Shown here piece by piece: positions 1-64,000 of a stretch of DNA of 64,000 nt (the first letter of the stretch is position 1; each line of letters begins with the position of its first letter). Source of the DNA: Prevotella sp. (GTDB lineage Bacteria; Bacteroidota; Bacteroidia; Bacteroidales; Bacteroidaceae); the NCBI GenBank assembly GCA_017471245.1, contig JAFUVB010000084.1, positions 1 to 64,000 on the forward strand, written 5' to 3'. The notes beneath the pieces were generated by a model. That model worked only from the letters and a program-made list of their open reading frames with translations, ran no database searches and was not told the DNA's origin. The position numbers and the translations under genes are program-made.

Positions 1-99
1 ATCTCTGCTTTGGAAAAGACCTCGCTCAGAGAACTTGTTACCAAGCCGAGAGACTCTGTCAATCTCAATCAATCTGTCAAAGAACTCACTCTATTTTGA
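1..99 (+). CDS. possible 3' end of a truncated plus-strand gene
   Basis: Frame 1 is open from the window edge to a TGA at 97-99, giving about 32 residues. The tail is Leu/Ser/Lys-rich and I do not recognise it. It would converge on the BspA-like gene whose stop lies at about 129. An open frame of this length can occur by chance, so only the position supports it. Confidence 0.3.
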   Translation: MSALEKTSLRELVTKPRDSVNLNQSVKELTLF

Positions 100-128
100 A
101 TATTTATACCTAACGCGATTTTATCGCA

Positions 129-3100
129 TCAGTAGTATTTTATAATTACTTTTCGAGATGTATCGCCAATGCGGATGATATAGACTCCGCCAGGCAGCGA
201 GAGCTTCACGGAGTCCTCACCTGTGGCAACTCTTCTTCCGTCATAACTATAGATTGCCCAAGGTGTCCGTGTGTCTGTTACGATGTTGCTGATACCTGAA
301 GCAAACTCCATCTCGGGCTTTATATCCTTGACCTCGTTCCAGCCTACGTTATCAGTAGCAATGGCACAGAATGCATAATTTACCTTTGAATCATAGGGCA
401 TTGTATAGGTGTTCTCGTTTATGCCCGATGCCAGCAGTTCAGCGGATCCTCCGTCTTTGAACACATAGATGGTGTATGACGAGATGCCTGACGTGGCATC
501 ACTTCCCTCAATTGTCAGTACGAGTTTATCGTCATTCCGTTCCACATTGGCTATTTTCGATGTTGGATAGTCTGTATCGAATGTGTTCACGTAGGTGTTT
601 GTTTCGATAGGCTGGTTGGCATCAAATATGATCGTGGCTTTATTGCTGACCGTAGAGCCGCTGGCGGGATCAGCCTTGTGCTCTATAGAGAAGCTGACGA
701 AGCCTTCGCCGTCACCATTATCGTTGTTGGGCAACAGGTAGCCGAGATCCGGATCTTCGATGTGCTGTCCGTTTTTGTCGAGTGATACCATGCTCCAGCT
801 GGCTTCGCCCGTCTTTTCGTCAAACTTACCGCTGACGCGTACCAGGATGTCCGTCCCGTTGACGGTATAACTGATGTCACGCGTAAACTCCTTTATCTTT
901 GAGCCGCCTACGTTCCAGATTTTGTCAGCCCATCCGAAAGCAGTGAAGCTGAAGGTAGAAAGGTCATATTGAGATGCGTTAAGTTTGTCATTGATGAATA
1001 CCTCGTGTGCTGGAGCCGTAGCCTCAGGCTTGTTCTCGTAGGTGATGAGATAGCCCATGTCGCGGATAGGCCGGATATAATGAGCGTTGTCGTCGTAGCC
1101 GGCAGGACCTGTCATCTCGTTAGGGTCCTGAGACCATTTTATTTCTATAATACGGTGGTCCCTAATGCTGCCAAGACATCCGTCCCCATTCCAAATGTCT
1201 TGCATTACAGCATTGAAAACCGAATCGGCACCAAATGTTACAGTTCCGACACATGCTAATAAAGATGCGATCTTGTTAACCACCAGGTCAGACACATTAT
1301 TCTGGCTGTTATCTTTTGTTACTTCCAAGACTTTGTCAGACGCATAGATACAATCGACATCAATACTTATTTCTGTGTTTCTTGTCCATCCGAAGAAATA
1401 TTGTGCCAGGCACTCCGCAATACTATGATCCCATCGATCATGTACATTCAAATGTTCGTTCCAATCATCAGCGGTTTGTTCTCCTGACCCTTGTGATCCT
1501 ATTCTGCCTTGTTCATATGCTCCCACGGGAATACCACAGGAGTATACCATATGGATGGCTGGATCAGAAGGGGCTTGACCATTTACACGAATACGGAAGA
1601 TGTAATTCGCCTGACCATTCGGCGCAATATAGGGTATGTTAAGCACATAGCCTCGCATCGGACCATACTGGGGTGTATTGATGACAACGCCATTTTCTTG
1701 ATTCTTACAGTAATCTTTCACGGATTGAGGGATTGCATTTCCATAGTTGTCAACAGTGAAGTTGAATGAGGCATCAAGTTGCCCGTCTTTATCGCTGACA
1801 AAAAGAACGAAGGGTGTATTGTATGCTGCCACATTTGAATGGTTGGCAAAAGAAATAGAATAATTCTGAGCTCTTCCGAAGAGTATGTCGTTTCGCCCAA
1901 TGATTTCAACCGAAACATCCGGATAGCCATCACCGGCCTCCAGTTCAAAGGCATCTTTAAGGATCATGTCGCCAACGCAAACATCATATTTGCCCAGCTC
2001 GGCCGTTTGCAGATTAAATACTGCATCAGGGAAGTCGTCAAGGGACATAACATTCTTCATGTTGAAATTATTGTCAATATCCCATTTGCCAACGATATCA
2101 CCTTTGGCGTTGCGTAATGCTATATAGGTCTGATTCGAATAACTCAGATCATAAGAGCCAAGAATCTTTAGGCGGACAACATCTGAGGGAGCCGCTTTTT
2201 CAGGGAAAACTCTGATTAATTTGTATTCACCGTCTCCTGTTTCTTCGTTGCCTGTCATTTCAACGATGTTAGCGAACAGACTCCATCCTGTTGCCACCTC
2301 ATAGGCAGCCTTGCGGCCGACGGGTACGTGGAGCGTTATATTATTAATGGTAAATACAGAACCCTGTTCTGTCCAATCTTCCTGTACGGGGAATGTATGA
2401 TCACTAATAGCCTGTGGCGTAGTGGCCAGATTGTAGACATCTGTCAGATACTCACATCTTTCGAATGCTCCTTCGCCAATCTCTGTGACGCTGGCAGGAA
2501 TCGTGATGCTGGTGAGGGCTGCCCCCTCGAAAGCGAATCTGCCAATGGTCTTCAGGGTGTTTGGCAGGGCGATGGTGGTTGACTGCAAATCAGCAAATGC
2601 TTCACTGTAGATGACCTCAGTGCCTTCGGCAATGACAGCATTCTTTCTACCGCCGGGATTGTAGAGTAGTGTTTTCAGATCCTTGGTGTAGAGCACACCG
2701 TCAATATCGGCATAGACTTCATTGTCGGCATCCACTTTCACTTCTATCATCTCGTCGCATTCACCAAACACATCAGCGTAGAGTTCGTCTTCCTCAATCC
2801 ACTCCTTGTTGTCGCCCCACTCGAACCAGTAACTCTCGTTGCCCAGATACATCACGCTCTTGGGGATTCTGATGCTGGTCAGCAGGGTTCGTTCGAAGGC
2901 CTGTTCTCCGATGCGCACGAGCGATTCCGGCAGGGTTATCGAGGTTATTTTGGTGCGACTGAAAGCCTCTTCGTCAATCAACGTTACGTTGCCCTGTATC
3001 TCGGCATAGGTGATGCCTGAGCGATAGAACGCCTTTTTGCCGATCTTCGTAACGCCTGACGGTATCGTGACACCTGTGATTTCAACATTACGGAAGGCCT

Positions 3101-3365
3101 CTCTTCCGATTTCCACAACGGTGTAGCCGTCGAAAGATCCTGGTATCACGATGTTACCAGACGTGCTTTTGGCAACGGCCAGCATAGCGTCAGAGTCAAT
3201 TTCGCCGTCGGCGTTTCTCTTTTCAGGCGTTCCGACCATACAGGTGGACTCATCGATGGTGGTGTAGGTCCATTCGATTCCGTCCACGGTTGCTTTCTTT
3301 TCTGTCTGGGCAAAACCCGCTGCAGCACAAAGGATGGCTGCGCAGAGTGTAAAAAATCTCTTCAT
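129..3365 (-). CDS. BspA-like leucine-rich-repeat secreted protein with type IX-like C-terminus
   Basis: 1078 aa. Residues 1-19 form a signal peptide ending in GFAQ. From about residue 65 to 370 there are repeated LRR_5 (BspA/TpLRR) units with the pattern xxIGxxAFxxxxLTSITIPxSV, typical of surface adhesins of oral and gut Bacteroidetes. The middle (about 400-950) has beta-rich regions, including NKATIIFDANQPI, a motif common in Bacteroidetes surface proteins. The last 60 residues (IYSYDGRRV...GVYIIRIG...KVIIKYY) resemble a type A sorting domain of the type IX secretion system, so export to the cell surface is inferred. It is transcribed alone, away from the LRR/kinase operon, and a TAATTTTG -7 box lies about 90 bp upstream. 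Ligand unknown. Confidence 0.9.
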   Translation of the reverse strand: MKRFFTLCAAILCAAAGFAQTEKKATVDGIEWTYTTIDESTCMVGTPEKRNADGEIDSDAMLAVAKSTSGNIVIPGSFDGYTVVEIGREAFRNVEITGVTIPSGVTKIGKKAFYRSGITYAEIQGNVTLIDEEAFSRTKITSITLPESLVRIGEQAFERTLLTSIRIPKSVMYLGNESYWFEWGDNKEWIEEDELYADVFGECDEMIEVKVDADNEVYADIDGVLYTKDLKTLLYNPGGRKNAVIAEGTEVIYSEAFADLQSTTIALPNTLKTIGRFAFEGAALTSITIPASVTEIGEGAFERCEYLTDVYNLATTPQAISDHTFPVQEDWTEQGSVFTINNITLHVPVGRKAAYEVATGWSLFANIVEMTGNEETGDGEYKLIRVFPEKAAPSDVVRLKILGSYDLSYSNQTYIALRNAKGDIVGKWDIDNNFNMKNVMSLDDFPDAVFNLQTAELGKYDVCVGDMILKDAFELEAGDGYPDVSVEIIGRNDILFGRAQNYSISFANHSNVAAYNTPFVLFVSDKDGQLDASFNFTVDNYGNAIPQSVKDYCKNQENGVVINTPQYGPMRGYVLNIPYIAPNGQANYIFRIRVNGQAPSDPAIHMVYSCGIPVGAYEQGRIGSQGSGEQTADDWNEHLNVHDRWDHSIAECLAQYFFGWTRNTEISIDVDCIYASDKVLEVTKDNSQNNVSDLVVNKIASLLACVGTVTFGADSVFNAVMQDIWNGDGCLGSIRDHRIIEIKWSQDPNEMTGPAGYDDNAHYIRPIRDMGYLITYENKPEATAPAHEVFINDKLNASQYDLSTFSFTAFGWADKIWNVGGSKIKEFTRDISYTVNGTDILVRVSGKFDEKTGEASWSMVSLDKNGQHIEDPDLGYLLPNNDNGDGEGFVSFSIEHKADPASGSTVSNKATIIFDANQPIETNTYVNTFDTDYPTSKIANVERNDDKLVLTIEGSDATSGISSYTIYVFKDGGSAELLASGINENTYTMPYDSKVNYAFCAIATDNVGWNEVKDIKPEMEFASGISNIVTDTRTPWAIYSYDGRRVATGEDSVKLSLPGGVYIIRIGDTSRKVIIKYY

Positions 3366-3453
3366 AATACTATTGTTTAAATCATTATTAAAGAGTTTTT
3401 GGTATTTTTTTCTGAATAGAATTCCATTGTGAGCCGAAAATATACTTCGGCTG

Positions 3454-3461
3454 CAAAATTA
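3454..3461 (-). promoter_or_regulatory. probable -7 box of the BspA-like gene
   Basis: TAATTTTG on the minus strand matches the Bacteroidetes -7 consensus TAnnTTTG and would give a leader of about 80 nt. No clear -33 TTTG is seen at the right distance. The box overlaps the last codons of the upstream LRR frame. Confidence 0.45.
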
Positions 3462-5078
3462 GTGAATTCCTATGAAAAGGTATTGGTCCAAATTGGTCCA
3501 TTTATCAGTTTGGTATATAAATGGACTCACATGCTGAATGGGAAGAGCCGGATACTCATGGATGCGATGAGCGAAGAGCGACCAGCCTTCAGCCTGACGA
3601 TATGCTTCGACGGAACCATAGGGAACATAGATTTCCGGCTCAGGAAACCCATGAAGACTTGAAGGGAAAAGGGTGGCCTGACCGTTCAGGGAATCATAGG
3701 CAGGTGGAACGGGCGACTCGCAATAGACTCGCTTAAACAGACAAGCGAGACTCCAGTGGCCGATGTGGGTGATCTGCGAGGGAAGTATCAGCTCATCTCG
3801 GTTGAACCAGTTGAAACACTCATCGCTGAGACTGGTTACGCTGCGGGGGATGAAGGCCGTGGTGCTGCCTGTGAGCATCCGGTTGGTACGAGTCTCAATG
3901 ATGGCGTTGCAGTGTTCTCGACTGTCATAGACAGGGTTATCGGGACTGACAATGACTTCAGACAAATGCCAGTCAGACCCGAAGGAGGTAGAGGCTATCC
4001 GTGTGGTTTTAGCAGGAATAAAGAGGGAGCGGATGTCGCAGGCGAGGAAGGCATTTTCTCCGATAGCTTGCAGGGTGCTGGGCAGACGGACGGATTGAAG
4101 GAGGGTGCAGCGTTCAAAGGCACTTGCCTCAATCTCGGTCAGCCCAGTGAAGTATTTCAGTTCGTCGAAATGGCGGATGGACGTATTTCCTGAGAAGACG
4201 GATCCAAGGGTGGTGACAGCGGCAGCCTCGTCGATGGACAACTCGTGATCGCCGTTCCTGTCCCATCGGCTGACGCAGATCTGCTTTACTTGAGTGTCAC
4301 GGAATGGAATGTTATGACAGACGAGGCGGGAAAGCCGCCGCCAACTCTGTTTTTCCTTCTCAGGAGTGAGCCAGTATTGTGGGGCAAAAATGGCTGTTAG
4401 CTTAGGACAATGCTCTAATGGGCGACTGCCGATATTGGTATTGGGAAGGACAGCCTCGAATATGACCGTTTCGAGTTCGGTGCAGTCTTCAAGCACATGG
4501 TCGCCGATGGCTGCCACACTGTTAGGAATAGTCACCATTTCTAAGGCTGTGCCTTGAAAAGCACTCTGGCGGATGTAGCGTACTGTTCGCGGGATTCGTA
4601 CAGACTCCAGACGGGAACAGCCGGAGAAGGCATTCTGGTTGATATCCGTTAGCCCCGTGAAATGCTCCAGCTCGTTGAAACTGCGAAGTAAGGTGTCGAG
4701 GGTGAAGACATTGCCGAGTGTCTTGACGGCTGCTGCTTCGCTGTAACTCAACTCGCCGTCGTTGTCAGTATCCCATTGTTGTATGCAGCATTGTTTGGCA
4801 TGCGGGTCATCGAACCCGATAATCTCGTGATTGAGGATTCTTATCTGCTGGTTCAGTTTGGCTGAATGCCTCTCCAAGTCTGTCGCCTTCTGGTTGACAC
4901 TGTAAATCTGCCATACCAGTGCGCCAATGACGAGGGTGACGAGGAGTATGGCTGTCCACCACCAGTGGAGCGTTTTGTGTGGTTGCAGGTCGGCCAGCAG
5001 CTCGTTCATATTCTGATAGCGCTGGTGTATAGGTTTAAGACATTGTCTTGTCACCTTATTATATTTACCCCCCCCCAA
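3459..5078 (-). CDS. membrane-anchored LRR ectodomain, out-of-frame continuation of the upstream kinase
   Basis: This 539-codon frame has no good start of its own; the only initiator is a TTG at the edge of a run of nine G. Its first about 35 residues (YNKVTRQCLKPIHQRYQNMNE) look like the last helix (subdomain XI) of a Ser/Thr kinase, so it was or is the 3' part of the kinase gene that ends at 5065. Next come a membrane segment (about residues 39-60), a short coiled stretch, and two units that begin with an EF-hand-like loop (DTDNDGELSYSE; DRNGDHELSIDE) followed by BspA-type LRR repeats. The expected topology is cytoplasmic kinase, one membrane span and an LRR domain outside. Removing one G (G8) joins the two frames into a protein of about 757 aa. 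A sequencing error, a switchable tract or a true disruption cannot be told apart here. Confidence 0.8.
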   Translation of the reverse strand: MGGGKYNKVTRQCLKPIHQRYQNMNELLADLQPHKTLHWWWTAILLVTLVIGALVWQIYSVNQKATDLERHSAKLNQQIRILNHEIIGFDDPHAKQCCIQQWDTDNDGELSYSEAAAVKTLGNVFTLDTLLRSFNELEHFTGLTDINQNAFSGCSRLESVRIPRTVRYIRQSAFQGTALEMVTIPNSVAAIGDHVLEDCTELETVIFEAVLPNTNIGSRPLEHCPKLTAIFAPQYWLTPEKEKQSWRRLSRLVCHNIPFRDTQVKQICVSRWDRNGDHELSIDEAAAVTTLGSVFSGNTSIRHFDELKYFTGLTEIEASAFERCTLLQSVRLPSTLQAIGENAFLACDIRSLFIPAKTTRIASTSFGSDWHLSEVIVSPDNPVYDSREHCNAIIETRTNRMLTGSTTAFIPRSVTSLSDECFNWFNRDELILPSQITHIGHWSLACLFKRVYCESPVPPAYDSLNGQATLFPSSLHGFPEPEIYVPYGSVEAYRQAEGWSLFAHRIHEYPALPIQHVSPFIYQTDKWTNLDQYLFIGIH

Positions 5079-5727
5079 GTTCCATCTCTTGGAAAATAAT
5101 CCCTAATGAGTATATGTCATTGCGCACATCGGGTATGGCTTGCTGTGCTTGTTCTGGCGACATGTATTTCAGGGTGCCGGCTGGTTGCTTGAGGATAGCG
5201 TGACTGTCGGTATCGGCCAGTCCGAAGTCGATGACCTTCAGGTAGTGTCCGTTGTGGGTCACCATGATGTTTGAGGGTTTCAGATCGCGGTGAACCACTT
5301 GCTGCGAGTGGATGTAGGCCAGCGCCTCTGCCAGTTCTGTGGCGATGTGTCGGCGTTCTGCGAGAGTGGGATGTGTTGTCAGGAAGTCATCGAGTGTGTC
5401 ACCGTCGATCCATTCTGTCACGATGCAGACGGCGGCATCCTCACGGTCGGGTAGCATCACAGGCTCAAAGTTCACCGCTTGCAGGATGGCGGGGTGCTGT
5501 AGGCGCATCAGTATCTCAAACTCCTTGCGCAGCATCTGCTGATAGACAGGTTCCGCGCAGAGTTCCGGTTTCAGGCATTTCAGCAGAAAGTAGCGCCCGT
5601 AGCGTTTGGCGCGGTATAGGCAGCAATGCCCCTTTGAAGGCATTGCGGAGATATCAGTAAAGGTGGTGCTGATACCCTCATAGTCGGTTGTGAGGTAGCC
5701 GGAGACACTTTTGCCTGAGGATGCCAT
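5065..5727 (-). CDS. Ser/Thr protein kinase catalytic domain, cut short at a poly-G tract
   Basis: 220 aa in this frame. Hanks-type landmarks are present: Lys50 in LLKCLKP, Glu69 in the C-helix, VHRDLKPSN at 145-153, DFGLAD at 167-172, GTLKYMSPEQ in the activation segment and DIYSLG at 204-209. The glycine loop is degenerate (SKGHCCLY). The frame ends ELGGG-stop within the nine-G run at 5068-5076; the missing last helix is encoded in the next frame (3459-5078). It starts 6 nt after the HTH-like gene and belongs to the lysS-gpsA operon. In this frame the product would be a soluble kinase lacking its C-terminal helix. It probably phosphorylates a cellular protein in response to whatever the linked LRR domain binds; the adjacent HTH protein is an obvious candidate target, but this is inference. 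Confidence 0.85.
   Translation of the reverse strand: MASSGKSVSGYLTTDYEGISTTFTDISAMPSKGHCCLYRAKRYGRYFLLKCLKPELCAEPVYQQMLRKEFEILMRLQHPAILQAVNFEPVMLPDREDAAVCIVTEWIDGDTLDDFLTTHPTLAERRHIATELAEALAYIHSQQVVHRDLKPSNIMVTHNGHYLKVIDFGLADTDSHAILKQPAGTLKYMSPEQAQQAIPDVRNDIYSLGIIFQEMELGGG
5068..5076 (-). repeat. nine-G homopolymer inside the kinase-LRR gene
   Basis: Nine C on the plus strand (G9 in the coding sense) at the junction of the two frames. G8 or G11 would give one continuous kinase-membrane-LRR protein; G9 gives a stop directly after the tract. Tracts of this length are prone to slippage and also to sequencing error. Confidence 0.95.
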
Positions 5728-5733
5728 TGGTCG

Positions 5734-6300
5734 TTATTGGGATTGGTTGATTTCAAATCGTACTCCTCCCTTTTTGCCACAGACATAGTTGGCTGGTGGG
5801 TTGTCGCCATGAAGCAGTCGGCTCAGGTAGAGAGGTTCTCCCTCGATGATGAGACCACACTGGAAATAGTCTCCTTTCAGCAGGCGTGTGTTTTGGGAAT
5901 CGATCACCCTGAACTGCAAGTTACCAAGATAGCGGACGTTGCACAGACGGTCTGGTTGCCACGACAGGGTTAGTTGGTCGTTCTCGATGAGATCTTCCAG
6001 CACGTTGATGTGACGGCTGATGACAGGACTGCTGACAATCACGTCGGGATTGGAGGCATGTTGGCAGAAGCTTTCATAGTCTGAATAACCGATAAAGCGG
6101 GCCAGTGTGTCGAGTGTTCTCTGACCAGGAATGTTGTCGTTAGGAAGATATTGCCAAACGCGTTTCAGGGTAGTAGGGCTGATGAGCAGCCTTAAGCGAG
6201 CGTATATCCTTTCGCGGAGCTCTTCAAAGTCCTTGGGTACGCGCATCTTGTGACCAATGGCAGCCTCTACAGCCTTGCATAAAAGTTCTGTGTTCTCCAT
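5734..6300 (-). CDS. HTH-like Bacteroidetes-specific protein, kinase partner
   Basis: 188 aa, no signal peptide or membrane span. Residues 1-80 are helical and carry the pattern RLLISPTTLKRVWQY...TLDTLARFIGYSDYESF, an N-terminal module I associate with Prevotella/Bacteroides proteins and which resembles a helix-turn-helix. Residues 100-188 look like a small beta domain of unknown function. The ATG overlaps the gpsA stop by one base (TAATG), so it is translationally coupled, and the kinase follows after 6 nt. A regulator or substrate of the kinase is the simplest reading. I know of no characterised homologue. Confidence 0.75.
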   Translation of the reverse strand: MENTELLCKAVEAAIGHKMRVPKDFEELRERIYARLRLLISPTTLKRVWQYLPNDNIPGQRTLDTLARFIGYSDYESFCQHASNPDVIVSSPVISRHINVLEDLIENDQLTLSWQPDRLCNVRYLGNLQFRVIDSQNTRLLKGDYFQCGLIIEGEPLYLSRLLHGDNPPANYVCGKKGGVRFEINQSQ

Positions 6301-7295
6301 TATCTGAAGGAATCTGTTAATAGCTTTATCTCTATCTGCGGACTGATGCGCTCGTACAATATATTATATACGGCATCGAGGATGGGCATGTTCACGTGCA
6401 TGTGACGGTTGATTTCCTTCATGCACTTCGTACCGAAGAAGCCCTCGGCAATCATCTCCATCTCTATCTGAGCCGACTTCACGCTGTAGCCCTTGCCAAT
6501 CATCGTACCGAAAGTGCGGTTGCGCGAGAAGTTGGAATATCCCGTCACCAACAAGTCGCCCATATACACCGAGTCGTTGATGTTGCGCTCCAAGGGATGC
6601 ACCGTGTTCAGGAAACGGTTCATTTCCTGCACGGCGTTAGACATGAGCACACTTTGGAAATTATCTCCATACTTCAATCCGCTGCAGATACCGGCGGCAA
6701 TGGCATATACATTCTTCAGCACGGAACTGTATTCTATGCCGATAACATCGGTGGAAGTCTTTGTCTTGATATACTCCGAAGCGATGAGGTCGGCAAAGCC
6801 CTGCGCTTTCTTGCGGTCGGAACAGCCTATGGTAAGATACGACAGGCGTTCCAGCGCCACCTCCTCGGCATGTGAGGGTCCGCCAATGCATGCCAGATTG
6901 TCGTATGGCACATCATACACCTGATGGAAATACTCTGAGCACACCAGATTCTCATCGGGAACGATGCCTTTGATGGCAGTGATGACGAACTTGTCGCGTA
7001 TGCGCGTCTTCAGTTTCTTGAGGTGATTCTTCAGATAAGGCGACGGTGTGACGAACACCAACGTGTCATAATTCTGCACGATTTTGTTGATATCGCTGGA
7101 GAAATCAATCTCGTCGATGTCGAAATGCACACTTGTGAGATAGGCAGGATTATGCCCCATGCGACGGAAATCCTCTATCCTGTCGTCGCGGCGCATATAC
7201 CATCCGATGTGATGGGTATGCCCCACCACAATCTTGGCAATTGCAGTAGCCCAGCTACCACCGCCAATGATGGCAATATTTCCGCAGTTATACAT
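6300..7295 (-). CDS. gpsA: glycerol-3-phosphate dehydrogenase [NAD(P)+]
   Basis: 331 aa, the usual length. It reduces dihydroxyacetone phosphate to sn-glycerol 3-phosphate for phospholipid synthesis in the cytosol. An N-terminal Rossmann motif ([14 protein letters not shown]), VTAIKGI, the [10 protein letters not shown] segment and the catalytic-lysine region ([15 protein letters not shown]) are all present. The start overlaps the end of lysS by 8 nt and the stop overlaps the next start, so it is the second gene of a tightly packed operon. A lysS-gpsA pairing is common in Bacteroidales; here the genes that follow are a signalling module. Confidence 0.96.
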
Positions 7296-9018
7296 TTGCC
7301 TTGTCTATCCAAGCCTGAATGTCGTTGACACTTGGCTTCTGAAGTTCAAGTTTGTATTTCTTCACGATATCTCCTATTTTCTGCTGCAGGCCCTGCGCCT
7401 TCTCCTCTTTGATATTGCTGATGAGGTTGAAGCCAGCCTTTCTGAGCACGGGGACCCACTCTTCGCCCACGCCGATCTCAGCCCACTCGGCCACAGAGCT
7501 CTGCGGAATCTTCTTTTCAGGCTTCATCTGCGGGAAGAAGAGCACCTCCTGGATATAGGTCTTGCCAGTCATGAGCATCACCAAGCGGTCGATGCCGATG
7601 CCGATACCCGAGGTTGGCGGCATGCCATACTGAAGTGCGCGCAGGAAATCCTGGTCGATGATCATCGCCTCATCATCGCCCTTGTCGGCGAGTCGCATCT
7701 GTTCCACGAAGCGTTCCTCCTGGTCGATGGGGTCGTTAAGCTCTGAATAGGCATTTGCCAGCTCCTTTCCGTTCACCATCAGCTCGAAACGCTCGGTCAG
7801 TCCGGGCTTTGAGCGGTGCATCTTTGTGAGCGGCGACATCTCCACGGGATAGTCTGTGATGAACGTAGGCTGGATGAATGTGCCTTCGCAGAACTCTCCG
7901 AACAGCTCGTCGATCAGCTTTCCCTTGCCCATGGTTTCATCCACCTCCATGCCTTTTTCCTTGCAGAAGGCGCGAATCTCCTCTTCGCTCTTCCCTGCAC
8001 AGTCGAATCCGGTTTTCTCCTTGATGGCATCGAGGATGGGGAGCCTGCGATAAGGAGCCTTGAACGATATCATCTGACCATCGATCTCCCGTTCCGGCTT
8101 TCCGTTCACGGCGATACAGATGGTTTCTAAGAGTTTTTCGGTGAACGACATCATCCAGTTGTAGTCCTTATACTGCACATAAAGCTCCATGCAGGTGAAC
8201 TCAGGATTGTGGTTGCGGTCCATTCCCTCGTTGCGGAAGTTCTTTCCGATTTCGTAGACACCCTCGAAACCGCCCACGATCAGTCGCTTGAGATACAGCT
8301 CCGTGGCGATACGCATGTACATGTCCTGATCCAGCGCATTGAAATGGGTGATGAACGGCCGTGCCGAAGCGCCGCCGGCGATGCTCTGCAGCGTGGGAGT
8401 CTCCACTTCGGTATAGCCTGCCTCGTCGAGCACGCGGCGCATGGTGCGCAGCACGGTGGCACGTTGCAGGAAGGTATCCTTCACACCCTCGTTCACCACA
8501 AGGTCGACATAGCGCTGGCGGTAGCGCAGTTCGGGATCATCAAACTTGTCGTATGCCACTCCGTCCTTGTATTTCACGATGGGCAGCGGCTTCAGGCTCT
8601 TTGACAGAAGGGTGAGTTCCTGCGCATGAACGGATATCTCTCCCGTCTGGGTGCGGAACACGAATCCCTTCACACCGATGAAGTCGCCGATGTCCATGAG
8701 TCGTTTGAACACTGTATTGTAAAGGTCTTTATTCTCGTCGGGGCAGATATCATCACGCGTGATATATACCTGGATGCGGCCTTTGCTGTCTTGAATCTCG
8801 GCAAAGCTTGCCTTTCCCATCACGCGACGGCTCATCATGCGGCCTGCAATCACCACTTGGCGCGGCTCATCCTCATCTTTGAACTCGGCACGTATGTCGG
8901 TGCTGAAGGCGTTGGTTGGATACTCGGCTGCCGGATAGGGGTTGATGCCCATGTTGCGCAGTTCCTGCAGGCTCTGGCGCCTGCCTATCTCCTGCTCACT
9001 TAGTTCTAAAACGTTCAT
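7288..9018 (-). CDS. lysS: lysyl-tRNA synthetase, class II
   Basis: 576 aa from the ATG at 9018. An OB-fold anticodon-binding domain (about residues 55-165) precedes a class II core with motif 2 ([15 protein letters not shown]) and motif 3 ([15 protein letters not shown]). A C-terminal extension of about 70 residues after FFPQMKPE is characteristic of Bacteroidetes LysS. The frame stays open to 9156, but a perfect promoter lies at 9061-9091, inside that extension, so the start at 9018 (protein begins MNVLELSEQ) is preferred. It is first in the operon lysS-gpsA-HTH-kinase-LRR. Confidence 0.96.
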
Positions 9019-9060
9019 ATCTTCTTGTTGAATCTGTTCGAAAAAATGCAATATTTGGTG

Positions 9061-9091
9061 CAAAGTTACAAATAAACGAGTGAAATGCAAA
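9061..9091 (-). promoter_or_regulatory. promoter of the lysS operon
   Basis: TTTG (9091-9088), 19-nt spacer, TAACTTTG (9068-9061): an exact match to the Bacteroidetes housekeeping promoter. The leader is about 35 nt to the ATG at 9018. Confidence 0.85.
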
Positions 9092-9172
9092 AGAAAAAAC
9101 GGTTTTTCTTTGTATTTCCGGATTATCGGCAACTTATTTTCGCGTTTCTTCTTCATTGTTGATAAATATATG

Positions 9173-9180
9173 TACCTTTG
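9173..9180 (+). promoter_or_regulatory. -7 box of the DMT exporter gene
   Basis: TACCTTTG matches TAnnTTTG, about 50 nt before the start codon, divergent from the lysS promoter. No convincing -33 element is seen. Confidence 0.6.
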
Positions 9181-9231
9181 CCGCCGAATCTGAGAAAATA
9201 ATCACGGAAAGAACTACTTAACAACAAAAGA

Positions 9232-10182
9232 ATGCAATATCTTGGAGAAACCATATCACTGGCTGTGGCAATGCTGTGGACGGTGTCGGCTCTGGCTGCC
9301 GAAGTGGGCAGCAAACGCCTCGGGGTGTTTGTGATGAACGTGTGGCGCATGGGCTTGGCACTGGTGTTTTCGGCACTGCTCATGTGGTATGTGTTCGGTG
9401 CGCCCTACCCTTTTTATGCCAACTGCGAGGCGTGGATGTGGCTGGCGCTGTCGGGAGTGGTGGGCTATTTCTTCGGCGACTGGTGCCTGTTCAACAGCTA
9501 CATCTCCATCGGCTCGCGCTACGGACAGCTGTTCATGACGCTCGCACCCTTGTTCACTGCCGTCTTCGCATGGGTTATGCTCGGGCAGACGCTGGGCTGG
9601 AACTCGCTGCTTGCCATGGTCGTCACCTTGCTGGGCATAGCCATCTCCGTGCTGGGAAGGGGCGATCATCACGCGTTTTCGTTTCAGCTGCCCACCAAAG
9701 GCATTCTTTTCGGCATCGGGGCTGCCCTGGGACAAGGCGTAGGACTGGTGTTGAGCAAGATAGGACTTGACACCTACATCGCCAATGTGCCTGCCGACGT
9801 GCTGCCCAAGGTGGAGAACTACCTGCCTTTCGGTGCCAACATGGTGCGCTGCATGGCGGGTCTGGTGTGCTTCTACTCGTTCTATGCCGTGATGATACGC
9901 AAGCGGCCTGACGACCCGCAGACGCTCCGCACCTCGATTCACAACCGCAAAGGACTGCTTGCCATGCTCATTGCCGTGTTCTCAGGGCCGTTTTTCGGCG
10001 TGAGCCTGTCGCTGATGGCTGTGCAGCACACAGCCGCCGGCATTGCCAGCACCATCATGGCGATGACTCCCATCATCATTCTGCTTCCCTCCTACTATCT
10101 CTTCCACCAGCCCATCACCACGAAGAGCGTCGTCGGGGCTGTGGTTTCGTGCATCGGAGTATCGCTCTTTTTCCTGTTGTAG
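9232..10182 (+). CDS. DMT-family permease with two EamA domains
   Basis: 316 aa, ten predicted membrane helices in two EamA halves (about 1-145 and 160-316). Such inner-membrane carriers export amino acids, nucleosides or other metabolites; the substrate cannot be told. The second half holds the typical AVQHTAAGIASTIMAMTPI segment. It is monocistronic, divergent from lysS, and followed by a 0.7-kb repeat region. Confidence 0.88.
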   Translation: MQYLGETISLAVAMLWTVSALAAEVGSKRLGVFVMNVWRMGLALVFSALLMWYVFGAPYPFYANCEAWMWLALSGVVGYFFGDWCLFNSYISIGSRYGQLFMTLAPLFTAVFAWVMLGQTLGWNSLLAMVVTLLGIAISVLGRGDHHAFSFQLPTKGILFGIGAALGQGVGLVLSKIGLDTYIANVPADVLPKVENYLPFGANMVRCMAGLVCFYSFYAVMIRKRPDDPQTLRTSIHNRKGLLAMLIAVFSGPFFGVSLSLMAVQHTAAGIASTIMAMTPIIILLPSYYLFHQPITTKSVVGAVVSCIGVSLFFLL

Positions 10183-10215
10183 AAGCTTTGGTTATGGTCT
10201 GAACCATGCAGCATT

Positions 10216-10350
10216 CATGAAAACCTATGGTTTTGCGGCTTAAAACCTATGCTTTAGAGCCTCAAAAACTATGCTTTTGAGGGGTAAAACCTATGTTTTT
10301 GAGGTTCAAAAACTATGCTTTCGTGCACCAAGACCATAGTTTTTGTTTCA
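10216..10350 (+). repeat. array of AAAACCTATGGTTTT-like units, about 22-23 bp spacing (copy A1)
   Basis: Six units of a near-palindrome (first unit AAAACCTATGGTTTT; later units AAAACCTATGC, AAAACTATGC and so on) spaced 22-23 bp, i.e. about two helical turns. It lies directly after the DMT gene and before giant palindrome B1. Related arrays are at 22160, 29405 and 40627. Confidence 0.85.
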
Positions 10351-10387
10351 TCGGCAAGTTGGCGATGAAACGCACGCATTTCGTTCT

Positions 10388-10838
10388 TCTCCTAACGAGA
10401 AATCGATTATTTTGCGCAGTTTTGCGTAAATCACTGAAATTCAGAGAGTTCAAGGAATTCATCCGCTACCCGCTGCGTTACCAGCTGCGTTACCTGCTGC
10501 GTCATTTCATTGAACATTGACCATTGAACATTGACGATTGAACATTGAACGTTGACGATTGAACATTGAACATTGAACATTGACGATTGAACATTGACCG
10601 TTGACCATTGAGTATTGAACATTGAGCATTGAGCGTTGGTTATTTTCCATCGACTATTAATCGTTAACCATCTACCAAAGCAACGGTCAATGGTCAATCG
10701 TCAATGTTCAATGAAATAACGCAGTTGGTAACGCAGCGGGTAACGCAGCAGGTAACAGAAGATTTCTTCGAACCAGCTGGATTTCACCGACTTAAGCGCA
10801 GCGACGCAACAATTGTTTTTTTGCTTAGGGAGAAGCAT
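10388..10838. repeat. giant intergenic palindrome, copy B1
   Basis: Left arm: CTTCTCCT near 10388, then GCTACCCGCTGCGTTACC-type 12-mers at 10465-10503, then heptamers of TTGAACA/TTGACGA type. The right arm is the reverse complement: CAATGAAATAACGCAG at 10710, GCGGGTAACGCAGCAGG near 10735-10755, ending in AGGGAGAAG near 10838. The centre (about 10632-10683) holds a 45-nt core shared, in inverse orientation, with copy B3. It fills the gap between two convergent genes. The short frames inside are repeat artefacts. Confidence 0.85.
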
Positions 10839-10909
10839 TTTTCAAGCCCTTTCGCCCACCGCAAAGACGCTATACCACGACCGCCTTGGGGGCGCTTTCT
10901 CGCCGAACC

Positions 10910-12007
10910 TCAGATTTTGATATAAATCTTTTTCCTGTAAAGCGGATAGCCCACGAGACCGCACGTCAGCACGTAGGTGAGCGCATAGCACAGGGATGCC
11001 AGATAGGTGTTGCTCACCACGGAATGGATAACGCCGTAAATCCAGTCGTTAACGCCGCAATTGCCGAATGCGATGGCCATCAGTTCGCTCAGCACATAGA
11101 GGAACAGCGGATTCATACCGAACACCAGGAAGGGCATCGTCCATCCTCTGCGCCCCTGAATGTCGATGATCCACATCAGTATTCCCTGCATGGTGGCGCA
11201 CAGTCCGCACGTCATCAACACGTAGCTTGGGCTCCAGATGCGCTTGTTGAGGGGCATTCCGTATTGCAGCAGGTATCCCGCAATAATCAGGATTCCACCC
11301 ACCAGCAGGAACATAGTCACCTTCCCGAGCTTGTCTTTCGTCTCCATCATCAGCTTTCCGCAGAAGAATCCGATGAGCGTATGCGCGATGGCAGGAAGTG
11401 TTCCCAACAGTCCTTCGGGATCAACGGCACTCTTATGATACAGATGGTCGTAGCCCAGGATGGCATTATCTATGCGCGCGGCAATGTTTGATGCATCCTG
11501 CGCATAGCCGTTGCCCAAGGCGAGCACGAGGGTATAGGCTATCAGGATGGCGAATACCACGGGCAGGGTGTAGCGATGGTTCACGAATATGGCGAAGAAT
11601 GATGCCGCACAATAGCATAAGGCTATGCGCTGCATCACGCCCATGATGCGCAGATGCTCCAAGGAGAAGCCCTCCTTGAGCAGCAGGGCGAACCAGTTGA
11701 TGAGCAACCCGATGGCAAAGATGACCACGGTTCGCCTGAAGATCTTGCGGATTACCTGCGCGGTGGCTTGGAACTGATACTTGCGCAGCGAGATATAGGT
11801 GGATATTCCCATGATGAAAAGGAAGAAGGGGAACACCAGGTCGCAGGGTGTCATGCCGTTCCACTTGGAGTGTTGCAGGGTGACGAAGGTGTCGCCGTAG
11901 CCGTCGTTCACCAATATCATGCCTGCCACGGTGATGCCGCGGAGCACGTCTAACGATACCAGCCGTTTGCTGCTGCCTGTATTGCTTTCTGTATTTTGCT
12001 TTTTCAT
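10910..12007 (-). CDS. HGSNAT/DUF5009-like membrane acyltransferase
   Basis: 365 aa with about ten membrane helices. The start RLVSLDVLRGITVAGMILVN and PCDLVFPFFLFIMG are hallmarks of the DUF5009/DUF1624 family related to human heparan-alpha-glucosaminide N-acetyltransferase. Family members acetylate terminal glucosamine using cytosolic acetyl-CoA across the membrane; in bacteria the substrate is mostly unproven. It lies 116 bp downstream of an alpha-N-acetylglucosaminidase on the same strand, which makes amino-sugar processing plausible. The gap between them holds heptamer repeats. Confidence 0.85.
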   Translation of the reverse strand: MKKQNTESNTGSSKRLVSLDVLRGITVAGMILVNDGYGDTFVTLQHSKWNGMTPCDLVFPFFLFIMGISTYISLRKYQFQATAQVIRKIFRRTVVIFAIGLLINWFALLLKEGFSLEHLRIMGVMQRIALCYCAASFFAIFVNHRYTLPVVFAILIAYTLVLALGNGYAQDASNIAARIDNAILGYDHLYHKSAVDPEGLLGTLPAIAHTLIGFFCGKLMMETKDKLGKVTMFLLVGGILIIAGYLLQYGMPLNKRIWSPSYVLMTCGLCATMQGILMWIIDIQGRRGWTMPFLVFGMNPLFLYVLSELMAIAFGNCGVNDWIYGVIHSVVSNTYLASLCYALTYVLTCGLVGYPLYRKKIYIKI

Positions 12008-12030
12008 ATCGTTTTCATTCTTCGTTTACT

Positions 12031-12114
12031 CTTGTTTCTTATTTCTTGCCTCTTGCCTCTTCATCAGCACATCTCTTGCCTCTTGCTTCTTGCCTCTTGC
12101 TTCTAAATATCCCC
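12031..12114. repeat. heptamer repeat, TTGCCTC/TTGCTTC type, single arm
   Basis: About ten degenerate heptamers (CTTGCCT, CTTGCTT) between the acyltransferase and NAGLU genes. Same family as the inverted arrays at 42972 and 57186, but without an opposing arm. Confidence 0.8.
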
Positions 12115-12123
12115 TCCTGCTCC

Positions 12124-14379
12124 TCATTGCATCAACCACGCGATTACCTCCTTCGCCACATCCACGGGAGAACCTTCGGGCGTTGCCGAATAGCCACCGT
12201 GCTGCAAGGTCCACGGTTCTTCCATGGCATAATAGTCGAGTTTCACCTCTTGCGGCAGTGCCATGCTGAACAGTTCGCTGGCGGTTTTGTTGCTGTTCTT
12301 GCCGGTTCCCAACAGTTCGGGCTGCGGTTTGGTCTGTTCTTCCATCTGTTGGGCGAGCGCATCGAAGTAGCTCTTCCAGCGCATGTAGTAGAAATCTTTC
12401 AGCAGCCCCTGCCATTCCTTGTGGGCATAGTCGCGCAGTCCGCCCGTGTCGGCGCAGGTGCGGTTGCCCCAGGTGGTAATCTGCACACGGGCATTCCATT
12501 CATACTGGTCTTCCTCGGCTGCCGAAGTGCCGCAGCGGCGTGCCGCTTCTGTCCAGTGTCCCAAGCGGAACTCACTGCGCGTACCCAATAGCTTGTCTTG
12601 CAGGAGCAGCATGTCGAGGAACCGCTGTGAGGATTTGGCGAAGGCGGAACGGCTGAACGACTTGTAGTCGGCTATGGCATGCTGATACTGAACGCGCGCC
12701 TGGTCGGCCAAAGCCTGGCGACAGATGTCCACCAGGTCGTATTCAAAGTTGTTATTGCCACGGTATTTGTCTGCAACACTCACCATCAGCTCTGCCGCAC
12801 GGCGTGTATCAGCAGGATCGTAGTAGTTTTTCATTTTCGACCAGCTGCTTGCCTGGAAATTATTCAGCGAAGGGCGACCGCAGAAAATACTCTCATGAGG
12901 TCCCTGCTGGTTGTTTCCGGCAGGACAGTTGTAGATGCTTTCCGACAAGAGCTGCCATGCAGCCTGCAGCACAGGGTCATCTGCGCCATACCGAGCCTTT
13001 ACATAGTTGCCTATCCATTCCTTTTTGGTGAAGGGTTCCTGTCGCCAAGGCAGCTCGCTCATCAGTTCGAACATCACGGGATTGTTCTCCGAGCCTTCCA
13101 TGGTGAACCCTATGCCCTTCAGGTGCTTACCGTATTCACCGCTTGCCATGCGGAAATTGGCCAACAGCTGATCCATTCGGCCGTGCAATCCCACATTAGC
13201 ACCGAAGTTCTCCAGCATGCAGAACAGCCACGGATGCTGCTTATAACCCTCTTCGCGCTTCCAGATGGACGGGATGCCGAACATGGGGCGGCACTCGGAA
13301 AACAGGTCGAGCACCAGCAAATCCTTGGGATCCATCGAGTCAACCATCTGCGGGCGCGGGTTCTCAGTCCATCCCTGAATCACCCAGACGGCATCACTCC
13401 TCACTGCTTTCATGGCTTTCATCATCGCCTTGCCTGCCGCATCGTAGTCGATGGCTGCGTCGTCGTTGCTCTCATGGAACGGATCCATGGAGTAATACTT
13501 GCTGGTTCCGAAGAGCCGAGTCAGTTCTTTATAATATAAGGTGGCGATTTCATTGAACCGCGGATCAGTCGGCAGCAGGTTGGCAGGTCGCTGGTAGCCG
13601 TTCCAAAGGCCGCCGTCGGTCACGTTAAGTCCCAGTTTCTCCTTGGCATCGTGGGGCATCATGCCGCAATAGCCGGGCAACACGGGGTGCATACCGTATT
13701 CCTGCATGCGCTTGAGTATCTGTTTCTGCAAGGCTTCCTGCCGCTCATACCACGACAGAGGCAGCGGACCGCCCCACCCTTCCAGGTTGTTCATCTCCCA
13801 CCAGGCAAGAAATGCCGGACCGGCAATGAACTTCCCGATTTCTTCTTCCATGTAGCCAAGCTTCAGCAGCATGTTCCGCCACACGCATTCCTCACCAACG
13901 ATAGCCAAGGGAAGGTTTACGCCGTGGAGCGCCATCCAGTCTATCTCACGTTCCCAACGCTGCCAGTCCCAGAAAGCCATGCTGTAGGAGAATGTGCAGT
14001 AGTTGAAATCATACCTCAGACTCAGGTTCGTCTCATGCCGCTCTTTCTTTTTCACGGGCGGAAGCACGGCGGGCAGCTTTGCCTGCATCTGGTTCCACGA
14101 CAGATGAATGCCGGCATGGTATTTCAGATACCAGTTGATGCCTACCGCCACATCCACCCAGCTTTGCCCGCGAACCACCACTTTCGCGCCCTGCTGGTCA
14201 AGTTCGAAGAACTCCTTCCCGTCGTTCTTCAGCAGTTCAACCTTGAATTTCCGGGATGCCCCGGCATCAATACGCTCCAGCAAACCCGTAATGGGATTGC
14301 CTGCCAGTGCGCCGTGCATGGCAAAGAAAACCATTGCCAGCATCAGCAGTCGCGATTTCAAAATATGCCTGTTATTCAT
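12124..14379 (-). CDS. alpha-N-acetylglucosaminidase, GH89 (NAGLU family)
   Basis: 751 aa from the ATG at 14379. The signal peptide is about residues 1-26 (LLMLAMVFFAMHGALAG). An N-terminal small domain is followed by the GH89 barrel, with LRYDFNYCTFSYSMAFWDW, GVNLPLAIVGEECVWR, YSMDPFHES and GFTMEGSENNPVMFELMSE, then a helical C-terminal domain. It removes terminal alpha-linked GlcNAc from glycans in the periplasm or at the surface. The frame extends 5 codons further to a TTG, but a -7-like TATCTTTG at 14392-14399 overlaps that, so the ATG is preferred. Its neighbour is an HGSNAT-like gene. Confidence 0.93.
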   Translation of the reverse strand: MNNRHILKSRLLMLAMVFFAMHGALAGNPITGLLERIDAGASRKFKVELLKNDGKEFFELDQQGAKVVVRGQSWVDVAVGINWYLKYHAGIHLSWNQMQAKLPAVLPPVKKKERHETNLSLRYDFNYCTFSYSMAFWDWQRWEREIDWMALHGVNLPLAIVGEECVWRNMLLKLGYMEEEIGKFIAGPAFLAWWEMNNLEGWGGPLPLSWYERQEALQKQILKRMQEYGMHPVLPGYCGMMPHDAKEKLGLNVTDGGLWNGYQRPANLLPTDPRFNEIATLYYKELTRLFGTSKYYSMDPFHESNDDAAIDYDAAGKAMMKAMKAVRSDAVWVIQGWTENPRPQMVDSMDPKDLLVLDLFSECRPMFGIPSIWKREEGYKQHPWLFCMLENFGANVGLHGRMDQLLANFRMASGEYGKHLKGIGFTMEGSENNPVMFELMSELPWRQEPFTKKEWIGNYVKARYGADDPVLQAAWQLLSESIYNCPAGNNQQGPHESIFCGRPSLNNFQASSWSKMKNYYDPADTRRAAELMVSVADKYRGNNNFEYDLVDICRQALADQARVQYQHAIADYKSFSRSAFAKSSQRFLDMLLLQDKLLGTRSEFRLGHWTEAARRCGTSAAEEDQYEWNARVQITTWGNRTCADTGGLRDYAHKEWQGLLKDFYYMRWKSYFDALAQQMEEQTKPQPELLGTGKNSNKTASELFSMALPQEVKLDYYAMEEPWTLQHGGYSATPEGSPVDVAKEVIAWLMQ

Positions 14380-14391
14380 TGGTGTTTTCTG

Positions 14392-14399
14392 CAAAGATA
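14392..14399 (-). promoter_or_regulatory. -7 box of the NAGLU gene, giving a very short leader
   Basis: TATCTTTG fits TAnnTTTG and lies only about 12 nt before the ATG at 14379, so the transcript would have a leader under 10 nt. No -33 TTTG is found at 19-20 nt. Confidence 0.4.
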
Positions 14400-14686
14400 A
14401 TCAATTGCTGATGAATGTCGCTCCTCCGCCCCCATTTTATAATAATCTTTAACGGAATTGCCGTTTCACGCCAGCAATTCTTTGAATGCACACCAGCGCA
14501 GTAGAGGAAAGGCTGCTGCCATTTTCATCTCTGATGTCACCATATCATCCGCCCCGTTTGTCTAACCACAGACTAAGAAAAGAGGAATCATATCCAAATT
14601 ACCAAAAAAAAATTACCGAAAAAAAAATAATTTGTATAAAGAGGGCATGATAAGGCTATAAAAAAGAGGGATTATGGCTATAGAAA
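14400..14686. other. AT-rich intergenic stretch before the aroB terminator
   Basis: No gene is seen. It contains A-runs near 14605-14630 and three short direct repeats of the form ctata-A(n)-GAGGGATT (about 14655-14692), the last of which forms the aroB terminator arm. Confidence 0.6.
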
Positions 14687-14712
14687 GAGGGATTCTAAAG
14701 TCAGAATCCCTC
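14687..14712 (-). terminator. intrinsic terminator of aroB
   Basis: GAGGGATTCT pairs with AGAATCCCTC (10 bp, 6-nt loop) and is followed on the minus strand by TTTCT. One arm includes the aroB stop codon. Confidence 0.75.
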
Positions 14713-15753
14713 GCGATAGAAGTCGAGCGCTTCCTTTATTTCGTCAGCATTGGCGGTTTGGTTGATACGGATGTCACCGATATCGCCAAGCAATGTGAAG
14801 TTGATGATGCCGTTGGTGTTCTTCTTGTCGTGCGTCATCAGTTCCAAGAGAGTTGGATAATCATTGCAAGTGATGTTGAAACAGCCATAGTGTTCACGTA
14901 TGTAACTGACTGTCTGCCGCATCTTGTCGGTTGGGAATCCCACCTTCACGGCACTGAGATAGAGTTCGCAGATGATGCCGTATGCAACGGCATAGCCATG
15001 AAGTATCGGTTTTCCGGCTTTCAAGGCAAAGCTTTCGAAGGCATGCCCAACGGTATGCCCCACGTTCAAAGCCTTGCGGATGCCGTTTTCCAACGGGTCT
15101 TCTTCCACAATTCGCTCTTTCACAGCCACGCTGTCGGCAAGCATTGCACCCAAGGGAGCCAGATGATCGGCGCTGGGAGAATAGTTCATCAGCTCTGCCC
15201 ATGTCTTTTCATTGCTGATCAAGCCATGCTTCAGCATCTCTGCATAGCCCGAAAGGATGTTCTCCTGGTCGAGCGTGGTGAGGAAATCGGTATCAAGTAT
15301 CACGAACCGCGCATCGTTGAACACGCCGATTTCGTTTTTCAGTCCGTTGAAATTGATGCCGGTCTTCCCTCCAACACTTGCATCCACCATTGCAAGAAGT
15401 GTGGTTGGAAGATTGATGAAGTCAATGCCCCGTTTGAATGTAGAGGCAGCGAAACCGCCCAAATCGGTCACCATGCCGCCGCCCACGTTAACCATCAGCG
15501 AATGGCGCGATGCCCCGTTGTCGCTCAATTCTTTCCATACATGGGCGACGGAATCCAGTTCTTTATGTGCATCGGTAGGGGGAATCTTGATCAGACGGGC
15601 GTTCCTTAGCGAGAGAAAGCCCTGAATGCGCGGCCAGCATACCTGCGCCGTGGTATCATCGGCAAGCACAAATATCTTGTCGTGTTCACATTCAGCGATA
15701 GCGATTGCCAGCTCTTCCTGAAGATTCTTTGATATTACAACTCTCTGCTCCAT
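14701..15753 (-). CDS. aroB: 3-dehydroquinate synthase
   Basis: 350 aa, normal length. It converts DAHP to 3-dehydroquinate in the shikimate pathway, using NAD and a divalent metal, and so indirectly feeds chorismate to the menaquinone genes further along. NVGGGMVTDLGGFAAST (NAD binding), INLPTTLLAMVDASVGGKTG, and the metal ligands in SGYAEMLKHGL and NVGHTVGHAFES are intact. It has its own promoter and terminator. Confidence 0.97.
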   Translation of the reverse strand: MEQRVVISKNLQEELAIAIAECEHDKIFVLADDTTAQVCWPRIQGFLSLRNARLIKIPPTDAHKELDSVAHVWKELSDNGASRHSLMVNVGGGMVTDLGGFAASTFKRGIDFINLPTTLLAMVDASVGGKTGINFNGLKNEIGVFNDARFVILDTDFLTTLDQENILSGYAEMLKHGLISNEKTWAELMNYSPSADHLAPLGAMLADSVAVKERIVEEDPLENGIRKALNVGHTVGHAFESFALKAGKPILHGYAVAYGIICELYLSAVKVGFPTDKMRQTVSYIREHYGCFNITCNDYPTLLELMTHDKKNTNGIINFTLLGDIGDIRINQTANADEIKEALDFYREGF

Positions 15754-15777
15754 AACATTTCACGTATTTATGCGCTG

Positions 15778-15808
15778 CAAAGATAGCATAAAACAAAGAC
15801 AATACAAA
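15778..15808 (-). promoter_or_regulatory. promoter of aroB
   Basis: TTTG (15808-15805), 19-nt spacer, TATCTTTG (15785-15778), with a leader of about 20 nt. Confidence 0.8.
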
Positions 15809-15892
15809 ATAAAAATGAAATAAAAATTCGAAAGCATTAAACGATTTGAAACCCGTTTCGTCAAAAAATCACTAACAACCACCCATAATTTT

Positions 15893-18800
15893 ATGAGAAA
15901 AACTAATTTGCTAATCTTGTTTTTGCTGCTGATAAGCATGTCAGTAAATGCGCAAGACAGAAGGATAACAGGAACAATCATAGACAATGACACAAAGGAA
16001 GCTGTGATGCAAGTTACCATACAACTGCTGAAAACCGACAGTTCATTTGTGTCGGGAACGCTCTCCAACGAACAGGGAACATTTTCTATTGCCGCGCCAA
16101 GCGACGGTTCGTTTATCCTGAAAATCACCAGCGTGGGCTACAAAACCATCCATAAGAATGTAGAAATCAAGCAAGAGAAAGACGTGGCATTGGGCAAAAT
16201 AGCATTCAATCCGGATGCCATCATGCTGAAAGAGACCACGGTGACCGCGCAGGCTGCAAAGGTGGTGGTTGTGGAAGACACGTTTATCTACAACGCAGCG
16301 GCCTATCGCGTTCCCGAAGGTTCGGTTATCGAGGAGCTTGTGAAGAAACTGCCGGGTGCGGATGTTGACGAGAACGGCACAATCACCATCAACGGCAAGA
16401 CGGTGAAGAAGGTGAAGGTGGACGGAAAGGAGTTTATGACGGGCGATACAAAGATTGCCATGAAGAACCTTCCCACCGCCATCGTGGAGAAAGTGAAAGC
16501 CTACGATGAGAAAAGCGACTTGGCACGCATCACCGGCATTGACGACGGCGACGAATCCACAGTTCTCGACTTCGGACTAAAGCCTGGAATGCACAAGGGA
16601 GTGTTTGCCAATGCCGACTTGGGTGTGGGAACGAAGCACCGCTATTCTGAGAAGGTGATGGGTTCATACATGAACAGCAAGGCAAGACTGATGGGATTCG
16701 GCAGTGCCAACAACGTGAACGACCGCGGATTTCCCGGCGGTGGAGGCGGCGGACGTTTCGGCGGCGGGGGCCGTGGAGGCCTTACTGCTGCAAAAATGAT
16801 TGGCATCAACTTCAACTATGAGGAGAAAGACAAGTTGAATGTTGACGGTAGTCTGGCATGGAACCATTCTGACAGCGACAGCAAATCAGAGACATCTGCC
16901 GAGAATTTCGTGAGCACGGTGGGTTCGTTCTCGAATAGCCTCAGCCAAAGCTTCTCGCGCAGCAACAATATCGACCTGCGCCTGAAAGTGGAATGGCGCC
17001 CTGACAAGTTGACGAACATCATCTTCAACCCGAATATCAACTATTCTACCGGCGACGGGCGCTCAGTCAGCAGCAGTGCATCATACAACCAAGACCCTTA
17101 TCTGTATGTTACCGATCCGCTGAACGATGAAGACATAGCCACGCTGGCAGCAGAAAACCTGATGGTGAACAGCCGCAGCAACCAGTCAGTATCCAACAAC
17201 GACCGCCTGGGCGTGGGTTCTTCGCTGCAGCTAAACCGCAAACTGAACGACAAAGGAAGAAACCTGACCCTCAAAGCATCCATCAACTACGACAATAACG
17301 GCAGCAAGAGCCTGTCGGAATCCAATGTTCACCTTTTCCAAGTGAAGAATATTGCGGGCAACGACTCCACCTATCTCACCAACCGCTATAACCTTACACC
17401 ATCGAAGAGCTGGAGCTACGTGCTGCAGTCCACCTATAGCGAGCCCATCTTCAAGAATGTGTTCCTGCAGTTTAACTATCAGTTCAACTACCGCTACAAC
17501 AAAAGCGACCGCTCAACCTACGATTTCAGCCTCTACGACTACCGCATGCTCGACAGCTTCCACGGAAAATACGGCGGATGGGATGAGTATTTCCTCTCGT
17601 TGGGCTATCCCCTTGACTATTACAGAGAGGAAGACCTGAGCCGATTCTCTGAATATTCCAACTACGTGCATGAGCTGAACACCACGCTGAGGGTGGTTCG
17701 CGAGAAGTATCAGCTCACAGCAGGATTCATGGTGCAGCCGCAAAAGTCGCACTATGTGCAGCACTATCAAGGCGTGAACACCGATACCGTGCGCACGGTG
17801 GTGAACTTCACACCCACCATGACACTGCGCTACCGGTTCTCTAAGCAGAGCCGCCTGCAGTTAGACTACCGTGGAAGAACCTCGCATCCCAGCATTGAGC
17901 AGCTGCTGGACATCACCGACGACAGCGACCCGCTGAATATCAGCATGGGAAATCCCGGACTGAAGTCGGCATTCACAAGCAACATGCGCATGAGCTATAA
18001 CAATTACTTCCAGAAACACCAGCAGTCGATCAGCGTGAATGCAGGCTACAGCAACACGCGAAACTCCATTTCGAACATGGTGACCTATAACGAGGCAACG
18101 GGCGGACGCACCACGCGACCAGAGAATATCAACGGCAACTGGAACGGAAACATAGATCTTACGTTCAGTTCTGCCATCGACACCGCCGGCATCTGGAACA
18201 TGAGCAGCTCCACAAGCCTGAATTACAACAACCGGGTGGGCTATCTTTATCAGAACGATTTGCACAAGTCGGTGAAGAACATCACCCGCACCACGGCATG
18301 GCGAGAGCGACTCCAGCTGAGCTATCGCAAGGACTGGTTTGAAATAACGGCCGACGGAACGCTGAACTACAGCCATACACGCAACCTGCTTCAGAGCCAG
18401 AACAACCTCGACACATGGCAGTTCTCCTATGGAGCAAGTATGAACATCTTTGCACCATGGGGCATGTCGCTCTCTACCGACATGCATGAGCAGAGTCGCC
18501 GAGGCTATAGCGACGCAACGATGAATACCAACGAGCTGATCTGGAACGCACAGCTGTCGCAGAGTTTCCTCAAGGGAAAGCCGCTCACCGTTACCTTGCA
18601 GTTCTACGACCTCCTGCACCAGCAGAGCAATTTCAGCCGCACCATCAATGAGATGCGCCGCAGCGACACCCAGTATAATGCCATTACCAGCTATGCCATG
18701 CTGCATGTCATCTACCGGTTCAACGCCTTTGGCGGCAAGGAAGGGCGCAGGGCAATGCGCGGATTGCCACGCGGGTTTGACGATTCTTTCCGTGACCGCT

Positions 18801-18901
18801 CACGTGGAGGTATGGGACCGCGAGGCGGTGGCGGCGGAAACCGAGGCGGAGGCATGCGTGGAGGCGGTGGCTTCGGCGGCGGTTTCGGAGGGGGAAGATA
18901 A
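15893..18901 (+). CDS. TonB-receptor-like outer-membrane beta-barrel protein, first of a tandem pair
   Basis: 1002 aa. Signal peptide about 1-20 (LLLISMSVNAQ); carboxypeptidase-regulatory-like domain about 22-105 (RRITGTIIDNDTKEAVMQV); plug-like region about 110-230 (PEGSVIEELVKKLPGA, ITGIDDGDESTVLDFG); then a barrel of the OMP_b-brl_3 type. A Gly-rich insert (GFPGGGGGGRFGGGG) follows the plug and a Gly/Arg-rich tail ends the protein, after the last barrel strand. No SusD partner is next to it, so a classical glycan-uptake pair is not supported; the cargo is unknown. The next gene is a close paralogue. Confidence 0.9.
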   Translation: MRKTNLLILFLLLISMSVNAQDRRITGTIIDNDTKEAVMQVTIQLLKTDSSFVSGTLSNEQGTFSIAAPSDGSFILKITSVGYKTIHKNVEIKQEKDVALGKIAFNPDAIMLKETTVTAQAAKVVVVEDTFIYNAAAYRVPEGSVIEELVKKLPGADVDENGTITINGKTVKKVKVDGKEFMTGDTKIAMKNLPTAIVEKVKAYDEKSDLARITGIDDGDESTVLDFGLKPGMHKGVFANADLGVGTKHRYSEKVMGSYMNSKARLMGFGSANNVNDRGFPGGGGGGRFGGGGRGGLTAAKMIGINFNYEEKDKLNVDGSLAWNHSDSDSKSETSAENFVSTVGSFSNSLSQSFSRSNNIDLRLKVEWRPDKLTNIIFNPNINYSTGDGRSVSSSASYNQDPYLYVTDPLNDEDIATLAAENLMVNSRSNQSVSNNDRLGVGSSLQLNRKLNDKGRNLTLKASINYDNNGSKSLSESNVHLFQVKNIAGNDSTYLTNRYNLTPSKSWSYVLQSTYSEPIFKNVFLQFNYQFNYRYNKSDRSTYDFSLYDYRMLDSFHGKYGGWDEYFLSLGYPLDYYREEDLSRFSEYSNYVHELNTTLRVVREKYQLTAGFMVQPQKSHYVQHYQGVNTDTVRTVVNFTPTMTLRYRFSKQSRLQLDYRGRTSHPSIEQLLDITDDSDPLNISMGNPGLKSAFTSNMRMSYNNYFQKHQQSISVNAGYSNTRNSISNMVTYNEATGGRTTRPENINGNWNGNIDLTFSSAIDTAGIWNMSSSTSLNYNNRVGYLYQNDLHKSVKNITRTTAWRERLQLSYRKDWFEITADGTLNYSHTRNLLQSQNNLDTWQFSYGASMNIFAPWGMSLSTDMHEQSRRGYSDATMNTNELIWNAQLSQSFLKGKPLTVTLQFYDLLHQQSNFSRTINEMRRSDTQYNAITSYAMLHVIYRFNAFGGKEGRRAMRGLPRGFDDSFRDRSRGGMGPRGGGGGNRGGGMRGGGGFGGGFGGGR

Positions 18902-18940
18902 GAAACGGGGGGCTACGGCTTCCCGTTTTCTTTTGGTTCT
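18902..18940 (+). terminator. terminator after the first barrel gene
   Basis: AAACGGG pairs with CCCGTTT, followed by TCTTTT, directly after the stop codon. It should reduce read-through into the paralogue. Confidence 0.6.
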
Positions 18941-19051
18941 TTTGCAATTATTTTTTTCTTTTAAGTTAGTTTTTTCTTAAACGATAGCCGCAGGCATGCG
19001 TCAAAAGGTACGAACAATCGCATATTTCGATAGAAAAAACAATAATTATAT

Positions 19052-22021
19052 ATGAAAAAAACATTTTTGCTGACATTGGTACTGATGCTCGCATCAGCCT
19101 ACTCTTTCGCCCAAAACCGGAGAATCTCTGGTGTATTAACAGACAAAGACACAAAGGAAGCCGTGATGCAAGTCACCGTGCAATTGCTGAAAACCGACAG
19201 TTCTTTTGTATCGGGAACGCTTTCTAACGAAGACGGAGCATTCTCACTGACGGCTCCCGCCAACGGAAAATACTTGCTGAAGCTGACCAGCGTGGGATAT
19301 AAGACACTGGTGAAAGATATCAGCATCTCCGGCGGAAAGGATGTAAACCTGGGGAACATCACATTTGCCAGCGACGCCATCATGCTGAAAGGCACTGAGG
19401 TGACAGCTCAGGCATCAAAGGTTACAGTGAAGAAAGACACCTTTATATATAATGCAGCCGCCTACCGCACACCCGAAGGCTCTGTCATAGAGGAACTGGT
19501 GAAGAAGCTGCCCGGCGCTCAGGTTGACGACGACGGCAAGATTACCATCAACGGCAAGGAGGTGAAGAAGATTCTCGTGGACGGAAAAGAGTTCATGACA
19601 GGCGACACTGAGACCGCATTGAAGAACCTGCCCACGTCGATCATCAACAATATCAAGGCATACGACCAGCAGAGCGACCTGTCGCGCATCACTGGCATAG
19701 ATGACGGAAACGAGGAAACCGTGCTCGACTTCGGCATCAAACCGGGAATGAACAAGGGACTGATGTCAAACGACGACATAGGTATAGGAACGAAAAACCG
19801 ATATGCAGAGCGCGTGATGCTCGGCTATTTCAACGACAAATACAGCCTCATGGGCATGGGCAATGCCAACAATACCGGCGATATGGGATTCCCCGGCGGC
19901 GGTGGAGGCGGCCGATGGGGTGCCAACAACGGACTGAGTGCCAGGAAGATGCTTGGCTTGAACTTCAACTACGACGACAAGAAAAAGCTGCAATTGGATG
20001 CCAGCGTGCGCTGGAACCACCGCGACGGCGACGTGTATTCCATCCAGTCGGTGCAGAATTTTGCCGGAAGCACCACATCCTATTCAAACAGCCTGAACCA
20101 GAACTATACGCGCACCAACAGCTGGGACGGCCGTATGCGACTGGAATGGAAGCCTGACAGCATGACGAACATCATGTTCCGACCGAGCCTGAGATACTCC
20201 ACGAATGACGGAAACCGCTACTCTTCGTCGGCAATGTTCAACCAAGATCCCTATGAATACGTCACTGACCCGCTGGCAAAAATATCCATCGAGCAGCTGG
20301 CAGCCGACGAAATAGCCGTGAACACCCGCAACAACGGATCGGTTTCCTATAGTGACAACCTCAACGGAAGTGCCATGCTGCAACTGAACCGCAAGCTGAA
20401 CAACAAGGGAAGAAACGTTACGCTGCGAGGAGACTTCAGCTATGGCGATGCCGACAGCAAGACCATATCCACTTCGGATGTGGTGCTCTACCAGATCAAG
20501 ACAGCTCTCGGCAACGACTCCACCTATTACACCAACCGATACAACCTCACGCCCACCAAGAACTGGAGCTATGCCGTGCAGACAACCTACAGCGAGCCCA
20601 TCTTCGACCGCACTTACCTGCAGTTCAGCTATCAGTTCAAATACAATTACAACAGGAGCGACCGCTCCACCTACGACTTCAGCAACCTCCCAACGAATAT
20701 CTTCAACGGCGTGACGCAGGAGTATCGCGGATGGGATCCGTATCTCTCAAGGGTGAGCGGACCGCTCGACAACTACTTGGACAGCAACCTGAGCCGCTTC
20801 TCTGAATACAAGAACTTCATCCACGAGGCAAACGTGATGCTCCGTTTCATACGCGAGAAGTATAAACTGAATGCCGGCGTGATGGTGCAACCGCAGTCGT
20901 CGAACTTCAAACAAGACTATCAAGGAATCCATACCGACACCACGCGCCACGTGATAAACATCACACCGACCCTGGATCTGCGCTATACGCCTAACGACCT
21001 AACCGAACTGCGCGCCACATATCGCGGATCCACAGCACAGCCGTCAATGAGCGACCTGCTCGATATCACCGACAACAGCGACCCATTGAACATCACCATG
21101 GGTAATCCGGGACTGAAACCGTCGTTCAATAACAGTCTCCGCATCCACTACAACACATTCATTCAGAGTCACCAGCGTGCCATCATGGCATTCGGAAACT
21201 ATTCGAATACAAGGAATTCGATATCAAACATGGTGACCTACGACCCCGTTACCGGCGGACGTACCACACGCCCGGAGAACATCAACGGCAACTGGGACGC
21301 CAGACTGGGTGTGGTGTTCAACACAGCAATCGACAGTGCAGGCGTGTGGAACGTGAACACTTTCACGATGGTGGGCTATAACAACTACGTGAGCTACCTC
21401 TATCAGGCTGCCAAACAGCTATCTGAAAAGAACACCACACGCACCACCGACGTGATGGAACGCCTGCAGGCAAGCTACAGAAAAGACTGGTTGGAGGTGA
21501 CGCTCGACGGTTCCGTGAACTATATGCACACGCGCAACCTGCTGCAAAGCCAGAGCAACCTTGACACCTGGCGGTTCTCATACGGTGGAAGCGTAAACAT
21601 TTTTGCTCCTTGGGGCACAAGCCTTTCAACCGACCTGCACAATCAGAGTCGCCGAGGCTATAGCGACAACTCCATGAACACCAACGAACTGGTATGGAAT
21701 GCACAGCTGTCGCAGACTTTCCTGAAGGATAAATCACTCACCATCTCACTGCAATTCTACGACATACTGCACAATCTGAGCAACTATTCGCGCCAAGTGA
21801 ACGCCATGCAGTTCAGCGACACGCAGTATAACAATATCAACAGCTATGCCATGCTGCACGCCATCTACCGCTTTAATGCCTTTGGCGGTAAGGAAGGAAG
21901 GAACATGATGCGCGGTCCCGGCGGCGACCGCCCAGGCGGATTCGGTAACCGGCCGGGTGGTTTCGGTGGCAATCGCGGTGGCTTTGGCGGCCGTCCCGGA
22001 GGATTCGGCGGCAGACGTTGA
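19052..22021 (+). CDS. TonB-receptor-like outer-membrane beta-barrel protein, second of a tandem pair
   Basis: 989 aa, with the same order as its upstream paralogue: signal peptide (ASAYSFAQ), carboxypeptidase-regulatory-like domain (RRISGVLTDKDTKEAVMQV), plug (PEGSVIEELVKKLPGAQV, ITGIDDGNEETVLDFG), Gly-rich insert (GFPGGGGGGRWG) and barrel. The tail differs: it is a Gly/Phe/Arg/Pro repeat (GGFGNRPGGFGGNRGGFGG). Long stretches are nearly identical to the first copy (for example SNMVTY, GGRTTRPENINGNW), so the pair arose by tandem duplication. Function inferred only at family level. Confidence 0.9.
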   Translation: MKKTFLLTLVLMLASAYSFAQNRRISGVLTDKDTKEAVMQVTVQLLKTDSSFVSGTLSNEDGAFSLTAPANGKYLLKLTSVGYKTLVKDISISGGKDVNLGNITFASDAIMLKGTEVTAQASKVTVKKDTFIYNAAAYRTPEGSVIEELVKKLPGAQVDDDGKITINGKEVKKILVDGKEFMTGDTETALKNLPTSIINNIKAYDQQSDLSRITGIDDGNEETVLDFGIKPGMNKGLMSNDDIGIGTKNRYAERVMLGYFNDKYSLMGMGNANNTGDMGFPGGGGGGRWGANNGLSARKMLGLNFNYDDKKKLQLDASVRWNHRDGDVYSIQSVQNFAGSTTSYSNSLNQNYTRTNSWDGRMRLEWKPDSMTNIMFRPSLRYSTNDGNRYSSSAMFNQDPYEYVTDPLAKISIEQLAADEIAVNTRNNGSVSYSDNLNGSAMLQLNRKLNNKGRNVTLRGDFSYGDADSKTISTSDVVLYQIKTALGNDSTYYTNRYNLTPTKNWSYAVQTTYSEPIFDRTYLQFSYQFKYNYNRSDRSTYDFSNLPTNIFNGVTQEYRGWDPYLSRVSGPLDNYLDSNLSRFSEYKNFIHEANVMLRFIREKYKLNAGVMVQPQSSNFKQDYQGIHTDTTRHVINITPTLDLRYTPNDLTELRATYRGSTAQPSMSDLLDITDNSDPLNITMGNPGLKPSFNNSLRIHYNTFIQSHQRAIMAFGNYSNTRNSISNMVTYDPVTGGRTTRPENINGNWDARLGVVFNTAIDSAGVWNVNTFTMVGYNNYVSYLYQAAKQLSEKNTTRTTDVMERLQASYRKDWLEVTLDGSVNYMHTRNLLQSQSNLDTWRFSYGGSVNIFAPWGTSLSTDLHNQSRRGYSDNSMNTNELVWNAQLSQTFLKDKSLTISLQFYDILHNLSNYSRQVNAMQFSDTQYNNINSYAMLHAIYRFNAFGGKEGRNMMRGPGGDRPGGFGNRPGGFGGNRGGFGGRPGGFGGRR

Positions 22022-22082
22022 GAGTAAGAAAAAGAAGTATCAACAACAAACTAACCATATAGAGAAACTGATCTTTATGTTG

Positions 22083-22125
22083 AAAGCAGGCTGTCTTCAC
22101 AGGAACGACGGCCTGCTTTGTTGTT
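22083..22125 (+). terminator. terminator after the second barrel gene
   Basis: AAAGCAGGC pairs with GCCTGCTTT (9 bp), followed by GTTGTT, about 60 bp past the stop. Confidence 0.65.
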
Positions 22126-22159
22126 ATCGGCATGCAAATGCGCTGTTATCGGCATGTAA

Positions 22160-22292
22160 AAGCATAGGTTTTGGTGCCGAAAAGCATAGGTTTTGGTGCT
22201 TAATACCTATGTTTTTGAGGGATGAAAGCATAGTTTTTTGAGGATAGGAATATAGGTTTTCGAGGATGAAAGAATAGGTTTTTCAAGGAGTA
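22160..22292. repeat. array of AAAAGCATAGGTTTT-like units, about 22-bp spacing (copy A2)
   Basis: Six units at 20-24 bp spacing, the first two being AAAAGCATAGGTTTTGGTGC. It sits between the terminator of the second barrel gene and giant palindrome B2. Confidence 0.85.
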
Positions 22293-22359
22293 TGTCAAAA
22301 CGTTGAATGCCGAAGAGCATGCTTGATGAAGAAAGAAGAAGGGGATTGATTGTAAACAA

Positions 22360-22758
22360 ATTTCACTCCTTCCCTGCTTAAAAAATGTATTTTTGGCGCA
22401 CCTACGATTAACATGCTGATAATTAAGTACTTAAACGAATTTATCCGCCACCCGCTGGCGCACCCGCTGCGTCACCTGCTGCGTAAGTTTCTGACCAGAT
22501 TTTGTAAAGTTTTCTACATAATCACTGTCCCGGATGCACCGCATCGCAGCCTGCTTGAATTGTTCTCAAGGAGTCAATGATAGAATTACGAGTTTTTCCT
22601 TACAATATCTGGGCAGAAAATTACACAGCAGGTGACGCAGCGGGTGCGCCAGCGGGTGGCGGATAAATTCGCTTAAACACCTCATTATCTGCATGTTAAG
22701 CGCAGGTGCACTAAAATTCTGTTTTTTACGTAGGGAGGAGGTAAATAATTTCAACAAC
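22360..22758. repeat. giant intergenic palindrome, copy B2
   Basis: Arms of about 125-135 bp: the left (about 22360-22488) contains GCGCACC, ATTAACATGCTGATAAT, CGAATTTATCCGCCACC and CCGCTGCGTCACCTGCTG. The right (about 22622-22758) is its close reverse complement. The spacer of about 130 bp is not a heptamer array, unlike B1 and B3. It lies between convergent genes. Confidence 0.88.
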
Positions 22759-22830
22759 GATTCCAGTATTTATTTCATTCCTTGACGTTGCCTGCATCAT
22801 TACATCATAGCTCTTTCTATGACAAATTTG

Positions 22831-22919
22831 CGGCGCTCAAGGATTCCACTCGCGGGCTAAAATCTCGGCTTCGCGGTGCTCAAAGGCCCCACTCGCGGGC
22901 TATAATCTCGGCTTCGCGG
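22831..22919. repeat. 43-bp tandem duplication across the 3' end of menE
   Basis: Copies at 22831-22876 and 22874-22919 share the sense codons for EI(I/L)AREW and the stop context, with a few differences. The menE stop at 22880 is in the inner copy; the outer copy is non-coding. Confidence 0.85.
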
Positions 22920-23872
22920 CGCGCGGGCTTGCCTGTTTGGGTCATCGGCAGACGCCCCACGGCTATGAAGCAGCGCGGTTGCCAGTATTTGGGAAGCACA
23001 TGCCTGCATACGTTATTCACCGGTTGCCCTCCTTCTTTCGGCACATAGAGCATCGCAATCGCCTCTCCGAACTTCTCGTCTTTCCGCTTCGTGATCATGA
23101 AAGGAACCGTAAGATGAGGCTTCAGCAGCCGTTCCACCTCCTCGATCTGTATCTTGATGCCCCCTGAACACACCACATTGTCTTTCCTTCCGATGATCCG
23201 GAATGACCGCCCATCGGCTCCTATCTCGGCTATATCGTTGGTTGTCAGCACGCTTTCGCACACCATCGGTGCATCAATCATCAGGCATCCGTCATCGTTG
23301 AGCGAGATATTCACCTGCTCGAAGGGAGTATACCACGTGCTGGCATCAGGTCCGCTCAGCCTTCTCAGTGCGATGTGCGAGAGCGTTTCCGTCATTCCGT
23401 ATGTGCTCCACACGGCATTCGGGAAATCGCTCAGCTGCTTTTCCAAATCATGATCGATGGCACCGCCGCCGATAATCAGGTTTTTGATGCGCATCAGCTT
23501 TTCACGCTCCGCTGGAATCTGCAGGGAATTGAACACCTGCATGGGAACCATGGCGGCAAAATCGATGTCGCGGTTGACCGAAGCGAGCGGATGACCGTCG
23601 GGAGGTATGCTCACTAACTGCATTCCGCGCTCCAACGCCCTCACCACCATCATCTTTCCGGCGATGAAATCTAACGGCATGCAGAGCAATGCCACATCGC
23701 CCGGCTTCAATCCGAGGAAGTCGCACGTGATGCGGGCTGATGCAAGCATGCGCCGTTTCTCGATATGCATCGGCTTGGGCTTACCTGTTGAGCCGCTGGT
23801 ATGAACGAGCACGCAGTCATCCTCGCTGTTCCACTCCGTGAGAAACGCCTCAAGCGTCATCTTCTGTCCCAT
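22880..23872 (-). CDS. menE: o-succinylbenzoate-CoA ligase-like AMP-binding enzyme
   Basis: 330 aa, short for an acyl-CoA ligase but near what is usual in Bacteroidetes MenE. It activates o-succinylbenzoate with ATP and CoA. Motifs: VHTSGSTGKPKPMHI (P-loop-like, about residue 22), WSTYGMTETLSHIALR, and the hinge GRKDNVVCSGGIKIQIEEVE before a C-terminal domain. Identity rests on these motifs plus position after menB-menC. The end of the gene is partly duplicated downstream. Confidence 0.88.
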   Translation of the reverse strand: MGQKMTLEAFLTEWNSEDDCVLVHTSGSTGKPKPMHIEKRRMLASARITCDFLGLKPGDVALLCMPLDFIAGKMMVVRALERGMQLVSIPPDGHPLASVNRDIDFAAMVPMQVFNSLQIPAEREKLMRIKNLIIGGGAIDHDLEKQLSDFPNAVWSTYGMTETLSHIALRRLSGPDASTWYTPFEQVNISLNDDGCLMIDAPMVCESVLTTNDIAEIGADGRSFRIIGRKDNVVCSGGIKIQIEEVERLLKPHLTVPFMITKRKDEKFGEAIAMLYVPKEGGQPVNNVCRHVLPKYWQPRCFIAVGRLPMTQTGKPARREAEIIAREWGL

Positions 23873-23909
23873 CTCTTTCTATGCAGTAAAAGAATAAATA
23901 AAAAGCGAT

Positions 23910-25007
23910 TCAGCCACTTGTGGCAGACTGTCTCTTATACCACAGCATGTCGCCCCTGATTTCGAGAGGCATGGAGATATTGTCGGTGAAGAGCTGACCT
24001 GTGCCGAGACCTTGCGGAAGGGCGATATGACTGCCGTAGATGGCAGCCGTGAAATGGGCAATGGCATTCAACCCCACATTGCTTTCCAATGCACTTGTTA
24101 TCCATGAGCCTATTCCCCGCTCGCGAGCCATGCCGATCCACTCAGCAGAACCTGCCATGCCGCCGTGGAGTGATGGCTTTAAAATAATGTACGCAGGCGC
24201 GATGGTGTCGAGCAAATCCTGCTTTTGGTCGGGGCTGTTCACTCCTATCAACTCTTCGTCGAGGGCAATGGGGAGAGGGGAATGCCTGCACAGATGCGCC
24301 ATTTCCTGCCATTGATGCTGGCGGATGGGCTGCTCTATGGAGTGGATGTCGTATCTTGCCAACTGCTCCAACCGCCGCATGGCAACGTCGGGAGTGAATG
24401 CGCCGTTTGCATCAACGCGTAATTCAATCTGCTCTTTGGTAAAACTGCCGCGGATATGCCTGATCAGATCCAGTTCTTGATCAAAGTCGATGGCACCAAT
24501 TTTCAGCTTCACGCAGCGGAATCCGGCATTCATCTTCTCTTCAATGCGTGCCAGCATCTCGTCGAAAGAACCCATCCATACGAGTCCGTTGATGGGTATG
24601 CCTTCCTCGCCCCGTGCGAAAGCCGTGTCGAAAAGAGCCGTGCCGCCCCGCTCCAAATGGCATAACGCCGTCTCGATGCCGAACTGCATCGACGGGAAAG
24701 GGCGGAAAGCAGCTTGCAGGAGAGAATCTTTGCCGAAAGCCGACTGCCTGACGGTGGCGGCAGACCACTGCCCGCGCGCGGCTTCAAGGCAGAGCATCTC
24801 GCACAATTCGCGCAGCTGGAAGGCATAGTCGGGGATATCGTCGCACGAAAGGTTAGGCAGCGGGGCGCATTCGCCTATGCCCTGCCTTCCCATATCGTCG
24901 GTCAGGGTGACAAACCAGGAGCGGCGCGTGGTGTAGATGCCACGCGACGTGCCTGCCGGTTGCTTGAAATGGAGCAGTCGCTCGCTGATATCGTATGTGA
25001 GAACCAT
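23910..25007 (-). CDS. menC: o-succinylbenzoate synthase
   Basis: 365 aa from the ATG at 25007. Enolase superfamily: it dehydrates SHCHC to o-succinylbenzoate. The catalytic set is visible: CVKLKIG (KxK), RVDANGAF (Asp), SIEQPIR (Glu), IALDEEL (Asp), YIILKPSLHGG (Lys). The frame opens 9 codons earlier (25034), but the N-terminus I recall for Bacteroides MenC aligns best with the start at 25007 (before LLHFKQPAGTSRG). It follows menB by about 40 nt and precedes menE. Confidence 0.92.
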   Translation of the reverse strand: MVLTYDISERLLHFKQPAGTSRGIYTTRRSWFVTLTDDMGRQGIGECAPLPNLSCDDIPDYAFQLRELCEMLCLEAARGQWSAATVRQSAFGKDSLLQAAFRPFPSMQFGIETALCHLERGGTALFDTAFARGEEGIPINGLVWMGSFDEMLARIEEKMNAGFRCVKLKIGAIDFDQELDLIRHIRGSFTKEQIELRVDANGAFTPDVAMRRLEQLARYDIHSIEQPIRQHQWQEMAHLCRHSPLPIALDEELIGVNSPDQKQDLLDTIAPAYIILKPSLHGGMAGSAEWIGMARERGIGSWITSALESNVGLNAIAHFTAAIYGSHIALPQGLGTGQLFTDNISMPLEIRGDMLWYKRQSATSG

Positions 25008-25048
25008 TCTGAATGCGTTGGCACGGCTGCACATCGGCAGCCCGAAAG

Positions 25049-25906
25049 CTATGGAAGGATGGGATATTTGTCGAAGTCGGGCTTGCGCTTTTCCAAGAAC
25101 GCCTTGCCGCCCTCCTGCGCTTCGTCGAGGTAATAATAGAGCATGGTGGCATCGCCGGCGAGTTCCTGGATGCCCGCCTGTCCGTCGAGCTCGGCGTTAA
25201 GCCCAGCTTTTATCATGCGGAGGGCAAGCGGAGAACGTTCCATCATGACTTCTGCCCACTCCACGCACGTATCTTCCAATTGGCTCAGGGGCACCACCTT
25301 GTTCACCATACCCATCGCCTCGGCCTCGCGAGCCGTATATTGCCTGCAGAGGAACCATATCTCGCGCGCCTTCTTCTGCCCCACCATGCGGGCAAGATAG
25401 CTGCTTCCGAACCCCGCATCGAAACTTCCCACCTTCGGACCAGTCTGCCCGAAGACGGCATTATCTGAGGCAATGGTCAGGTCGCACACCACATGCAGCA
25501 CGTGACCTCCACCGATTGCATAGCCGTTAACCATGGCAATGACGGGCTTTGGCAGCCTTCTGATCTGCATCTGCACATCTAACACGTTGAGCCGAGGCAC
25601 TCCGTCCTCGCCCACATAGCCTCCCCTGCCCTTCACATGCATGTCGCCGCCGGAGCAGAAGGCATGTTTCACATCCTCAGCCTTCGTTCCTTCGGGAACG
25701 GGCGACATGGCTCCCGTGAGCAGAACTACGCGGATGTGGGGATTCTCACGGCAAATGCTCAGCGCCTGCGACATTTCCCACGTGGTGCGGGGCGTGAACG
25801 CGTTGCGATAGCGCGCGCGGTTGATGGTAATCTTTGCGATGTGGTTGTATTCCTCGAACAGTATTTCCTCGAAATTCCTGATCGTTTTCCATTCTCGTTG
25901 TGCCAT
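25049..25906 (-). CDS. menB: 1,4-dihydroxy-2-naphthoyl-CoA synthase
   Basis: 285 aa from the ATG at 25906 (MAQREW); the frame is open to 25933. Crotonase fold, closing the second ring of menaquinone. [11 protein letters not shown] and [20 protein letters not shown] form the oxyanion hole and CoA site, and the segment [20 protein letters not shown] is specific to MenB. First gene of the menBCE block, with its own promoter at 25972. Confidence 0.95.
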
Positions 25907-25971
25907 AATATGTTGCTTTTTAGTGTGTGTCATGAGGCCGGATGACAGGTAAGCCCATTGATGAATTCATG

Positions 25972-26002
25972 CAAAATTACGACTTTTCTTCTGATTTACC
26001 AA
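25972..26002 (-). promoter_or_regulatory. promoter of the menB-menC-menE block
   Basis: TAATTTTG (25979-25972) with an imperfect -33 (TTGG at 26002-25999, 19-nt spacer). It is divergent from the nucleoside-kinase promoter. Confidence 0.55.
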
Positions 26003-26053
26003 GAAAAAGGCATGAAAAGAGGCAGCCGATTCCCGTTTTTCGTTTTTTTTGCT

Positions 26054-26061
26054 TACCTTTG
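26054..26061 (+). promoter_or_regulatory. -7 box of the nucleoside-kinase-like gene
   Basis: TACCTTTG fits TAnnTTTG, 28 nt before the start codon. No -33 TTTG at the right distance. Confidence 0.55.
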
Positions 26062-26089
26062 CAGACATAACTAAAAACACCTTATCATC

Positions 26090-27769
26090 ATGCTCCAAAT
26101 ACGTTGCAAGAACAACAACATGACCAAGAGTTTCCCCGAGGGAGCCTCGCTGCTCGACGTTTACCAGGAATTTGCAGCCGACCTGAACATGCCGTTCCCC
26201 GTGGTTTCTGCAAAAGTGAACAACACCTCACAAGGTCTGAAATTCCGGCTCTTCCAGAATCGCGACGTGGAATTTATGGATGCGCGCGAGGGATCAGGCC
26301 ACCGCTCCTACGTGCGCTCACTTTGCTTCGTGCTCTACAAGGCAACTTCCGACATATTCTCTGGCAGCAAGCTGTTCATTGAGCACCCTTTGTCGAAGGG
26401 ATACTACTGCAATTTCAAGAAGAAAGATGGCTCACCGCTCACCGACGGCGACGTTGACAAGATACGCGAGCGCATGCAAGAAATCATTTCGCTTGATATG
26501 CCGTTCCGCAGAAACGAGTCAACCACCGAGGAAGCCATACGTATTTTCTCGGAACGAGGCTTCTCCGACAAGGTGAAACTGCTGAAGACGAGCGGCCAAA
26601 TATACAGCGACTACTACACACTGGGCGATACCGTTGACTATTACTACGGTCCGTTGGTGCCGTCGGCAGGTTATCTCACCGTGTGGGAGCTGGAACGCTA
26701 CCACGAAGGGCTGCTTTTGCGCGTTCCCGACCGCCAAAACCCGCTCAAACTGGCAGAAAAGGTTGACATGCCGCGCACTTTCGACGTGTTCGCAGAGAAG
26801 GTGCGGTGGGACATTATCATGCGTTTGTCGAATGCTGGAGATGTGAACGAGGCCATCCTGAGCGGCCATGCATCGGAGCTGATACAGGTGAGCGAGGCAC
26901 TGCAAGAGAAGAAAATCGTGCAGATAGCCGAAGAAATCGACCGCCGCTTCCACGCCAAGGAGAACCCGATACGCATGGTTTTGATCACAGGACCGTCGAG
27001 TTCGGGCAAGAGCACGCTGTGCAAGCGCCTCTCCATCCAACTTCTTGCCTGCGGACTGCGCCCGTATTCATTCTCAACAGATGACTATTTCGTGAACAGA
27101 GTGGACACGCCGAAGCTGCCAAACGGCGATTACGACTTCGATAACGTGAAAACCGTGGACAGCGACCTAATGGAAGACCACCTGATGAGGCTGATGAAGG
27201 GCGAGTGCGTGGAGGTTCCGGAATACAATTTCGTAACCGGCAAGCGCGAATACAACGGAAAAAAGCTCCAGCTTGCTGACGACTGCGTGCTCATCATCGA
27301 AGGTATCCACGCCCTGAACCCGCTGCTCACCGCCAAAATACCCGACTCGCTGAAGTTCAAAGTGTATGTCTCCGCCCTCACCAGCATCTCATTGGATGAC
27401 CACAACTGGGTTCCCACGCGCGACAACCGCCTTCTGCGCCGCATTATCCGCGATTACAACAAGGGAGCATTCACTGCCCAGCAGACAATAAGTCAGTGGA
27501 AGAACGTGTGCGCTGCCGAAGAGCAATGGATTTTCCCCTTCCAGGAGTCGGCCGACGTGATGTTCAACTCCGCATTGAATATCGAATTCGCCGTGCTGCG
27601 CACGCATACAGAGGTGATTTTGGCATCTGTGCCGAAGAATTGTCCTGAATATGCCGAGGCACACAGGCTGCTGAAGTTCATCCATTACTTCATTCCCGTG
27701 AGCGACAAAGAGATTCCGCCCACCAGCATCATGCGCGAATTCGTCGGCGGATCGAGCTTTAAGTATTAG
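26090..27769 (+). CDS. TGS-domain nucleoside kinase (uridine kinase/phosphoribulokinase family)
   Basis: 559 aa. The N-terminus (about 1-65) is a TGS-like domain, and about 70-220 resembles the threonyl-tRNA synthetase editing region (LFIEHPLSKGYYCNF). From about 290 a kinase domain follows with the P-loop ITGPSSSGKSTLCKRL, a DDYF motif and VLIIEGIHALNP. Proteins of this build in Bacteroidetes and Firmicutes are annotated as uridine kinase-like; substrate not certain. The gene lies inside the split menaquinone cluster on the opposite strand. Confidence 0.88.
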   Translation: MLQIRCKNNNMTKSFPEGASLLDVYQEFAADLNMPFPVVSAKVNNTSQGLKFRLFQNRDVEFMDAREGSGHRSYVRSLCFVLYKATSDIFSGSKLFIEHPLSKGYYCNFKKKDGSPLTDGDVDKIRERMQEIISLDMPFRRNESTTEEAIRIFSERGFSDKVKLLKTSGQIYSDYYTLGDTVDYYYGPLVPSAGYLTVWELERYHEGLLLRVPDRQNPLKLAEKVDMPRTFDVFAEKVRWDIIMRLSNAGDVNEAILSGHASELIQVSEALQEKKIVQIAEEIDRRFHAKENPIRMVLITGPSSSGKSTLCKRLSIQLLACGLRPYSFSTDDYFVNRVDTPKLPNGDYDFDNVKTVDSDLMEDHLMRLMKGECVEVPEYNFVTGKREYNGKKLQLADDCVLIIEGIHALNPLLTAKIPDSLKFKVYVSALTSISLDDHNWVPTRDNRLLRRIIRDYNKGAFTAQQTISQWKNVCAAEEQWIFPFQESADVMFNSALNIEFAVLRTHTEVILASVPKNCPEYAEAHRLLKFIHYFIPVSDKEIPPTSIMREFVGGSSFKY

Positions 27770-27775
27770 ATTTTT

Positions 27776-27805
27776 AAAGTTGAGCGGTTTCACCTGCTCA
27801 ACTTT
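27776..27805 (+). terminator. hairpin after the nucleoside-kinase gene
   Basis: AAAGTTGAGC pairs with GCTCAACTTT (10 bp, 10-nt loop) just past the stop. The T-run after it is short. Confidence 0.5.
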
Positions 27806-27976
27806 CAGAGGTGAGAGGTGAGTATTTTAGAGGTGAGAGGTGAGAAGATTAGAGGTGAGAGGTGAGAAGATTAGAGGTGAGAGAATAGAACTATGCTATA
27901 AGCCCTGGTGAAACAAGAGCCTTGTATCTCATTAGATATCTCTCACCTCTAATATTCTCACCTCTAATTTCTAAAA
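27806..27976. repeat. inverted heptamer array, AGAGGTG type
   Basis: Left arm of AGAGGTG heptamers broken by AGAAGATT/AGTATTTT (27808-27885), a centre of about 60 nt with GAGAATAGAACTATG and CTTGTATCTCATT, then a right arm of CTCACCTCTAA (27934-27970). The centre resembles that of the AGAAGCA-type array at 42972. It separates the kinase gene from the sigma-factor gene. Confidence 0.85.
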
Positions 27977-28046
27977 AAAAACAATGATGAGAGTGTAATA
28001 ATTTGCATGCCGGTTGGTCTTATAAGCAACAAAAGACCACTTCTCA

Positions 28047-28568
28047 ATGGAAGACAGAGCCATCGTAAGCAACATACAGAGAGGCAAGACCAGCCAGTTC
28101 AAGCTCATCGTTGAGAAATACAAAAGGCTGGTTTTCAACAAGTCGCTTGCCATCACGCGCAGGGAAGAGGCCGCCAAGGAGGTGGCTCAGCTCACCTTTG
28201 TGCGCGCCTATACACACCTCGACGACTGGCGCGGCGGGGAATTGGGACCGTGGCTCGTGGCTATTGCCTGCCATCAGTCGCTTAACTATTTGGAGAAAGA
28301 GAAGAGAATGCGCGGCATTGATGCCGAAAAGGTGCAGATTGCCGATGAAGAATACTCTGAAGAACATGAGCTCCGGCTCTTGCGCATGGAGCAGGCCATC
28401 GCCAAACTCGCCGACGATGACCGCGAAATCATACGACTTTATTATTACAAAAAGGTGAAAACCGAAGTGATTGCCCGCATGCTCGGCATGTCGCAGGCAA
28501 ATATTCTGGTGCGCCTGCACCGTATTCGTGAACGACTTAAAAAACAATTGCAAGATGAAACATATTGA
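28047..28568 (+). CDS. ECF-type RNA polymerase sigma factor
   Basis: 173 aa. Region 2 is at about 12-90 (RREEAAKEVAQLTFVRAYTHL, WLVAIACHQSLNYLEKEKR). Region 4 is at about 115-170 (LADDDREIIRLYYYKKVK, IARMLGMSQANILVRLHRI). It should direct RNA polymerase to a dedicated promoter set. The next gene begins inside its last codons, so they are coupled; the partner is a small membrane protein that could act as anti-sigma factor, though no known anti-sigma motif is visible. Confidence 0.92.
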   Translation: MEDRAIVSNIQRGKTSQFKLIVEKYKRLVFNKSLAITRREEAAKEVAQLTFVRAYTHLDDWRGGELGPWLVAIACHQSLNYLEKEKRMRGIDAEKVQIADEEYSEEHELRLLRMEQAIAKLADDDREIIRLYYYKKVKTEVIARMLGMSQANILVRLHRIRERLKKQLQDETY

Positions 28569-28878
28569 CGACCGGGAGATTGAGGCGCTTATCGGCGCTT
28601 CGTTTGAGAGACAGGAGCAGCTGCAGGCAGTGAGCGATGCCGTGATGAGTGAGATCAGGAGCACCGCCCGCAAGGAATTGTGGCGCAAATGGGGGCGTTT
28701 GGCAGTGCTTGCGTTTGGCATTCCCTTCGTGCTGCTGTGCTTTTTCCTCGGCACCTACTATGTTTTCGCCCATACGGAGCTGCAGCCCGCCATGGCTATT
28801 GGCTTGCTGTTGTCGGCGGTGAGCATGATATTGCTGGCGGCGAAGGTGGTGAAAAATATTTCCATCCATGAGGTGTAA
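28555..28878 (+). CDS. small membrane protein coupled to the sigma factor
   Basis: 107 aa from the ATG at 28555, which overlaps the sigma-factor stop by 14 nt. The first about 40 residues are charged and helical (KHIDDREIEALIGASFERQEQ); two membrane spans follow (about 48-70 and 77-97). A cytoplasmic head plus membrane anchor translated with an ECF sigma suits an anti-sigma factor, but there is no ZAS or FecR-like motif. Not recognised otherwise. Confidence 0.8.
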   Translation: MKHIDDREIEALIGASFERQEQLQAVSDAVMSEIRSTARKELWRKWGRLAVLAFGIPFVLLCFFLGTYYVFAHTELQPAMAIGLLLSAVSMILLAAKVVKNISIHEV

Positions 28879-28938
28879 TAAAACGAAAGCAGTGCTGTCA
28901 TAAGAGTGAAGTTTAACAAATAAAAAAAGGATAAGACT

Positions 28939-29361
28939 ATGGATTTAAAAGATTTAGCAGGCGTTTTCGCCATTGTTCTGTCGCTTTCGATTCCCATTGC
29001 TGCCGTTGTGGGGTCGTGCATCGTAAGCATTAAAAACAAATTGCGCGAAACAGAGTTGCGCAAAGCCATCATTGAGAACCACGTGGATGCGGAAAGCATC
29101 AAGCTGCTCATAGAGGAAAGGCAGCCAAAGAGCAACAAATTCACCATGCTGAGGTGGGGATGCGTGCTCGTGGGCGGCGGTTTGGGAGCCGGTCTCAAGA
29201 TGATGATGCCGTGGTTGGAGTATTTCGGTCCAGTGGCGTTTGGTGTTTTCATTGCCTTCGGCATGGGTATCGGCATGCTCGCAGCGTTCATCATCGAGAA
29301 CAGGATGCAGAAAAAAGAGAACTCTGACCTGCGGGATACCGACGAAACAAGCCAGGAATAA
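28939..29361 (+). CDS. DUF6249-like membrane protein
   Basis: 140 aa. One span near residues 8-30 (VFAIVLSLSIPIAAVVGSCIV), then a charged cytosolic stretch (KLRETELRKAIIENHVDAES), two spans (about 74-92 and 96-118) and a polar tail. The pattern of a hydrophobic start followed by KAIIENHVDAE...LLIE is typical of DUF6249 proteins in Bacteroidetes, function unknown. It lies 60 nt after the sigma-linked gene on the same strand. Confidence 0.78.
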   Translation: MDLKDLAGVFAIVLSLSIPIAAVVGSCIVSIKNKLRETELRKAIIENHVDAESIKLLIEERQPKSNKFTMLRWGCVLVGGGLGAGLKMMMPWLEYFGPVAFGVFIAFGMGIGMLAAFIIENRMQKKENSDLRDTDETSQE

Positions 29362-29404
29362 AATCGCAGGATATAAGTACCTCATTTTCAATACTTTAGG
29401 TATA

Positions 29405-29600
29405 GCGCAGAAAAAGCATAGGTTTCAGGGGTCAAAAACATAGGTTTCGAGGCATAAAAACATAGGTTTTGAGGCTCAAAAGCATAGGTTTTGAAAATCA
29501 ATTTCTAAAGTATTGAAAATCAATAGCAAAAGTATCGGAATTCAATAGCAAAAGTATCGGAATTCAATAGCAATAGTATCGGAATCCAATAGCATAATTA
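29405..29600. repeat. two 22-bp-period arrays: CATAGGTTT units, then CAATAGCAAAAGTATCGG units (copy A3)
   Basis: Four units of the AAAAACATAGGTTTTGAGG type at 29410-29492 are followed by about four units of CAATAGCAAAAGTATCGGAA (22 bp) at 29510-29600. The region 29362-29735 has no gene; it lies between convergent DUF6249-like and menD genes. Confidence 0.85.
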
Positions 29601-29699
29601 CCGAAAAACGGGATGCTGTTTTCTGGTCTTGGAGAGGAATTTTTAGAGAGTTTCTTATAATAGTTGGTTATAGTTATTTAGACAGATGTTAGCTAACCG

Positions 29700-29733
29700 G
29701 AATGCCTATCTGCGTGATGCAGAGGGGGCATTC
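29700..29733 (-). terminator. hairpin next to the menD stop
   Basis: GAATGCC pairs with GGCATTC and encloses a second stem CTGC/GCAG. It lies 2 nt past the menD stop. There is no T-run, so it may be a processing or protection hairpin. Confidence 0.4.
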
Positions 29734-29735
29734 TG

Positions 29736-31406
29736 CTATAAGCTCCGATAGTAATCGCGGAACGCCTGCTCGTCTTTTGCATCATCGGTGAACACTTCCA
29801 AAAGCACGGGGCGACGGCTTTCCATCGCCATCAGCTGCCCAATGCCGCGGCGCATCTGCTCTTCATCAACGGCTTTCAGGTAGACAATGTCGTTCTGCAT
29901 GCATATTCCTTCGGCAGAAGCATGGTGCTCGCCTGCCACGTAACGGTCGCGCGCGCTGCTCTGTTCCAGCCCTTTCAGCTGGTTGAAGATGCCGCCCTTT
30001 TCGTTGTTAAGCAGCAGAATGCGGAAGTTGCCCCGCAGGTTCTGGTTCCAGAGAGCATTCTGATCGTAGAAGAAACTCAGGTCGCCGATGACGCAGAACA
30101 CACGCTCCTGACTCACTACAGAGAAGCCTGCCGCCGTGGATAGCGAACCTTCGATGCCGTTCACACCGCGGTTGCAGTATACGGGATGGCCGGAATAGAT
30201 GTTGGCAAGCCGTATCGACGTGCTGTTGGCATAGTGAACCACGCCGCCGGAAAAATGCTCCTCGAACCACTTCACCGCAGCCATCTGCGAATAATCGGGC
30301 AGATATTGCTCGGCATGACGGGATGCGCGGCGCAGCGATTCCTGCCAAAGGGCGCAGAAAGAAGGGTCGGCAGCCGATTCATCTGCACGCGAAGCAATGC
30401 CGGCAAGGGCATGTTCGGGGTGGAAAACCGTGATTTCTGAAAGATGCAGGAACGTGTCTGCCACTGCACCGTCGGTGCTCAGGCGATACACCTGCACACC
30501 TTCGGCGTTGCGGAGGAAGCGCTTCAGCCGCTTGCTCACGATGGAATCGCCTGCATAGGCCACCACATCGGGCTGATAGCGCATGTCGTCGCCCACCTGA
30601 TAAAGCACTTCGTCGAAGTGCACCGTCTCTATTCCGTAGTTGCACAACCGCTCCGTGAGCACCACGAAATGCGCCGACAACGCGCGCATCACCTGCCTAT
30701 ACGCATCGTCGCAGATGAAATCCGAGCGTGTCTGCCCTATCACGATCATCGGCCGTTTGGCATTCAGGATCGCGCGGGTCATCACCTTTTCAACTTCAGG
30801 ATCGTCGCCACGGGGGAAGCGGCGCTCTATTTTCCGCTCACGGGGAAGGGCGCTTTGGGTGAACTGGAACAGCGGTTCGGAGATGGGAACATTGATGTGC
30901 ACGGGAGCGCCACTGCGGAACTGTGCGTCAAGCAGAGCCTCGTTCACCAAGCGGTTGCAGTGCCACCGCTCCTCGTCGGCATGGCTGCTGCCTGCCGGTA
31001 TCTCAGGCAACGCGACCGACTTGCGCACAAACCGGCCGAGCGCATCGGGCTGCGGCAGTGTCTGACCATCCAACTGGTCGATCCATCGCTGCGGTCTGTC
31101 GGCCGAAATCACGATCAAGGGAACATGCTGGTAGTAGGCTTCGGCAACGGCAGGAGCCAGGTTCAGCAGGGCGGTACCGCTGGTGACGCACACTGCCACG
31201 GGCAATCCTGTGGCGAGCGAGATGCCCAACGCATAGAATCCGGCACTGCGCTCGTCGGTGACTGCATAGCATTCCATGTCGGGACACGCATTGAAATTAT
31301 GGACAATGGGCGCATTCCGGCTTCCGGGACAAACCACGGCGCATCTCACCCCGTGGGCTACGAGCAGGGCAGTCAGTATGTTTACGTTTTCTTTATTGCT
31401 ATACAT
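29736..31406 (-). CDS. menD: SEPHCHC synthase
   Basis: 556 aa. ThDP-dependent: joins isochorismate and 2-oxoglutarate, the committed step of menaquinone synthesis. N-terminal motifs VCPGSRNAPI, DERSAGFYALG and VTSGTALLNLAPAVAEAYYQ; C-terminal ThDP/Mg site VIGDLSFFYDQNALWN and LLNNEKGGIF. The start is 7 nt after the menF stop. In Bacteroides the next gene would be menB; here the series breaks. Confidence 0.96.
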   Translation of the reverse strand: MYSNKENVNILTALLVAHGVRCAVVCPGSRNAPIVHNFNACPDMECYAVTDERSAGFYALGISLATGLPVAVCVTSGTALLNLAPAVAEAYYQHVPLIVISADRPQRWIDQLDGQTLPQPDALGRFVRKSVALPEIPAGSSHADEERWHCNRLVNEALLDAQFRSGAPVHINVPISEPLFQFTQSALPRERKIERRFPRGDDPEVEKVMTRAILNAKRPMIVIGQTRSDFICDDAYRQVMRALSAHFVVLTERLCNYGIETVHFDEVLYQVGDDMRYQPDVVAYAGDSIVSKRLKRFLRNAEGVQVYRLSTDGAVADTFLHLSEITVFHPEHALAGIASRADESAADPSFCALWQESLRRASRHAEQYLPDYSQMAAVKWFEEHFSGGVVHYANSTSIRLANIYSGHPVYCNRGVNGIEGSLSTAAGFSVVSQERVFCVIGDLSFFYDQNALWNQNLRGNFRILLLNNEKGGIFNQLKGLEQSSARDRYVAGEHHASAEGICMQNDIVYLKAVDEEQMRRGIGQLMAMESRRPVLLEVFTDDAKDEQAFRDYYRSL

Positions 31407-31413
31407 TATTATA

Positions 31414-32679
31414 TTAACGCGCGCGATAGATGATGTTACGCATGGTTTCCATTTTCGCCTCCGTCTCTTCCCACTCCTGTTCCTCTATGCTGTCGGCAAG
31501 CAAACCGCCTCCGGCATAGAGCATATAGCCGTCTTTGCGAATGTGCATGCAGCGGAGCGACACATAAAGATGGGTTCCTGCCTCGGGATTGAGCATTCCC
31601 GTGAAACCGCTATAGTATGTGCGGGGCGACGATTCATTGTGTATGATGAAGTCGAAAGTGTCGTCCTTGGGCAGTCCGCATACCGCCGGCGTGGGGTGAA
31701 GCGCCTTGAGCAGGGTGCCGATGCGGCTGCAATCGTCGAGTTGGAAGTTGAAATCGCTCCTCAGATGCACCAGATTGGCAGCCCGCACCGTATAAGGGCC
31801 TTCCTCTTGCATCCTGTGTGAGAAGCGCTCCAAGCACTCGGTGATGTAGGTTGCCACATATCTTTGCTCCTGAATATTCTTCTGATCCCATAGGATTTCT
31901 GACATCTGGTGGCCGTCGGCATTAGCCGTAGCGGTGGCGTCGCTGCGGTCTTCAGTACTGTTGCTGAGGTATTCAGCAGTGTTGCTACGGTCTTCAGTAC
32001 CATCGCTACGGTCTTCAGTACCGTTGCTACGGTCTTCAATTCCGTCGCCTATGCTGTCGAACCCCAACTGGTGGTTTTCCAGCTTCATGGTGCCAGCCAA
32101 TGCTATCGTGCGCCAGTCTGTTCCCTTGCCGTCGAGCAGGATTTCGGGCGTTGCCATCATCCATGTGCCGCTCTTCTTCGTAGAAACGAGCGACACGAAC
32201 ATGCGCGGATAGAGCCTGCAAGCCATGCAGAACAAGTCGGCTGCATAGTTCTTGTTTTCCGGGTTCTTGTCGAAAGTGCTGCGGGCAAGCACGATTTTGC
32301 GGAAAGCACCGTCGCACAGATGGGCATGGAAATTGGCAAAGTCGATGCGATAGCGCATTCTTGCCATGTCGCCCGACAAGGGTTGCTCCCCATTTTTGTA
32401 AAAAGCGTGCGAGCGGTCGTATGATTCCTCGTTTGCCGTGATCATTTCTTCAATCTCAGCCTTTACTGAATCCACCTCTCCCAGCTCCATCTGCTGCTGC
32501 TCATCGGGATGTAACAGCAAGACAGGCTGCTGGTGAGTGACGGCAAACGGTGCGATGACGAACCCCGATTTCCGGTTCAGCTCGGTGAGGTTCGCCAGTT
32601 CTTGCGGCTCGCCTTCACGCTGAATCATCAGCGTGCATGCCTGTTCCCGGGGCAATCGGAATAATGCGAAACTGGCCAT
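31414..32679 (-). CDS. menF: isochorismate synthase with an internal heptapeptide repeat
   Basis: 421 aa, chorismate-binding enzyme. The conserved C-terminal core shows LVHLRSDFNF, LLKALHPTPAVCGLPK, SPRTYYSGFTG and LYAGGGL. Unusually, residues about 213-247 hold five heptapeptides of the form (G/T)TEDRS(N/D), coded by five 21-bp repeats (31939-32043). They fall in a loop after ALAGTMKLENHQ, a place where the family normally has only a short link, so the fold should survive. Fed by chorismate; thioesterase gene 24 nt upstream, menD 7 nt downstream. Confidence 0.93.
   Translation of the reverse strand: MASFALFRLPREQACTLMIQREGEPQELANLTELNRKSGFVIAPFAVTHQQPVLLLHPDEQQQMELGEVDSVKAEIEEMITANEESYDRSHAFYKNGEQPLSGDMARMRYRIDFANFHAHLCDGAFRKIVLARSTFDKNPENKNYAADLFCMACRLYPRMFVSLVSTKKSGTWMMATPEILLDGKGTDWRTIALAGTMKLENHQLGFDSIGDGIEDRSNGTEDRSDGTEDRSNTAEYLSNSTEDRSDATATANADGHQMSEILWDQKNIQEQRYVATYITECLERFSHRMQEEGPYTVRAANLVHLRSDFNFQLDDCSRIGTLLKALHPTPAVCGLPKDDTFDFIIHNESSPRTYYSGFTGMLNPEAGTHLYVSLRCMHIRKDGYMLYAGGGLLADSIEEQEWEETEAKMETMRNIIYRAR
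31939..32043 (-). repeat. 21-bp coding minisatellite in menF
   Basis: Five tandem 21-bp units (sense GGTACTGAAGACCGTAGC plus 3 nt), with some point differences. The period keeps the reading frame, so copy-number change would add or remove seven residues. Confidence 0.92.
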
Positions 32680-32703
32680 TGTATGTATTTTCTATGAGTA
32701 TGA

Positions 32704-33126
32704 TTATTCAGAGTCTTTCTTGGGGGTAATTACGTAGTTGGTGACATGCACGTTTGAGATGAGGTCACCTGACGTATCGGTGATCTTCACATCCCAAACA
32801 TGAAGCGTTCTTCCCTTGCTCACCAACTTGGCATGTGCCGTTACGGTGTCGCCTTCGGCAACTGCCTTCACATGATCTCCGCTCACACTGATGCCAACGC
32901 ATATCTTTCCGGGGCAAAGAGCTGACGAACCCACGCCCGCCACATTCTCTGCCAATGCCAAAGAGGCACCGCCGCTGAGGAATCCAAATGGCTGACGGTT
33001 GCGCTGATCCACCTGCATGGTTGCCATGCAGGTATCTTCTTCGGGCGTAGAATAGAATTCCATGCCCAGCGCTGTAGAGAGATTCGGCTGTTTTTCAATG
33101 ATTTTCTTGATAGCTTCTACATCCAT
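32704..33126 (-). CDS. PaaI-type hotdog thioesterase, likely DHNA-CoA thioesterase
   Basis: 140 aa, single hotdog domain with FGFLSGGASLALAENVAG (catalytic-helix region) and VSGDHVKAVAEGDTVTAHA. Located directly before menF-menD, it probably hydrolyses 1,4-dihydroxy-2-naphthoyl-CoA, the step between MenB and MenA (role of MenI). That assignment rests on context; the family also acts on phenylacetyl-CoA and others. Confidence 0.85.
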   Translation of the reverse strand: MDVEAIKKIIEKQPNLSTALGMEFYSTPEEDTCMATMQVDQRNRQPFGFLSGGASLALAENVAGVGSSALCPGKICVGISVSGDHVKAVAEGDTVTAHAKLVSKGRTLHVWDVKITDTSGDLISNVHVTNYVITPKKDSE

Positions 33127-33146
33127 CGTATTGATAAGTTTGAATG

Positions 33147-33154
33147 CAAAAGTA
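33147..33154 (-). promoter_or_regulatory. -7 box of the thioesterase-menF-menD block
   Basis: TACTTTTG fits TAnnTTTG; -33 is imperfect (TCTG at 19 nt). Confidence 0.5.
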
Positions 33155-33224
33155 GGAAAAAATTCTGAATTAGCAGAATGTTCATACCATTTTCTTCATA
33201 TAAACATGCCAATTTCTTCAGAAA

Positions 33225-33276
33225 AAGAAAAAACAAAGGAAGTGATGATGCACATTAAAGCGCTCTCACCACTTCC
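33225..33276 (-). terminator. terminator of the rplY-pth-S4-purN operon
   Basis: GGAAGTG (sense, 33276-33270) pairs with CACTTCC (33244-33238), with a further TGA/TCA pairing inside, followed by TTTGTTTTTT. The upstream arm lies in the last codons of purN. Confidence 0.75.
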
Positions 33277-33854
33277 TCAATGACTTTCGGAAAATGCGCC
33301 ATTTCGAGCACATGCTCCTTTTCTGCAATGTCTTCAGGGGTGTCTTCCGGCGACAAAGCGGTCTTGAACTGAGCGATAATCTCGCCGCCGTCGCACACAT
33401 TACTAACATAATGCACCGTCATTCCGGTTTCTTTCTCCCCTGCGGCCTTCACTGCTTCGTGCACATGATGCCCCCACATGCCCTTGCCACCATACTTTGG
33501 GAGCAGCGAAGGATGGATATTGATGATCCGCTGCGGATAGGCATCAATCAGAAAATCAGGCACCATCAGCAGAAAACCGGCGAGCACGATGAAGTCAACA
33601 TGATACTGCTCCATCAGAGGAAGCAGTTTTTCCGGCTGGTTGAAGTCTGACTTCGGCATCACGACACTTGGTACATTGAGGTTTTTTGCACGTGTCAGTG
33701 CGTATGCATCTGCCTTGTTGCTGACCACAAGCGCAATCCTGATGTCCTCTGCCGCAGTGGCGCTTTCCTTCCTGCCCATTCCCTGATGGAAATAGCGGAT
33801 GATATTCTCGCAGTTGCTGCCGCTTCCAGATACAAAAATGGCTAAACGTTTCAT
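33255..33854 (-). CDS. purN: phosphoribosylglycinamide formyltransferase
   Basis: 199 aa. Uses 10-formyl-THF to formylate GAR in purine synthesis. IFVSGSGSNCENII at the start, VLAGFLLMVPDFLI, INIHPSLLPKYGGKGMWG with the catalytic His-Pro, and the Asp in VSNVCDGGEIIAQ are present. Last gene of a four-gene operon. Confidence 0.95.
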   Translation of the reverse strand: MKRLAIFVSGSGSNCENIIRYFHQGMGRKESATAAEDIRIALVVSNKADAYALTRAKNLNVPSVVMPKSDFNQPEKLLPLMEQYHVDFIVLAGFLLMVPDFLIDAYPQRIINIHPSLLPKYGGKGMWGHHVHEAVKAAGEKETGMTVHYVSNVCDGGEIIAQFKTALSPEDTPEDIAEKEHVLEMAHFPKVIEEVVRAL

Positions 33855-33883
33855 TCGGTATATCGTTTGATTCTGTTGGTAAA

Positions 33884-34312
33884 CTATTCTTCGTCCATTT
33901 CAAAGTCATCCATATCGTCATCGAAACCGAACATGGCGGGATCGATGAAGTCATCAAGTGCACGGCGTTCTTTCTTGGTGGGGCGACCAGTACCGCGCGC
34001 CCTGTCCATGAAACCGCTGATGCGGCTCATCTCAAGCAGCTCATACTGATGCGGATCGGTTACATTCTCATAGATTTCAGGCACCAGCTTGGCACCCACC
34101 CGCTGCTCTATGCACTTGAGAACCTTAAAGGAATAAGTTACAGGAGGTTTCCTCACGCTGACCACTTCGCCCACTTTCAGCGGGCGGCTCGGCTTCACGT
34201 TCACCCCGTTAATTGTCACCCGCCCGTTCTTGCAGGCATCTGCGGCAATGCTGCGAGTCTTGAAGATGCGCGATGCCCATAGCCATTTGTCAATCCTTGC
34301 TTCACCTGCCAT
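33884..34312 (-). CDS. S4-domain RNA-binding protein (heat-shock Hsp15 type)
   Basis: 142 aa. The N-terminal S4 domain (RIDKWLWASRIFKTRSIAADACKNG...VNVKPSRPLKVGE, about 5-60) binds structured RNA; in E. coli Hsp15 it helps rescue stalled 50S subunits. A basic linker (RGTGRPTKKERRALDDF) and an acidic tail (DDDMDDFEMDEE) follow. It starts 5 nt after pth, whose product also handles stalled peptidyl-tRNA, so a ribosome-rescue theme is reasonable. Confidence 0.9.
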   Translation of the reverse strand: MAGEARIDKWLWASRIFKTRSIAADACKNGRVTINGVNVKPSRPLKVGEVVSVRKPPVTYSFKVLKCIEQRVGAKLVPEIYENVTDPHQYELLEMSRISGFMDRARGTGRPTKKERRALDDFIDPAMFGFDDDMDDFEMDEE

Positions 34313-34317
34313 AAGCC

Positions 34318-34914
34318 CTATGCTTTGTTTTCGGTTCTTATTCCTTCCTTACCTTTCTTATTATACTGGTTCATCGTGATGTCGATGCCTGCCAGCACAA
34401 AACTCTTGACCACATCCACGGCAACGTCGATTGCCGGTTGCAGCACACTCATTTCCTCGTCGCTGTAGCGGCCGAGCACCCAGTCGATCTGCTGTCCGCG
34501 GGCAAACTCATTGCCGATACCCATCCTCAGACGGGCATACTGCTGACCTATCAGCTGCTGGATATGCCCCAGTCCGTTATGGCCGCCGTTGCTTCCGTTG
34601 GCTTTCAGCCTGAATGTGCCGAGCGGCAATGCTATCTCATCGGCCACGACAAGCAGCCGTTTCTGGTCGATATTCTCCTTCTGAAGCCAGTAGCGCACAG
34701 CATTTCCACTGAGATTCATGTATGTAGTGGGTTTCAGCAGGATCACCTTCCTGCCTTTCAAAGACGTTTCAGCCACAAATCCGTAGCGCTTGTCTTCAAA
34801 AACAATATTGGACGCTTTCGCAAAAGCGTCCAATACCATGTATCCCGTGTTGTGGCGGGTGCCGGCATATTCGCTTCCGGGATTCCCCAAACCCACAATC
34901 AGATATTTATCCAT
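34318..34914 (-). CDS. pth: peptidyl-tRNA hydrolase
   Basis: 198 aa from MDKYLIVGLGNPG (ATG at 34914). It releases peptides from dropped-off peptidyl-tRNA. Catalytic His in RHNTGYMVLD, KPTTYMNLSG, and GSNGGHNGL are all intact. The frame is open back to 35073; another candidate ATG (35007) overlaps the rplY stop and would add about 31 non-conserved residues. The family begins at the KYLIVGLGNPG strand, so the shorter form is preferred. Confidence 0.92.
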   Translation of the reverse strand: MDKYLIVGLGNPGSEYAGTRHNTGYMVLDAFAKASNIVFEDKRYGFVAETSLKGRKVILLKPTTYMNLSGNAVRYWLQKENIDQKRLLVVADEIALPLGTFRLKANGSNGGHNGLGHIQQLIGQQYARLRMGIGNEFARGQQIDWVLGRYSDEEMSVLQPAIDVAVDVVKSFVLAGIDITMNQYNKKGKEGIRTENKA

Positions 34915-34999
34915 GTCCTCGGGAGTTGTTTGTTGTGTGCCGGATTCAGATGCCTCCTTCTTCAACAGGCGGCAAAAGATGCCGAACACGTTGCGAAGA

Positions 35000-35605
35000 T
35001 TATGCATTCTCCTCAGCAGCATCCTGGGCAGCGGCATTGGACTTGCGTGTTGCCTTGATGGTGCAAACCACAACTTCCTTGCTTGTTGCCATCTCCAAGC
35101 CCTCGAAATTCAATTCTCCCACCTTGATGCTCTTGCCGATGGTCAGGTTGGTAACGTCGATATCAAGAGTCTCAGGAATATCGGTATACTTGGCTGTTAC
35201 GTCCACCTTGCGAACGATAAGTGACAGACGACCACCGTCGCGCACACCTTGAGCCAGACCGTTCAGCTTCACTGGGATGCCAATAGTGATTGGCTTGTCC
35301 TCATGAATCTCATAGAAGTCGATGTGGAGCAGCGCATCCGAAACGGGATGGAACTGCAATTCCTTCATCACAGCCTTGTGCTCCTCGCCGTCGATGTTCA
35401 GATTCACCACGTAGATGTGCGGTGTGTAAACCAATTTGCGCAGGTCAACCATAGGCACAGAGAATGCCAATGCCTCAGGAAGTCCGTTCTCGCCTTTTTT
35501 CTCACCATAGAGATTGCAGGGAACCAATCCCTCTTTTCTCATCAACTTGCTTGCTTTCTTACCGGTTTCTGTTCTTTTCTTACCGGAAATGTTGATTTCT
35601 TTCAT
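35000..35605 (-). CDS. rplY: 50S ribosomal protein L25 (long CTC form)
   Basis: 201 aa. Binds 5S rRNA. An N-terminal L25 domain (EINISGKKRTETGKKASKLMRKEGLVPCNLYGEK) is followed by a C-terminal TL5/CTC domain ending in an Ala/Glu-rich tail. Head of the rplY-pth-S4-purN operon, with a -7 box about 80 nt upstream. Confidence 0.96.
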   Translation of the reverse strand: MKEINISGKKRTETGKKASKLMRKEGLVPCNLYGEKKGENGLPEALAFSVPMVDLRKLVYTPHIYVVNLNIDGEEHKAVMKELQFHPVSDALLHIDFYEIHEDKPITIGIPVKLNGLAQGVRDGGRLSLIVRKVDVTAKYTDIPETLDIDVTNLTIGKSIKVGELNFEGLEMATSKEVVVCTIKATRKSNAAAQDAAEENA

Positions 35606-35682
35606 AAATAAATGTGTTACTCTAAATTAAGTTATAATACATAATTGCCTAATTCGCCATCACACGATGCAAAAAAGCGGTG

Positions 35683-35690
35683 CAAAGGTA
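35683..35690 (-). promoter_or_regulatory. -7 box of the rplY operon
   Basis: TACCTTTG; a GTTG about 20 nt upstream could serve as -33. Leader about 70 nt. Confidence 0.55.
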
Positions 35691-35750
35691 TTACTTTTTC
35701 TGCAAACGCGCAACATTTCTCTTAAAAAAAGTAGAAATTAAGTGCTTTTT

Positions 35751-35782
35751 CTTGCAGGTGTACTCATTTTACACTATCTTTG
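35751..35782 (+). promoter_or_regulatory. promoter of the nusB operon
   Basis: CTTG (35751-35754), 20-nt spacer, TATCTTTG (35775-35782), about 25 nt before the start codon. Confidence 0.65.
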
Positions 35783-35807
35783 CATTTGAAATATAAACAT
35801 GTGAAAG

Positions 35808-36884
35808 ATGATTAATAGAGAATTAATCCGAATCAAGATAGTACAGCTGATATACTCTTACTATCAGAATGGAAACCGAAACATCGACGCTGCGGAAAAG
35901 GAACTCCTGTTTAGCCTCTCAAAAGCTTATGACTTGTACAACTATTTGCTTGCACTGATTGTGGCTGTCACCAAGGAGGCAAGGAAACACGTGGAAATAG
36001 CAACCGCAAGAGCCAAGAGAGAGAACAAAGAACTTCCTTCAGAAAAATTCATCTACAACAAGTTCGCCCTTCAGCTTGAAGAGAACAGAATGCTCAACGA
36101 ATTCATCGAAAGCCAAAATGCAACTTGGGACAATGACGTTGAATTCGTGAGAAAGCTCTATTCTCAGATCACGCAGAGCACGATTTACCAAGAATATATC
36201 GCCAGCAAGGACGACAGCTATGACACCGATCGCGAGCTTTGGCGCAAGATATACAAGACGCTCGTGGTGAACAATGAAGACTTAGACGCACTGCTCGAAG
36301 AGAAAAGCCTTTATTGGAACGATGACAAGGAGATAGTCGACACTTTCGTGCTGAAGACAATCAACCGCTTCGAACCCAAGAACAAGTCGAAGCAGGAACT
36401 GCTTCCTGAATACAAAGACGAAGAAGACAAGGACTTCGCCCGCAAGTTGTTCAGGGCAACCATACTGAATGCCGACCAGTATCAGCGCTATATGAGCGAG
36501 ACAAGCCGCAACTGGGACTTCTCGCGCCTTGCCTATATGGACATCGTGATCATGCAAATCGCCATTGCCGAAATGCTCACCTTCCCGGGAATACCCATCA
36601 GCGTGACCATCAACGAGTACCTGGAACTGTCGAAGATATATAGCACACCGAAGAGCAGTGGCTATATCAACGGAATGTTAGACAGCATTGCCCGCCATCT
36701 GTCGACTCAGGGTATCTTGCTGAAACCCGTACCCGAGCGCATGAGAAAACCAAGACCGGCAGCAAAGCCCAAACAGGCATTAAAGCCCAAACAGGACGAA
36801 GAGCACCAACAGACAGAAGATGCGAAACAGGCAGCCGAGCCAAAGCAGGCTGAAGATGCTAAAGAGAAAGAAGCAAAGAACTAA
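35808..36884 (+). CDS. nusB: transcription antitermination factor NusB, with long N-terminal and C-terminal additions
   Basis: 358 aa, far longer than the 140 aa of E. coli NusB but in line with Bacteroidetes NusB. The N-terminus (LIRIKIVQLIYSYYQNG) and the C-terminal helices (NWDFSRLAYMDIVIMQIAIAEMLTFPGIPISVTINEYLELSKIY: only parts needed for recognition) match the NusB fold used in rRNA antitermination. The last about 50 residues are a Lys/Ala/Pro/Gln repeat (KPKQALKPKQDEE...), probably disordered. First gene of an operon that ends with the terminator at 39264. Confidence 0.92.
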   Translation: MINRELIRIKIVQLIYSYYQNGNRNIDAAEKELLFSLSKAYDLYNYLLALIVAVTKEARKHVEIATARAKRENKELPSEKFIYNKFALQLEENRMLNEFIESQNATWDNDVEFVRKLYSQITQSTIYQEYIASKDDSYDTDRELWRKIYKTLVVNNEDLDALLEEKSLYWNDDKEIVDTFVLKTINRFEPKNKSKQELLPEYKDEEDKDFARKLFRATILNADQYQRYMSETSRNWDFSRLAYMDIVIMQIAIAEMLTFPGIPISVTINEYLELSKIYSTPKSSGYINGMLDSIARHLSTQGILLKPVPERMRKPRPAAKPKQALKPKQDEEHQQTEDAKQAAEPKQAEDAKEKEAKN

Positions 36885-36899
36885 TAAATACAAATTGAA

Positions 36900-37238
36900 A
36901 TGACTACAATCGTATTAGCAGCACAGGCCGCCCAGCAAGGTGGAGGCGGCATGAGTTTCATCATCATGATGGTTGCCATCTTTGCCATCATGTGGTTCTT
37001 CATGATCCGTCCGCAGCAGAAGAAGCAGAAGGAAATACGCAATTTCCAGAATGCGCTCGCTGTGGGAACCAAGGTTGTTACCGGCGGTGGAATATATGGT
37101 ACGGTGAAGAGCATTGATCTCGCCACAAACACCGTGGAAGTGGAAATTGCCAGAGGCGTTGTCATACGCGTTGACCGCGGCTATGTATTTGCCGATGCCA
37201 GTTCTTCAGCAATGAACGGCCAGCAGAACGCTAAGTAA
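36900..37238 (+). CDS. yajC: YajC, accessory subunit of the Sec translocon
   Basis: 112 aa. One membrane span (about 17-38, FIIMMVAIFAIMWFFMIRPQQKK), then the conserved YajC beta domain (VGTKVVTGGGIYGTVKSID). It associates with SecDF in the inner membrane. 15 nt after nusB. Confidence 0.95.
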   Translation: MTTIVLAAQAAQQGGGGMSFIIMMVAIFAIMWFFMIRPQQKKQKEIRNFQNALAVGTKVVTGGGIYGTVKSIDLATNTVEVEIARGVVIRVDRGYVFADASSSAMNGQQNAK

Positions 37239-37247
37239 TCAACCGAA

Positions 37248-38225
37248 GTGGGGCGACTGTCAGACACATTGCATCTCGTCAGGAATTTCTTTTTCAATTT
37301 AGTGAACAAGGAGTTCCTGATATTTCTGTTTTTTCTTCTGCTGAGCGGAGCGTTCTGGCTCATCACCACCATGAACGAAACCTACGAGAAGGAAATACCG
37401 ATACCGCTGCGCTTAGAGGGTATGCCAAAGAACGTGGTTGTGACAAGCGACACTGAAGACACGCTCCGGGTAACCGTGCGCGACCGCGGCTATGTGCTGG
37501 CATCCTATCTTTACGGCGGAAATATCATGCCGTTGCGCCTCAACTTCAATACATATAATAAAGGTAACGGGCGCGGATCAGCCTCCACATCCGACCTTCA
37601 GAAGCTCATCTACCAGCGAATCTTTAAATCATCGCGCATCACATCCATCAAGCCCGACAAGTTTGAATACACTTACAACAACGGCGAGAGTAAGCTCGTT
37701 TCCGTCAGTCTCGCAGGTAAGATCCTGCCTGGAAAGAGCTATTATCTCTCGAAAATCAAGTTCACACCCGAGTTCGTAACCATATACGCGGAGAAGAACA
37801 AGCTGGACAGCATCAAAACCATGTTCACCGAAAAACTGAACATCGCAAATGTGACCGACACGCTGGAGCAGACGGTGAGCCTCACTAAGATAAGAGGAGT
37901 GAAGGCATTGCCGTCGACAGTCAAGATGAGCATCTATCCCGACGTGCTTACAGAAGAAAGCATCGAAGTACCCATCACTGCTGTGAACATGCCCGAAGGA
38001 AAAGTGCTGCGCACCTTCCCTTCACGAGTGAAAGTACTGTTCACCACAGGAGCCAGTATGTATCGAGGCATTCATGCAGAGCAGTTCCGCGTGGAAGCCG
38101 ACTATAATGAAATACAAGACCACCCGTCGGAGAAATGCTCCATTCGCGTGGTTATGGCACCCTCTTCCCTGCGAAACATCAGGACAGAACCCGAGCAAGT
38201 GGATTATTTGATTGAGGCGCAATGA
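37248..38225 (+). CDS. YbbR-domain membrane protein
   Basis: 325 aa, GTG start 9 nt after yajC. An N-terminal span (about 22-42, FLIFLFFLLLSGAFWLIT) anchors two or three YbbR-like domains outside the cytoplasm. In Firmicutes YbbR (CdaR) regulates the diadenylate cyclase CdaA; here no cyclase is adjacent, so the role is open. It overlaps coaE by 4 nt (ATGA). Confidence 0.88.
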   Translation: MGRLSDTLHLVRNFFFNLVNKEFLIFLFFLLLSGAFWLITTMNETYEKEIPIPLRLEGMPKNVVVTSDTEDTLRVTVRDRGYVLASYLYGGNIMPLRLNFNTYNKGNGRGSASTSDLQKLIYQRIFKSSRITSIKPDKFEYTYNNGESKLVSVSLAGKILPGKSYYLSKIKFTPEFVTIYAEKNKLDSIKTMFTEKLNIANVTDTLEQTVSLTKIRGVKALPSTVKMSIYPDVLTEESIEVPITAVNMPEGKVLRTFPSRVKVLFTTGASMYRGIHAEQFRVEADYNEIQDHPSEKCSIRVVMAPSSLRNIRTEPEQVDYLIEAQ

Positions 38226-38797
38226 GGATCGCAATCACAGGTGGCATCGGCAGTGGAAAGAGCTTTGTATGCCGGAAACTGAACGAAATGGGCATCACAG
38301 TATACGACTGTGACCATGAAGCCAAGCGGTTGATCGCCACGTCGGCTGAGATACGCGAAAAGCTCATCGCCTTGGTGGGCGCAGAAGTATATCTCGACGG
38401 CACGCTCAACAAGCCCGTACTCGCCAAATTCCTGCTGCAGTCGGAAGCCAACAAGCAAATGGTGAACGACATAGTGCACCCCGCCGTTGCTGCCGACTAC
38501 ATGCAATCAGGGAAGGAATGGCTCGAAAGCGCCATCCTCTTCGAAAGCGGATTCCACAAGAGGGTTCCTTTCGACCATGTGGTATGCGTGTCAGCACCAT
38601 TAGAAGTGAGGATCTCACGGGTGATGGCACGCGATGGTATCTCCCGAAACAAGGCATTGCAATGGATACGCGCACAGATGCCGCAGAAAGAAATCATCAG
38701 CCGCAGCCAATACGAGATAGTGAACGACGGGAAACAAGACATTGAACAACAATTAAATCATATCATAAACCAAATAACAAAGAAACGACAGCAATGA
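38222..38797 (+). CDS. coaE: dephospho-CoA kinase
   Basis: 191 aa. The last step of CoA synthesis. P-loop ITGGIGSGKS at residues 4-13, YDCDHEAKRLI substrate motif, and ESAILFESGFHK lid region. Overlaps both neighbours by 4 nt. Confidence 0.96.
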   Translation: MRIAITGGIGSGKSFVCRKLNEMGITVYDCDHEAKRLIATSAEIREKLIALVGAEVYLDGTLNKPVLAKFLLQSEANKQMVNDIVHPAVAADYMQSGKEWLESAILFESGFHKRVPFDHVVCVSAPLEVRISRVMARDGISRNKALQWIRAQMPQKEIISRSQYEIVNDGKQDIEQQLNHIINQITKKRQQ

Positions 38798-39237
38798 AAC
38801 AGACAATTCTTTCAATTGCAGGCAAACCAGGACTCTACAAGCTGGTTTCGAGAAGCAAGATGAATTTAATCGTGGAATCAATCGACGAAACACATAGACG
38901 CATGCCGGCATTTGGCACCGACAGGATTACGTCGCTTGCCGACATCGCCATGTACACCGATGCCGAAGATGTACCCCTGATGACCATCCTCGCCTCCCTA
39001 CGCGACAAAGAAGAGGGCAAGGAAGTATCCATCAACTTCAAAAAATGCCCAAGCAAGGAGCTGCGCGAGTATTTCTCGCAGATTCTTCCCGGCTTCGACC
39101 GCGACCGCGTGCACGACAGCGACATCAAAAAGCTCTTCCAGTGGTACAACATTCTGGTGAAGAACGGCATTACAGACTTCGAAGAGGAGATGAAACCCAC
39201 GGAAGGCGACAACATCGACGACCGAAAAGAAATGTAA
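38794..39237 (+). CDS. DUF5606 family protein
   Basis: 147 aa, soluble. Recognised by ILSIAGKPGLYKLVSRSKMNLIVESID, a conserved start of DUF5606 proteins, which in Bacteroidetes sit next to coaE. Function unknown; the ATG overlaps the coaE stop. Last gene before a strong terminator. Confidence 0.85.
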   Translation: MKQTILSIAGKPGLYKLVSRSKMNLIVESIDETHRRMPAFGTDRITSLADIAMYTDAEDVPLMTILASLRDKEEGKEVSINFKKCPSKELREYFSQILPGFDRDRVHDSDIKKLFQWYNILVKNGITDFEEEMKPTEGDNIDDRKEM

Positions 39238-39263
39238 AAGACCATTCACATTCGCCCATTTAT

Positions 39264-39305
39264 GACAAGTTGGCATTCCTTTATGCCAACTTGTCTTGTT
39301 TTTTC
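39264..39305 (+). terminator. terminator of the nusB-DUF5606 operon
   Basis: GACAAGTTGGCAT pairs perfectly with ATGCCAACTTGTC (13 bp, 6-nt loop), followed by TTGTTTTTT. Confidence 0.92.
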
Positions 39306-39403
39306 TGCTGGTACACTTGTTGCAAATATATCAGTGAGCGCCGCTGATAAAGCAGCGACGGCTCAACAACATTAACAACAAAGTAAACATTTAAAATATA
39401 ATT

Positions 39404-39411
39404 AGGAGGTA
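39404..39411 (+). promoter_or_regulatory. strong ribosome binding site of hsp20
   Basis: AGGAGGT a few nt before the ATG at 39418; nearly all other genes here lack such a site, so efficient translation of the chaperone is implied. A second ATG follows at 39421. Confidence 0.8.
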
Positions 39412-39417
39412 AAAATT

Positions 39418-39846
39418 ATGATGTACCCTACATTTGCAAGAAATTCATGGTTACCAACAGTGTTCAACGATTTGTTTGATGCCGACTTTATGCCAAAGGC
39501 AAACGCCACGGCTCCCGCCATCAACGTGAAGGAAACCGACAAAGAATATATCGTGGAGCTGGCTGCTCCGGGCATGAAGAAAGAAGATTTCGACGTGAAC
39601 ATCAACCACGAGGGCAATCTGGTGATCAAGATGGAGAACAAACATGAGTCCAAGGAGGAGGACAAAAAGGCTCGCTACCTGCGCCGCGAGTTCAGCTACA
39701 CGAAGTTTGAGCAGACACTGATACTGCCCGACGACGTTGACAAGGAGAAAATCGGGGCAAAAGTGAGCGACGGAGTGCTCACCGTAGCACTGCCCAAGAT
39801 GGTGAAGGAGGAAGTGAGGGTGGCTCGCCAGATATCTGTAGACTGA
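39418..39846 (+). CDS. Hsp20/alpha-crystallin small heat-shock protein
   Basis: 142 aa. An alpha-crystallin domain about 35-130 (INVKETDKEYIVELAAPGMKKEDFDVNI, FSYTKFEQTLILPDDVD, SDGVLTVALPK) holds unfolded proteins in an ATP-independent way. The C-terminal IxI-like motif is weak. Strong Shine-Dalgarno site; terminator at 39963. Confidence 0.95.
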   Translation: MMYPTFARNSWLPTVFNDLFDADFMPKANATAPAINVKETDKEYIVELAAPGMKKEDFDVNINHEGNLVIKMENKHESKEEDKKARYLRREFSYTKFEQTLILPDDVDKEKIGAKVSDGVLTVALPKMVKEEVRVARQISVD

Positions 39847-39962
39847 TGCACCCCGCCTTCATCGAAAGGCAAAACGACATAGGTATTCATAAGAAATGAT
39901 GATTCAATAGATGTTATTAGTTTTGGGTTAGATTATTAATTGTGTGATTGTTAGATTTTGTG

Positions 39963-39996
39963 CTCCCCGAGTGTGTGAACATTCGGGGAGTTTTTA
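39963..39996 (+). terminator. terminator of hsp20
   Basis: CTCCCCGA pairs with TCGGGGAG (8 bp, 12-nt loop), followed by TTTTTAT; 117 bp past the stop. Confidence 0.85.
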
Positions 39997-40019
39997 TGTT
40001 TATCAGTATCTGTATCCAT

Positions 40020-40600
40020 ACTGGTAAAACGGAGTTTCCGTGCTGTTGCGCACAAATAGCTGTGTATCAACTAATTACTAAAATCTATGCGTTACCCGCT
40101 GCGTTACTCGCTGCGTTACCAACTGAGTATTTCGTTGACCATTGAACATTGACCATTGACCATTGAACGTTGGCCATTGACCATTGAACGTTGGCCATTG
40201 ACCATTGAAAATTGACCGTTGAACATTGCTTTGATAGATGGTCAACGATTAATAGTCGATGGAAAATAACCATCGCTCTATGGTCAATGCTCAATAATCA
40301 ATGGTCAATATTCTATGGTCATCGATTAAGAGTCAATGGAGAATGACCAACGCTCAATGGTCAATGGTCAACGTTCAATGGTCAACGGTCAACGTTCAAT
40401 GGTCAATGGTCAACGGTCAATGTTCAATGCTCAACGTTCAATGGTCAATGGTCAATGTTCAATGGTCAACGAAATACTCAGTTGGTAACGCAGCGAGTAA
40501 CGCAGCGGGTAACACATAGATTTACATAAACCATTGATATACAGATATTTGCACAAAACTACACAGTAATACTGTTTTTCATGAAGGAGTGAGATAAATC
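40020..40600. repeat. giant intergenic palindrome, copy B3
   Basis: The inner arms 40081-40173 and 40431-40523 are reverse complements with about one mismatch in 93 nt (GTTACCCGCTGCGTTACTCG..., then heptamers of ATTGACC/ATTGAAC). The outer parts (to about 40020 and 40600) are more diverged. The centre holds the core GATTAATAGTCGATGG (about 40230-40275), shared with B1, and a second degenerate copy of it near 40314-40360. Frames inside are artefacts. The whole 39847-40986 gap has no gene. Confidence 0.9.
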
Positions 40601-40626
40601 CCATGATTTCACGAGTGCTCGGCATA

Positions 40627-40803
40627 CGCCGCAAAACATACGCTTTTACACTCTGAAACATACGTTTTCAGCGTGCAAAAAATATGGTTTTGCATCTCAA
40701 ATGCTATGGTTTTTCTTTCTCAAAGCTATGGTTTTTCTTTCTCAAAGCTATGGTTTTACCCCTCAAAAGCTATGCTTTTCCTCCCCAAACCTATGCTTTA
40801 GGG
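40627..40803. repeat. array of CTATGGTTTT-like units, about 22-bp spacing (copy A4)
   Basis: Seven or eight units (AAAACATACGCTTTT, AAAGCTATGGTTTTTC, AAAAGCTATGCTTTTC and others), outside the right end of B3. Confidence 0.85.
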
Positions 40804-40944
40804 CAGGCTTACGATGCCACTCTGAAAGAACCGGTATTGCTTTTTGCCCGCAGTAGCTGCCCATGGGGTTGCGGCGAATTATTAAACTTCTTTAATCTGC
40901 TGATTTGAGCAGTGTGTTTTCTTCTCCGTTTGGAAAGAAAGTGT

Positions 40945-40952
40945 TATTTTTG
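40945..40952 (+). promoter_or_regulatory. -7 box of the racemase-like gene
   Basis: TATTTTTG fits TAnnTTTG, about 35 nt before the ATG; -33 not clear. Confidence 0.45.
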
Positions 40953-40986
40953 CAAAAGAAAACAATAACTTAAAAACTGAAACATC

Positions 40987-41646
40987 ATGATTAGAGTAGT
41001 TTGCGTTCATACCGCCATGGCTCTCGTGGAGCCGATGACGAAGATTTTCAAGGAAATTCTTCCCGAAGTGAAACTGAACCACATCGCCGATGACTCGCTG
41101 ATTCAAGAGGTGATTGCCAACAACGAGGTGACTCCGGCGGTGCGCCGCCGACTGCTGTCTTACTACAATGCAGCAGCCGATTCGGGAGCCGACGTGGTGT
41201 TCAACACCTGTTCATCGGTGGGCGACATAGCCGACTATGGCAACATATATGCGCGCATCCCCATCTTCCGCATCGATCAGCCCATGGCAGCCAAGGCTGT
41301 GGCATCGGCAAACCGCATCGGCGTGATTTCCACTCTGCCGACAACGCTCGCCCCCACGCGCAGACTGTTAGAGAATGAAGCGAAGAAAGCTTGCAGAGAG
41401 GTGGTTTTGGTTGACGGACTTGCCGACGGAGCTTTTGCTGCCGGGCAGAGCGGCGACGGCGAAACCCACGACCGTCTGATAGCCGAGGCTGCTGCGCGCA
41501 TTGCCGATCAGGTGGATCTGTTTGTGCTGGCACAGGGATCCATGGCCCGCATGGAGCAGCGCCTTGCCGAAATCACAGGCAAGCCCGTGCTTTCGAGCCC
41601 TGTCTTAGGTGTGGAAGGTCTCAAGAAATTCCTGAAACTGGGCTAA
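40987..41646 (+). CDS. Asp/Glu racemase-superfamily protein with one catalytic-type Cys
   Basis: 219 aa, soluble. The two-lobed racemase superfamily fold is suggested by CVHTAMALVEPM, VVFNTCSSVGD (first Cys position) and a C-terminal LFVLAQGSMARME. True Asp/Glu and hydantoin racemases have a second Cys in that last segment; here it reads AQGSMARM, so the two-base racemase mechanism looks unavailable. It may be an isomerase, lyase or decarboxylase acting on the acid handled by this locus. Followed by an MFS carrier on the same strand. Confidence 0.8.
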   Translation: MIRVVCVHTAMALVEPMTKIFKEILPEVKLNHIADDSLIQEVIANNEVTPAVRRRLLSYYNAAADSGADVVFNTCSSVGDIADYGNIYARIPIFRIDQPMAAKAVASANRIGVISTLPTTLAPTRRLLENEAKKACREVVLVDGLADGAFAAGQSGDGETHDRLIAEAAARIADQVDLFVLAQGSMARMEQRLAEITGKPVLSSPVLGVEGLKKFLKLG

Positions 41647-41740
41647 CGCTCACGGCAGATGAGCAGTTTCACATAAAGGAACTGAACGGCTGCGAATCAC
41701 GTAGCTAAACAAAAAACATCATTAAAAGCAGCAAAAAACC

Positions 41741-42973
41741 GTGAAGAAAAAGAATATCATCCTGACAATGCTTGTGATATTAGGCGTTGTCACGTTCCTC
41801 GATCGCATCAACATCAGCGTGGCTGGGTCGTCAATCATGGCCGACCTGGGATTGTCGCCGTCAGAATGGGGATGGGTGCAGAGCGCGTTTATCCTCAGTT
41901 ATGGACTGATGCAGATACCGATGGGTGCCTTCGGCGATCGCCACGGTCACCGCAAGGTGCTCTCGCTCATCGTTCTCTGGTGGTCGCTGTTCACGGCATT
42001 CACCGGATTAGCAGGCGGATTGGCATCGCTGCTCATCATCCGCTTCATGTTCGGAGTGGGTGAAGCAGGATCATCACCGTGTTCCACGGGCGTGATCAGC
42101 CGCTGGTTCGAAAAGAGCGAAGTGGGAAAGGCTCAGGGTTATGTATGGGCTGCCAGCCGCATGGGTGGAGCACTCACGCCCTTTGTCGTCATTCCCGTGA
42201 TGGCATGGCTGGGCTGGCGTTCCGCTTTCTATCTGTTGGGAGCCTTGGGCGTGGTATGGGCCGCTGTGTGGTATTGGTACTATCGCGACAAGCAAATGGG
42301 CATTTCTGCCGCTGACCATGCCGAGAATGGCGGCGATGCGGTGCCTGCAGCCGAGAAAAAAGCCCTGCCCTGGCGCACCATCCTCCATTCCTCTCAGTTC
42401 TGGATCATCTGCGCCATGTATTTCTTCTATGCTTTCGGCAGCTGGTTCTTCTTCAGCTGGTTCCCGACGTTCATGGAACTGGGTCGCGGATTTGCCAAAA
42501 GCGAGCTCACATACGCCGTGGCAGTGCCGTTCATCATGAGCATGATTGGCAACATTTCCGGCGGTTATCTCACCGACAAGCTGTCGGCAAAGTACGGACT
42601 AAAGATCGGGCGCAAGGCACTGGGGTCTACTTCGTTGGCTGTTTCGGCTGTTTGCATGTTTCTCGCGGCATTCATTCCCGGAAAGATGGCAGTCTTCGTG
42701 TTCCTGTCGCTGTGCTTTGGCATCTTCGATTTGATGCTTCCCAGCGCATGGGCATTGTGCATCGACCTGGGCAAGCAGCATGCCGGAGCTATCTCAGGAG
42801 CCATGAACACCGCCGGAAACATAGGAGGTTTCTTTTGCGGCATTCTGTTCGGATTCCTCGTTCAGTCATCGGGCAACTACAACTTGCCGCTCTATATGAT
42901 TGCGGGAATGCTGATTATCAGTGCCATTCTCTTTATGTTTATCAACCCTGAGAAGCCAATTATTAAGGAGTAG
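41741..42973 (+). CDS. MFS transporter, anion:cation symporter type
   Basis: 410 aa, GTG start, twelve membrane helices. FLDRINISVAGSSIM at the start and GAFGDRHGHRK in the first cytosolic loop are typical of ACS carriers for sugar acids (galactonate, glucarate), with RFMFGVGEAGSSPCSTG in helix 4. The neighbouring DUF1537 kinase and BKACE enzyme make a hydroxy-acid or acid-sugar substrate likely. Inner membrane. Confidence 0.9.
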   Translation: MKKKNIILTMLVILGVVTFLDRINISVAGSSIMADLGLSPSEWGWVQSAFILSYGLMQIPMGAFGDRHGHRKVLSLIVLWWSLFTAFTGLAGGLASLLIIRFMFGVGEAGSSPCSTGVISRWFEKSEVGKAQGYVWAASRMGGALTPFVVIPVMAWLGWRSAFYLLGALGVVWAAVWYWYYRDKQMGISAADHAENGGDAVPAAEKKALPWRTILHSSQFWIICAMYFFYAFGSWFFFSWFPTFMELGRGFAKSELTYAVAVPFIMSMIGNISGGYLTDKLSAKYGLKIGRKALGSTSLAVSAVCMFLAAFIPGKMAVFVFLSLCFGIFDLMLPSAWALCIDLGKQHAGAISGAMNTAGNIGGFFCGILFGFLVQSSGNYNLPLYMIAGMLIISAILFMFINPEKPIIKE

Positions 42974-43212
42974 AGGAAAGTAATAAGAAGCAAGAGGCAA
43001 GAAGCAAGAGTATTTTAGAAGCAAGAAGCAAGAGGCAAGAAGCAAGAGGCAAGAAGCAAGAGATATGCATTGAGATACAAAGCTATATATGCCAGACTCA
43101 TGGTTCTATTCTCTTGCTTCTTGCTTCTTCTTTCTTGCTTCTTAATACTATTCTCTTGCTTCTTGCCTCTTGCTTCTTGCTTCTAAAATACTCTTGCTTC
43201 TTGCTTCTATTT
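42972..43212. repeat. inverted heptamer array, AGAAGCA/AGAGGCA type
   Basis: Left arm of AAGAAGC/AAGAGGC heptamers (42985-43063), centre of about 55 nt containing TTGAGATACAAAG and CATGGTTCTATTCTC, right arm of CTTGCTT/CTTGCCT (43108-43208). It can fold into a very long hairpin between the convergent MFS and DUF1537 genes. The reverse-complemented centre resembles that at 27890. Confidence 0.88.
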
Positions 43213-44433
43213 TCTAAACTTGCAATATACTTCTTTCAGCGAACCGGCATCGCCCACATTACCGGGGAAGATGATATAGGGGAATTGTTCGGTCATGATG
43301 CAGGGGACACTGGGAACTATCTGCCCGAGCACCTCTGCCGATTTTACGTTCAAGCCTTTTGTGAGTATATCGTGCGAGGTGATTCCGCCTTTCGCCACCA
43401 AATAGTCGGGAGTGAACGGAAGGTTGCGCACACTTTCCACGAGGAAATCAGACACGTGCTGCCCGAGCAGCTGCCGTTTGTCGGCATCATCTAAGCGGAG
43501 TTCCTTGCGCGAAGTGTATACTACGGGGGTGATGCCTTGTTTTGCGAGTGCTGATAACGCGCTGCTGGTCTCTTTCATCAGCACTTCCGGTTGGTCAAGA
43601 ATGCGCTGCACATCCACTTCCACCCCTTCCACTCCGTCGGAATCGAGCAGTTGCTGAAGCTGCAATGTGGTTTTGTTCACATGCGACCCTACAATGAAAC
43701 ACCCCACCCCAGCATGATGCTTCAGAATGGATCGGTCGAGAAGAGGCTTTTCACCGATACCGCTCATCGCTTTTGGCAGCGAAGAAGAGCTGCGAATCAC
43801 CACGGCACCGCTGAAATCCTTCGTATCGGCATCCATCTGCTCTGCAAAAGCATAGAGCTCCTCGTATGTTTCAGCATTCACAATCTGGTAATCATCAGCA
43901 TTTGCGCCCTTTTCGGCAATATAGTCACGCAGCACGGAGGTGTGATAAGCGAATACGTTGTCGCGGGCAAACTCCGTTTCAGATACAGGAATCAGCCTAT
44001 CACCGTCTTTCATATAGTGAATGCCGCCGATGGTAACGCGCCCCGCTTCAATAAATGCAGGACAGAACGGCACCTTCGGCCATACAGGAATACCCCACTC
44101 CACCAACACTTGTCTCATCACATCCGTCTCCAACGGGAAATGACCGCGCAAGCAGGAGTCGCTGCGACTGATGAAAACAAGCCGGTAACCGAACTCACGG
44201 TTCACCCGCAGCACCGATTCCATGGCTCCGCGCACCACTGCCGCTGCCTCTTGGCGCGTCATCGCCCGCGTATTAGTGAGTATATAGAAGAACGGCTGCG
44301 CGTCTTGAAAGGCATTGCTCACCTGTTCGTCTTCCCAACTGGTGATGAGCCTGCAGCCATGCACGGTCTGAATGCCCGTAGGGTCGTCGTCGAGCACGAC
44401 GAGTTTCGTATTCACATTCATATCTCTTGCCAC
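43207..44433 (-). CDS. four-carbon acid sugar kinase family protein (DUF1537)
   Basis: 408 aa. The N-terminal domain has LVVLDDDPTGIQTVHG and ISRSDSCLRGHFPLE (substrate side; most family members read KxDSTLRG). The C-terminal nucleotide-binding domain has VAKGGITSHDIL and FPGNVGDAGSL. Relatives (OtnK, DtnK, LtnK) phosphorylate D-erythronate, D- or L-threonate. The usual partners (PdxA2-type or LtnD dehydrogenase, OtnC) are not here; instead the gene lies 25 nt behind a BKACE gene. Substrate unknown. Confidence 0.88.
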   Translation of the reverse strand: MARDMNVNTKLVVLDDDPTGIQTVHGCRLITSWEDEQVSNAFQDAQPFFYILTNTRAMTRQEAAAVVRGAMESVLRVNREFGYRLVFISRSDSCLRGHFPLETDVMRQVLVEWGIPVWPKVPFCPAFIEAGRVTIGGIHYMKDGDRLIPVSETEFARDNVFAYHTSVLRDYIAEKGANADDYQIVNAETYEELYAFAEQMDADTKDFSGAVVIRSSSSLPKAMSGIGEKPLLDRSILKHHAGVGCFIVGSHVNKTTLQLQQLLDSDGVEGVEVDVQRILDQPEVLMKETSSALSALAKQGITPVVYTSRKELRLDDADKRQLLGQHVSDFLVESVRNLPFTPDYLVAKGGITSHDILTKGLNVKSAEVLGQIVPSVPCIMTEQFPYIIFPGNVGDAGSLKEVYCKFRK

Positions 44434-44458
44434 TGTCTATCTTGATTCAACCACCGTC

Positions 44459-45298
44459 CTATGCCTTCAGCTGCGGTATTCCCTGCATCTCCCTTGCCTC
44501 GGCGGGTGTTGCAGGCTCACATCCCATGGCACGAATCAGACCTACAAGCCGCTCCACAAGCTCGGCATTGGAACGGGCAAGCTTGCCGGGAGCATAATAG
44601 AAACTGTCTTCGAAACCTATTCTCACGGCATTGGCTCCCATCCCGATGGCGCAGGCAAGCATGGAGAAGTCTTTCATGGCATCATGGGTGATGCCCCAAC
44701 TGGTACCCGGTTCGCACAACTGGGTGAGGAAAGCCAGGTTGCGGCCCGTGGCTGCAAGGTTGCTGCTGTTGCCAGGACCTACGCAGAAGTTATAGTGCAA
44801 CGGACGTTTCAGCACGCCTTCATCTGCCAGTTTTGTGCATGTTTCCACCATGCTCAGGTCGAAAAGCTCCATCTCTGGCACCACGCCTGTCTCTTCCATG
44901 CGCTTTGCCCAATAGCGGATGTCGGGCAACGTATTCACATACACCGTTTCACCGAAGTTCACCGACCCCATGTTCAGAGAAGCCACTTCCACTTCGGGAA
45001 CGTTCAGGCATACGCAACGTTCTGCCAGCGTCAGTGTAGACAGTCCGCCCGTGGAGCCTTGAATGATCATATCAGAGTGTTCACGTATGCGGCGTATCGT
45101 GTCGCTGAACACATCCAGTTCGAAAGTCTGCTCTCCCTTGAGATCGCGCGTGTGCAGATGCACTTCACATGCTCCGGCTTTATAACAGTTGATGGTGTCT
45201 TCTGCTATCTCTTCGGGCGTTAACGGGTTCTTACATCCTTCGGGAATCACTTTTCCCACATGGCATACGGGTGCTACGGTAATGATAATCTTTCTCAT
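44459..45298 (-). CDS. BKACE family (3-keto-5-aminohexanoate cleavage enzyme type)
   Basis: 279 aa from the ATG at 45298 (MRKIIITVAPV); the frame is open to 45442, but the promoter at 45386-45417 lies within that extension. TIM-barrel Zn enzymes of this family condense a beta-keto acid with acetyl-CoA. CEVHLHTRD (metal-binding HxH), QGSTGG and GITHDAMKDF are visible. Family members act on different beta-keto acids, so the substrate is open; a keto acid made from the imported acid is the likely one. First gene of a two-gene operon with the DUF1537 kinase. Confidence 0.88.
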   Translation of the reverse strand: MRKIIITVAPVCHVGKVIPEGCKNPLTPEEIAEDTINCYKAGACEVHLHTRDLKGEQTFELDVFSDTIRRIREHSDMIIQGSTGGLSTLTLAERCVCLNVPEVEVASLNMGSVNFGETVYVNTLPDIRYWAKRMEETGVVPEMELFDLSMVETCTKLADEGVLKRPLHYNFCVGPGNSSNLAATGRNLAFLTQLCEPGTSWGITHDAMKDFSMLACAIGMGANAVRIGFEDSFYYAPGKLARSNAELVERLVGLIRAMGCEPATPAEAREMQGIPQLKA

Positions 45299-45385
45299 CT
45301 TCTTGTTTGTTTTAGTTCCAGAATGGCAGGGGTAGCGAGGCTGAATGGCTGCTTGCCGGTCTGTCCTCGTATTGCTGCTTCTCTG

Positions 45386-45417
45386 CAAAGGTATGAAAAA
45401 CCGTTCAAACTGCCAAA
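45386..45417 (-). promoter_or_regulatory. promoter of the BKACE-DUF1537 operon
   Basis: TTTG (45417-45414), 20-nt spacer, TACCTTTG (45393-45386). Leader about 80 nt. Confidence 0.75.
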
Positions 45418-45485
45418 TATAACCATAGTTTTCTGTTCGCATGCATCAACATGGAAGTATAATTCTTAAAGTGATTGCAAAAAAA

Positions 45486-45517
45486 TTTGGTTGTTGGCGT
45501 TTAATTCACTACCTTTG
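45486..45517 (+). promoter_or_regulatory. promoter of ugd
   Basis: TTTG (45486-45489), 20-nt spacer, TACCTTTG (45510-45517), leader about 80 nt. Confidence 0.75.
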
Positions 45518-45527
45518 TCGCAGTATT

Positions 45528-45606
45528 TTTTTGAATGTCTGATTAGCAGCAACTGTTTTTATTACAGAACATCTGATTTGCAGTAACTTTTATATTTGAA
45601 TGTCTT
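45528..45606 (+). repeat. direct repeat in the ugd leader
   Basis: TTTGAATGTCT occurs at about 45530 and again just before the start codon (about 45595), and between them CTGATTAGCAGCAACT is echoed by CTGATTTGCAGTAACT. Function unknown. Confidence 0.6.
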
Positions 45607-46974
45607 ATGAAAATAGCAGTAGCAGGAACAGGTTATGTTGGATTGTCAATTGCCACCTTGCTGGCACAACATAACGAAGTAGTGGCAGTGGATGTGATTC
45701 CCGAGAAAGTGGAACTCATCAACAACCGCCGTTCACCCATTCAGGATGAATATATCGAGAAGTATCTGGCTGAGAAGGAACTGAACCTGAGAGCAACACT
45801 TGATGGTGCCGAGGCATACCGCGATGCCGACTTTGTTGTCATTGCCGCACCTACCAACTACGATCCCATCAAGAACTTTTTCGACACCCACCACATTGAG
45901 GATGTCATCAATCTCGTGCTCTCTGTGAATCCCAATGCCGTGATGGTCATCAAGAGCACCATTCCCGTGGGCTATTGCCGCTCATTATATGTGCACTATG
46001 CCCTGAAGGGAGTTCCGCATTTCAACCTTCTGTTCTCGCCGGAATTCCTCCGCGAGAGCAAGGCTCTCTATGATAACCTCTATCCATCGCGAATCATCGT
46101 CGGCTATCCTAAGCTCATCAGCCAGTTCCCCGATGAGAACGAAGCCATTTGCAAAGTTACCGACGTTCACATGCTTGAGCAAAAAGCACACGACTTCGCA
46201 GCCCTTTTGGTGGAAGGAGCCATCGGTCATTCTGCCGAAGCCGATGGAAATGCAACCCTTTATGCACAGTATCCCAAAGGCATACCCACGCTCTTCATGG
46301 GCATGAAAGAAGCCGAGGCAGTGAAACTCTTCGCCAATACCTATCTTGCACTGCGAGTAAGCTATTTCAATGAGCTCGATACATACGCTGAAGTGAAAGG
46401 TCTCGACTCTCAGGCAATCATCCAAGGCATCGGTCTCGATCCGCGCATCGGCACCCACTATAACAATCCGTCATTCGGATATGGCGGTTATTGCCTGCCG
46501 AAAGACACTAAACAGCTGCTCGCCAACTATGAACATGTGCCGCAGCAGATGATGACTGCCATCGTGGAAAGCAACCGCACACGCAAGGATTTCATTGCCG
46601 ATCAGGTATTGAAGAAGGCTGGCTACTACGACTATTCCACCAACAACCAATACGACTCGCTGCTTTCGCACAGCGACACCCGTCTCGAACCACCCACGGT
46701 CGGTGTGTTCCGACTAACGATGAAGTCGAATTCCGACAACTTCCGCCAAAGCAGCATACAGGGAGTCATGAAGCGCATCAAGGCAAAAGGTGCCACCGTC
46801 ATCATCTACGAGCCCACATTGCCCGATGGAACATTCTTTTTCGGCAGCCGGGTGGTGAACGACCTCAGACGGTTCAAGGCACTGAGCAACGCCATCATAG
46901 CCAACCGCTACGATGCTGTTCTGGATGATGTGCAAGAAAAGGTGTATACCCGCGACCTGTTCCGCAGGGATTAG
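45607..46974 (+). CDS. ugd: UDP-glucose 6-dehydrogenase
   Basis: 455 aa, versus about 390 for compact family members. It oxidises UDP-glucose to UDP-glucuronate for surface polysaccharide synthesis. N-terminal Rossmann motif [32 protein letters not shown], catalytic Cys in [15 protein letters not shown], and the C-terminal [15 protein letters not shown] match the family well. Two extra segments stand out: about 15 residues before GIPTLFMG (about residue 210) and about 20 before VGVFRLTMK (about residue 345). Its stop lies 6 nt from that of the convergent macB-like gene. Confidence 0.92.
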
Positions 46975-46980
46975 TATTCG

Positions 46981-48201
46981 CTATTCATGGCGGATTGCCT
47001 CAATGGGATCCATATTGGCTGCTTTCTGGGCAGGAATGTATCCGAAAAGTACGCCGATGAATACGCATACGATGAACGAAACATAGATCGACCAGGCAGG
47101 TACGCTTGATGGCATGTGGAACAACGGCACCGCGAATTCGCTCGCACTGCACCCCACAAGGATGCCCAACAGACCTCCGGTGACGGAGATGATAACCGAT
47201 TCGATAAGGAACTGAAGCGAGATAACGGTACCCGTTGCTCCCACCGCCATGCGCAAGCCTATCTCCTTGGTACGCTCGGTGACACTCACCAGCATGATGT
47301 TCATAATGCCGATACCTGCAACGAGCAGCGAGAAAGCAGCTGCCACCACAAGGATAATGGTCACGGTGTCCATCGTGCTTGACATGGTGTCCATCATCTC
47401 AGCCTGTGAACGGATGGTGAAATCGTCGTCGGCATCTTCCTTCAGCTTATGGTTGTCGCGCAGCATCTGCGTGAGTTCCTCAATGGCAGCGTCGGAAAGT
47501 TCCTCAGTAACGGCAGAACAAACGATGCTGGAGAAGAATGTCTGCGCCGCAATACGTTTCATCACCGTTGTATAAGGGGCAATCATCACATTGTCTTGAT
47601 CCATTCCCCAACTATTATAGCCTTTCGATTTCAGCACGCCCACAATGCGCACGGGTATAGATTTGAAACGAATGGTCTTGCCGATGGGATCCACGCCTTC
47701 GCCAAACAGCTCGTCAACGATGGTCTTTCCCACTACCACCACTTTAGCCGACTTCTTGATGTCCTCCTCAGTGAAGCATTCGCCTTCTTCGATGTCCCAT
47801 TGTTTGATGTCTAAGTAATCAGGACTCTCACCATAGATGGTGGTGTTTGTATTGTTGTTACCATAAATAGCCTGTCCGCTGGCGGTAACTTCCGGCGACA
47901 CCTTGGTGACAAACTTCTTCTCAGCAAGGATGCGCTGATAGTCGGCCATCTTCAATGTCTGCATGCTGGAAGGGTCTTGCCGCACACCGCCACGCATGTC
48001 TGCACCCGGACGGATGGTGAGCAGGTTGGTTCCCATGGTAGACAACTCTTTGCGAATGCTCTCTTTGGAACCTTGACCAATGGCCATCATGATGATCACT
48101 GCCGCCACTCCGATGATGATGCCGAGCATGCTCAGAAACGATCTCATCTTGTTATTGGCAACAGCCTTGATGCTTACTTTGAATAGATTGAGTATGTTCA
48201 T
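46981..48201 (-). CDS. MacB-type ABC transporter permease
   Basis: 406 aa. Four membrane segments in the MacB/FtsX layout: one at about 20-42 (MLGIIIGVAAVIIMMAIGQG), a periplasmic MacB core about 50-275, and three near the C-terminus (ILVVAAAFSLLVAGIGIMN and on), with ERTKEIGLRMAVGA. Works with the ATPase, adaptor and TolC proteins encoded upstream as a tripartite efflux or export system. Unlike E. coli MacB the ATPase is a separate protein. Substrate unknown. Confidence 0.92.
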   Translation of the reverse strand: MNILNLFKVSIKAVANNKMRSFLSMLGIIIGVAAVIIMMAIGQGSKESIRKELSTMGTNLLTIRPGADMRGGVRQDPSSMQTLKMADYQRILAEKKFVTKVSPEVTASGQAIYGNNNTNTTIYGESPDYLDIKQWDIEEGECFTEEDIKKSAKVVVVGKTIVDELFGEGVDPIGKTIRFKSIPVRIVGVLKSKGYNSWGMDQDNVMIAPYTTVMKRIAAQTFFSSIVCSAVTEELSDAAIEELTQMLRDNHKLKEDADDDFTIRSQAEMMDTMSSTMDTVTIILVVAAAFSLLVAGIGIMNIMLVSVTERTKEIGLRMAVGATGTVISLQFLIESVIISVTGGLLGILVGCSASEFAVPLFHMPSSVPAWSIYVSFIVCVFIGVLFGYIPAQKAANMDPIEAIRHE

Positions 48202-48247
48202 TGTTCTAACGGAATTAGAATGTCGTCAATGCAGCACTGCATGTTGC

Positions 48248-49012
48248 TCACTCGTCCTGCGGAATTGGAAGTGCTGCCAGTGCTTCTGCTGCCGATTTGA
48301 TATTCGTATTGATGGTGTCTTCGCGGATTTTCCCGTCGCGCAGATTGATATTGCGGCTGGAATACTCTGCGATCTCGGGATTGTGGGTCACGAAGATAAT
48401 CGTATTGCCTTGTTTGTAGAGTTGCTGGAAAAGCACAAGCATTTCAAAAGAGGTGCGGGTGTCGAGGTTTCCCGTAGCTTCGTCGGCAAGGAGCACTGCA
48501 GGGTCGTTCACAAGTGCACGTGCAATAGCCACGCGCTGCATCTGTCCACCCGACATTTCATTTGATTTGTGCTCAAGGCGGTCGCCCAAGCCCACTGCCT
48601 TCAGTGCTTTTATGGCTCGCTCCCTGCGCTCTTCGGCAGAATAATCGGAATTGTACATCAGCGGGAGCTCCACATTCTCAACAGCCGTTGTCTTGGGCAA
48701 CAGGTTATAGTTCTGAAACACAAAACCGATTTTGCGGTTGCGCAAGTGTGCGCGCTGGTTTTTCGACATGGAACGCACTGATACCCCGTCAAGAAAATAC
48801 TCTCCGCTGGTGGGTGTGTCAAGGCAACCGAGCTGGTTGAGCAGCGTCGACTTGCCCGAACCTGATGTTCCCTGAATCGTTACGAACTCGCCCTCATAGA
48901 TTTTGAACGATACTCCACGTAGCGCCTTTACTGTCTCACTGCCTACTTGAAAGTAGCGCTTAACGTTCTGCAGTTCGATAACGACTTTCCTATTGTCTTT
49001 TTCTTCAGCCAT
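48248..49012 (-). CDS. ABC transporter ATP-binding protein, LolD/MacB type
   Basis: 254 aa. Walker A GTSGSGKSTLLNQLG, signature MSGGQMQRVAIARAL, Walker B AVLLADEATGNLD, H-loop FVTHNPE. Starts 4 nt after the adaptor gene; permease follows after 46 nt. Energises the efflux complex on the cytosolic face. Confidence 0.95.
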   Translation of the reverse strand: MAEEKDNRKVVIELQNVKRYFQVGSETVKALRGVSFKIYEGEFVTIQGTSGSGKSTLLNQLGCLDTPTSGEYFLDGVSVRSMSKNQRAHLRNRKIGFVFQNYNLLPKTTAVENVELPLMYNSDYSAEERRERAIKALKAVGLGDRLEHKSNEMSGGQMQRVAIARALVNDPAVLLADEATGNLDTRTSFEMLVLFQQLYKQGNTIIFVTHNPEIAEYSSRNINLRDGKIREDTINTNIKSAAEALAALPIPQDE

Positions 49013-49016
49013 ACTG

Positions 49017-50222
49017 CTATTTCTTCATGTTATTATTACCGCCGCTCTTGTTGTTATTGTTTCTGGGTCTTGGCATGAACGGGTTGCTGGCTTGCTCCCC
49101 CTGCGGCATTTCTGCCTGCCCTCCGCTGATGTTAAAGTCGGAGAGCACTGCCGTGCCTTCACTGATGCCGCTCACTATCTCTGTGAGAACACCGTTTGTT
49201 GTACCGATTTCCACGGCATGCGCTATGAATGTGTTACCTTCTTTTGTCCATAGCTTATGGTCGCCTTGGCAGTCTTTGATAGTCTGCTCCTTTGTCAGAA
49301 GAGCTTCATTGGGAGTGAAGCGCAGTGCCTTGGAAGGAACGGTGAGCACATGGTTCTTCTCTAAGGTGAATATGGTGACATTTGCCGTAAGTCCCGGCTT
49401 CAGCTTGAGGTCGTTATTACGAGCGGATATCACCACTTCGTAGGTCACCACGTTGCTTTCGGTGGTGGCTTCCTGCCGCACCTGTTGCACAGATCCCTGG
49501 AAAATATCATCAGGGAATGCATCTACGGTGAACGAAACACGCTGCCCTTCTTTCACGCCACCGATATCTGCCTCGTCGATATCTGCAATCACGCGCATGT
49601 CGGTCAGGTCTTTGGCAATCACAAACAGTTCTGGCGTGTTGAACGAAGATGCCACTGTCTGTCCTTCTTCTACTGATTTCGAAAGCACCACCCCGTCGAT
49701 GGGAGAAGTAATTGTGGCATATCCAAGGTTAGTCTGTGCCTTTTTTACGCTTTCTCTTGCCTGTGCAACCTGCTGGTTGGCCTGCTGGTAAGAGAGGCGC
49801 GCACTCTCAAAGTCATCGGCACTCACCAATCCTTTGTCGAAGAGTGTCTTATATCTGTTGAAGTTGGCAAGCTGGTAGCTGAGCGAACTTTGAGCCGAGG
49901 CGAGATTGGCCTTAGCCGTGTTCAGTTCGCTGGTAAGGTTTGTCTTGTCGAGCTCGGCTATCACCTGACCTTTCTTCACCACGCTATTGTAGTCAACATA
50001 CAGTTTGCTGACAATGCCGGATACCTGTGTACCCACGGTAACCGATGTCACCGGCTCGATGGTTCCTGTGGCTGTGATGCTTGTCTGAATGTCTGACACT
50101 TCCACTTTCTCTGTTTCAAACGTAACAACTTCCTTCTTTTTGTTGCCCGACAACAGCCAAACGGCAACGGCGATAATGGCAAGTATGCCGGCAAGAATCC
50201 ATAATTTACTCGTTTTTTTCAT
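49017..50222 (-). CDS. periplasmic adaptor (MacA/HlyD-type membrane fusion protein)
   Basis: 401 aa. One N-terminal membrane span (about 8-25), a lipoyl half-motif (SVTVGTQVSGIVSKLYVDYN), a coiled-coil hairpin about 95-170 rich in Ala/Gln (SYQQANQQVAQARESVKKAQ), a second lipoyl half, and a beta-barrel domain. The tail is Asn/Gly/Lys-rich. It bridges the inner-membrane permease and the TolC-like channel. Confidence 0.93.
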   Translation of the reverse strand: MKKTSKLWILAGILAIIAVAVWLLSGNKKKEVVTFETEKVEVSDIQTSITATGTIEPVTSVTVGTQVSGIVSKLYVDYNSVVKKGQVIAELDKTNLTSELNTAKANLASAQSSLSYQLANFNRYKTLFDKGLVSADDFESARLSYQQANQQVAQARESVKKAQTNLGYATITSPIDGVVLSKSVEEGQTVASSFNTPELFVIAKDLTDMRVIADIDEADIGGVKEGQRVSFTVDAFPDDIFQGSVQQVRQEATTESNVVTYEVVISARNNDLKLKPGLTANVTIFTLEKNHVLTVPSKALRFTPNEALLTKEQTIKDCQGDHKLWTKEGNTFIAHAVEIGTTNGVLTEIVSGISEGTAVLSDFNISGGQAEMPQGEQASNPFMPRPRNNNNKSGGNNNMKK

Positions 50223-50246
50223 ATCTTCTTCTTTTTTGTTTTTCGC

Positions 50247-51617
50247 TTATTTCACTTCTCCACTTTCATAAAATTTCAGCATATTGATATTCAAGATGGT
50301 GAGGTATTTACTCTGTAACTCATTCTGCTGTGCCTGCAGCAGGTTGTCTTTTCCTGTCATCAGCTCCACAATGTTCTTCAATCCGAGGCGGAACTGCTCG
50401 CTCAGCAGGTCATAACTGGTATGCTGACTCTCCGTTGTCACTTTGGCAGCTTTGAATTTATTCTGGTTGGTTACTGCCTGCAGCCAATAATTCTCTATTG
50501 TGGAATAAAGGGATGTCTGCTTGTCTTTCAGGTCGAGCATGTAGTTCATCTTCTGAATGTTAGCCTTGTTCACAGCTGTCTTGGCTGATCGGTTGTCAAA
50601 GAGCGGAATGTTCACGTTGAAACCTGCACCGAGGTTGAAATTTGTCTTTAGCTGAGAGCCCCAAGCGTTATTGCTCATTGACGTGGTATTCGTGGCAGCA
50701 TTGGCGCTCACACCAATGGTGGGCAGCTTCTGAGCCTTGGCAATCTTGATGTTCAGGTCGCTGGTTTCAATACCCAACTGGGCGTTTTTTATTTCGGGTC
50801 GTTGCTCCAAGGCTGCTGTATACACAGCATTCATGGCGGGAATGGGCTGAAGAGCCATTTCATCGGTAGCAGCAGGAACGACGATGTCGAACTCTTCCTC
50901 ACTGGTAATCTGCAGCAACTCTTTCAGCTGGCGCTTGAAATTGCGCAGATTGCTCTCTGCCTCAACGATATTGTATTCATCCTGCGCACGCTGCGAAGTG
51001 AGCTGCGAGAGATCAGCCTTGCTCATCTTGCCCACATTCACGAACTCCTTGCCGCGTTCTTCGTTCTTTTTGCTCGTTTCCAGGCTCGACTTATGCACAT
51101 TGATGGCCTCCGCAGAATAAAGAATCTGCACATAAAGCTGCGCTATCTGCTCCTGAATGGTGTTGGCCGTAATGGCAGAATCCAACTCTGCCTGCTGTGT
51201 CGCCATCTCATTCAGTCGCACTGTGTTCTTGTTGCGGTTGCCGTTCCACACCGTCCAGTTGCTGTTAATGCCGTATGTGCCGTTATAATACACCTTGTCC
51301 ACACTTGTCACGGCATAGCCGTTGGCTACTGTGGCAGAACCTGTCTCGGGCCAGGGGCGCAACGTGGCATTATGCGATGTGGTTGCGCTCAGCGACGGCA
51401 ACAGTGTAGACTTACTCTGCAGCAGGTCTTCTTGCGCACTTAACTTGTTCAGGCGGGATTTCTGAAGCGAGATATTGTTCTGCAAAGCATAGTCAATACA
51501 TTCCTTCAGCGTCCATTGCCTCTTCCCTTGTGCCGTACTTTCCAACTGTTGGGCTGTTGCATACCCGGATATTGACAAAAGAACGCCTGTCAATAATGTC
51601 ATCCAAAACTTCTTCAT
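50247..51617 (-). CDS. TolC-family outer-membrane efflux protein
   Basis: 456 aa from MKKFW (ATG at 51617; another in-frame ATG two codons earlier). Signal peptide about 1-22 (SGYATA), then two OEP repeats with long helices (LTSQRAQDEYNIVEAESNLRN; LLSEQFRLGLKNIVELM). First gene of the four-gene operon, 24 nt before the adaptor; a TATTTTTG -7 box lies at 51676. Confidence 0.93.
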   Translation of the reverse strand: MKKFWMTLLTGVLLSISGYATAQQLESTAQGKRQWTLKECIDYALQNNISLQKSRLNKLSAQEDLLQSKSTLLPSLSATTSHNATLRPWPETGSATVANGYAVTSVDKVYYNGTYGINSNWTVWNGNRNKNTVRLNEMATQQAELDSAITANTIQEQIAQLYVQILYSAEAINVHKSSLETSKKNEERGKEFVNVGKMSKADLSQLTSQRAQDEYNIVEAESNLRNFKRQLKELLQITSEEEFDIVVPAATDEMALQPIPAMNAVYTAALEQRPEIKNAQLGIETSDLNIKIAKAQKLPTIGVSANAATNTTSMSNNAWGSQLKTNFNLGAGFNVNIPLFDNRSAKTAVNKANIQKMNYMLDLKDKQTSLYSTIENYWLQAVTNQNKFKAAKVTTESQHTSYDLLSEQFRLGLKNIVELMTGKDNLLQAQQNELQSKYLTILNINMLKFYESGEVK

Positions 51618-51675
51618 AAACATCTGATAAAAAATTATAATATCAAAAAACGCACAGCATTTTCTATTTAAGATG

Positions 51676-51683
51676 CAAAAATA
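51676..51683 (-). promoter_or_regulatory. -7 box of the efflux operon
   Basis: TATTTTTG, about 60 nt before the start codon; no clear -33. Confidence 0.45.
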
Positions 51684-51907
51684 ACTAAAAGTTTAAGATA
51701 TGGCTACCATACTTAACATTATTTACAAAAATACTTGAATTCCGTAACAGATTGAGCATTCGAGTGGCTATGAATACAGATTTGTTCAAATCGCAACAGT
51801 CAATCACTGATAGTGCTTATCAGAGCAGGTGACTCTATACTTTCCACGTGCACCTACATCACAACAACAAAAAACAGAATAGATGTGATTATGTAAAAAA
51901 GAATTTG

Positions 51908-51915
51908 TAACTTTG
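51908..51915 (+). promoter_or_regulatory. -7 box of the small lipoprotein gene
   Basis: TAACTTTG, 40 nt before the ATG; -33 not clear. Confidence 0.5.
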
Positions 51916-51954
51916 CAAACGAGAAATGAATTTGTTTTATAAATATAAAAGGTT

Positions 51955-52290
51955 ATGAAGAAGACTATTAGTGTTGTTTTGACCCTGGCACTGCTTTGGG
52001 CATGTGGTAATAACAAGACACGCCAGACAGAGCAGTTTATCTATGATAGTATATCAGATGTTGAACAGTCGAGACCAGACACCGTTGCATCATCTGTTCA
52101 GGAGGAGACATCAAAGGTGAAAGAGAATTCATCTAAACCAATCAGTTCCTCTTCTGCCTCCGCCATACGCTCTCATAAGTCGAGTAGCTACGACAACATG
52201 CGCAGCTTCGACCCTGTGTCAGAGGATGACACTGAGGATAACGGCATGAGCCGCTATATGGAAAACTATGATGACGAAGGATGGGATTAA
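51955..52290 (+). CDS. small putative lipoprotein
   Basis: 111 aa. A short hydrophobic start ends in a lipobox-like LLWAC at residues 13-17, so lipid anchoring at Cys17 is expected. The mature part is Ser/Glu/Asp-rich and low-complexity (SSSASAIRSHKSSS), ending in an acidic tail. Unrecognised. The next small gene follows after 18 nt. Confidence 0.7.
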   Translation: MKKTISVVLTLALLWACGNNKTRQTEQFIYDSISDVEQSRPDTVASSVQEETSKVKENSSKPISSSSASAIRSHKSSSYDNMRSFDPVSEDDTEDNGMSRYMENYDDEGWD

Positions 52291-52308
52291 ACTAAAAAAA
52301 CAAGAAAT

Positions 52309-52512
52309 ATGGCATACAAACCTTGGGAAGTACAAGAAAATCTTTGGAAGGAGAAATGTAGCTGGGGAAAAAGTCAGAATAAAGCTTTCCTTGTCAACCA
52401 CATGGCTCAGCGTTCTGGTAAATCAATTGTTGAAACCCTTCGCGATTTAGAGTTGGCAGAACGGTCAGGTATGTTAAGAACCAATGATGATGGCTCGGTA
52501 GAAATAAGATAA
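52309..52512 (+). CDS. small soluble protein of unknown function
   Basis: 67 aa, charged, with a helical middle (VNHMAQRSGKSIVETLRDLELAER without membrane segments; only its pattern matters). It could be a small DNA- or protein-binding factor. Support: own start close behind the lipoprotein gene, sensible composition and a hairpin terminator downstream. Confidence 0.6.
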   Translation: MAYKPWEVQENLWKEKCSWGKSQNKAFLVNHMAQRSGKSIVETLRDLELAERSGMLRTNDDGSVEIR

Positions 52513-52558
52513 CAAACATTGTTGATGGAAAAGCCTTTGGCGGGTGGACATATAATAA

Positions 52559-52596
52559 AGAAACTCCAACTGAAAACAAATTTTCGTGGAGTTTCT
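52559..52596. terminator. bidirectional hairpin between the small gene and tRNA-Arg
   Basis: AGAAACTCCA pairs with TGGAGTTTCT (10 bp, 18-nt loop). On the minus strand it is followed by TTATTAT and lies 10 nt past the tRNA 3' end, so it fits as the tRNA terminator. Confidence 0.7.
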
Positions 52597-52605
52597 CCTT
52601 GTATG

Positions 52606-52679
52606 TGATCCCGTTGGGATTCAAACCCAAGACCTTCAGAACCGGAATCTGACGCTCTATTCAGCTAAGCTACGGGACC
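52606..52679 (-). tRNA. tRNA-Arg (anticodon CCG)
   Basis: 74 nt. The acceptor GGTCCCG pairs with CGGGATC (one G-T pair), discriminator A, no encoded CCA seen. Anticodon stem TCAGA/TCTGA with loop TTCCGGT gives anticodon CCG (codon CGG). T-arm TGGGTTTGAATCCCA is intact. A -7 box (TACCTTTG) lies at 52699. Confidence 0.95.
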
Positions 52680-52698
52680 GGATGGCTATAAAGCGGTG

Positions 52699-52706
52699 CA
52701 AAGGTA
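52699..52706 (-). promoter_or_regulatory. -7 box of tRNA-Arg
   Basis: TACCTTTG, about 20 nt before the mature tRNA. Confidence 0.6.
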
Positions 52707-52715
52707 CATTTTTAA

Positions 52716-52745
52716 ATTAAGAATGAAGAATGAAGAATGAAGAAT
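52716..52745. repeat. short GAATGAA heptamer array
   Basis: Three to four units of GAATGAA, again with 7-nt period; no opposing arm. Confidence 0.8.
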
Positions 52746-52767
52746 TAATTTCTTTTAAGGATTAGCC

Positions 52768-52957
52768 GCCGGTGCGTAACTATTCAGCGAATCGGTTTAA
52801 AGGAGTCGCCTACGGCGAGAAATCTTACAAATCTATTCAAAATCTTTCAAATCTCTTTTTCTTTTTGTAAGATTTGGCCAGATTTGTATGATTTCTACCC
52901 CGAAAAGGGGTACTAAAAGGGCGCAGAGCGTGGTTCGCTGAATATTTTCGCCGGTGC
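52768..52957. mobile_element. MITE-like element with terminal inverted repeats and 8-bp direct repeats
   Basis: The direct repeat GCCGGTGC at 52768-52775 and 52950-52957 bounds a 174-bp segment. Its ends are inverted repeats: GTAACTATTCAGCGAA (52776-52791) and the complement of GAAAATATTCAGCGAA (52934-52949), 14 of 16 matching. Inside is a further perfect 12-bp inverted repeat (AAATCTTACAAA at 52820, TTTGTAAGATTT at 52864). No coding capacity. This is the layout of a miniature inverted-repeat element with target duplication; the parent transposase is not in the window. Confidence 0.65.
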
Positions 52958-53015
52958 AAAAGGATAGCAAAAATCAATTATTCGTGCCATTTTGCAAAAA
53001 TATTGCGCTGTTTTA

Positions 53016-53046
53016 TTTGCAAATTAATGTTTTATCGTTACCTTTG
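53016..53046 (+). promoter_or_regulatory. promoter of asnA
   Basis: TTTG (53016-53019), 19-nt spacer, TACCTTTG (53039-53046). The leader of about 85 nt contains the near-identical pieces GTTTAATAGTAAAAATATACTG in tandem (about 53094-53136). Confidence 0.82.
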
Positions 53047-53137
53047 CAGGCGCAAAACGTAACATTGCCAATGTGTTAGTTGTGAATATGAATCGTTTAA
53101 TAGTAAAAATATACTGTTTAATAGTAAAAATATACTG

Positions 53138-54175
53138 ATGAGTCAACTGATAAAACCTATAGATTACCAGTCTGTGCTCGACATGCAACAGACGGAGCAG
53201 GGTATTAAGATGATCAAGGAGTTTTTCCAGCAGAACCTGAGTACTGAATTGAGGTTGCGCCGAGTGACCGCTCCCCTCTTTGTGTTGAAAGGATTGGGAA
53301 TCAACGACGACCTGAATGGCGTGGAGAGACCTGTCACTTTTCCTATCAAGGACTTGGGCGACACCAAGGCAGAGGTTGTGCATTCGCTCGCCAAATGGAA
53401 GCGCCTGACGCTTGCTGAGTATCATGTGGAGCCGGGCTATGGCGTTTACACGGACATGAATGCCATCCGTGCCGACGAAGAGCTTGATAATCTTCATTCA
53501 CTATATGTAGACCAGTGGGACTGGGAGGCTGTCATGACCCGCGAGCAGCGGAATTTGGATTTCCTGAAGAATGTGGTGAGGCGCATCTATGCAGCCATCC
53601 TGCGCACCGAATTCCTGGTTTGCGAGCGCTATCCTGCCCTGAAGCCATTCCTTCCACAAGACATCCACTTCATCCATAGCGAGGACTTGCTCGCGATGTA
53701 TCCCGACAAGAGCGCAAAGGAAAGAGAGAACCTGATAGCACAGAAATACGGTGCCGTGTTTGTGATTGGTATCGGCGGCAAGCTCGCCAATGGCGAACCG
53801 CACGACGGCAGGGCACCCGACTATGACGACTGGACTACGGAATGCGGGGAAGGAAAGAAAGGCTTGAACGGCGACATCCTGATATGGTATCCCATACTTG
53901 ATCAGGCTGTGGAACTGTCATCGATGGGAATCCGCGTGGATAGCGAGAGTCTGATTCGCCAATTGAAGCTTTCCGGCAAGGAAGACCGCGCTCAGCTGTA
54001 TTTCCATCGCAAGCTGCTCAACGGAGAGCTGCCTCTGAGCATCGGCGGAGGTATCGGTCAGAGCCGCCTGTGTATGGTGTTGCTCCACAAGGCGCACTTG
54101 GGTGAAATCCAGGCAAGCATCTGGCCTGATGAAATGCGGCGTGAATGCAAGTCGATGGGGATGACCTTGATATAA
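53138..54175 (+). CDS. asnA: aspartate-ammonia ligase (asparagine synthetase A)
   Basis: 345 aa. Class II synthetase-like fold that makes asparagine from aspartate, ammonia and ATP. RVTAPLFVLKGLGINDDLNG near the start, ERPVTFPIKD, YTDMNAIRADEELDNLHS and SIGGGIGQSRLCMVLL (motif 3-like) are all present. It converges on dnaX with a 4-nt gap; its terminator is inside the dnaX coding sequence. Confidence 0.97.
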   Translation: MSQLIKPIDYQSVLDMQQTEQGIKMIKEFFQQNLSTELRLRRVTAPLFVLKGLGINDDLNGVERPVTFPIKDLGDTKAEVVHSLAKWKRLTLAEYHVEPGYGVYTDMNAIRADEELDNLHSLYVDQWDWEAVMTREQRNLDFLKNVVRRIYAAILRTEFLVCERYPALKPFLPQDIHFIHSEDLLAMYPDKSAKERENLIAQKYGAVFVIGIGGKLANGEPHDGRAPDYDDWTTECGEGKKGLNGDILIWYPILDQAVELSSMGIRVDSESLIRQLKLSGKEDRAQLYFHRKLLNGELPLSIGGGIGQSRLCMVLLHKAHLGEIQASIWPDEMRRECKSMGMTLI

Positions 54176-54179
54176 AAGA

Positions 54180-55862
54180 CTATGACAATTCAAGTTCCAG
54201 AATACTCTGCAGTTTTTCGATTGCAGAGTTTTTTTGCATCATTTCCATAAGCAGTTCGCGCTTGGAGAGCACTTTCCTTACTTCGTCGGCCTTAGCCACG
54301 CGAAGGTTCAGCTCGATATCGCCATTGTGAAGATCCTTTGCCAGCGTGTTGCGGATTCTCATTTTGATGCCAGACATCTGTTTCATCAGGATCTCATTGT
54401 CGACAACCACTTCAATGCGTGGGAATTCTGTGATCGCAGGCTGCATGTTCTTCATTCGCGCTGCCATGCCGGCCATTTCCTGGGGCATACGTCCGCACAT
54501 CGCCAGCCACTGCCTGCGCAGCATGATTTCGTCGAATGACTGGTGCTCTCCATTGTCTTTCTTCTCCTCATCCTTATGGATCTGCACCTTTCCGTCTTCG
54601 TTTCTGATCTTGTTGAAATTCATGCCGATCGACGAAATCTTGACCGACGGTCTTACAGTCTTGCGTTCAGCGACCACCTGCTGAGCCGCTTTCGGTTGAA
54701 CGCTCTGACTATTTCTCTTGAACAGGGTTTTTAATCTTTTAGGGCAACGCCCCGCGGCGGGGCTGTCTTCTTCCTGCGTGATCTGCGCCACCTGTATCAG
54801 CGTGAGCTCAACCAGCAGTCGTTTGTTGCTGCTCTGCCGGTAATTGATGTCGCAGTCGTTCATTATCTTCAGCGCCTTATACAGGAATTGCGGCTTGCAT
54901 TTCTGTGCTTGCGCCGCGAATTTCTCCTTCTGGCGCTGGCTAACCTCCAACAAGGGCAACGTCAGCGGGTCTCTTGCCATCATCACGTTGCGCACATGAG
55001 CAGCAAGTCCGCTGATGAGATGGCCGCCGTCGAACCCTTTGTTGATGATATTGTTCAGCAGCACCATCTCGTCAGCCACTTTGTTCTCCAAGGCGAGATC
55101 GATGATGTTGAAATAGTTTTCGCTGTCGAGCACGTTCAGGTCTTCAATCACTTTCTCGTAAGTGATGTTTCCCTGACAGAACGACACAGCCTGGTCGAAT
55201 ACAGACAAGGCATCGCGCATGCCGCCGTCAGCTTTCTCGGCAATGACGTTCAGTGCGTCTTCCTCGTATTTCACCCCTTCCTTTTCAGCCACCATCTTCA
55301 GATGATTCACGATGTTGGAAACGGTCATGCGTTCAAAGTCGTAAATCTGGCAGCGACTGATGATGGTAGGCAGTATCTTGTGCTTTTCGGTAGTGGCAAG
55401 AATAAAGATGACATGTGCCGGCGGCTCCTCCAAGGTTTTCAGGAAAGCATTGAAGGCAGCCGTTGACAGCATGTGCACCTCGTCGATGATGAACACTTTA
55501 TACTTTCCCACCTGCGGGGGTATGCGCGTTTGCTCCATCAGCGCCTTGATATTCTCCACTGAGTTGTTGCTGGCAGCGTCGAGTTCGAAGATGTTGTATG
55601 AGCGCTGCTCGTTGAATGCCTGACAACTCTCGCAATGGTTGCATGCCTCACCTTCATCAGTAGGCGACTCGCAGTTGATGGCTTTGGCGAAAATGCGGGC
55701 GCAGGTGGTCTTCCCCACGCCTCGCGGACCGCAGAACAGATAGGCATGAGCCAGCTTTCCGCTTTTCACCGCATTCTTCAGCGTCGTGGTGAGTGCGGTC
55801 TGCCCCACCACCGTGTCAAACGACATCGGCCTGTATTTTCTTGCTGATACGATATATTCCAC
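54180..55862 (-). CDS. dnaX: DNA polymerase III subunit gamma/tau
   Basis: 560 aa. Clamp-loader ATPase: Walker A FCGPRGVGKTTCARIFAKAI (residue about 44), zinc-binding cysteines CESPTDEGEACNHCESC, Walker B FIIDEVHML, sensor 1 region ILATTEKHKIL. Domain III ends near 360; after that the sequence is variable, with a basic linker (KRLKTLFKRN), then a C-terminal domain of about 100 residues. No A-AAA-AAG slippery site was found, so a separate gamma form is not suggested. Confidence 0.96.
   Translation of the reverse strand: MEYIVSARKYRPMSFDTVVGQTALTTTLKNAVKSGKLAHAYLFCGPRGVGKTTCARIFAKAINCESPTDEGEACNHCESCQAFNEQRSYNIFELDAASNNSVENIKALMEQTRIPPQVGKYKVFIIDEVHMLSTAAFNAFLKTLEEPPAHVIFILATTEKHKILPTIISRCQIYDFERMTVSNIVNHLKMVAEKEGVKYEEDALNVIAEKADGGMRDALSVFDQAVSFCQGNITYEKVIEDLNVLDSENYFNIIDLALENKVADEMVLLNNIINKGFDGGHLISGLAAHVRNVMMARDPLTLPLLEVSQRQKEKFAAQAQKCKPQFLYKALKIMNDCDINYRQSSNKRLLVELTLIQVAQITQEEDSPAAGRCPKRLKTLFKRNSQSVQPKAAQQVVAERKTVRPSVKISSIGMNFNKIRNEDGKVQIHKDEEKKDNGEHQSFDEIMLRRQWLAMCGRMPQEMAGMAARMKNMQPAITEFPRIEVVVDNEILMKQMSGIKMRIRNTLAKDLHNGDIELNLRVAKADEVRKVLSKRELLMEMMQKNSAIEKLQSILELELS
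54204..54236 (+). terminator. asnA terminator inside the 3' end of dnaX
   Basis: ACTCTGCA pairs with TGCAGAGT (8 bp, 10-nt loop), followed by seven T. It reads in the asnA direction about 30 nt past its stop and antisense to the last codons of dnaX. Confidence 0.8.
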
Positions 55863-55906
55863 GTTGTATAACAGATTGAATGATTAATGTCTTCTCTTTT
55901 CTTCTG

Positions 55907-55914
55907 CAAATGTA
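55907..55914 (-). promoter_or_regulatory. -7 box of dnaX
   Basis: TACATTTG fits TAnnTTTG, 45 nt before the start codon; -33 not clear. Confidence 0.45.
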
Positions 55915-56028
55915 CACAAAAATTCTGAATATCATGCGAGCAGAATCAAGTTTTTGCTTTTTCTTTCTGCGATGGTGCATGAATACGATCCGCGCAAGCC
56001 GCCTCTTCTGCACAGCTCGCCTGCAGCG

Positions 56029-57108
56029 TTAGACGGTTATCTCACCTGATCCGAAGCATCGGTGATGGTCTTCGTCGTAGACTACGCAGAACTGTCCGGG
56101 TGCAACGCCGTGGATGGGATGTGCCGAATGAACCATGTATCTCTGCCCGTCGACCATCTCCAAAGTGGCAGGATGGTAGTCCGGCGTGTGCCTGATCTTG
56201 AATGTAACCTGAGCAGAGGTGAAGGGAGCCGTGAGGAAATGGAAGTCGTGCACCATGAAATCTGTCTGATAAGCATCCTGCGGATCATAGCCATGACTCA
56301 CGTACAGGATGTTCTGCTCCACATCTTTCTTGACGACAAACCACGGGCCTTCTCCGAATCCGAGACCCTTGCGCTGGCCGATGGTATGAAACCACAGCCC
56401 CTTATGCCTGCCTATCCGCCGCCCCGTATCCATTTCGATCACGTCGCCCGGGTTCTCACCCAAATAGCGGCGTATGTAATCGTTATAATTAATCTTGCCC
56501 AGGAAGCAGATGCCCTGCGAATCCTTGCGCTTGGCATTCACCAGATGCTCCCGCTCAGCAATCACGCGCACCTCATCCTTCATATAATGACCGATGGGGA
56601 AAAGCGCCTTGCGCAGCTGCCAGTCGTAGATTTGCGCCAGGAAATCGGTCTGGTCTTTCACCGGATCGGGGCTTGTCGTGAGCCATTTCTGCCCGTCAAT
56701 CCATTCCGTCTGCGCATAATGTCCCGTTGCAATATAGTCGTAGTCGCGACCTTTCTTCTCATCGAAAGCGCCGAATTTCACCAGTCGGTTGCACATCACG
56801 TCGGGATTGGGCGTGAACCCGGCTTTCACTTTTTCCATGGTATACCGTGTCACCTGGTCCCAATACTCGCGATGGCAGTCAACCACCTCAAGCCGACAGC
56901 CATATTTGTGAGCCACCGCCGTTGCCATCTCCAGATCCTCCTCAGAAGAGCAGTCCCATTCTTCCTCTTCTTCCGGACCAATCTTGATGTAGAAGCAGTC
57001 GGGATGCAATCCCATACGGGCAAATTCGTAGACCACCACCGAACTGTCGACACCGCCCGAGAGCAACACGGCAATCCGCTTATCCTTGATTTCATCATAA
57101 TTGATCAT
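56029..57108 (-). CDS. mnmA: tRNA-specific 2-thiouridylase
   Basis: 359 aa. It puts sulfur on U34 of tRNA-Lys, -Glu and -Gln. PP-loop LLSGGVDSSVV at about 14-24, GFTPNPDVMCN with the first catalytic Cys, ATGHYAQ, and DSQGICFLG with the second Cys are intact. A long antisense frame over it is a shadow. A TAATTTTG -7 box begins only 5 nt before the ATG, implying a leaderless or nearly leaderless message. Confidence 0.95.
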   Translation of the reverse strand: MINYDEIKDKRIAVLLSGGVDSSVVVYEFARMGLHPDCFYIKIGPEEEEEWDCSSEEDLEMATAVAHKYGCRLEVVDCHREYWDQVTRYTMEKVKAGFTPNPDVMCNRLVKFGAFDEKKGRDYDYIATGHYAQTEWIDGQKWLTTSPDPVKDQTDFLAQIYDWQLRKALFPIGHYMKDEVRVIAEREHLVNAKRKDSQGICFLGKINYNDYIRRYLGENPGDVIEMDTGRRIGRHKGLWFHTIGQRKGLGFGEGPWFVVKKDVEQNILYVSHGYDPQDAYQTDFMVHDFHFLTAPFTSAQVTFKIRHTPDYHPATLEMVDGQRYMVHSAHPIHGVAPGQFCVVYDEDHHRCFGSGEITV

Positions 57109-57112
57109 GCCA

Positions 57113-57120
57113 CAAAATTA
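57113..57120 (-). promoter_or_regulatory. -7 box of mnmA, adjacent to the start codon
   Basis: TAATTTTG fits the consensus. Transcription would start at or within a few nt of the ATG at 57108. Confidence 0.4.
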
Positions 57121-57185
57121 CGAAGATTCGGCGACATGACAAAGCGATTTCGGAAGATTAACGCTGTTTGCCTGAAAATATAGGC

Positions 57186-57490
57186 GTTTAAGAAGCAAGA
57201 AGCAGTGATTTAGAAGCAAGAAGCAAGGAATTTTAAAGAAGCAAGAGGCAAGAGGCAAGAAGCAAGAGATTAGTATTTAGAAGCAAGAAGTAAGAGGCAA
57301 GAAGCAAGAGAATAGCATTTAGAAGCAAGAAGCAAGAGGCAAGAAGCAAGAGATTAGTATTTAGAAGCAAGAAGCAAGAGGCAAGAAGCAAGAGAATAGT
57401 ACTATGATATTGGCATCTGTACAGAGAACTGCATCTCTGTTCATACCTCTTGCTTCTTGCCTCTTGCCCCTTGCTTCTTAAAAAAAACTT
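57186..57490. repeat. inverted heptamer array, AGAAGCA/AGAGGCA type, long copy
   Basis: Left arm of about 200 nt built of AGAAGCA/AGAGGCA heptamers in four to five blocks separated by GATTAGTATTT or GAATAGCATTT; centre GAATAGTACTATG...CATCTCTGTTCAT; right arm CTTGCTT/CTTGCCT (57448-57490). It lies between the divergent mnmA and GlsB-like genes. Confidence 0.88.
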
Positions 57491-57499
57491 GCTTCTTTT

Positions 57500-57820
57500 T
57501 TATCCAACGTCACTTTCTGCTGTATCTCATTGATTATAACCGAGTTACACAGGGTGACATTAAAAATTTCAATGTCACTTTTACCACCCTCCGACACTTC
57601 TGAAACTTGGAAACATTTACGAATAATGGTCGCTTGCAGTTTGCAAAACAACTTGTTTTACTTTGCTGAAACATGCTTTCAACGCTGCATAAATGCCTTT
57701 CTTATGGTGAAAAACAAGTTGTTTTCCTTCTATATAATAAGGTGACATTAAACAAATCAATGTCACCCCATCTATCACACTGTATATCAGGCACTTAGAA
57801 CGAAAAGTGACATTGAGTGA
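57500..57820. other. structured non-coding region with GTGACATT hairpins
   Basis: Hairpins GTGACATT/AATGTCAC (57554-57578) and GGTGACATT/AATGTCACC (57741-57767), a lone GTGACATT at 57807, and between them a perfect 13-bp inverted repeat AACAACTTGTTTT (57647) / AAAACAAGTTGTT (57711). A short frame here (57530-57745) does not look coding. Confidence 0.6.
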
Positions 57821-57954
57821 TTTTTTAGAGGCAAGAGGCGAAAAGAAAAAAGCAAGAGAATTGAAATAGGAAAAAAGAAGGAAGACAAGATTGTTTTGCT
57901 TTCCACCATGTTAAATTTTAGGATTCTGCTGCGCTGAATCCGATAATTTTTTAT

Positions 57955-57962
57955 TATCTTTG
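57955..57962 (+). promoter_or_regulatory. -7 box of the GlsB-like gene
   Basis: TATCTTTG, about 47 nt before the ATG; -33 weak. Confidence 0.55.
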
Positions 57963-58008
57963 CATCGTGTTTGTTAAATAAGTACTAACTTTCTAAATAA
58001 AAAAGATT

Positions 58009-58245
58009 ATGATTGGAGCAATTATTATTGGTATCATTGCCGGATTCCTGGCAGGAAAGATTATGCGTGGCGGCGGTTTCGGTCTGCTCATCAATTTGTT
58101 GTTGGGCCTTGTCGGCGGTGCCGTTGGCGGTTGGCTGTTCGATTTGTTGGGCATCAGCTGGGAAAACGGTTGGATCGGACAGATTGGCACAGGCGTTGTG
58201 GGTGCCATTGTCGTGCTCTACATTGCTTCTCTGTTTAAGAAATAA
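58009..58245 (+). CDS. GlsB/YeaQ/YmgE-family small membrane protein
   Basis: 78 aa, three hydrophobic segments with many Gly (IIGIIAGFLAGKIMRGGGFG, LLLGLVGGAVGGWLFDLLG). This family is stress-induced and sometimes named transglycosylase-associated protein; its molecular role is not settled. Likely inner membrane. CotH-like gene begins 56 nt later. Confidence 0.9.
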   Translation: MIGAIIIGIIAGFLAGKIMRGGGFGLLINLLLGLVGGAVGGWLFDLLGISWENGWIGQIGTGVVGAIVVLYIASLFKK

Positions 58246-58301
58246 CCGGGCTCCGGCTATTAAACATTTCCCGAAAGTGGCACTTTTCAATACGAAGGGG
58301 C

Positions 58302-60749
58302 ATGAAGAAGCATCTTTTCTATATGCTGCTCGCTGCCATGTCATGGCAGGACGGCAATGCACAGATAGTGATCAACGAGCTGATGCAGTCTAACATCGAC
58401 TGCATCATGGACGATATCAATGAGTTTCCCGACTCTTGGGTGGAACTGTATAATGCAGGAGAAGAAGCCGTGAACCTGCAAACTTATCGGTTGGGAATAA
58501 CCGACAAGGCTGCCGAAGCATGGAAACTGCCCAACAAGAGCATTGAGGCGCACGGATATGCACTGGTGTATTGCGACAAGGTAGGCAAGAACATGCACAC
58601 GCCCTTCCGCTTGGAATCAGGGAAAGGATGCGAAGTGTATCTCTTTGAAGGCGAGACAATCGTTGACCAGATAACCGGTTTGAAGAAACAGCCCGCACCG
58701 AATATCGCCTACGGACGGCGCGAGAGCGGAGGCACAGAATGGGGATACCAGGCTTCGCCCACACCCGGCACTGCCAACTGCGGCAGGCTTTGCACCAAGA
58801 TTCTTGAGGAACCCGTCTTCAGCGTTAAGGGAAAGGTGGTCACTTCGTCGCAATCCTTCAAGCTCACCCTGTCGCTTCCCGAAGGAACACCTGAAGGAAC
58901 GTCAATCCACTACACCACCGACGGACGCGAACCCTCACAGAGCAGCGCCCAATACAGCGGTCCTATCACCATCAGTTCCACGAAAACCGTCCGTGCGAAA
59001 CTGTTCTGCGACGGCTATCTGTCACCGCGCTCCACCACCCACTCCTACATTTTCTTCCCCCGCAAGCTGACGCTTCCCGTCATCTCCATCGTCACCAACA
59101 AAGACTATTTCTACAACAACACCACGGGCATCTATGTGGACGGCACCTACCAGAACGGGAAAAAGAACTATGAGTTTGACTGGCGACGCCCCATCAACCT
59201 GGAGTTCTTCGTTGACGAAAACAAGGAAAGCGTGATCAACCAGCTGTGCGAGACCCGCATCATGGGTGGAGCCACACGAAGCAACCAATACAAATCGCTC
59301 GCCGTCTACGCCAACAAGCGGTTCGGAACCAAGCGCCTTGAGTATGAATTCTTCCCAGACCAGCGCCCCGGGATTACCGACTTCAAGTCGATTTCGCTCC
59401 GAAATGCAGGAAACGACTTCGACTATCTCTACATGCGCGATGCCATCATACAGCGCACCATGGCATCTCATGTCGACCTCGACTGGCAGGCATGGCGCCC
59501 CACCATCATCTACCTGAACGGAGAATACATGGGAATGCTCAACATCAGGGAGCGATCCAATGAAGACAACATATATACCAACTACGACGGACTGGAGGAT
59601 ATCGACATGTTCGAGAACTGGAACGAACTGAAGGAAGGCGACTGGGACAACTACAACCAGTTCAAACAGTTCTATGCCGAGCACGGTCATACGCTCCAAG
59701 AATACGAGAAATGGATTGACTGGGAGGAGTTCATCAACCTGATGGTGATGAACCTGTATTACAACAACCAAGACTTTCCCGGCAACAACATCGTGATGTG
59801 GAGGCCTCGCACTGAAAACGGGCGCTGGCGATTCATTGCCAAAGACACCGACTTCGGTCTCGGACTTTATGGTTCTTCTGCCAGTTTCAACTCCATTAAG
59901 TGGATCTACGATCCCAACTATGACTACAACCACAACTGGGCTAACCAATATGACCACACCCGACTGTTCCGCAGAATGATGGAAGATGAAGACTTCAAAC
60001 GTGAGTTCATCGACCGCGCCGCCATCTACATGGGCGATTTCATGAACGAAAAGGGAACGCGTGCCATGTGGGATCCCATGTATGAAATGATCAAGACGGA
60101 ATATCCCAATCACCGGAAACTGATCAACCAGTGGTGGCCTAACTATAATGATGAACTGAACAATGCCCGTAATTGGATAAAGAACCGCACCTCGCAGTTC
60201 TACCAACAGCTGGCCGACTATTACAAGACTGGCACTCCCGTGGCGATGACCATCAATCAAGGCAGCAAAAAAGAAGATCTCGAAAAGGTGAAGATACTCT
60301 TCAACGGCATCCGACTGAGCGAAGGACTCTTCGACGGCAAGTTCTTCACCGACCGCAGCGTGACGCTGAAAGGTGAAGCCACTGACGATGAGAACGTGAT
60401 TAGTTGGACAATAACCACCGTTGGCAACGACGGAACCTCAACAACCACCACTGCCCAAGGTGAGGAGTATTCGTTCAACATGCCGTCGTGCAAGCGTCTC
60501 GACATCAATGCCACAATCGGAAAGAGCACGGGCATACGACAGGTTGGCAACCGCCAATGGACTTGGACTTCCAACGGCAACATGCTTAGACTGTCGGGCG
60601 TGGAACGTGGAACGACGGTTCGCCTGTTCAACCTGCAAGGACAGATGCTTTGGCAAGCAACGGCATCGGGCAATGACATGCAAATACTTCTGCCAAGCGG
60701 CGAAATACACTTGCTGAAAGTGGGTAGCGAGACGCTGAAAATCAGATAA
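58302..60749 (+). CDS. secreted CotH-kinase/lamin-tail-domain protein
   Basis: 815 aa. Signal peptide about 1-20 (MSWQDGNAQ). A lamin-tail domain about 21-150 (IVINELMQSN, DSWVELYNAGEEAVNL) precedes a chitobiase/FN3-like domain about 170-245 (IHYTTDGREPS) and a CotH domain about 250-640 with FKSISLRNAGND, YLNGEYMGMLNIRERSNEDN and FIAKDTDFGLGLYG, the probable metal/catalytic Asp segment. The last 70 residues (VRLFNLQGQMLWQ...LLKVGSETLKI) resemble a type IX sorting domain. CotH of Bacillus phosphorylates spore-coat proteins; here a surface or secreted target is possible but unknown. Confidence 0.9.
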   Translation: MKKHLFYMLLAAMSWQDGNAQIVINELMQSNIDCIMDDINEFPDSWVELYNAGEEAVNLQTYRLGITDKAAEAWKLPNKSIEAHGYALVYCDKVGKNMHTPFRLESGKGCEVYLFEGETIVDQITGLKKQPAPNIAYGRRESGGTEWGYQASPTPGTANCGRLCTKILEEPVFSVKGKVVTSSQSFKLTLSLPEGTPEGTSIHYTTDGREPSQSSAQYSGPITISSTKTVRAKLFCDGYLSPRSTTHSYIFFPRKLTLPVISIVTNKDYFYNNTTGIYVDGTYQNGKKNYEFDWRRPINLEFFVDENKESVINQLCETRIMGGATRSNQYKSLAVYANKRFGTKRLEYEFFPDQRPGITDFKSISLRNAGNDFDYLYMRDAIIQRTMASHVDLDWQAWRPTIIYLNGEYMGMLNIRERSNEDNIYTNYDGLEDIDMFENWNELKEGDWDNYNQFKQFYAEHGHTLQEYEKWIDWEEFINLMVMNLYYNNQDFPGNNIVMWRPRTENGRWRFIAKDTDFGLGLYGSSASFNSIKWIYDPNYDYNHNWANQYDHTRLFRRMMEDEDFKREFIDRAAIYMGDFMNEKGTRAMWDPMYEMIKTEYPNHRKLINQWWPNYNDELNNARNWIKNRTSQFYQQLADYYKTGTPVAMTINQGSKKEDLEKVKILFNGIRLSEGLFDGKFFTDRSVTLKGEATDDENVISWTITTVGNDGTSTTTTAQGEEYSFNMPSCKRLDINATIGKSTGIRQVGNRQWTWTSNGNMLRLSGVERGTTVRLFNLQGQMLWQATASGNDMQILLPSGEIHLLKVGSETLKIR

Positions 60750-60807
60750 AATCAGGGAAAGGAAAGAGCTTTTCGACAAGGAATGCAAAAGAAAAAATGA
60801 TTATTCT

Positions 60808-60838
60808 TTTGCATTTCGCCCGCTTATTCGTATCTTTG
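60808..60838 (+). promoter_or_regulatory. promoter of the aldose-epimerase-like gene
   Basis: TTTG (60808-60811), 19-nt spacer, TATCTTTG (60831-60838), leader about 20 nt. Confidence 0.82.
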
Positions 60839-60863
60839 CATCATCATCTAAAAGAAAATAACA

Positions 60864-61733
60864 ATGGAAACACTTAAAAACGAACTACTCGAAGTGAAAG
60901 TGGCTGCCATGGGCGCCGAGATGCAAAGCATCAAAGACAATAACGGTAACGAATACCTGTGGCAGGGCGATCCGGCATTCTGGCCGCGCCGCTCCCCCAT
61001 TCTCTTCCCCATCGTGTGCAGCGTGGAGAACGACACCTATTATGTTGACGGGAAAGAATATCACCTGCCACGCCATGGTTTCGCCCGCGACACCGAATTC
61101 CAGTGCATTGCCAAGAGCGACAACCGCGTGACTTTCGCACTGCACGAGAACGAAGAAACGCTGAAGGCATACCCCTTCCGCTTCAATCTCGGCATTACCT
61201 ACCGCCTCGACGGCAACCGCATCCACGTGATCTGGCATGTGGAAAACACCGATAGCCGAGAGATTCATTTCCAGATTGGAGGTCATCCGGCATTCAACGT
61301 GCCGGAAATGCAAGTGGGCGACCAGCTCGAAGGAACGTTCCGCCTTGACAACGACCAGCCGCTCGACTCTCTGAAAAGCTATATTGACGGTTCTCATGAG
61401 ATGACGGAAGTGCCGGCTGAAGTGGAAAACGGCATCATCAGATTCAACAACCACTTCTTCCGCAACGACTCAGTGAAGATCCACAAGAGCCAGACCCACC
61501 AGGTGGCACTGCTCCATCGCAACGGAGAGCCCGCCGTGACCGTCGACTACAAAGCGCCCATCATCGGGCTGTGGAGTCCATACGACAAGAACGCGCCTTT
61601 CGTATGTATCGAACCTTGGTATGGTTTGGGCGACCCGCGCGGCTATCAGGGAGAATTCAAAGACAAACCCATGATGAACCACTTGCTGCCAGGAGCCTCA
61701 TTCCTCAGCGAATACATCATCACAATAGGATAG
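60864..61733 (+). CDS. aldose 1-epimerase family protein (LacX-like)
   Basis: 289 aa. The galactose-mutarotase-like fold interconverts sugar anomers. Seen: RRSPILFPIVCSV, HLPRHGFARDTEF (His of the active site), IGGHPAFNVP (second His), FVCIEPWYGLGDPRG with a Glu near the C-terminus. Closer in pattern to LacX/YeaD-type proteins than to classical GalM. Cytosolic, monocistronic. Confidence 0.9.
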   Translation: METLKNELLEVKVAAMGAEMQSIKDNNGNEYLWQGDPAFWPRRSPILFPIVCSVENDTYYVDGKEYHLPRHGFARDTEFQCIAKSDNRVTFALHENEETLKAYPFRFNLGITYRLDGNRIHVIWHVENTDSREIHFQIGGHPAFNVPEMQVGDQLEGTFRLDNDQPLDSLKSYIDGSHEMTEVPAEVENGIIRFNNHFFRNDSVKIHKSQTHQVALLHRNGEPAVTVDYKAPIIGLWSPYDKNAPFVCIEPWYGLGDPRGYQGEFKDKPMMNHLLPGASFLSEYIITIG

Positions 61734-61737
61734 TTTT

Positions 61738-61771
61738 TTAGAAGCAAGAGGCAAGAAGCAAGAAGCAAGGG
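61738..61771. repeat. short AGAAGCA/AGAGGCA heptamer run
   Basis: Four heptamers in the 38-bp gap between the convergent epimerase and queE genes; no opposing arm. Confidence 0.8.
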
Positions 61772-62380
61772 TTACTTGATATTCACCATCTTGTGCATCT
61801 GCAATGACAAATGCCAGTGCGGATTACGTTTGATGTAATCAATGCACTGGCGTGTCAGTTCGCTGTTGCGCTCTGCGTCACCAGTGTCGCAGGGCTGCAG
61901 ACAGAGATACGCTTCACCATAAAGGGTGGCGTATGGTGCAGGATCATGAATACCGTCGAACACCACTTTCACTTCATCGGCTCTAACCTTTGCCAAAGCT
62001 GGTGCGCAGTTGATGAAAGGAGTCTTGGGAGAAATGGTCACCCAGTTGATGTTGCATGGCAAAGGCCGTGTGCCGTTGGTTTCGATAGCCACATAGAATC
62101 CTTCTTGTTGAAGCGCGGAGACGAGTTGCTCATCCGCCTGCAAGGAAGGCTCACCGCCTGTCAGCACAATAAAGCCACACCGGTTCCACTTTTTCACACT
62201 TTCGATAATCTGCATGGCTGTCATTTCCGTGTAGTCTTCGAAGTCGGTATCGCAGAAAGGACAATTCAGGTTGCACCCGCTGAAACGAATGAACACGGCA
62301 GCTCGCCCCGTATGGCGCCCTTCGCCCTGCAGGGAGTAGAATATTTCGTTGATACGGTATGACTTTTCCATCGTCGGCAC
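61772..62380 (-). CDS. queE: 7-carboxy-7-deazaguanine synthase
   Basis: 202 aa. Radical-SAM enzyme of queuosine/deazaguanine synthesis that rearranges the QueD product. INEIFYSLQGEGRHTGRAAV at the start and FSGCNLNCPFCDTDF (CxxxCxxC) show the cluster site; VLTGGEPSLQ and AIETNGTRPLP are conserved. A second ATG lies three codons in. Starts 11 nt after queD. Confidence 0.95.
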   Translation of the reverse strand: MPTMEKSYRINEIFYSLQGEGRHTGRAAVFIRFSGCNLNCPFCDTDFEDYTEMTAMQIIESVKKWNRCGFIVLTGGEPSLQADEQLVSALQQEGFYVAIETNGTRPLPCNINWVTISPKTPFINCAPALAKVRADEVKVVFDGIHDPAPYATLYGEAYLCLQPCDTGDAERNSELTRQCIDYIKRNPHWHLSLQMHKMVNIK

Positions 62381-62391
62381 GTTCTATTGCC

Positions 62392-62757
62392 CTATAACAG
62401 AAGGCTGGAATCAATGGGGAAATGGTCGTCGGTTGCCATTGCCACGTTTCCGTCCGACTCGCGCACGATGGCCTTATAGCACATGGGGAACTGCTCTACC
62501 ACCCATGCTGCGATGTTTTCTGCCGTAGGATTGAAGGGCAGAAGTTCGTTGAAATTGCCATGATCCAGATGGCCATGAACCTTTTCCTTGATATGCTTGA
62601 AGTCAACCACCATGCCCTCGGCATTCAGTTCGCGCGATGCCAGAAATACGGTAATGATCCAGTTATGCCCGTGCAGACGGCTGCACTTGCTTTCATAGGG
62701 CAGTTCAAGATAATGGCATCCTGCCACTTCCATCGTCTTTGATATACAATACACCAT
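62392..62757 (-). CDS. queD: 6-carboxy-5,6,7,8-tetrahydropterin synthase
   Basis: 121 aa, T-fold enzyme acting before QueE. Zn ligands in AGCHYLEL and RLHGHNW, the catalytic Cys in SKCSRLHGH, and LDHGNFNELL are present. First of the queD-queE operon; queC and the preceding folE are not in the window. Confidence 0.95.
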   Translation of the reverse strand: MVYCISKTMEVAGCHYLELPYESKCSRLHGHNWIITVFLASRELNAEGMVVDFKHIKEKVHGHLDHGNFNELLPFNPTAENIAAWVVEQFPMCYKAIVRESDGNVAMATDDHFPIDSSLLL

Positions 62758-62842
62758 AAGGTTATTATTTTAAAGCTTCCACCATAAAGGGTGGGTAGGG
62801 AAAAAACGATCACGTTTTTTCAGTGAATCGCCAAATGCGCTG

Positions 62843-62873
62843 CAAAGTTACGAAGAATCAGACAAACAGCAAA
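62843..62873 (-). promoter_or_regulatory. promoter of queD-queE
   Basis: TTTG (62873-62870), 19-nt spacer, TAACTTTG (62850-62843). Leader about 80 nt with no recognised preQ1 riboswitch. Confidence 0.82.
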
Positions 62874-62939
62874 GGGTTTTGACAACATTTTTCTTCCGCA
62901 GTCGGAAAATGCCCCATTACTAATCACAAACGATGGATA

Positions 62940-63662
62940 TCATTTCCCAAGAAACTTGCTGCCAAGATACTGATTGAACTGTTCCTTGTAGTTGTCGCCG
63001 ATGGGCAGATAGGTGTCGGCATCCATGATGACACGGTTCTTGTTCACTTCGCGGATACGACGCAGATTGATGATATAGCTGCGGTGGATACGCATGAAAC
63101 GGGAAGGAGGCAGGCGCTCTTCCAGTTTCTTCATACTGAGCAGCACGATGATAGGCTTCTGGTTGTCCAAGTGTATCTTCAGGTATTCGCTCATGCCCTC
63201 CACATATCGGATGTCGGAAATGCAGACGCGCACCACTCTATAGTCGGTTTTAAAGAAGAGCACATCCTCTTCGTCGGCAGCCGGTGTGACGGTTGCCGCA
63301 TTCATCAGGTCGTAGCGAGCCTTCACCTTCATGGCTGCACGCTGGAAATCCTGCAGACCAAAAGGTTTCAACAGATAATCCACGGCATCCACCTTGAAGC
63401 CCTCTATGGCATATTCGCTGTAGGCTGTGGTGAAAACCACCAATGGCGGCATCGCTAACTGTTTTACGAATTCCATGCCGTTGAGGTCAGGCATGTTGAT
63501 GTCGATGAATATGGCATCTATCACGTCGTTTTCCATGATGCGCATGGCATCAAATGCACTCTGGCATGAGCCTGCCAGTTCCAAGAACGGCATCTTCTTG
63601 ATATATGCTTCCAACTGCTGCAATGCCAGCGGCTCGTCGTCGATTGCTAATACTCTTATCAT
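62940..63662 (-). CDS. LytTR-family response regulator
   Basis: 240 aa. Receiver domain 1-120 with the acidic pocket IDDEP, phospho-Asp in IFIDINMPDLNG (about residue 54) and Lys in YLLKPF; a LytTR DNA-binding domain about 140-237 (RYVEGMSEYLKIHL, SRFMRIHRSYIINL). The cognate sensor kinase lies just upstream, separated by a heptamer repeat of about 90 bp. Targets unknown. Confidence 0.95.
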   Translation of the reverse strand: MIRVLAIDDEPLALQQLEAYIKKMPFLELAGSCQSAFDAMRIMENDVIDAIFIDINMPDLNGMEFVKQLAMPPLVVFTTAYSEYAIEGFKVDAVDYLLKPFGLQDFQRAAMKVKARYDLMNAATVTPAADEEDVLFFKTDYRVVRVCISDIRYVEGMSEYLKIHLDNQKPIIVLLSMKKLEERLPPSRFMRIHRSYIINLRRIREVNKNRVIMDADTYLPIGDNYKEQFNQYLGSKFLGK

Positions 63663-63667
63663 TGTTG

Positions 63668-63766
63668 TTTTATTAGAGGTGAGATGATTAGAGGTGAAGG
63701 GTGAGATGATTAGGGGTGAGAGGTGAGATGATTAGGGATGAAGGGTGAGATGATTAGGGATGAGGG
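63668..63766. repeat. AGAGGTG-type heptamer spacer between sensor kinase and regulator genes
   Basis: About thirteen degenerate units: AGAGGTG, AGATGATT, AAGGGTG. Only one arm, so no long hairpin. Same family as 27806. Confidence 0.85.
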
Positions 63767-64000
63767 GTGAGGGGCAGCAGCAGCAGCACCTCATAGGTAT
63801 CGTCTCCTTCCTCAAAATCTAAAGTATAGTTTTCTCCATAAAGCAGATTTAGACGTTGTTTGATGTTTGCAAGTCCCACTCCCCCTTCTGTTTTACCGAG
63901 AGAGTTTTCTTTTTTAGGCTGACGACTGTTGCGGCAGAAGAACTTCAGCCGGTTGTCATCCACCGAAATCTTGATAAAGATGAACGATTCATTCTGGTAG
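63754..64000 (-). CDS. LytS-type sensor histidine kinase, C-terminal part only
   Basis: About 81 residues, open to the window edge with no start in view. The end of the HATPase domain is visible: KISVDDNRLKFFCRNSRQ, then the G-box GGVGLANIKQRLNLLYG. This pattern is that of the LytS/YehU-like kinases that pair with LytTR regulators. The last residues (LLLLPLTPHP) run into the heptamer spacer. Confidence 0.9.
   Translation of the reverse strand, partial: YQNESFIFIKISVDDNRLKFFCRNSRQPKKENSLGKTEGGVGLANIKQRLNLLYGENYTLDFEEGDDTYEVLLLLPLTPHP

Follow-up and report, generated by a model that had tools for sequence, protein, structure and literature searches.

The phasome of Campylobacter comprises many coding G tracts, lying in surface-modifying genes and found in out-of-frame states. 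In Bordetella the phase-variation gene is bvgS, a single locus of a pathogen that belongs to a histidine-kinase system. In the parts of the literature drawn on here, poly-G contingency loci and a phasome are described for Campylobacter (PMC6321876, PMC8437040), phase variation by frameshift in a two-component system for Bordetella (PMC11868660), and a pilus switch operating by replication slippage at a G tract for Bifidobacterium breve (PMC9187656). The portions on Bacteroides describe phase variation by DNA inversion (PMC11868660, PMC3090145), with slippage suggested for one B. fragilis polysaccharide locus only (PMC3090145), and an excerpt on Akkermansia also describes inversion (PMC13343947). 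Background on errors and on classification comes from passages of PMC8808543 and PMC3711429.

Here we analyze a window (the whole stretch of 64,000 nucleotides) from a relative of Prevotella/Xylanibacter, in which a gene for a predicted membrane kinase is split at a run of nine G. Like the Campylobacter phasome, the window genome has many coding G tracts and out-of-frame states; unlike it, the host is a relative of Prevotella/Xylanibacter and one of the tracts lies inside a membrane kinase. An intragenic G tract as a putative ON/OFF switch in a gut commensal recalls the B. breve pilus system (PMC9187656), although there the pili are Gram-positive and slippage was measured, whereas for the window gene it is proposed. 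As in the Bordetella case (PMC11868660), frameshift variation would affect a signaling gene, here a candidate and there a histidine-kinase system. Reports of invertible DNA in Bacteroides (PMC11868660, PMC3090145) likewise concern capsule and SusC/SusD phase variation in Bacteroidales, but by inversion, while homopolymer slippage is proposed for the window. Among the matches listed from the open-licence literature, which leaves most subscription papers outside, none described phase variation at poly-G tracts in Prevotella, and none a receptor kinase with an LRR domain like that of the window.

A kinase gene split at a G9 tract

The features of the split gene are as follows.

5068..5076, minus strand: G9 tract, followed by TAAA (C9 on the plus strand; read directly from the sequence)
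5065..5727, minus strand: Ser/Thr (Hanks-type) kinase frame, 220 aa (open reading frame list, Pfam, PDB sequence match)
3459..5063, minus strand: continuation in the next frame, with the kinase end, one hydrophobic span and an LRR_5 domain
4896..4952, minus strand: approximate position of the predicted membrane span (19-residue window of highest mean hydropathy, 2.18)

The initial annotation placed the end of the 220-aa kinase frame (5727-5065) within the nine G; its stop codon is the TAA directly behind them, and on either side of the tract the kinase frame and the next frame are in different registers. The window gene is thus a real split gene, with a repeat tract inside the reading frame where any change of length that is not a multiple of three shifts the frame, as at a contingency locus. 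The frame arithmetic behind the statement that G8 or G11 would restore one protein of ~757 aa is correct.

The first piece contains a conserved kinase domain, but the Pkinase match (E = 1.5e-36, Pfam) reaches only position 191 of 263 in the profile, and the remainder lies in the next frame. The 220-aa frame carries the Lys, HRD and DFG motifs, and its best PDB sequence match is PknB. The second open frame (5078-3459, 539 aa; its start at 5078 is a mechanical TTG and unlikely to be a real gene start) begins with the end of the kinase domain, continues with one hydrophobic span and a weak DivIC/FtsL-like stretch, and carries LRR_5 repeats (E = 1.9e-37) that score 128 bits against a curated cut-off of 27.7, as in BspA-type LRR proteins. 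Its PDB sequence matches are solved leucine-rich repeat and cell-surface proteins. This order agrees with the earlier description of a kinase end, a span and BspA-type repeats in the next frame, except that more than the last helix is missing from the truncated kinase: the absent part presumably comprises everything after helix F, that is, subdomains X-XI. Of the EF-hand repeats described there, two EF-hand-like segments are seen, one a weak Pfam match below the cut-off and the other recognized by eye. It is also doubtful that the protein is a surface receptor. Because the kinase precedes a single span, the LRR domain of a Gram-negative bacterium would face the periplasm and not the cell surface.

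Against the PknB/PASTA receptor kinase family the kinase scored 133 bits with a cut-off of 450 (truncated piece only), and in the second piece Pfam gave no PASTA match, with LRR_5 in that place instead. As to an anti-phage role, the PADLOC matches (PD-T4-6, MAD6) cover the kinase domain only, NCBIfam MAD6 scored 81 bits against a cut-off of 460, and neither the gene upstream nor the LRR piece had anti-phage matches in PADLOC. Promoter-like sites (6 vs. 3.1, sd 1.8, in shuffles) and terminator-like sites (2 vs. 2.7) were uninformative.

Orthologs are encoded in single frames

In X. ruminicola D31d, the nearest named relative found, the gene is a single frame of 773 aa, or 745 aa from the likely start, and identity to it is 64% for the kinase piece of the window gene and 62% for the second piece. 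A further 18 loci in 17 other genomes have an open frame of 758–831 aa. At a threshold of 1e-40, 108 of 398 genus genomes had a match, many of these confined to the kinase or to LRR parts. The comparison of related loci that the initial annotation had proposed thus returned single frames in D31d and at 18 loci, and at the 20 other junctions that were inspected (L021, L083–L100 and L115) no run of G exceeds five.

Five of these junctions (L095, L096, L098, L099 and L100) encode LGGGK (Leu-Gly-Gly-Gly-Lys) in mixed glycine codons, while D31d lacks these residues. The protein motif is therefore shared and, among the junctions inspected, the long G spelling is found only in the window genome; on this sequence comparison, the tract arose in the window lineage on a pre-existing Gly-Gly-Gly-Lys motif. 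The idea that G8TAAA had been inserted as a 12-nt stretch by comparison with D31d was rejected, since other orthologs have LGGGK in mixed codons. Two orthologs are damaged in other ways: that of genome G397 (L113:1150-1450) is frameshifted inside the LRR part, at a break without a long homopolymer, and genome G180 retains a kinase remnant only.

Relative to D31d, pN is 0.20 for the kinase and 0.25 for the second piece (pS 0.78 and 0.83, saturated), and the 213 + 531 aligned codons contain no further stop or frame break. Because pN is low and the frame is otherwise clean, the break is recent or reversible. For other tract lengths in close relatives, neither a contig scan (13 pattern matches, one locus confirmed) nor the overlapping sets of 398 and 397 genus genomes gave any genome close enough.

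G runs across the genome

A single run of G8 or longer in the 64-kb window is unremarkable, with 0.71 G8 matches expected in shuffles and 0.63 G8+ runs under a first-order model. We therefore counted G runs in the whole assembly, which has 115 exact G6, 13 exact G7 and 27 runs of G8–G10 (15 G8, 10 G9 and 2 G10). Extrapolating the decay from G6 to G7 gives 1.7 expected G8+ runs, or 5.6 with a generous ratio of 0.3, whereas the first-order model scaled from the window gives 592 exact G6, 130 exact G7 and 37 G8+. The G8+ total, 27 observed against 37 modeled, is therefore not in excess of that model. G6 and G7 are depleted five- to tenfold relative to it and G8+ runs are not, so that the long runs exceed the G6-to-G7 decay but not the first-order total.

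By open-frame assignment, 21 of the 27 long runs lie on the sense strand of a reading frame; the other six (L003, L008, L010, L011, L013 and L015) are antisense, intergenic or lack such an assignment. GGG makes up 12% of glycine codons in open frames of at least 300 aa. Gene assignments and frame states were made from open frames, by eye and after the data had been seen, and the p values given for frame states are therefore descriptive only. The exact G7 runs are in an open through-frame in 9 of 13 cases and intergenic in three, with L121 ambiguous and none clearly out of frame.

The long runs also share a context: TA follows 19 of 27, compared with 39 of 567 G4–G5 runs in the same-genome sequence examined (Fisher 4e-15). 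Across 150 genus genomes including the window genome, GGGGGGGGTAAA is found 170 times against 44 for its reversed control; it is present in 64 of the 150, and 159 occurrences against 44 are left when the window genome is removed. A TAA behind the run would immediately end one of the shifted frames; TAT would not.

Genes carrying the tracts

The tracts are not placed at random among genes. Two groups stand out.

L001:989, L002:1871, L004:2000, L005:2037, L006:2061, L018:2033, L019:2013: tracts of G8–G9 in putative signal peptides (by eye) of secreted or SusC-type proteins
Contig C107, 6000-24400 and 26700-39600 (L016, L017): polysaccharide cluster with eight G8–G10 tracts, five or six out of frame

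Nine of the 21 coding tracts lie at codons 8–19 from an ATG. Seven of these are the signal-peptide tracts above, L018 being a SusC-type protein by Pfam, and the other two belong to a tandem gene pair at L007, of which one, the first, is a GT2 glycosyltransferase and the second was assigned by its similar sequence. SusC-type genes at L012 and L014 (Pfam) also carry tracts; L002, L004, L006, L009 and L019 had no Pfam match at 0.01. The cluster on C107 spans ~30 kb and holds 8 of all 27 tracts, where the first-order model predicts 0.5 in the 31 kb examined. Its families include hexapeptide acetyltransferases, TupA-like and sugar-transfer ATP-grasp, MBOAT and Acyl_transf_3, with a weak GNAT match, and it is a likely phase-variable capsule or exopolysaccharide locus.

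Thirteen of the 21 coding tracts are in frame, including 11 of 13 coding G8 tracts. The eight out-of-frame tracts are those of the window gene and L019 and six on C107; among the six, L016:3514 is doubtful because it is possibly near a natural gene end. The out-of-frame rate is 6/8 on C107 vs. 2/13 elsewhere (p = 0.018), or 5/7 vs. 2/13 without L016:3514 (p = 0.022). The comparison of G8+ with G7 (8/21 vs. 0/9, p = 0.067; 7/20 without L016:3514, p = 0.066) is suggestive only.

Surface, secreted and polysaccharide genes, the usual carriers of contingency tracts, thus predominate genome-wide, and the kinase itself is a non-surface gene. Guilt by association is weaker for the kinase because its tract is mid-gene, outside both the signal peptides and the polysaccharide cluster. 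The tract set is consistent with a poly-G contingency repertoire of which the kinase is probably one member, caught in an OFF length, and G-run slippage may turn genes ON or OFF in this bacterium.

Proposed mechanism and alternatives

We consider it fairly probable that the gene encodes an inner-membrane LRR kinase with a G-run slippage switch, one of ~21 coding contingency-like tracts, and that G9 is its OFF state. The gene product would be a Ser/Thr kinase anchored in the inner membrane, with a BspA-type LRR domain in the periplasm as its sensor. The Gly-Gly-Gly-Lys stretch of the gene, respelled as a long G run, would be prone to replication slippage. In the G9 state translation would end directly behind the tract, yielding a kinase without subdomains X-XI, membrane anchor or sensor; with these parts missing, signaling would be OFF and the kinase probably inactive. 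A change in tract length would turn the gene back ON in some cells, which would then make the membrane kinase with its LRR sensor. The earlier proposal of a switchable gene is therefore supported in part: the split gene and its single-frame orthologs are confirmed, the genome-wide poly-G set in secreted, SusC-type and polysaccharide genes makes slippage switching plausible, and we regard the kinase gene as probably switchable. A phase-variable sensor kinase would tie poly-G switching to signaling.

A base-call or assembly error in the homopolymer, with the real gene one open frame in all cells, is an unlikely explanation. Homopolymers are error-prone, the assembly is a draft of 114 contigs, and orthologs are encoded in single frames. 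Yet most of the coding G8 tracts that this assembly contains are in frame, and error should not favor polysaccharide genes, as the out-of-frame states do (p about 0.02). Spurious Illumina indels, according to a passage in PMC8808543, arise especially above 14 bp. Error at the kinase tract is made less likely by this genome-wide pattern.

It is quite unlikely that the gene is a pseudogene produced by a single slippage event, the run being an accident rather than a selected switch. A Gly-rich stretch can gain a G run by chance, the tract is missing at the 20 other junctions, the total of long runs matches the first-order model, and the broken G397 ortholog and the G180 remnant indicate that the gene can be lost. 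Set against this, the long tracts exceed the G6–G7 decay and are clustered in typical contingency genes, and the gene is otherwise free of stops and frame breaks.

Programmed frameshifting or transcriptional slippage, yielding short kinase and full protein from one genotype, is highly improbable: RNA polymerase and ribosomes can slip on long runs of G, but none of the 20 other junctions keeps the run or splits the frame there, so that the site is not conserved among them, and the 161 nt surrounding the tract show no unusually stable RNA structure (z = -0.64).

Tracts in other genomes

G8TAAA was examined at 29 loci of other genomes (a 30th, L066, is the window genome itself), and a downstream open frame of at least 100 codons was found only at L055, L058, L071, L075 and L080. 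With 5 of 29, the coding-sense pattern of the window genome is therefore not general to the genus. D31d has only eight such tracts, two of them in acyltransferase-type genes; one of these two genes is out of frame, with a Pfam score under the cut-off. In another species, genome G148, 20 stretches drawn from among the matches listed of 112 overlapping matches contain 26 tracts, many without a long open frame on the G strand. Its tract genes include Acyl_transf_3 (one out of frame), Caps_synth, Polysacc_synt and glycosyltransferase genes, as well as a TonB-plug (SusC-type) gene that is out of frame and a Reg_prop/Y_Y_Y/HisKA sensor kinase with an in-frame G8TAAA tract (L148:659-4000). The same genome has a G17 run adjoining a 228-codon open frame (L153:2005).

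We tentatively suggest, with less confidence than for the window gene, that some Prevotella/Xylanibacter-like Bacteroidales have a genome-wide poly-G slippage phasome, in a G8–G10-TA context, that switches polysaccharide, SusC-type and secreted proteins together with envelope sensors. Such a repertoire in related genomes would give Bacteroidales a second, easily counted switching mechanism. If envelope sensors such as the LRR kinase and the Reg_prop histidine kinase of G148 are indeed switched, cells would vary stochastically in what they sense.

Neighboring genes

Two genes flank the split kinase gene on the same strand.

5734..6300, minus strand: upstream partner, 188 aa, no family match; a relative lies near most orthologs
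129..3365, minus strand: downstream gene, 1078 aa, putative signal peptide (by eye), LRR_5 and DUF7619 (Pfam)

Searches of Pfam, NCBIfam and PADLOC, at the thresholds applied, matched no family to the upstream partner, and an attempt to read the function of the kinase gene from it was abandoned for lack of a family match. Of 21 distinct ortholog loci, 16 have a relative in the examined stretch (14 upstream, 2 downstream; the other five had no match), which makes the upstream gene a candidate output or regulator. The downstream 1078-aa gene is a possible partner of the kinase. By eye, the N-terminal half of the upstream protein is HTH-like.
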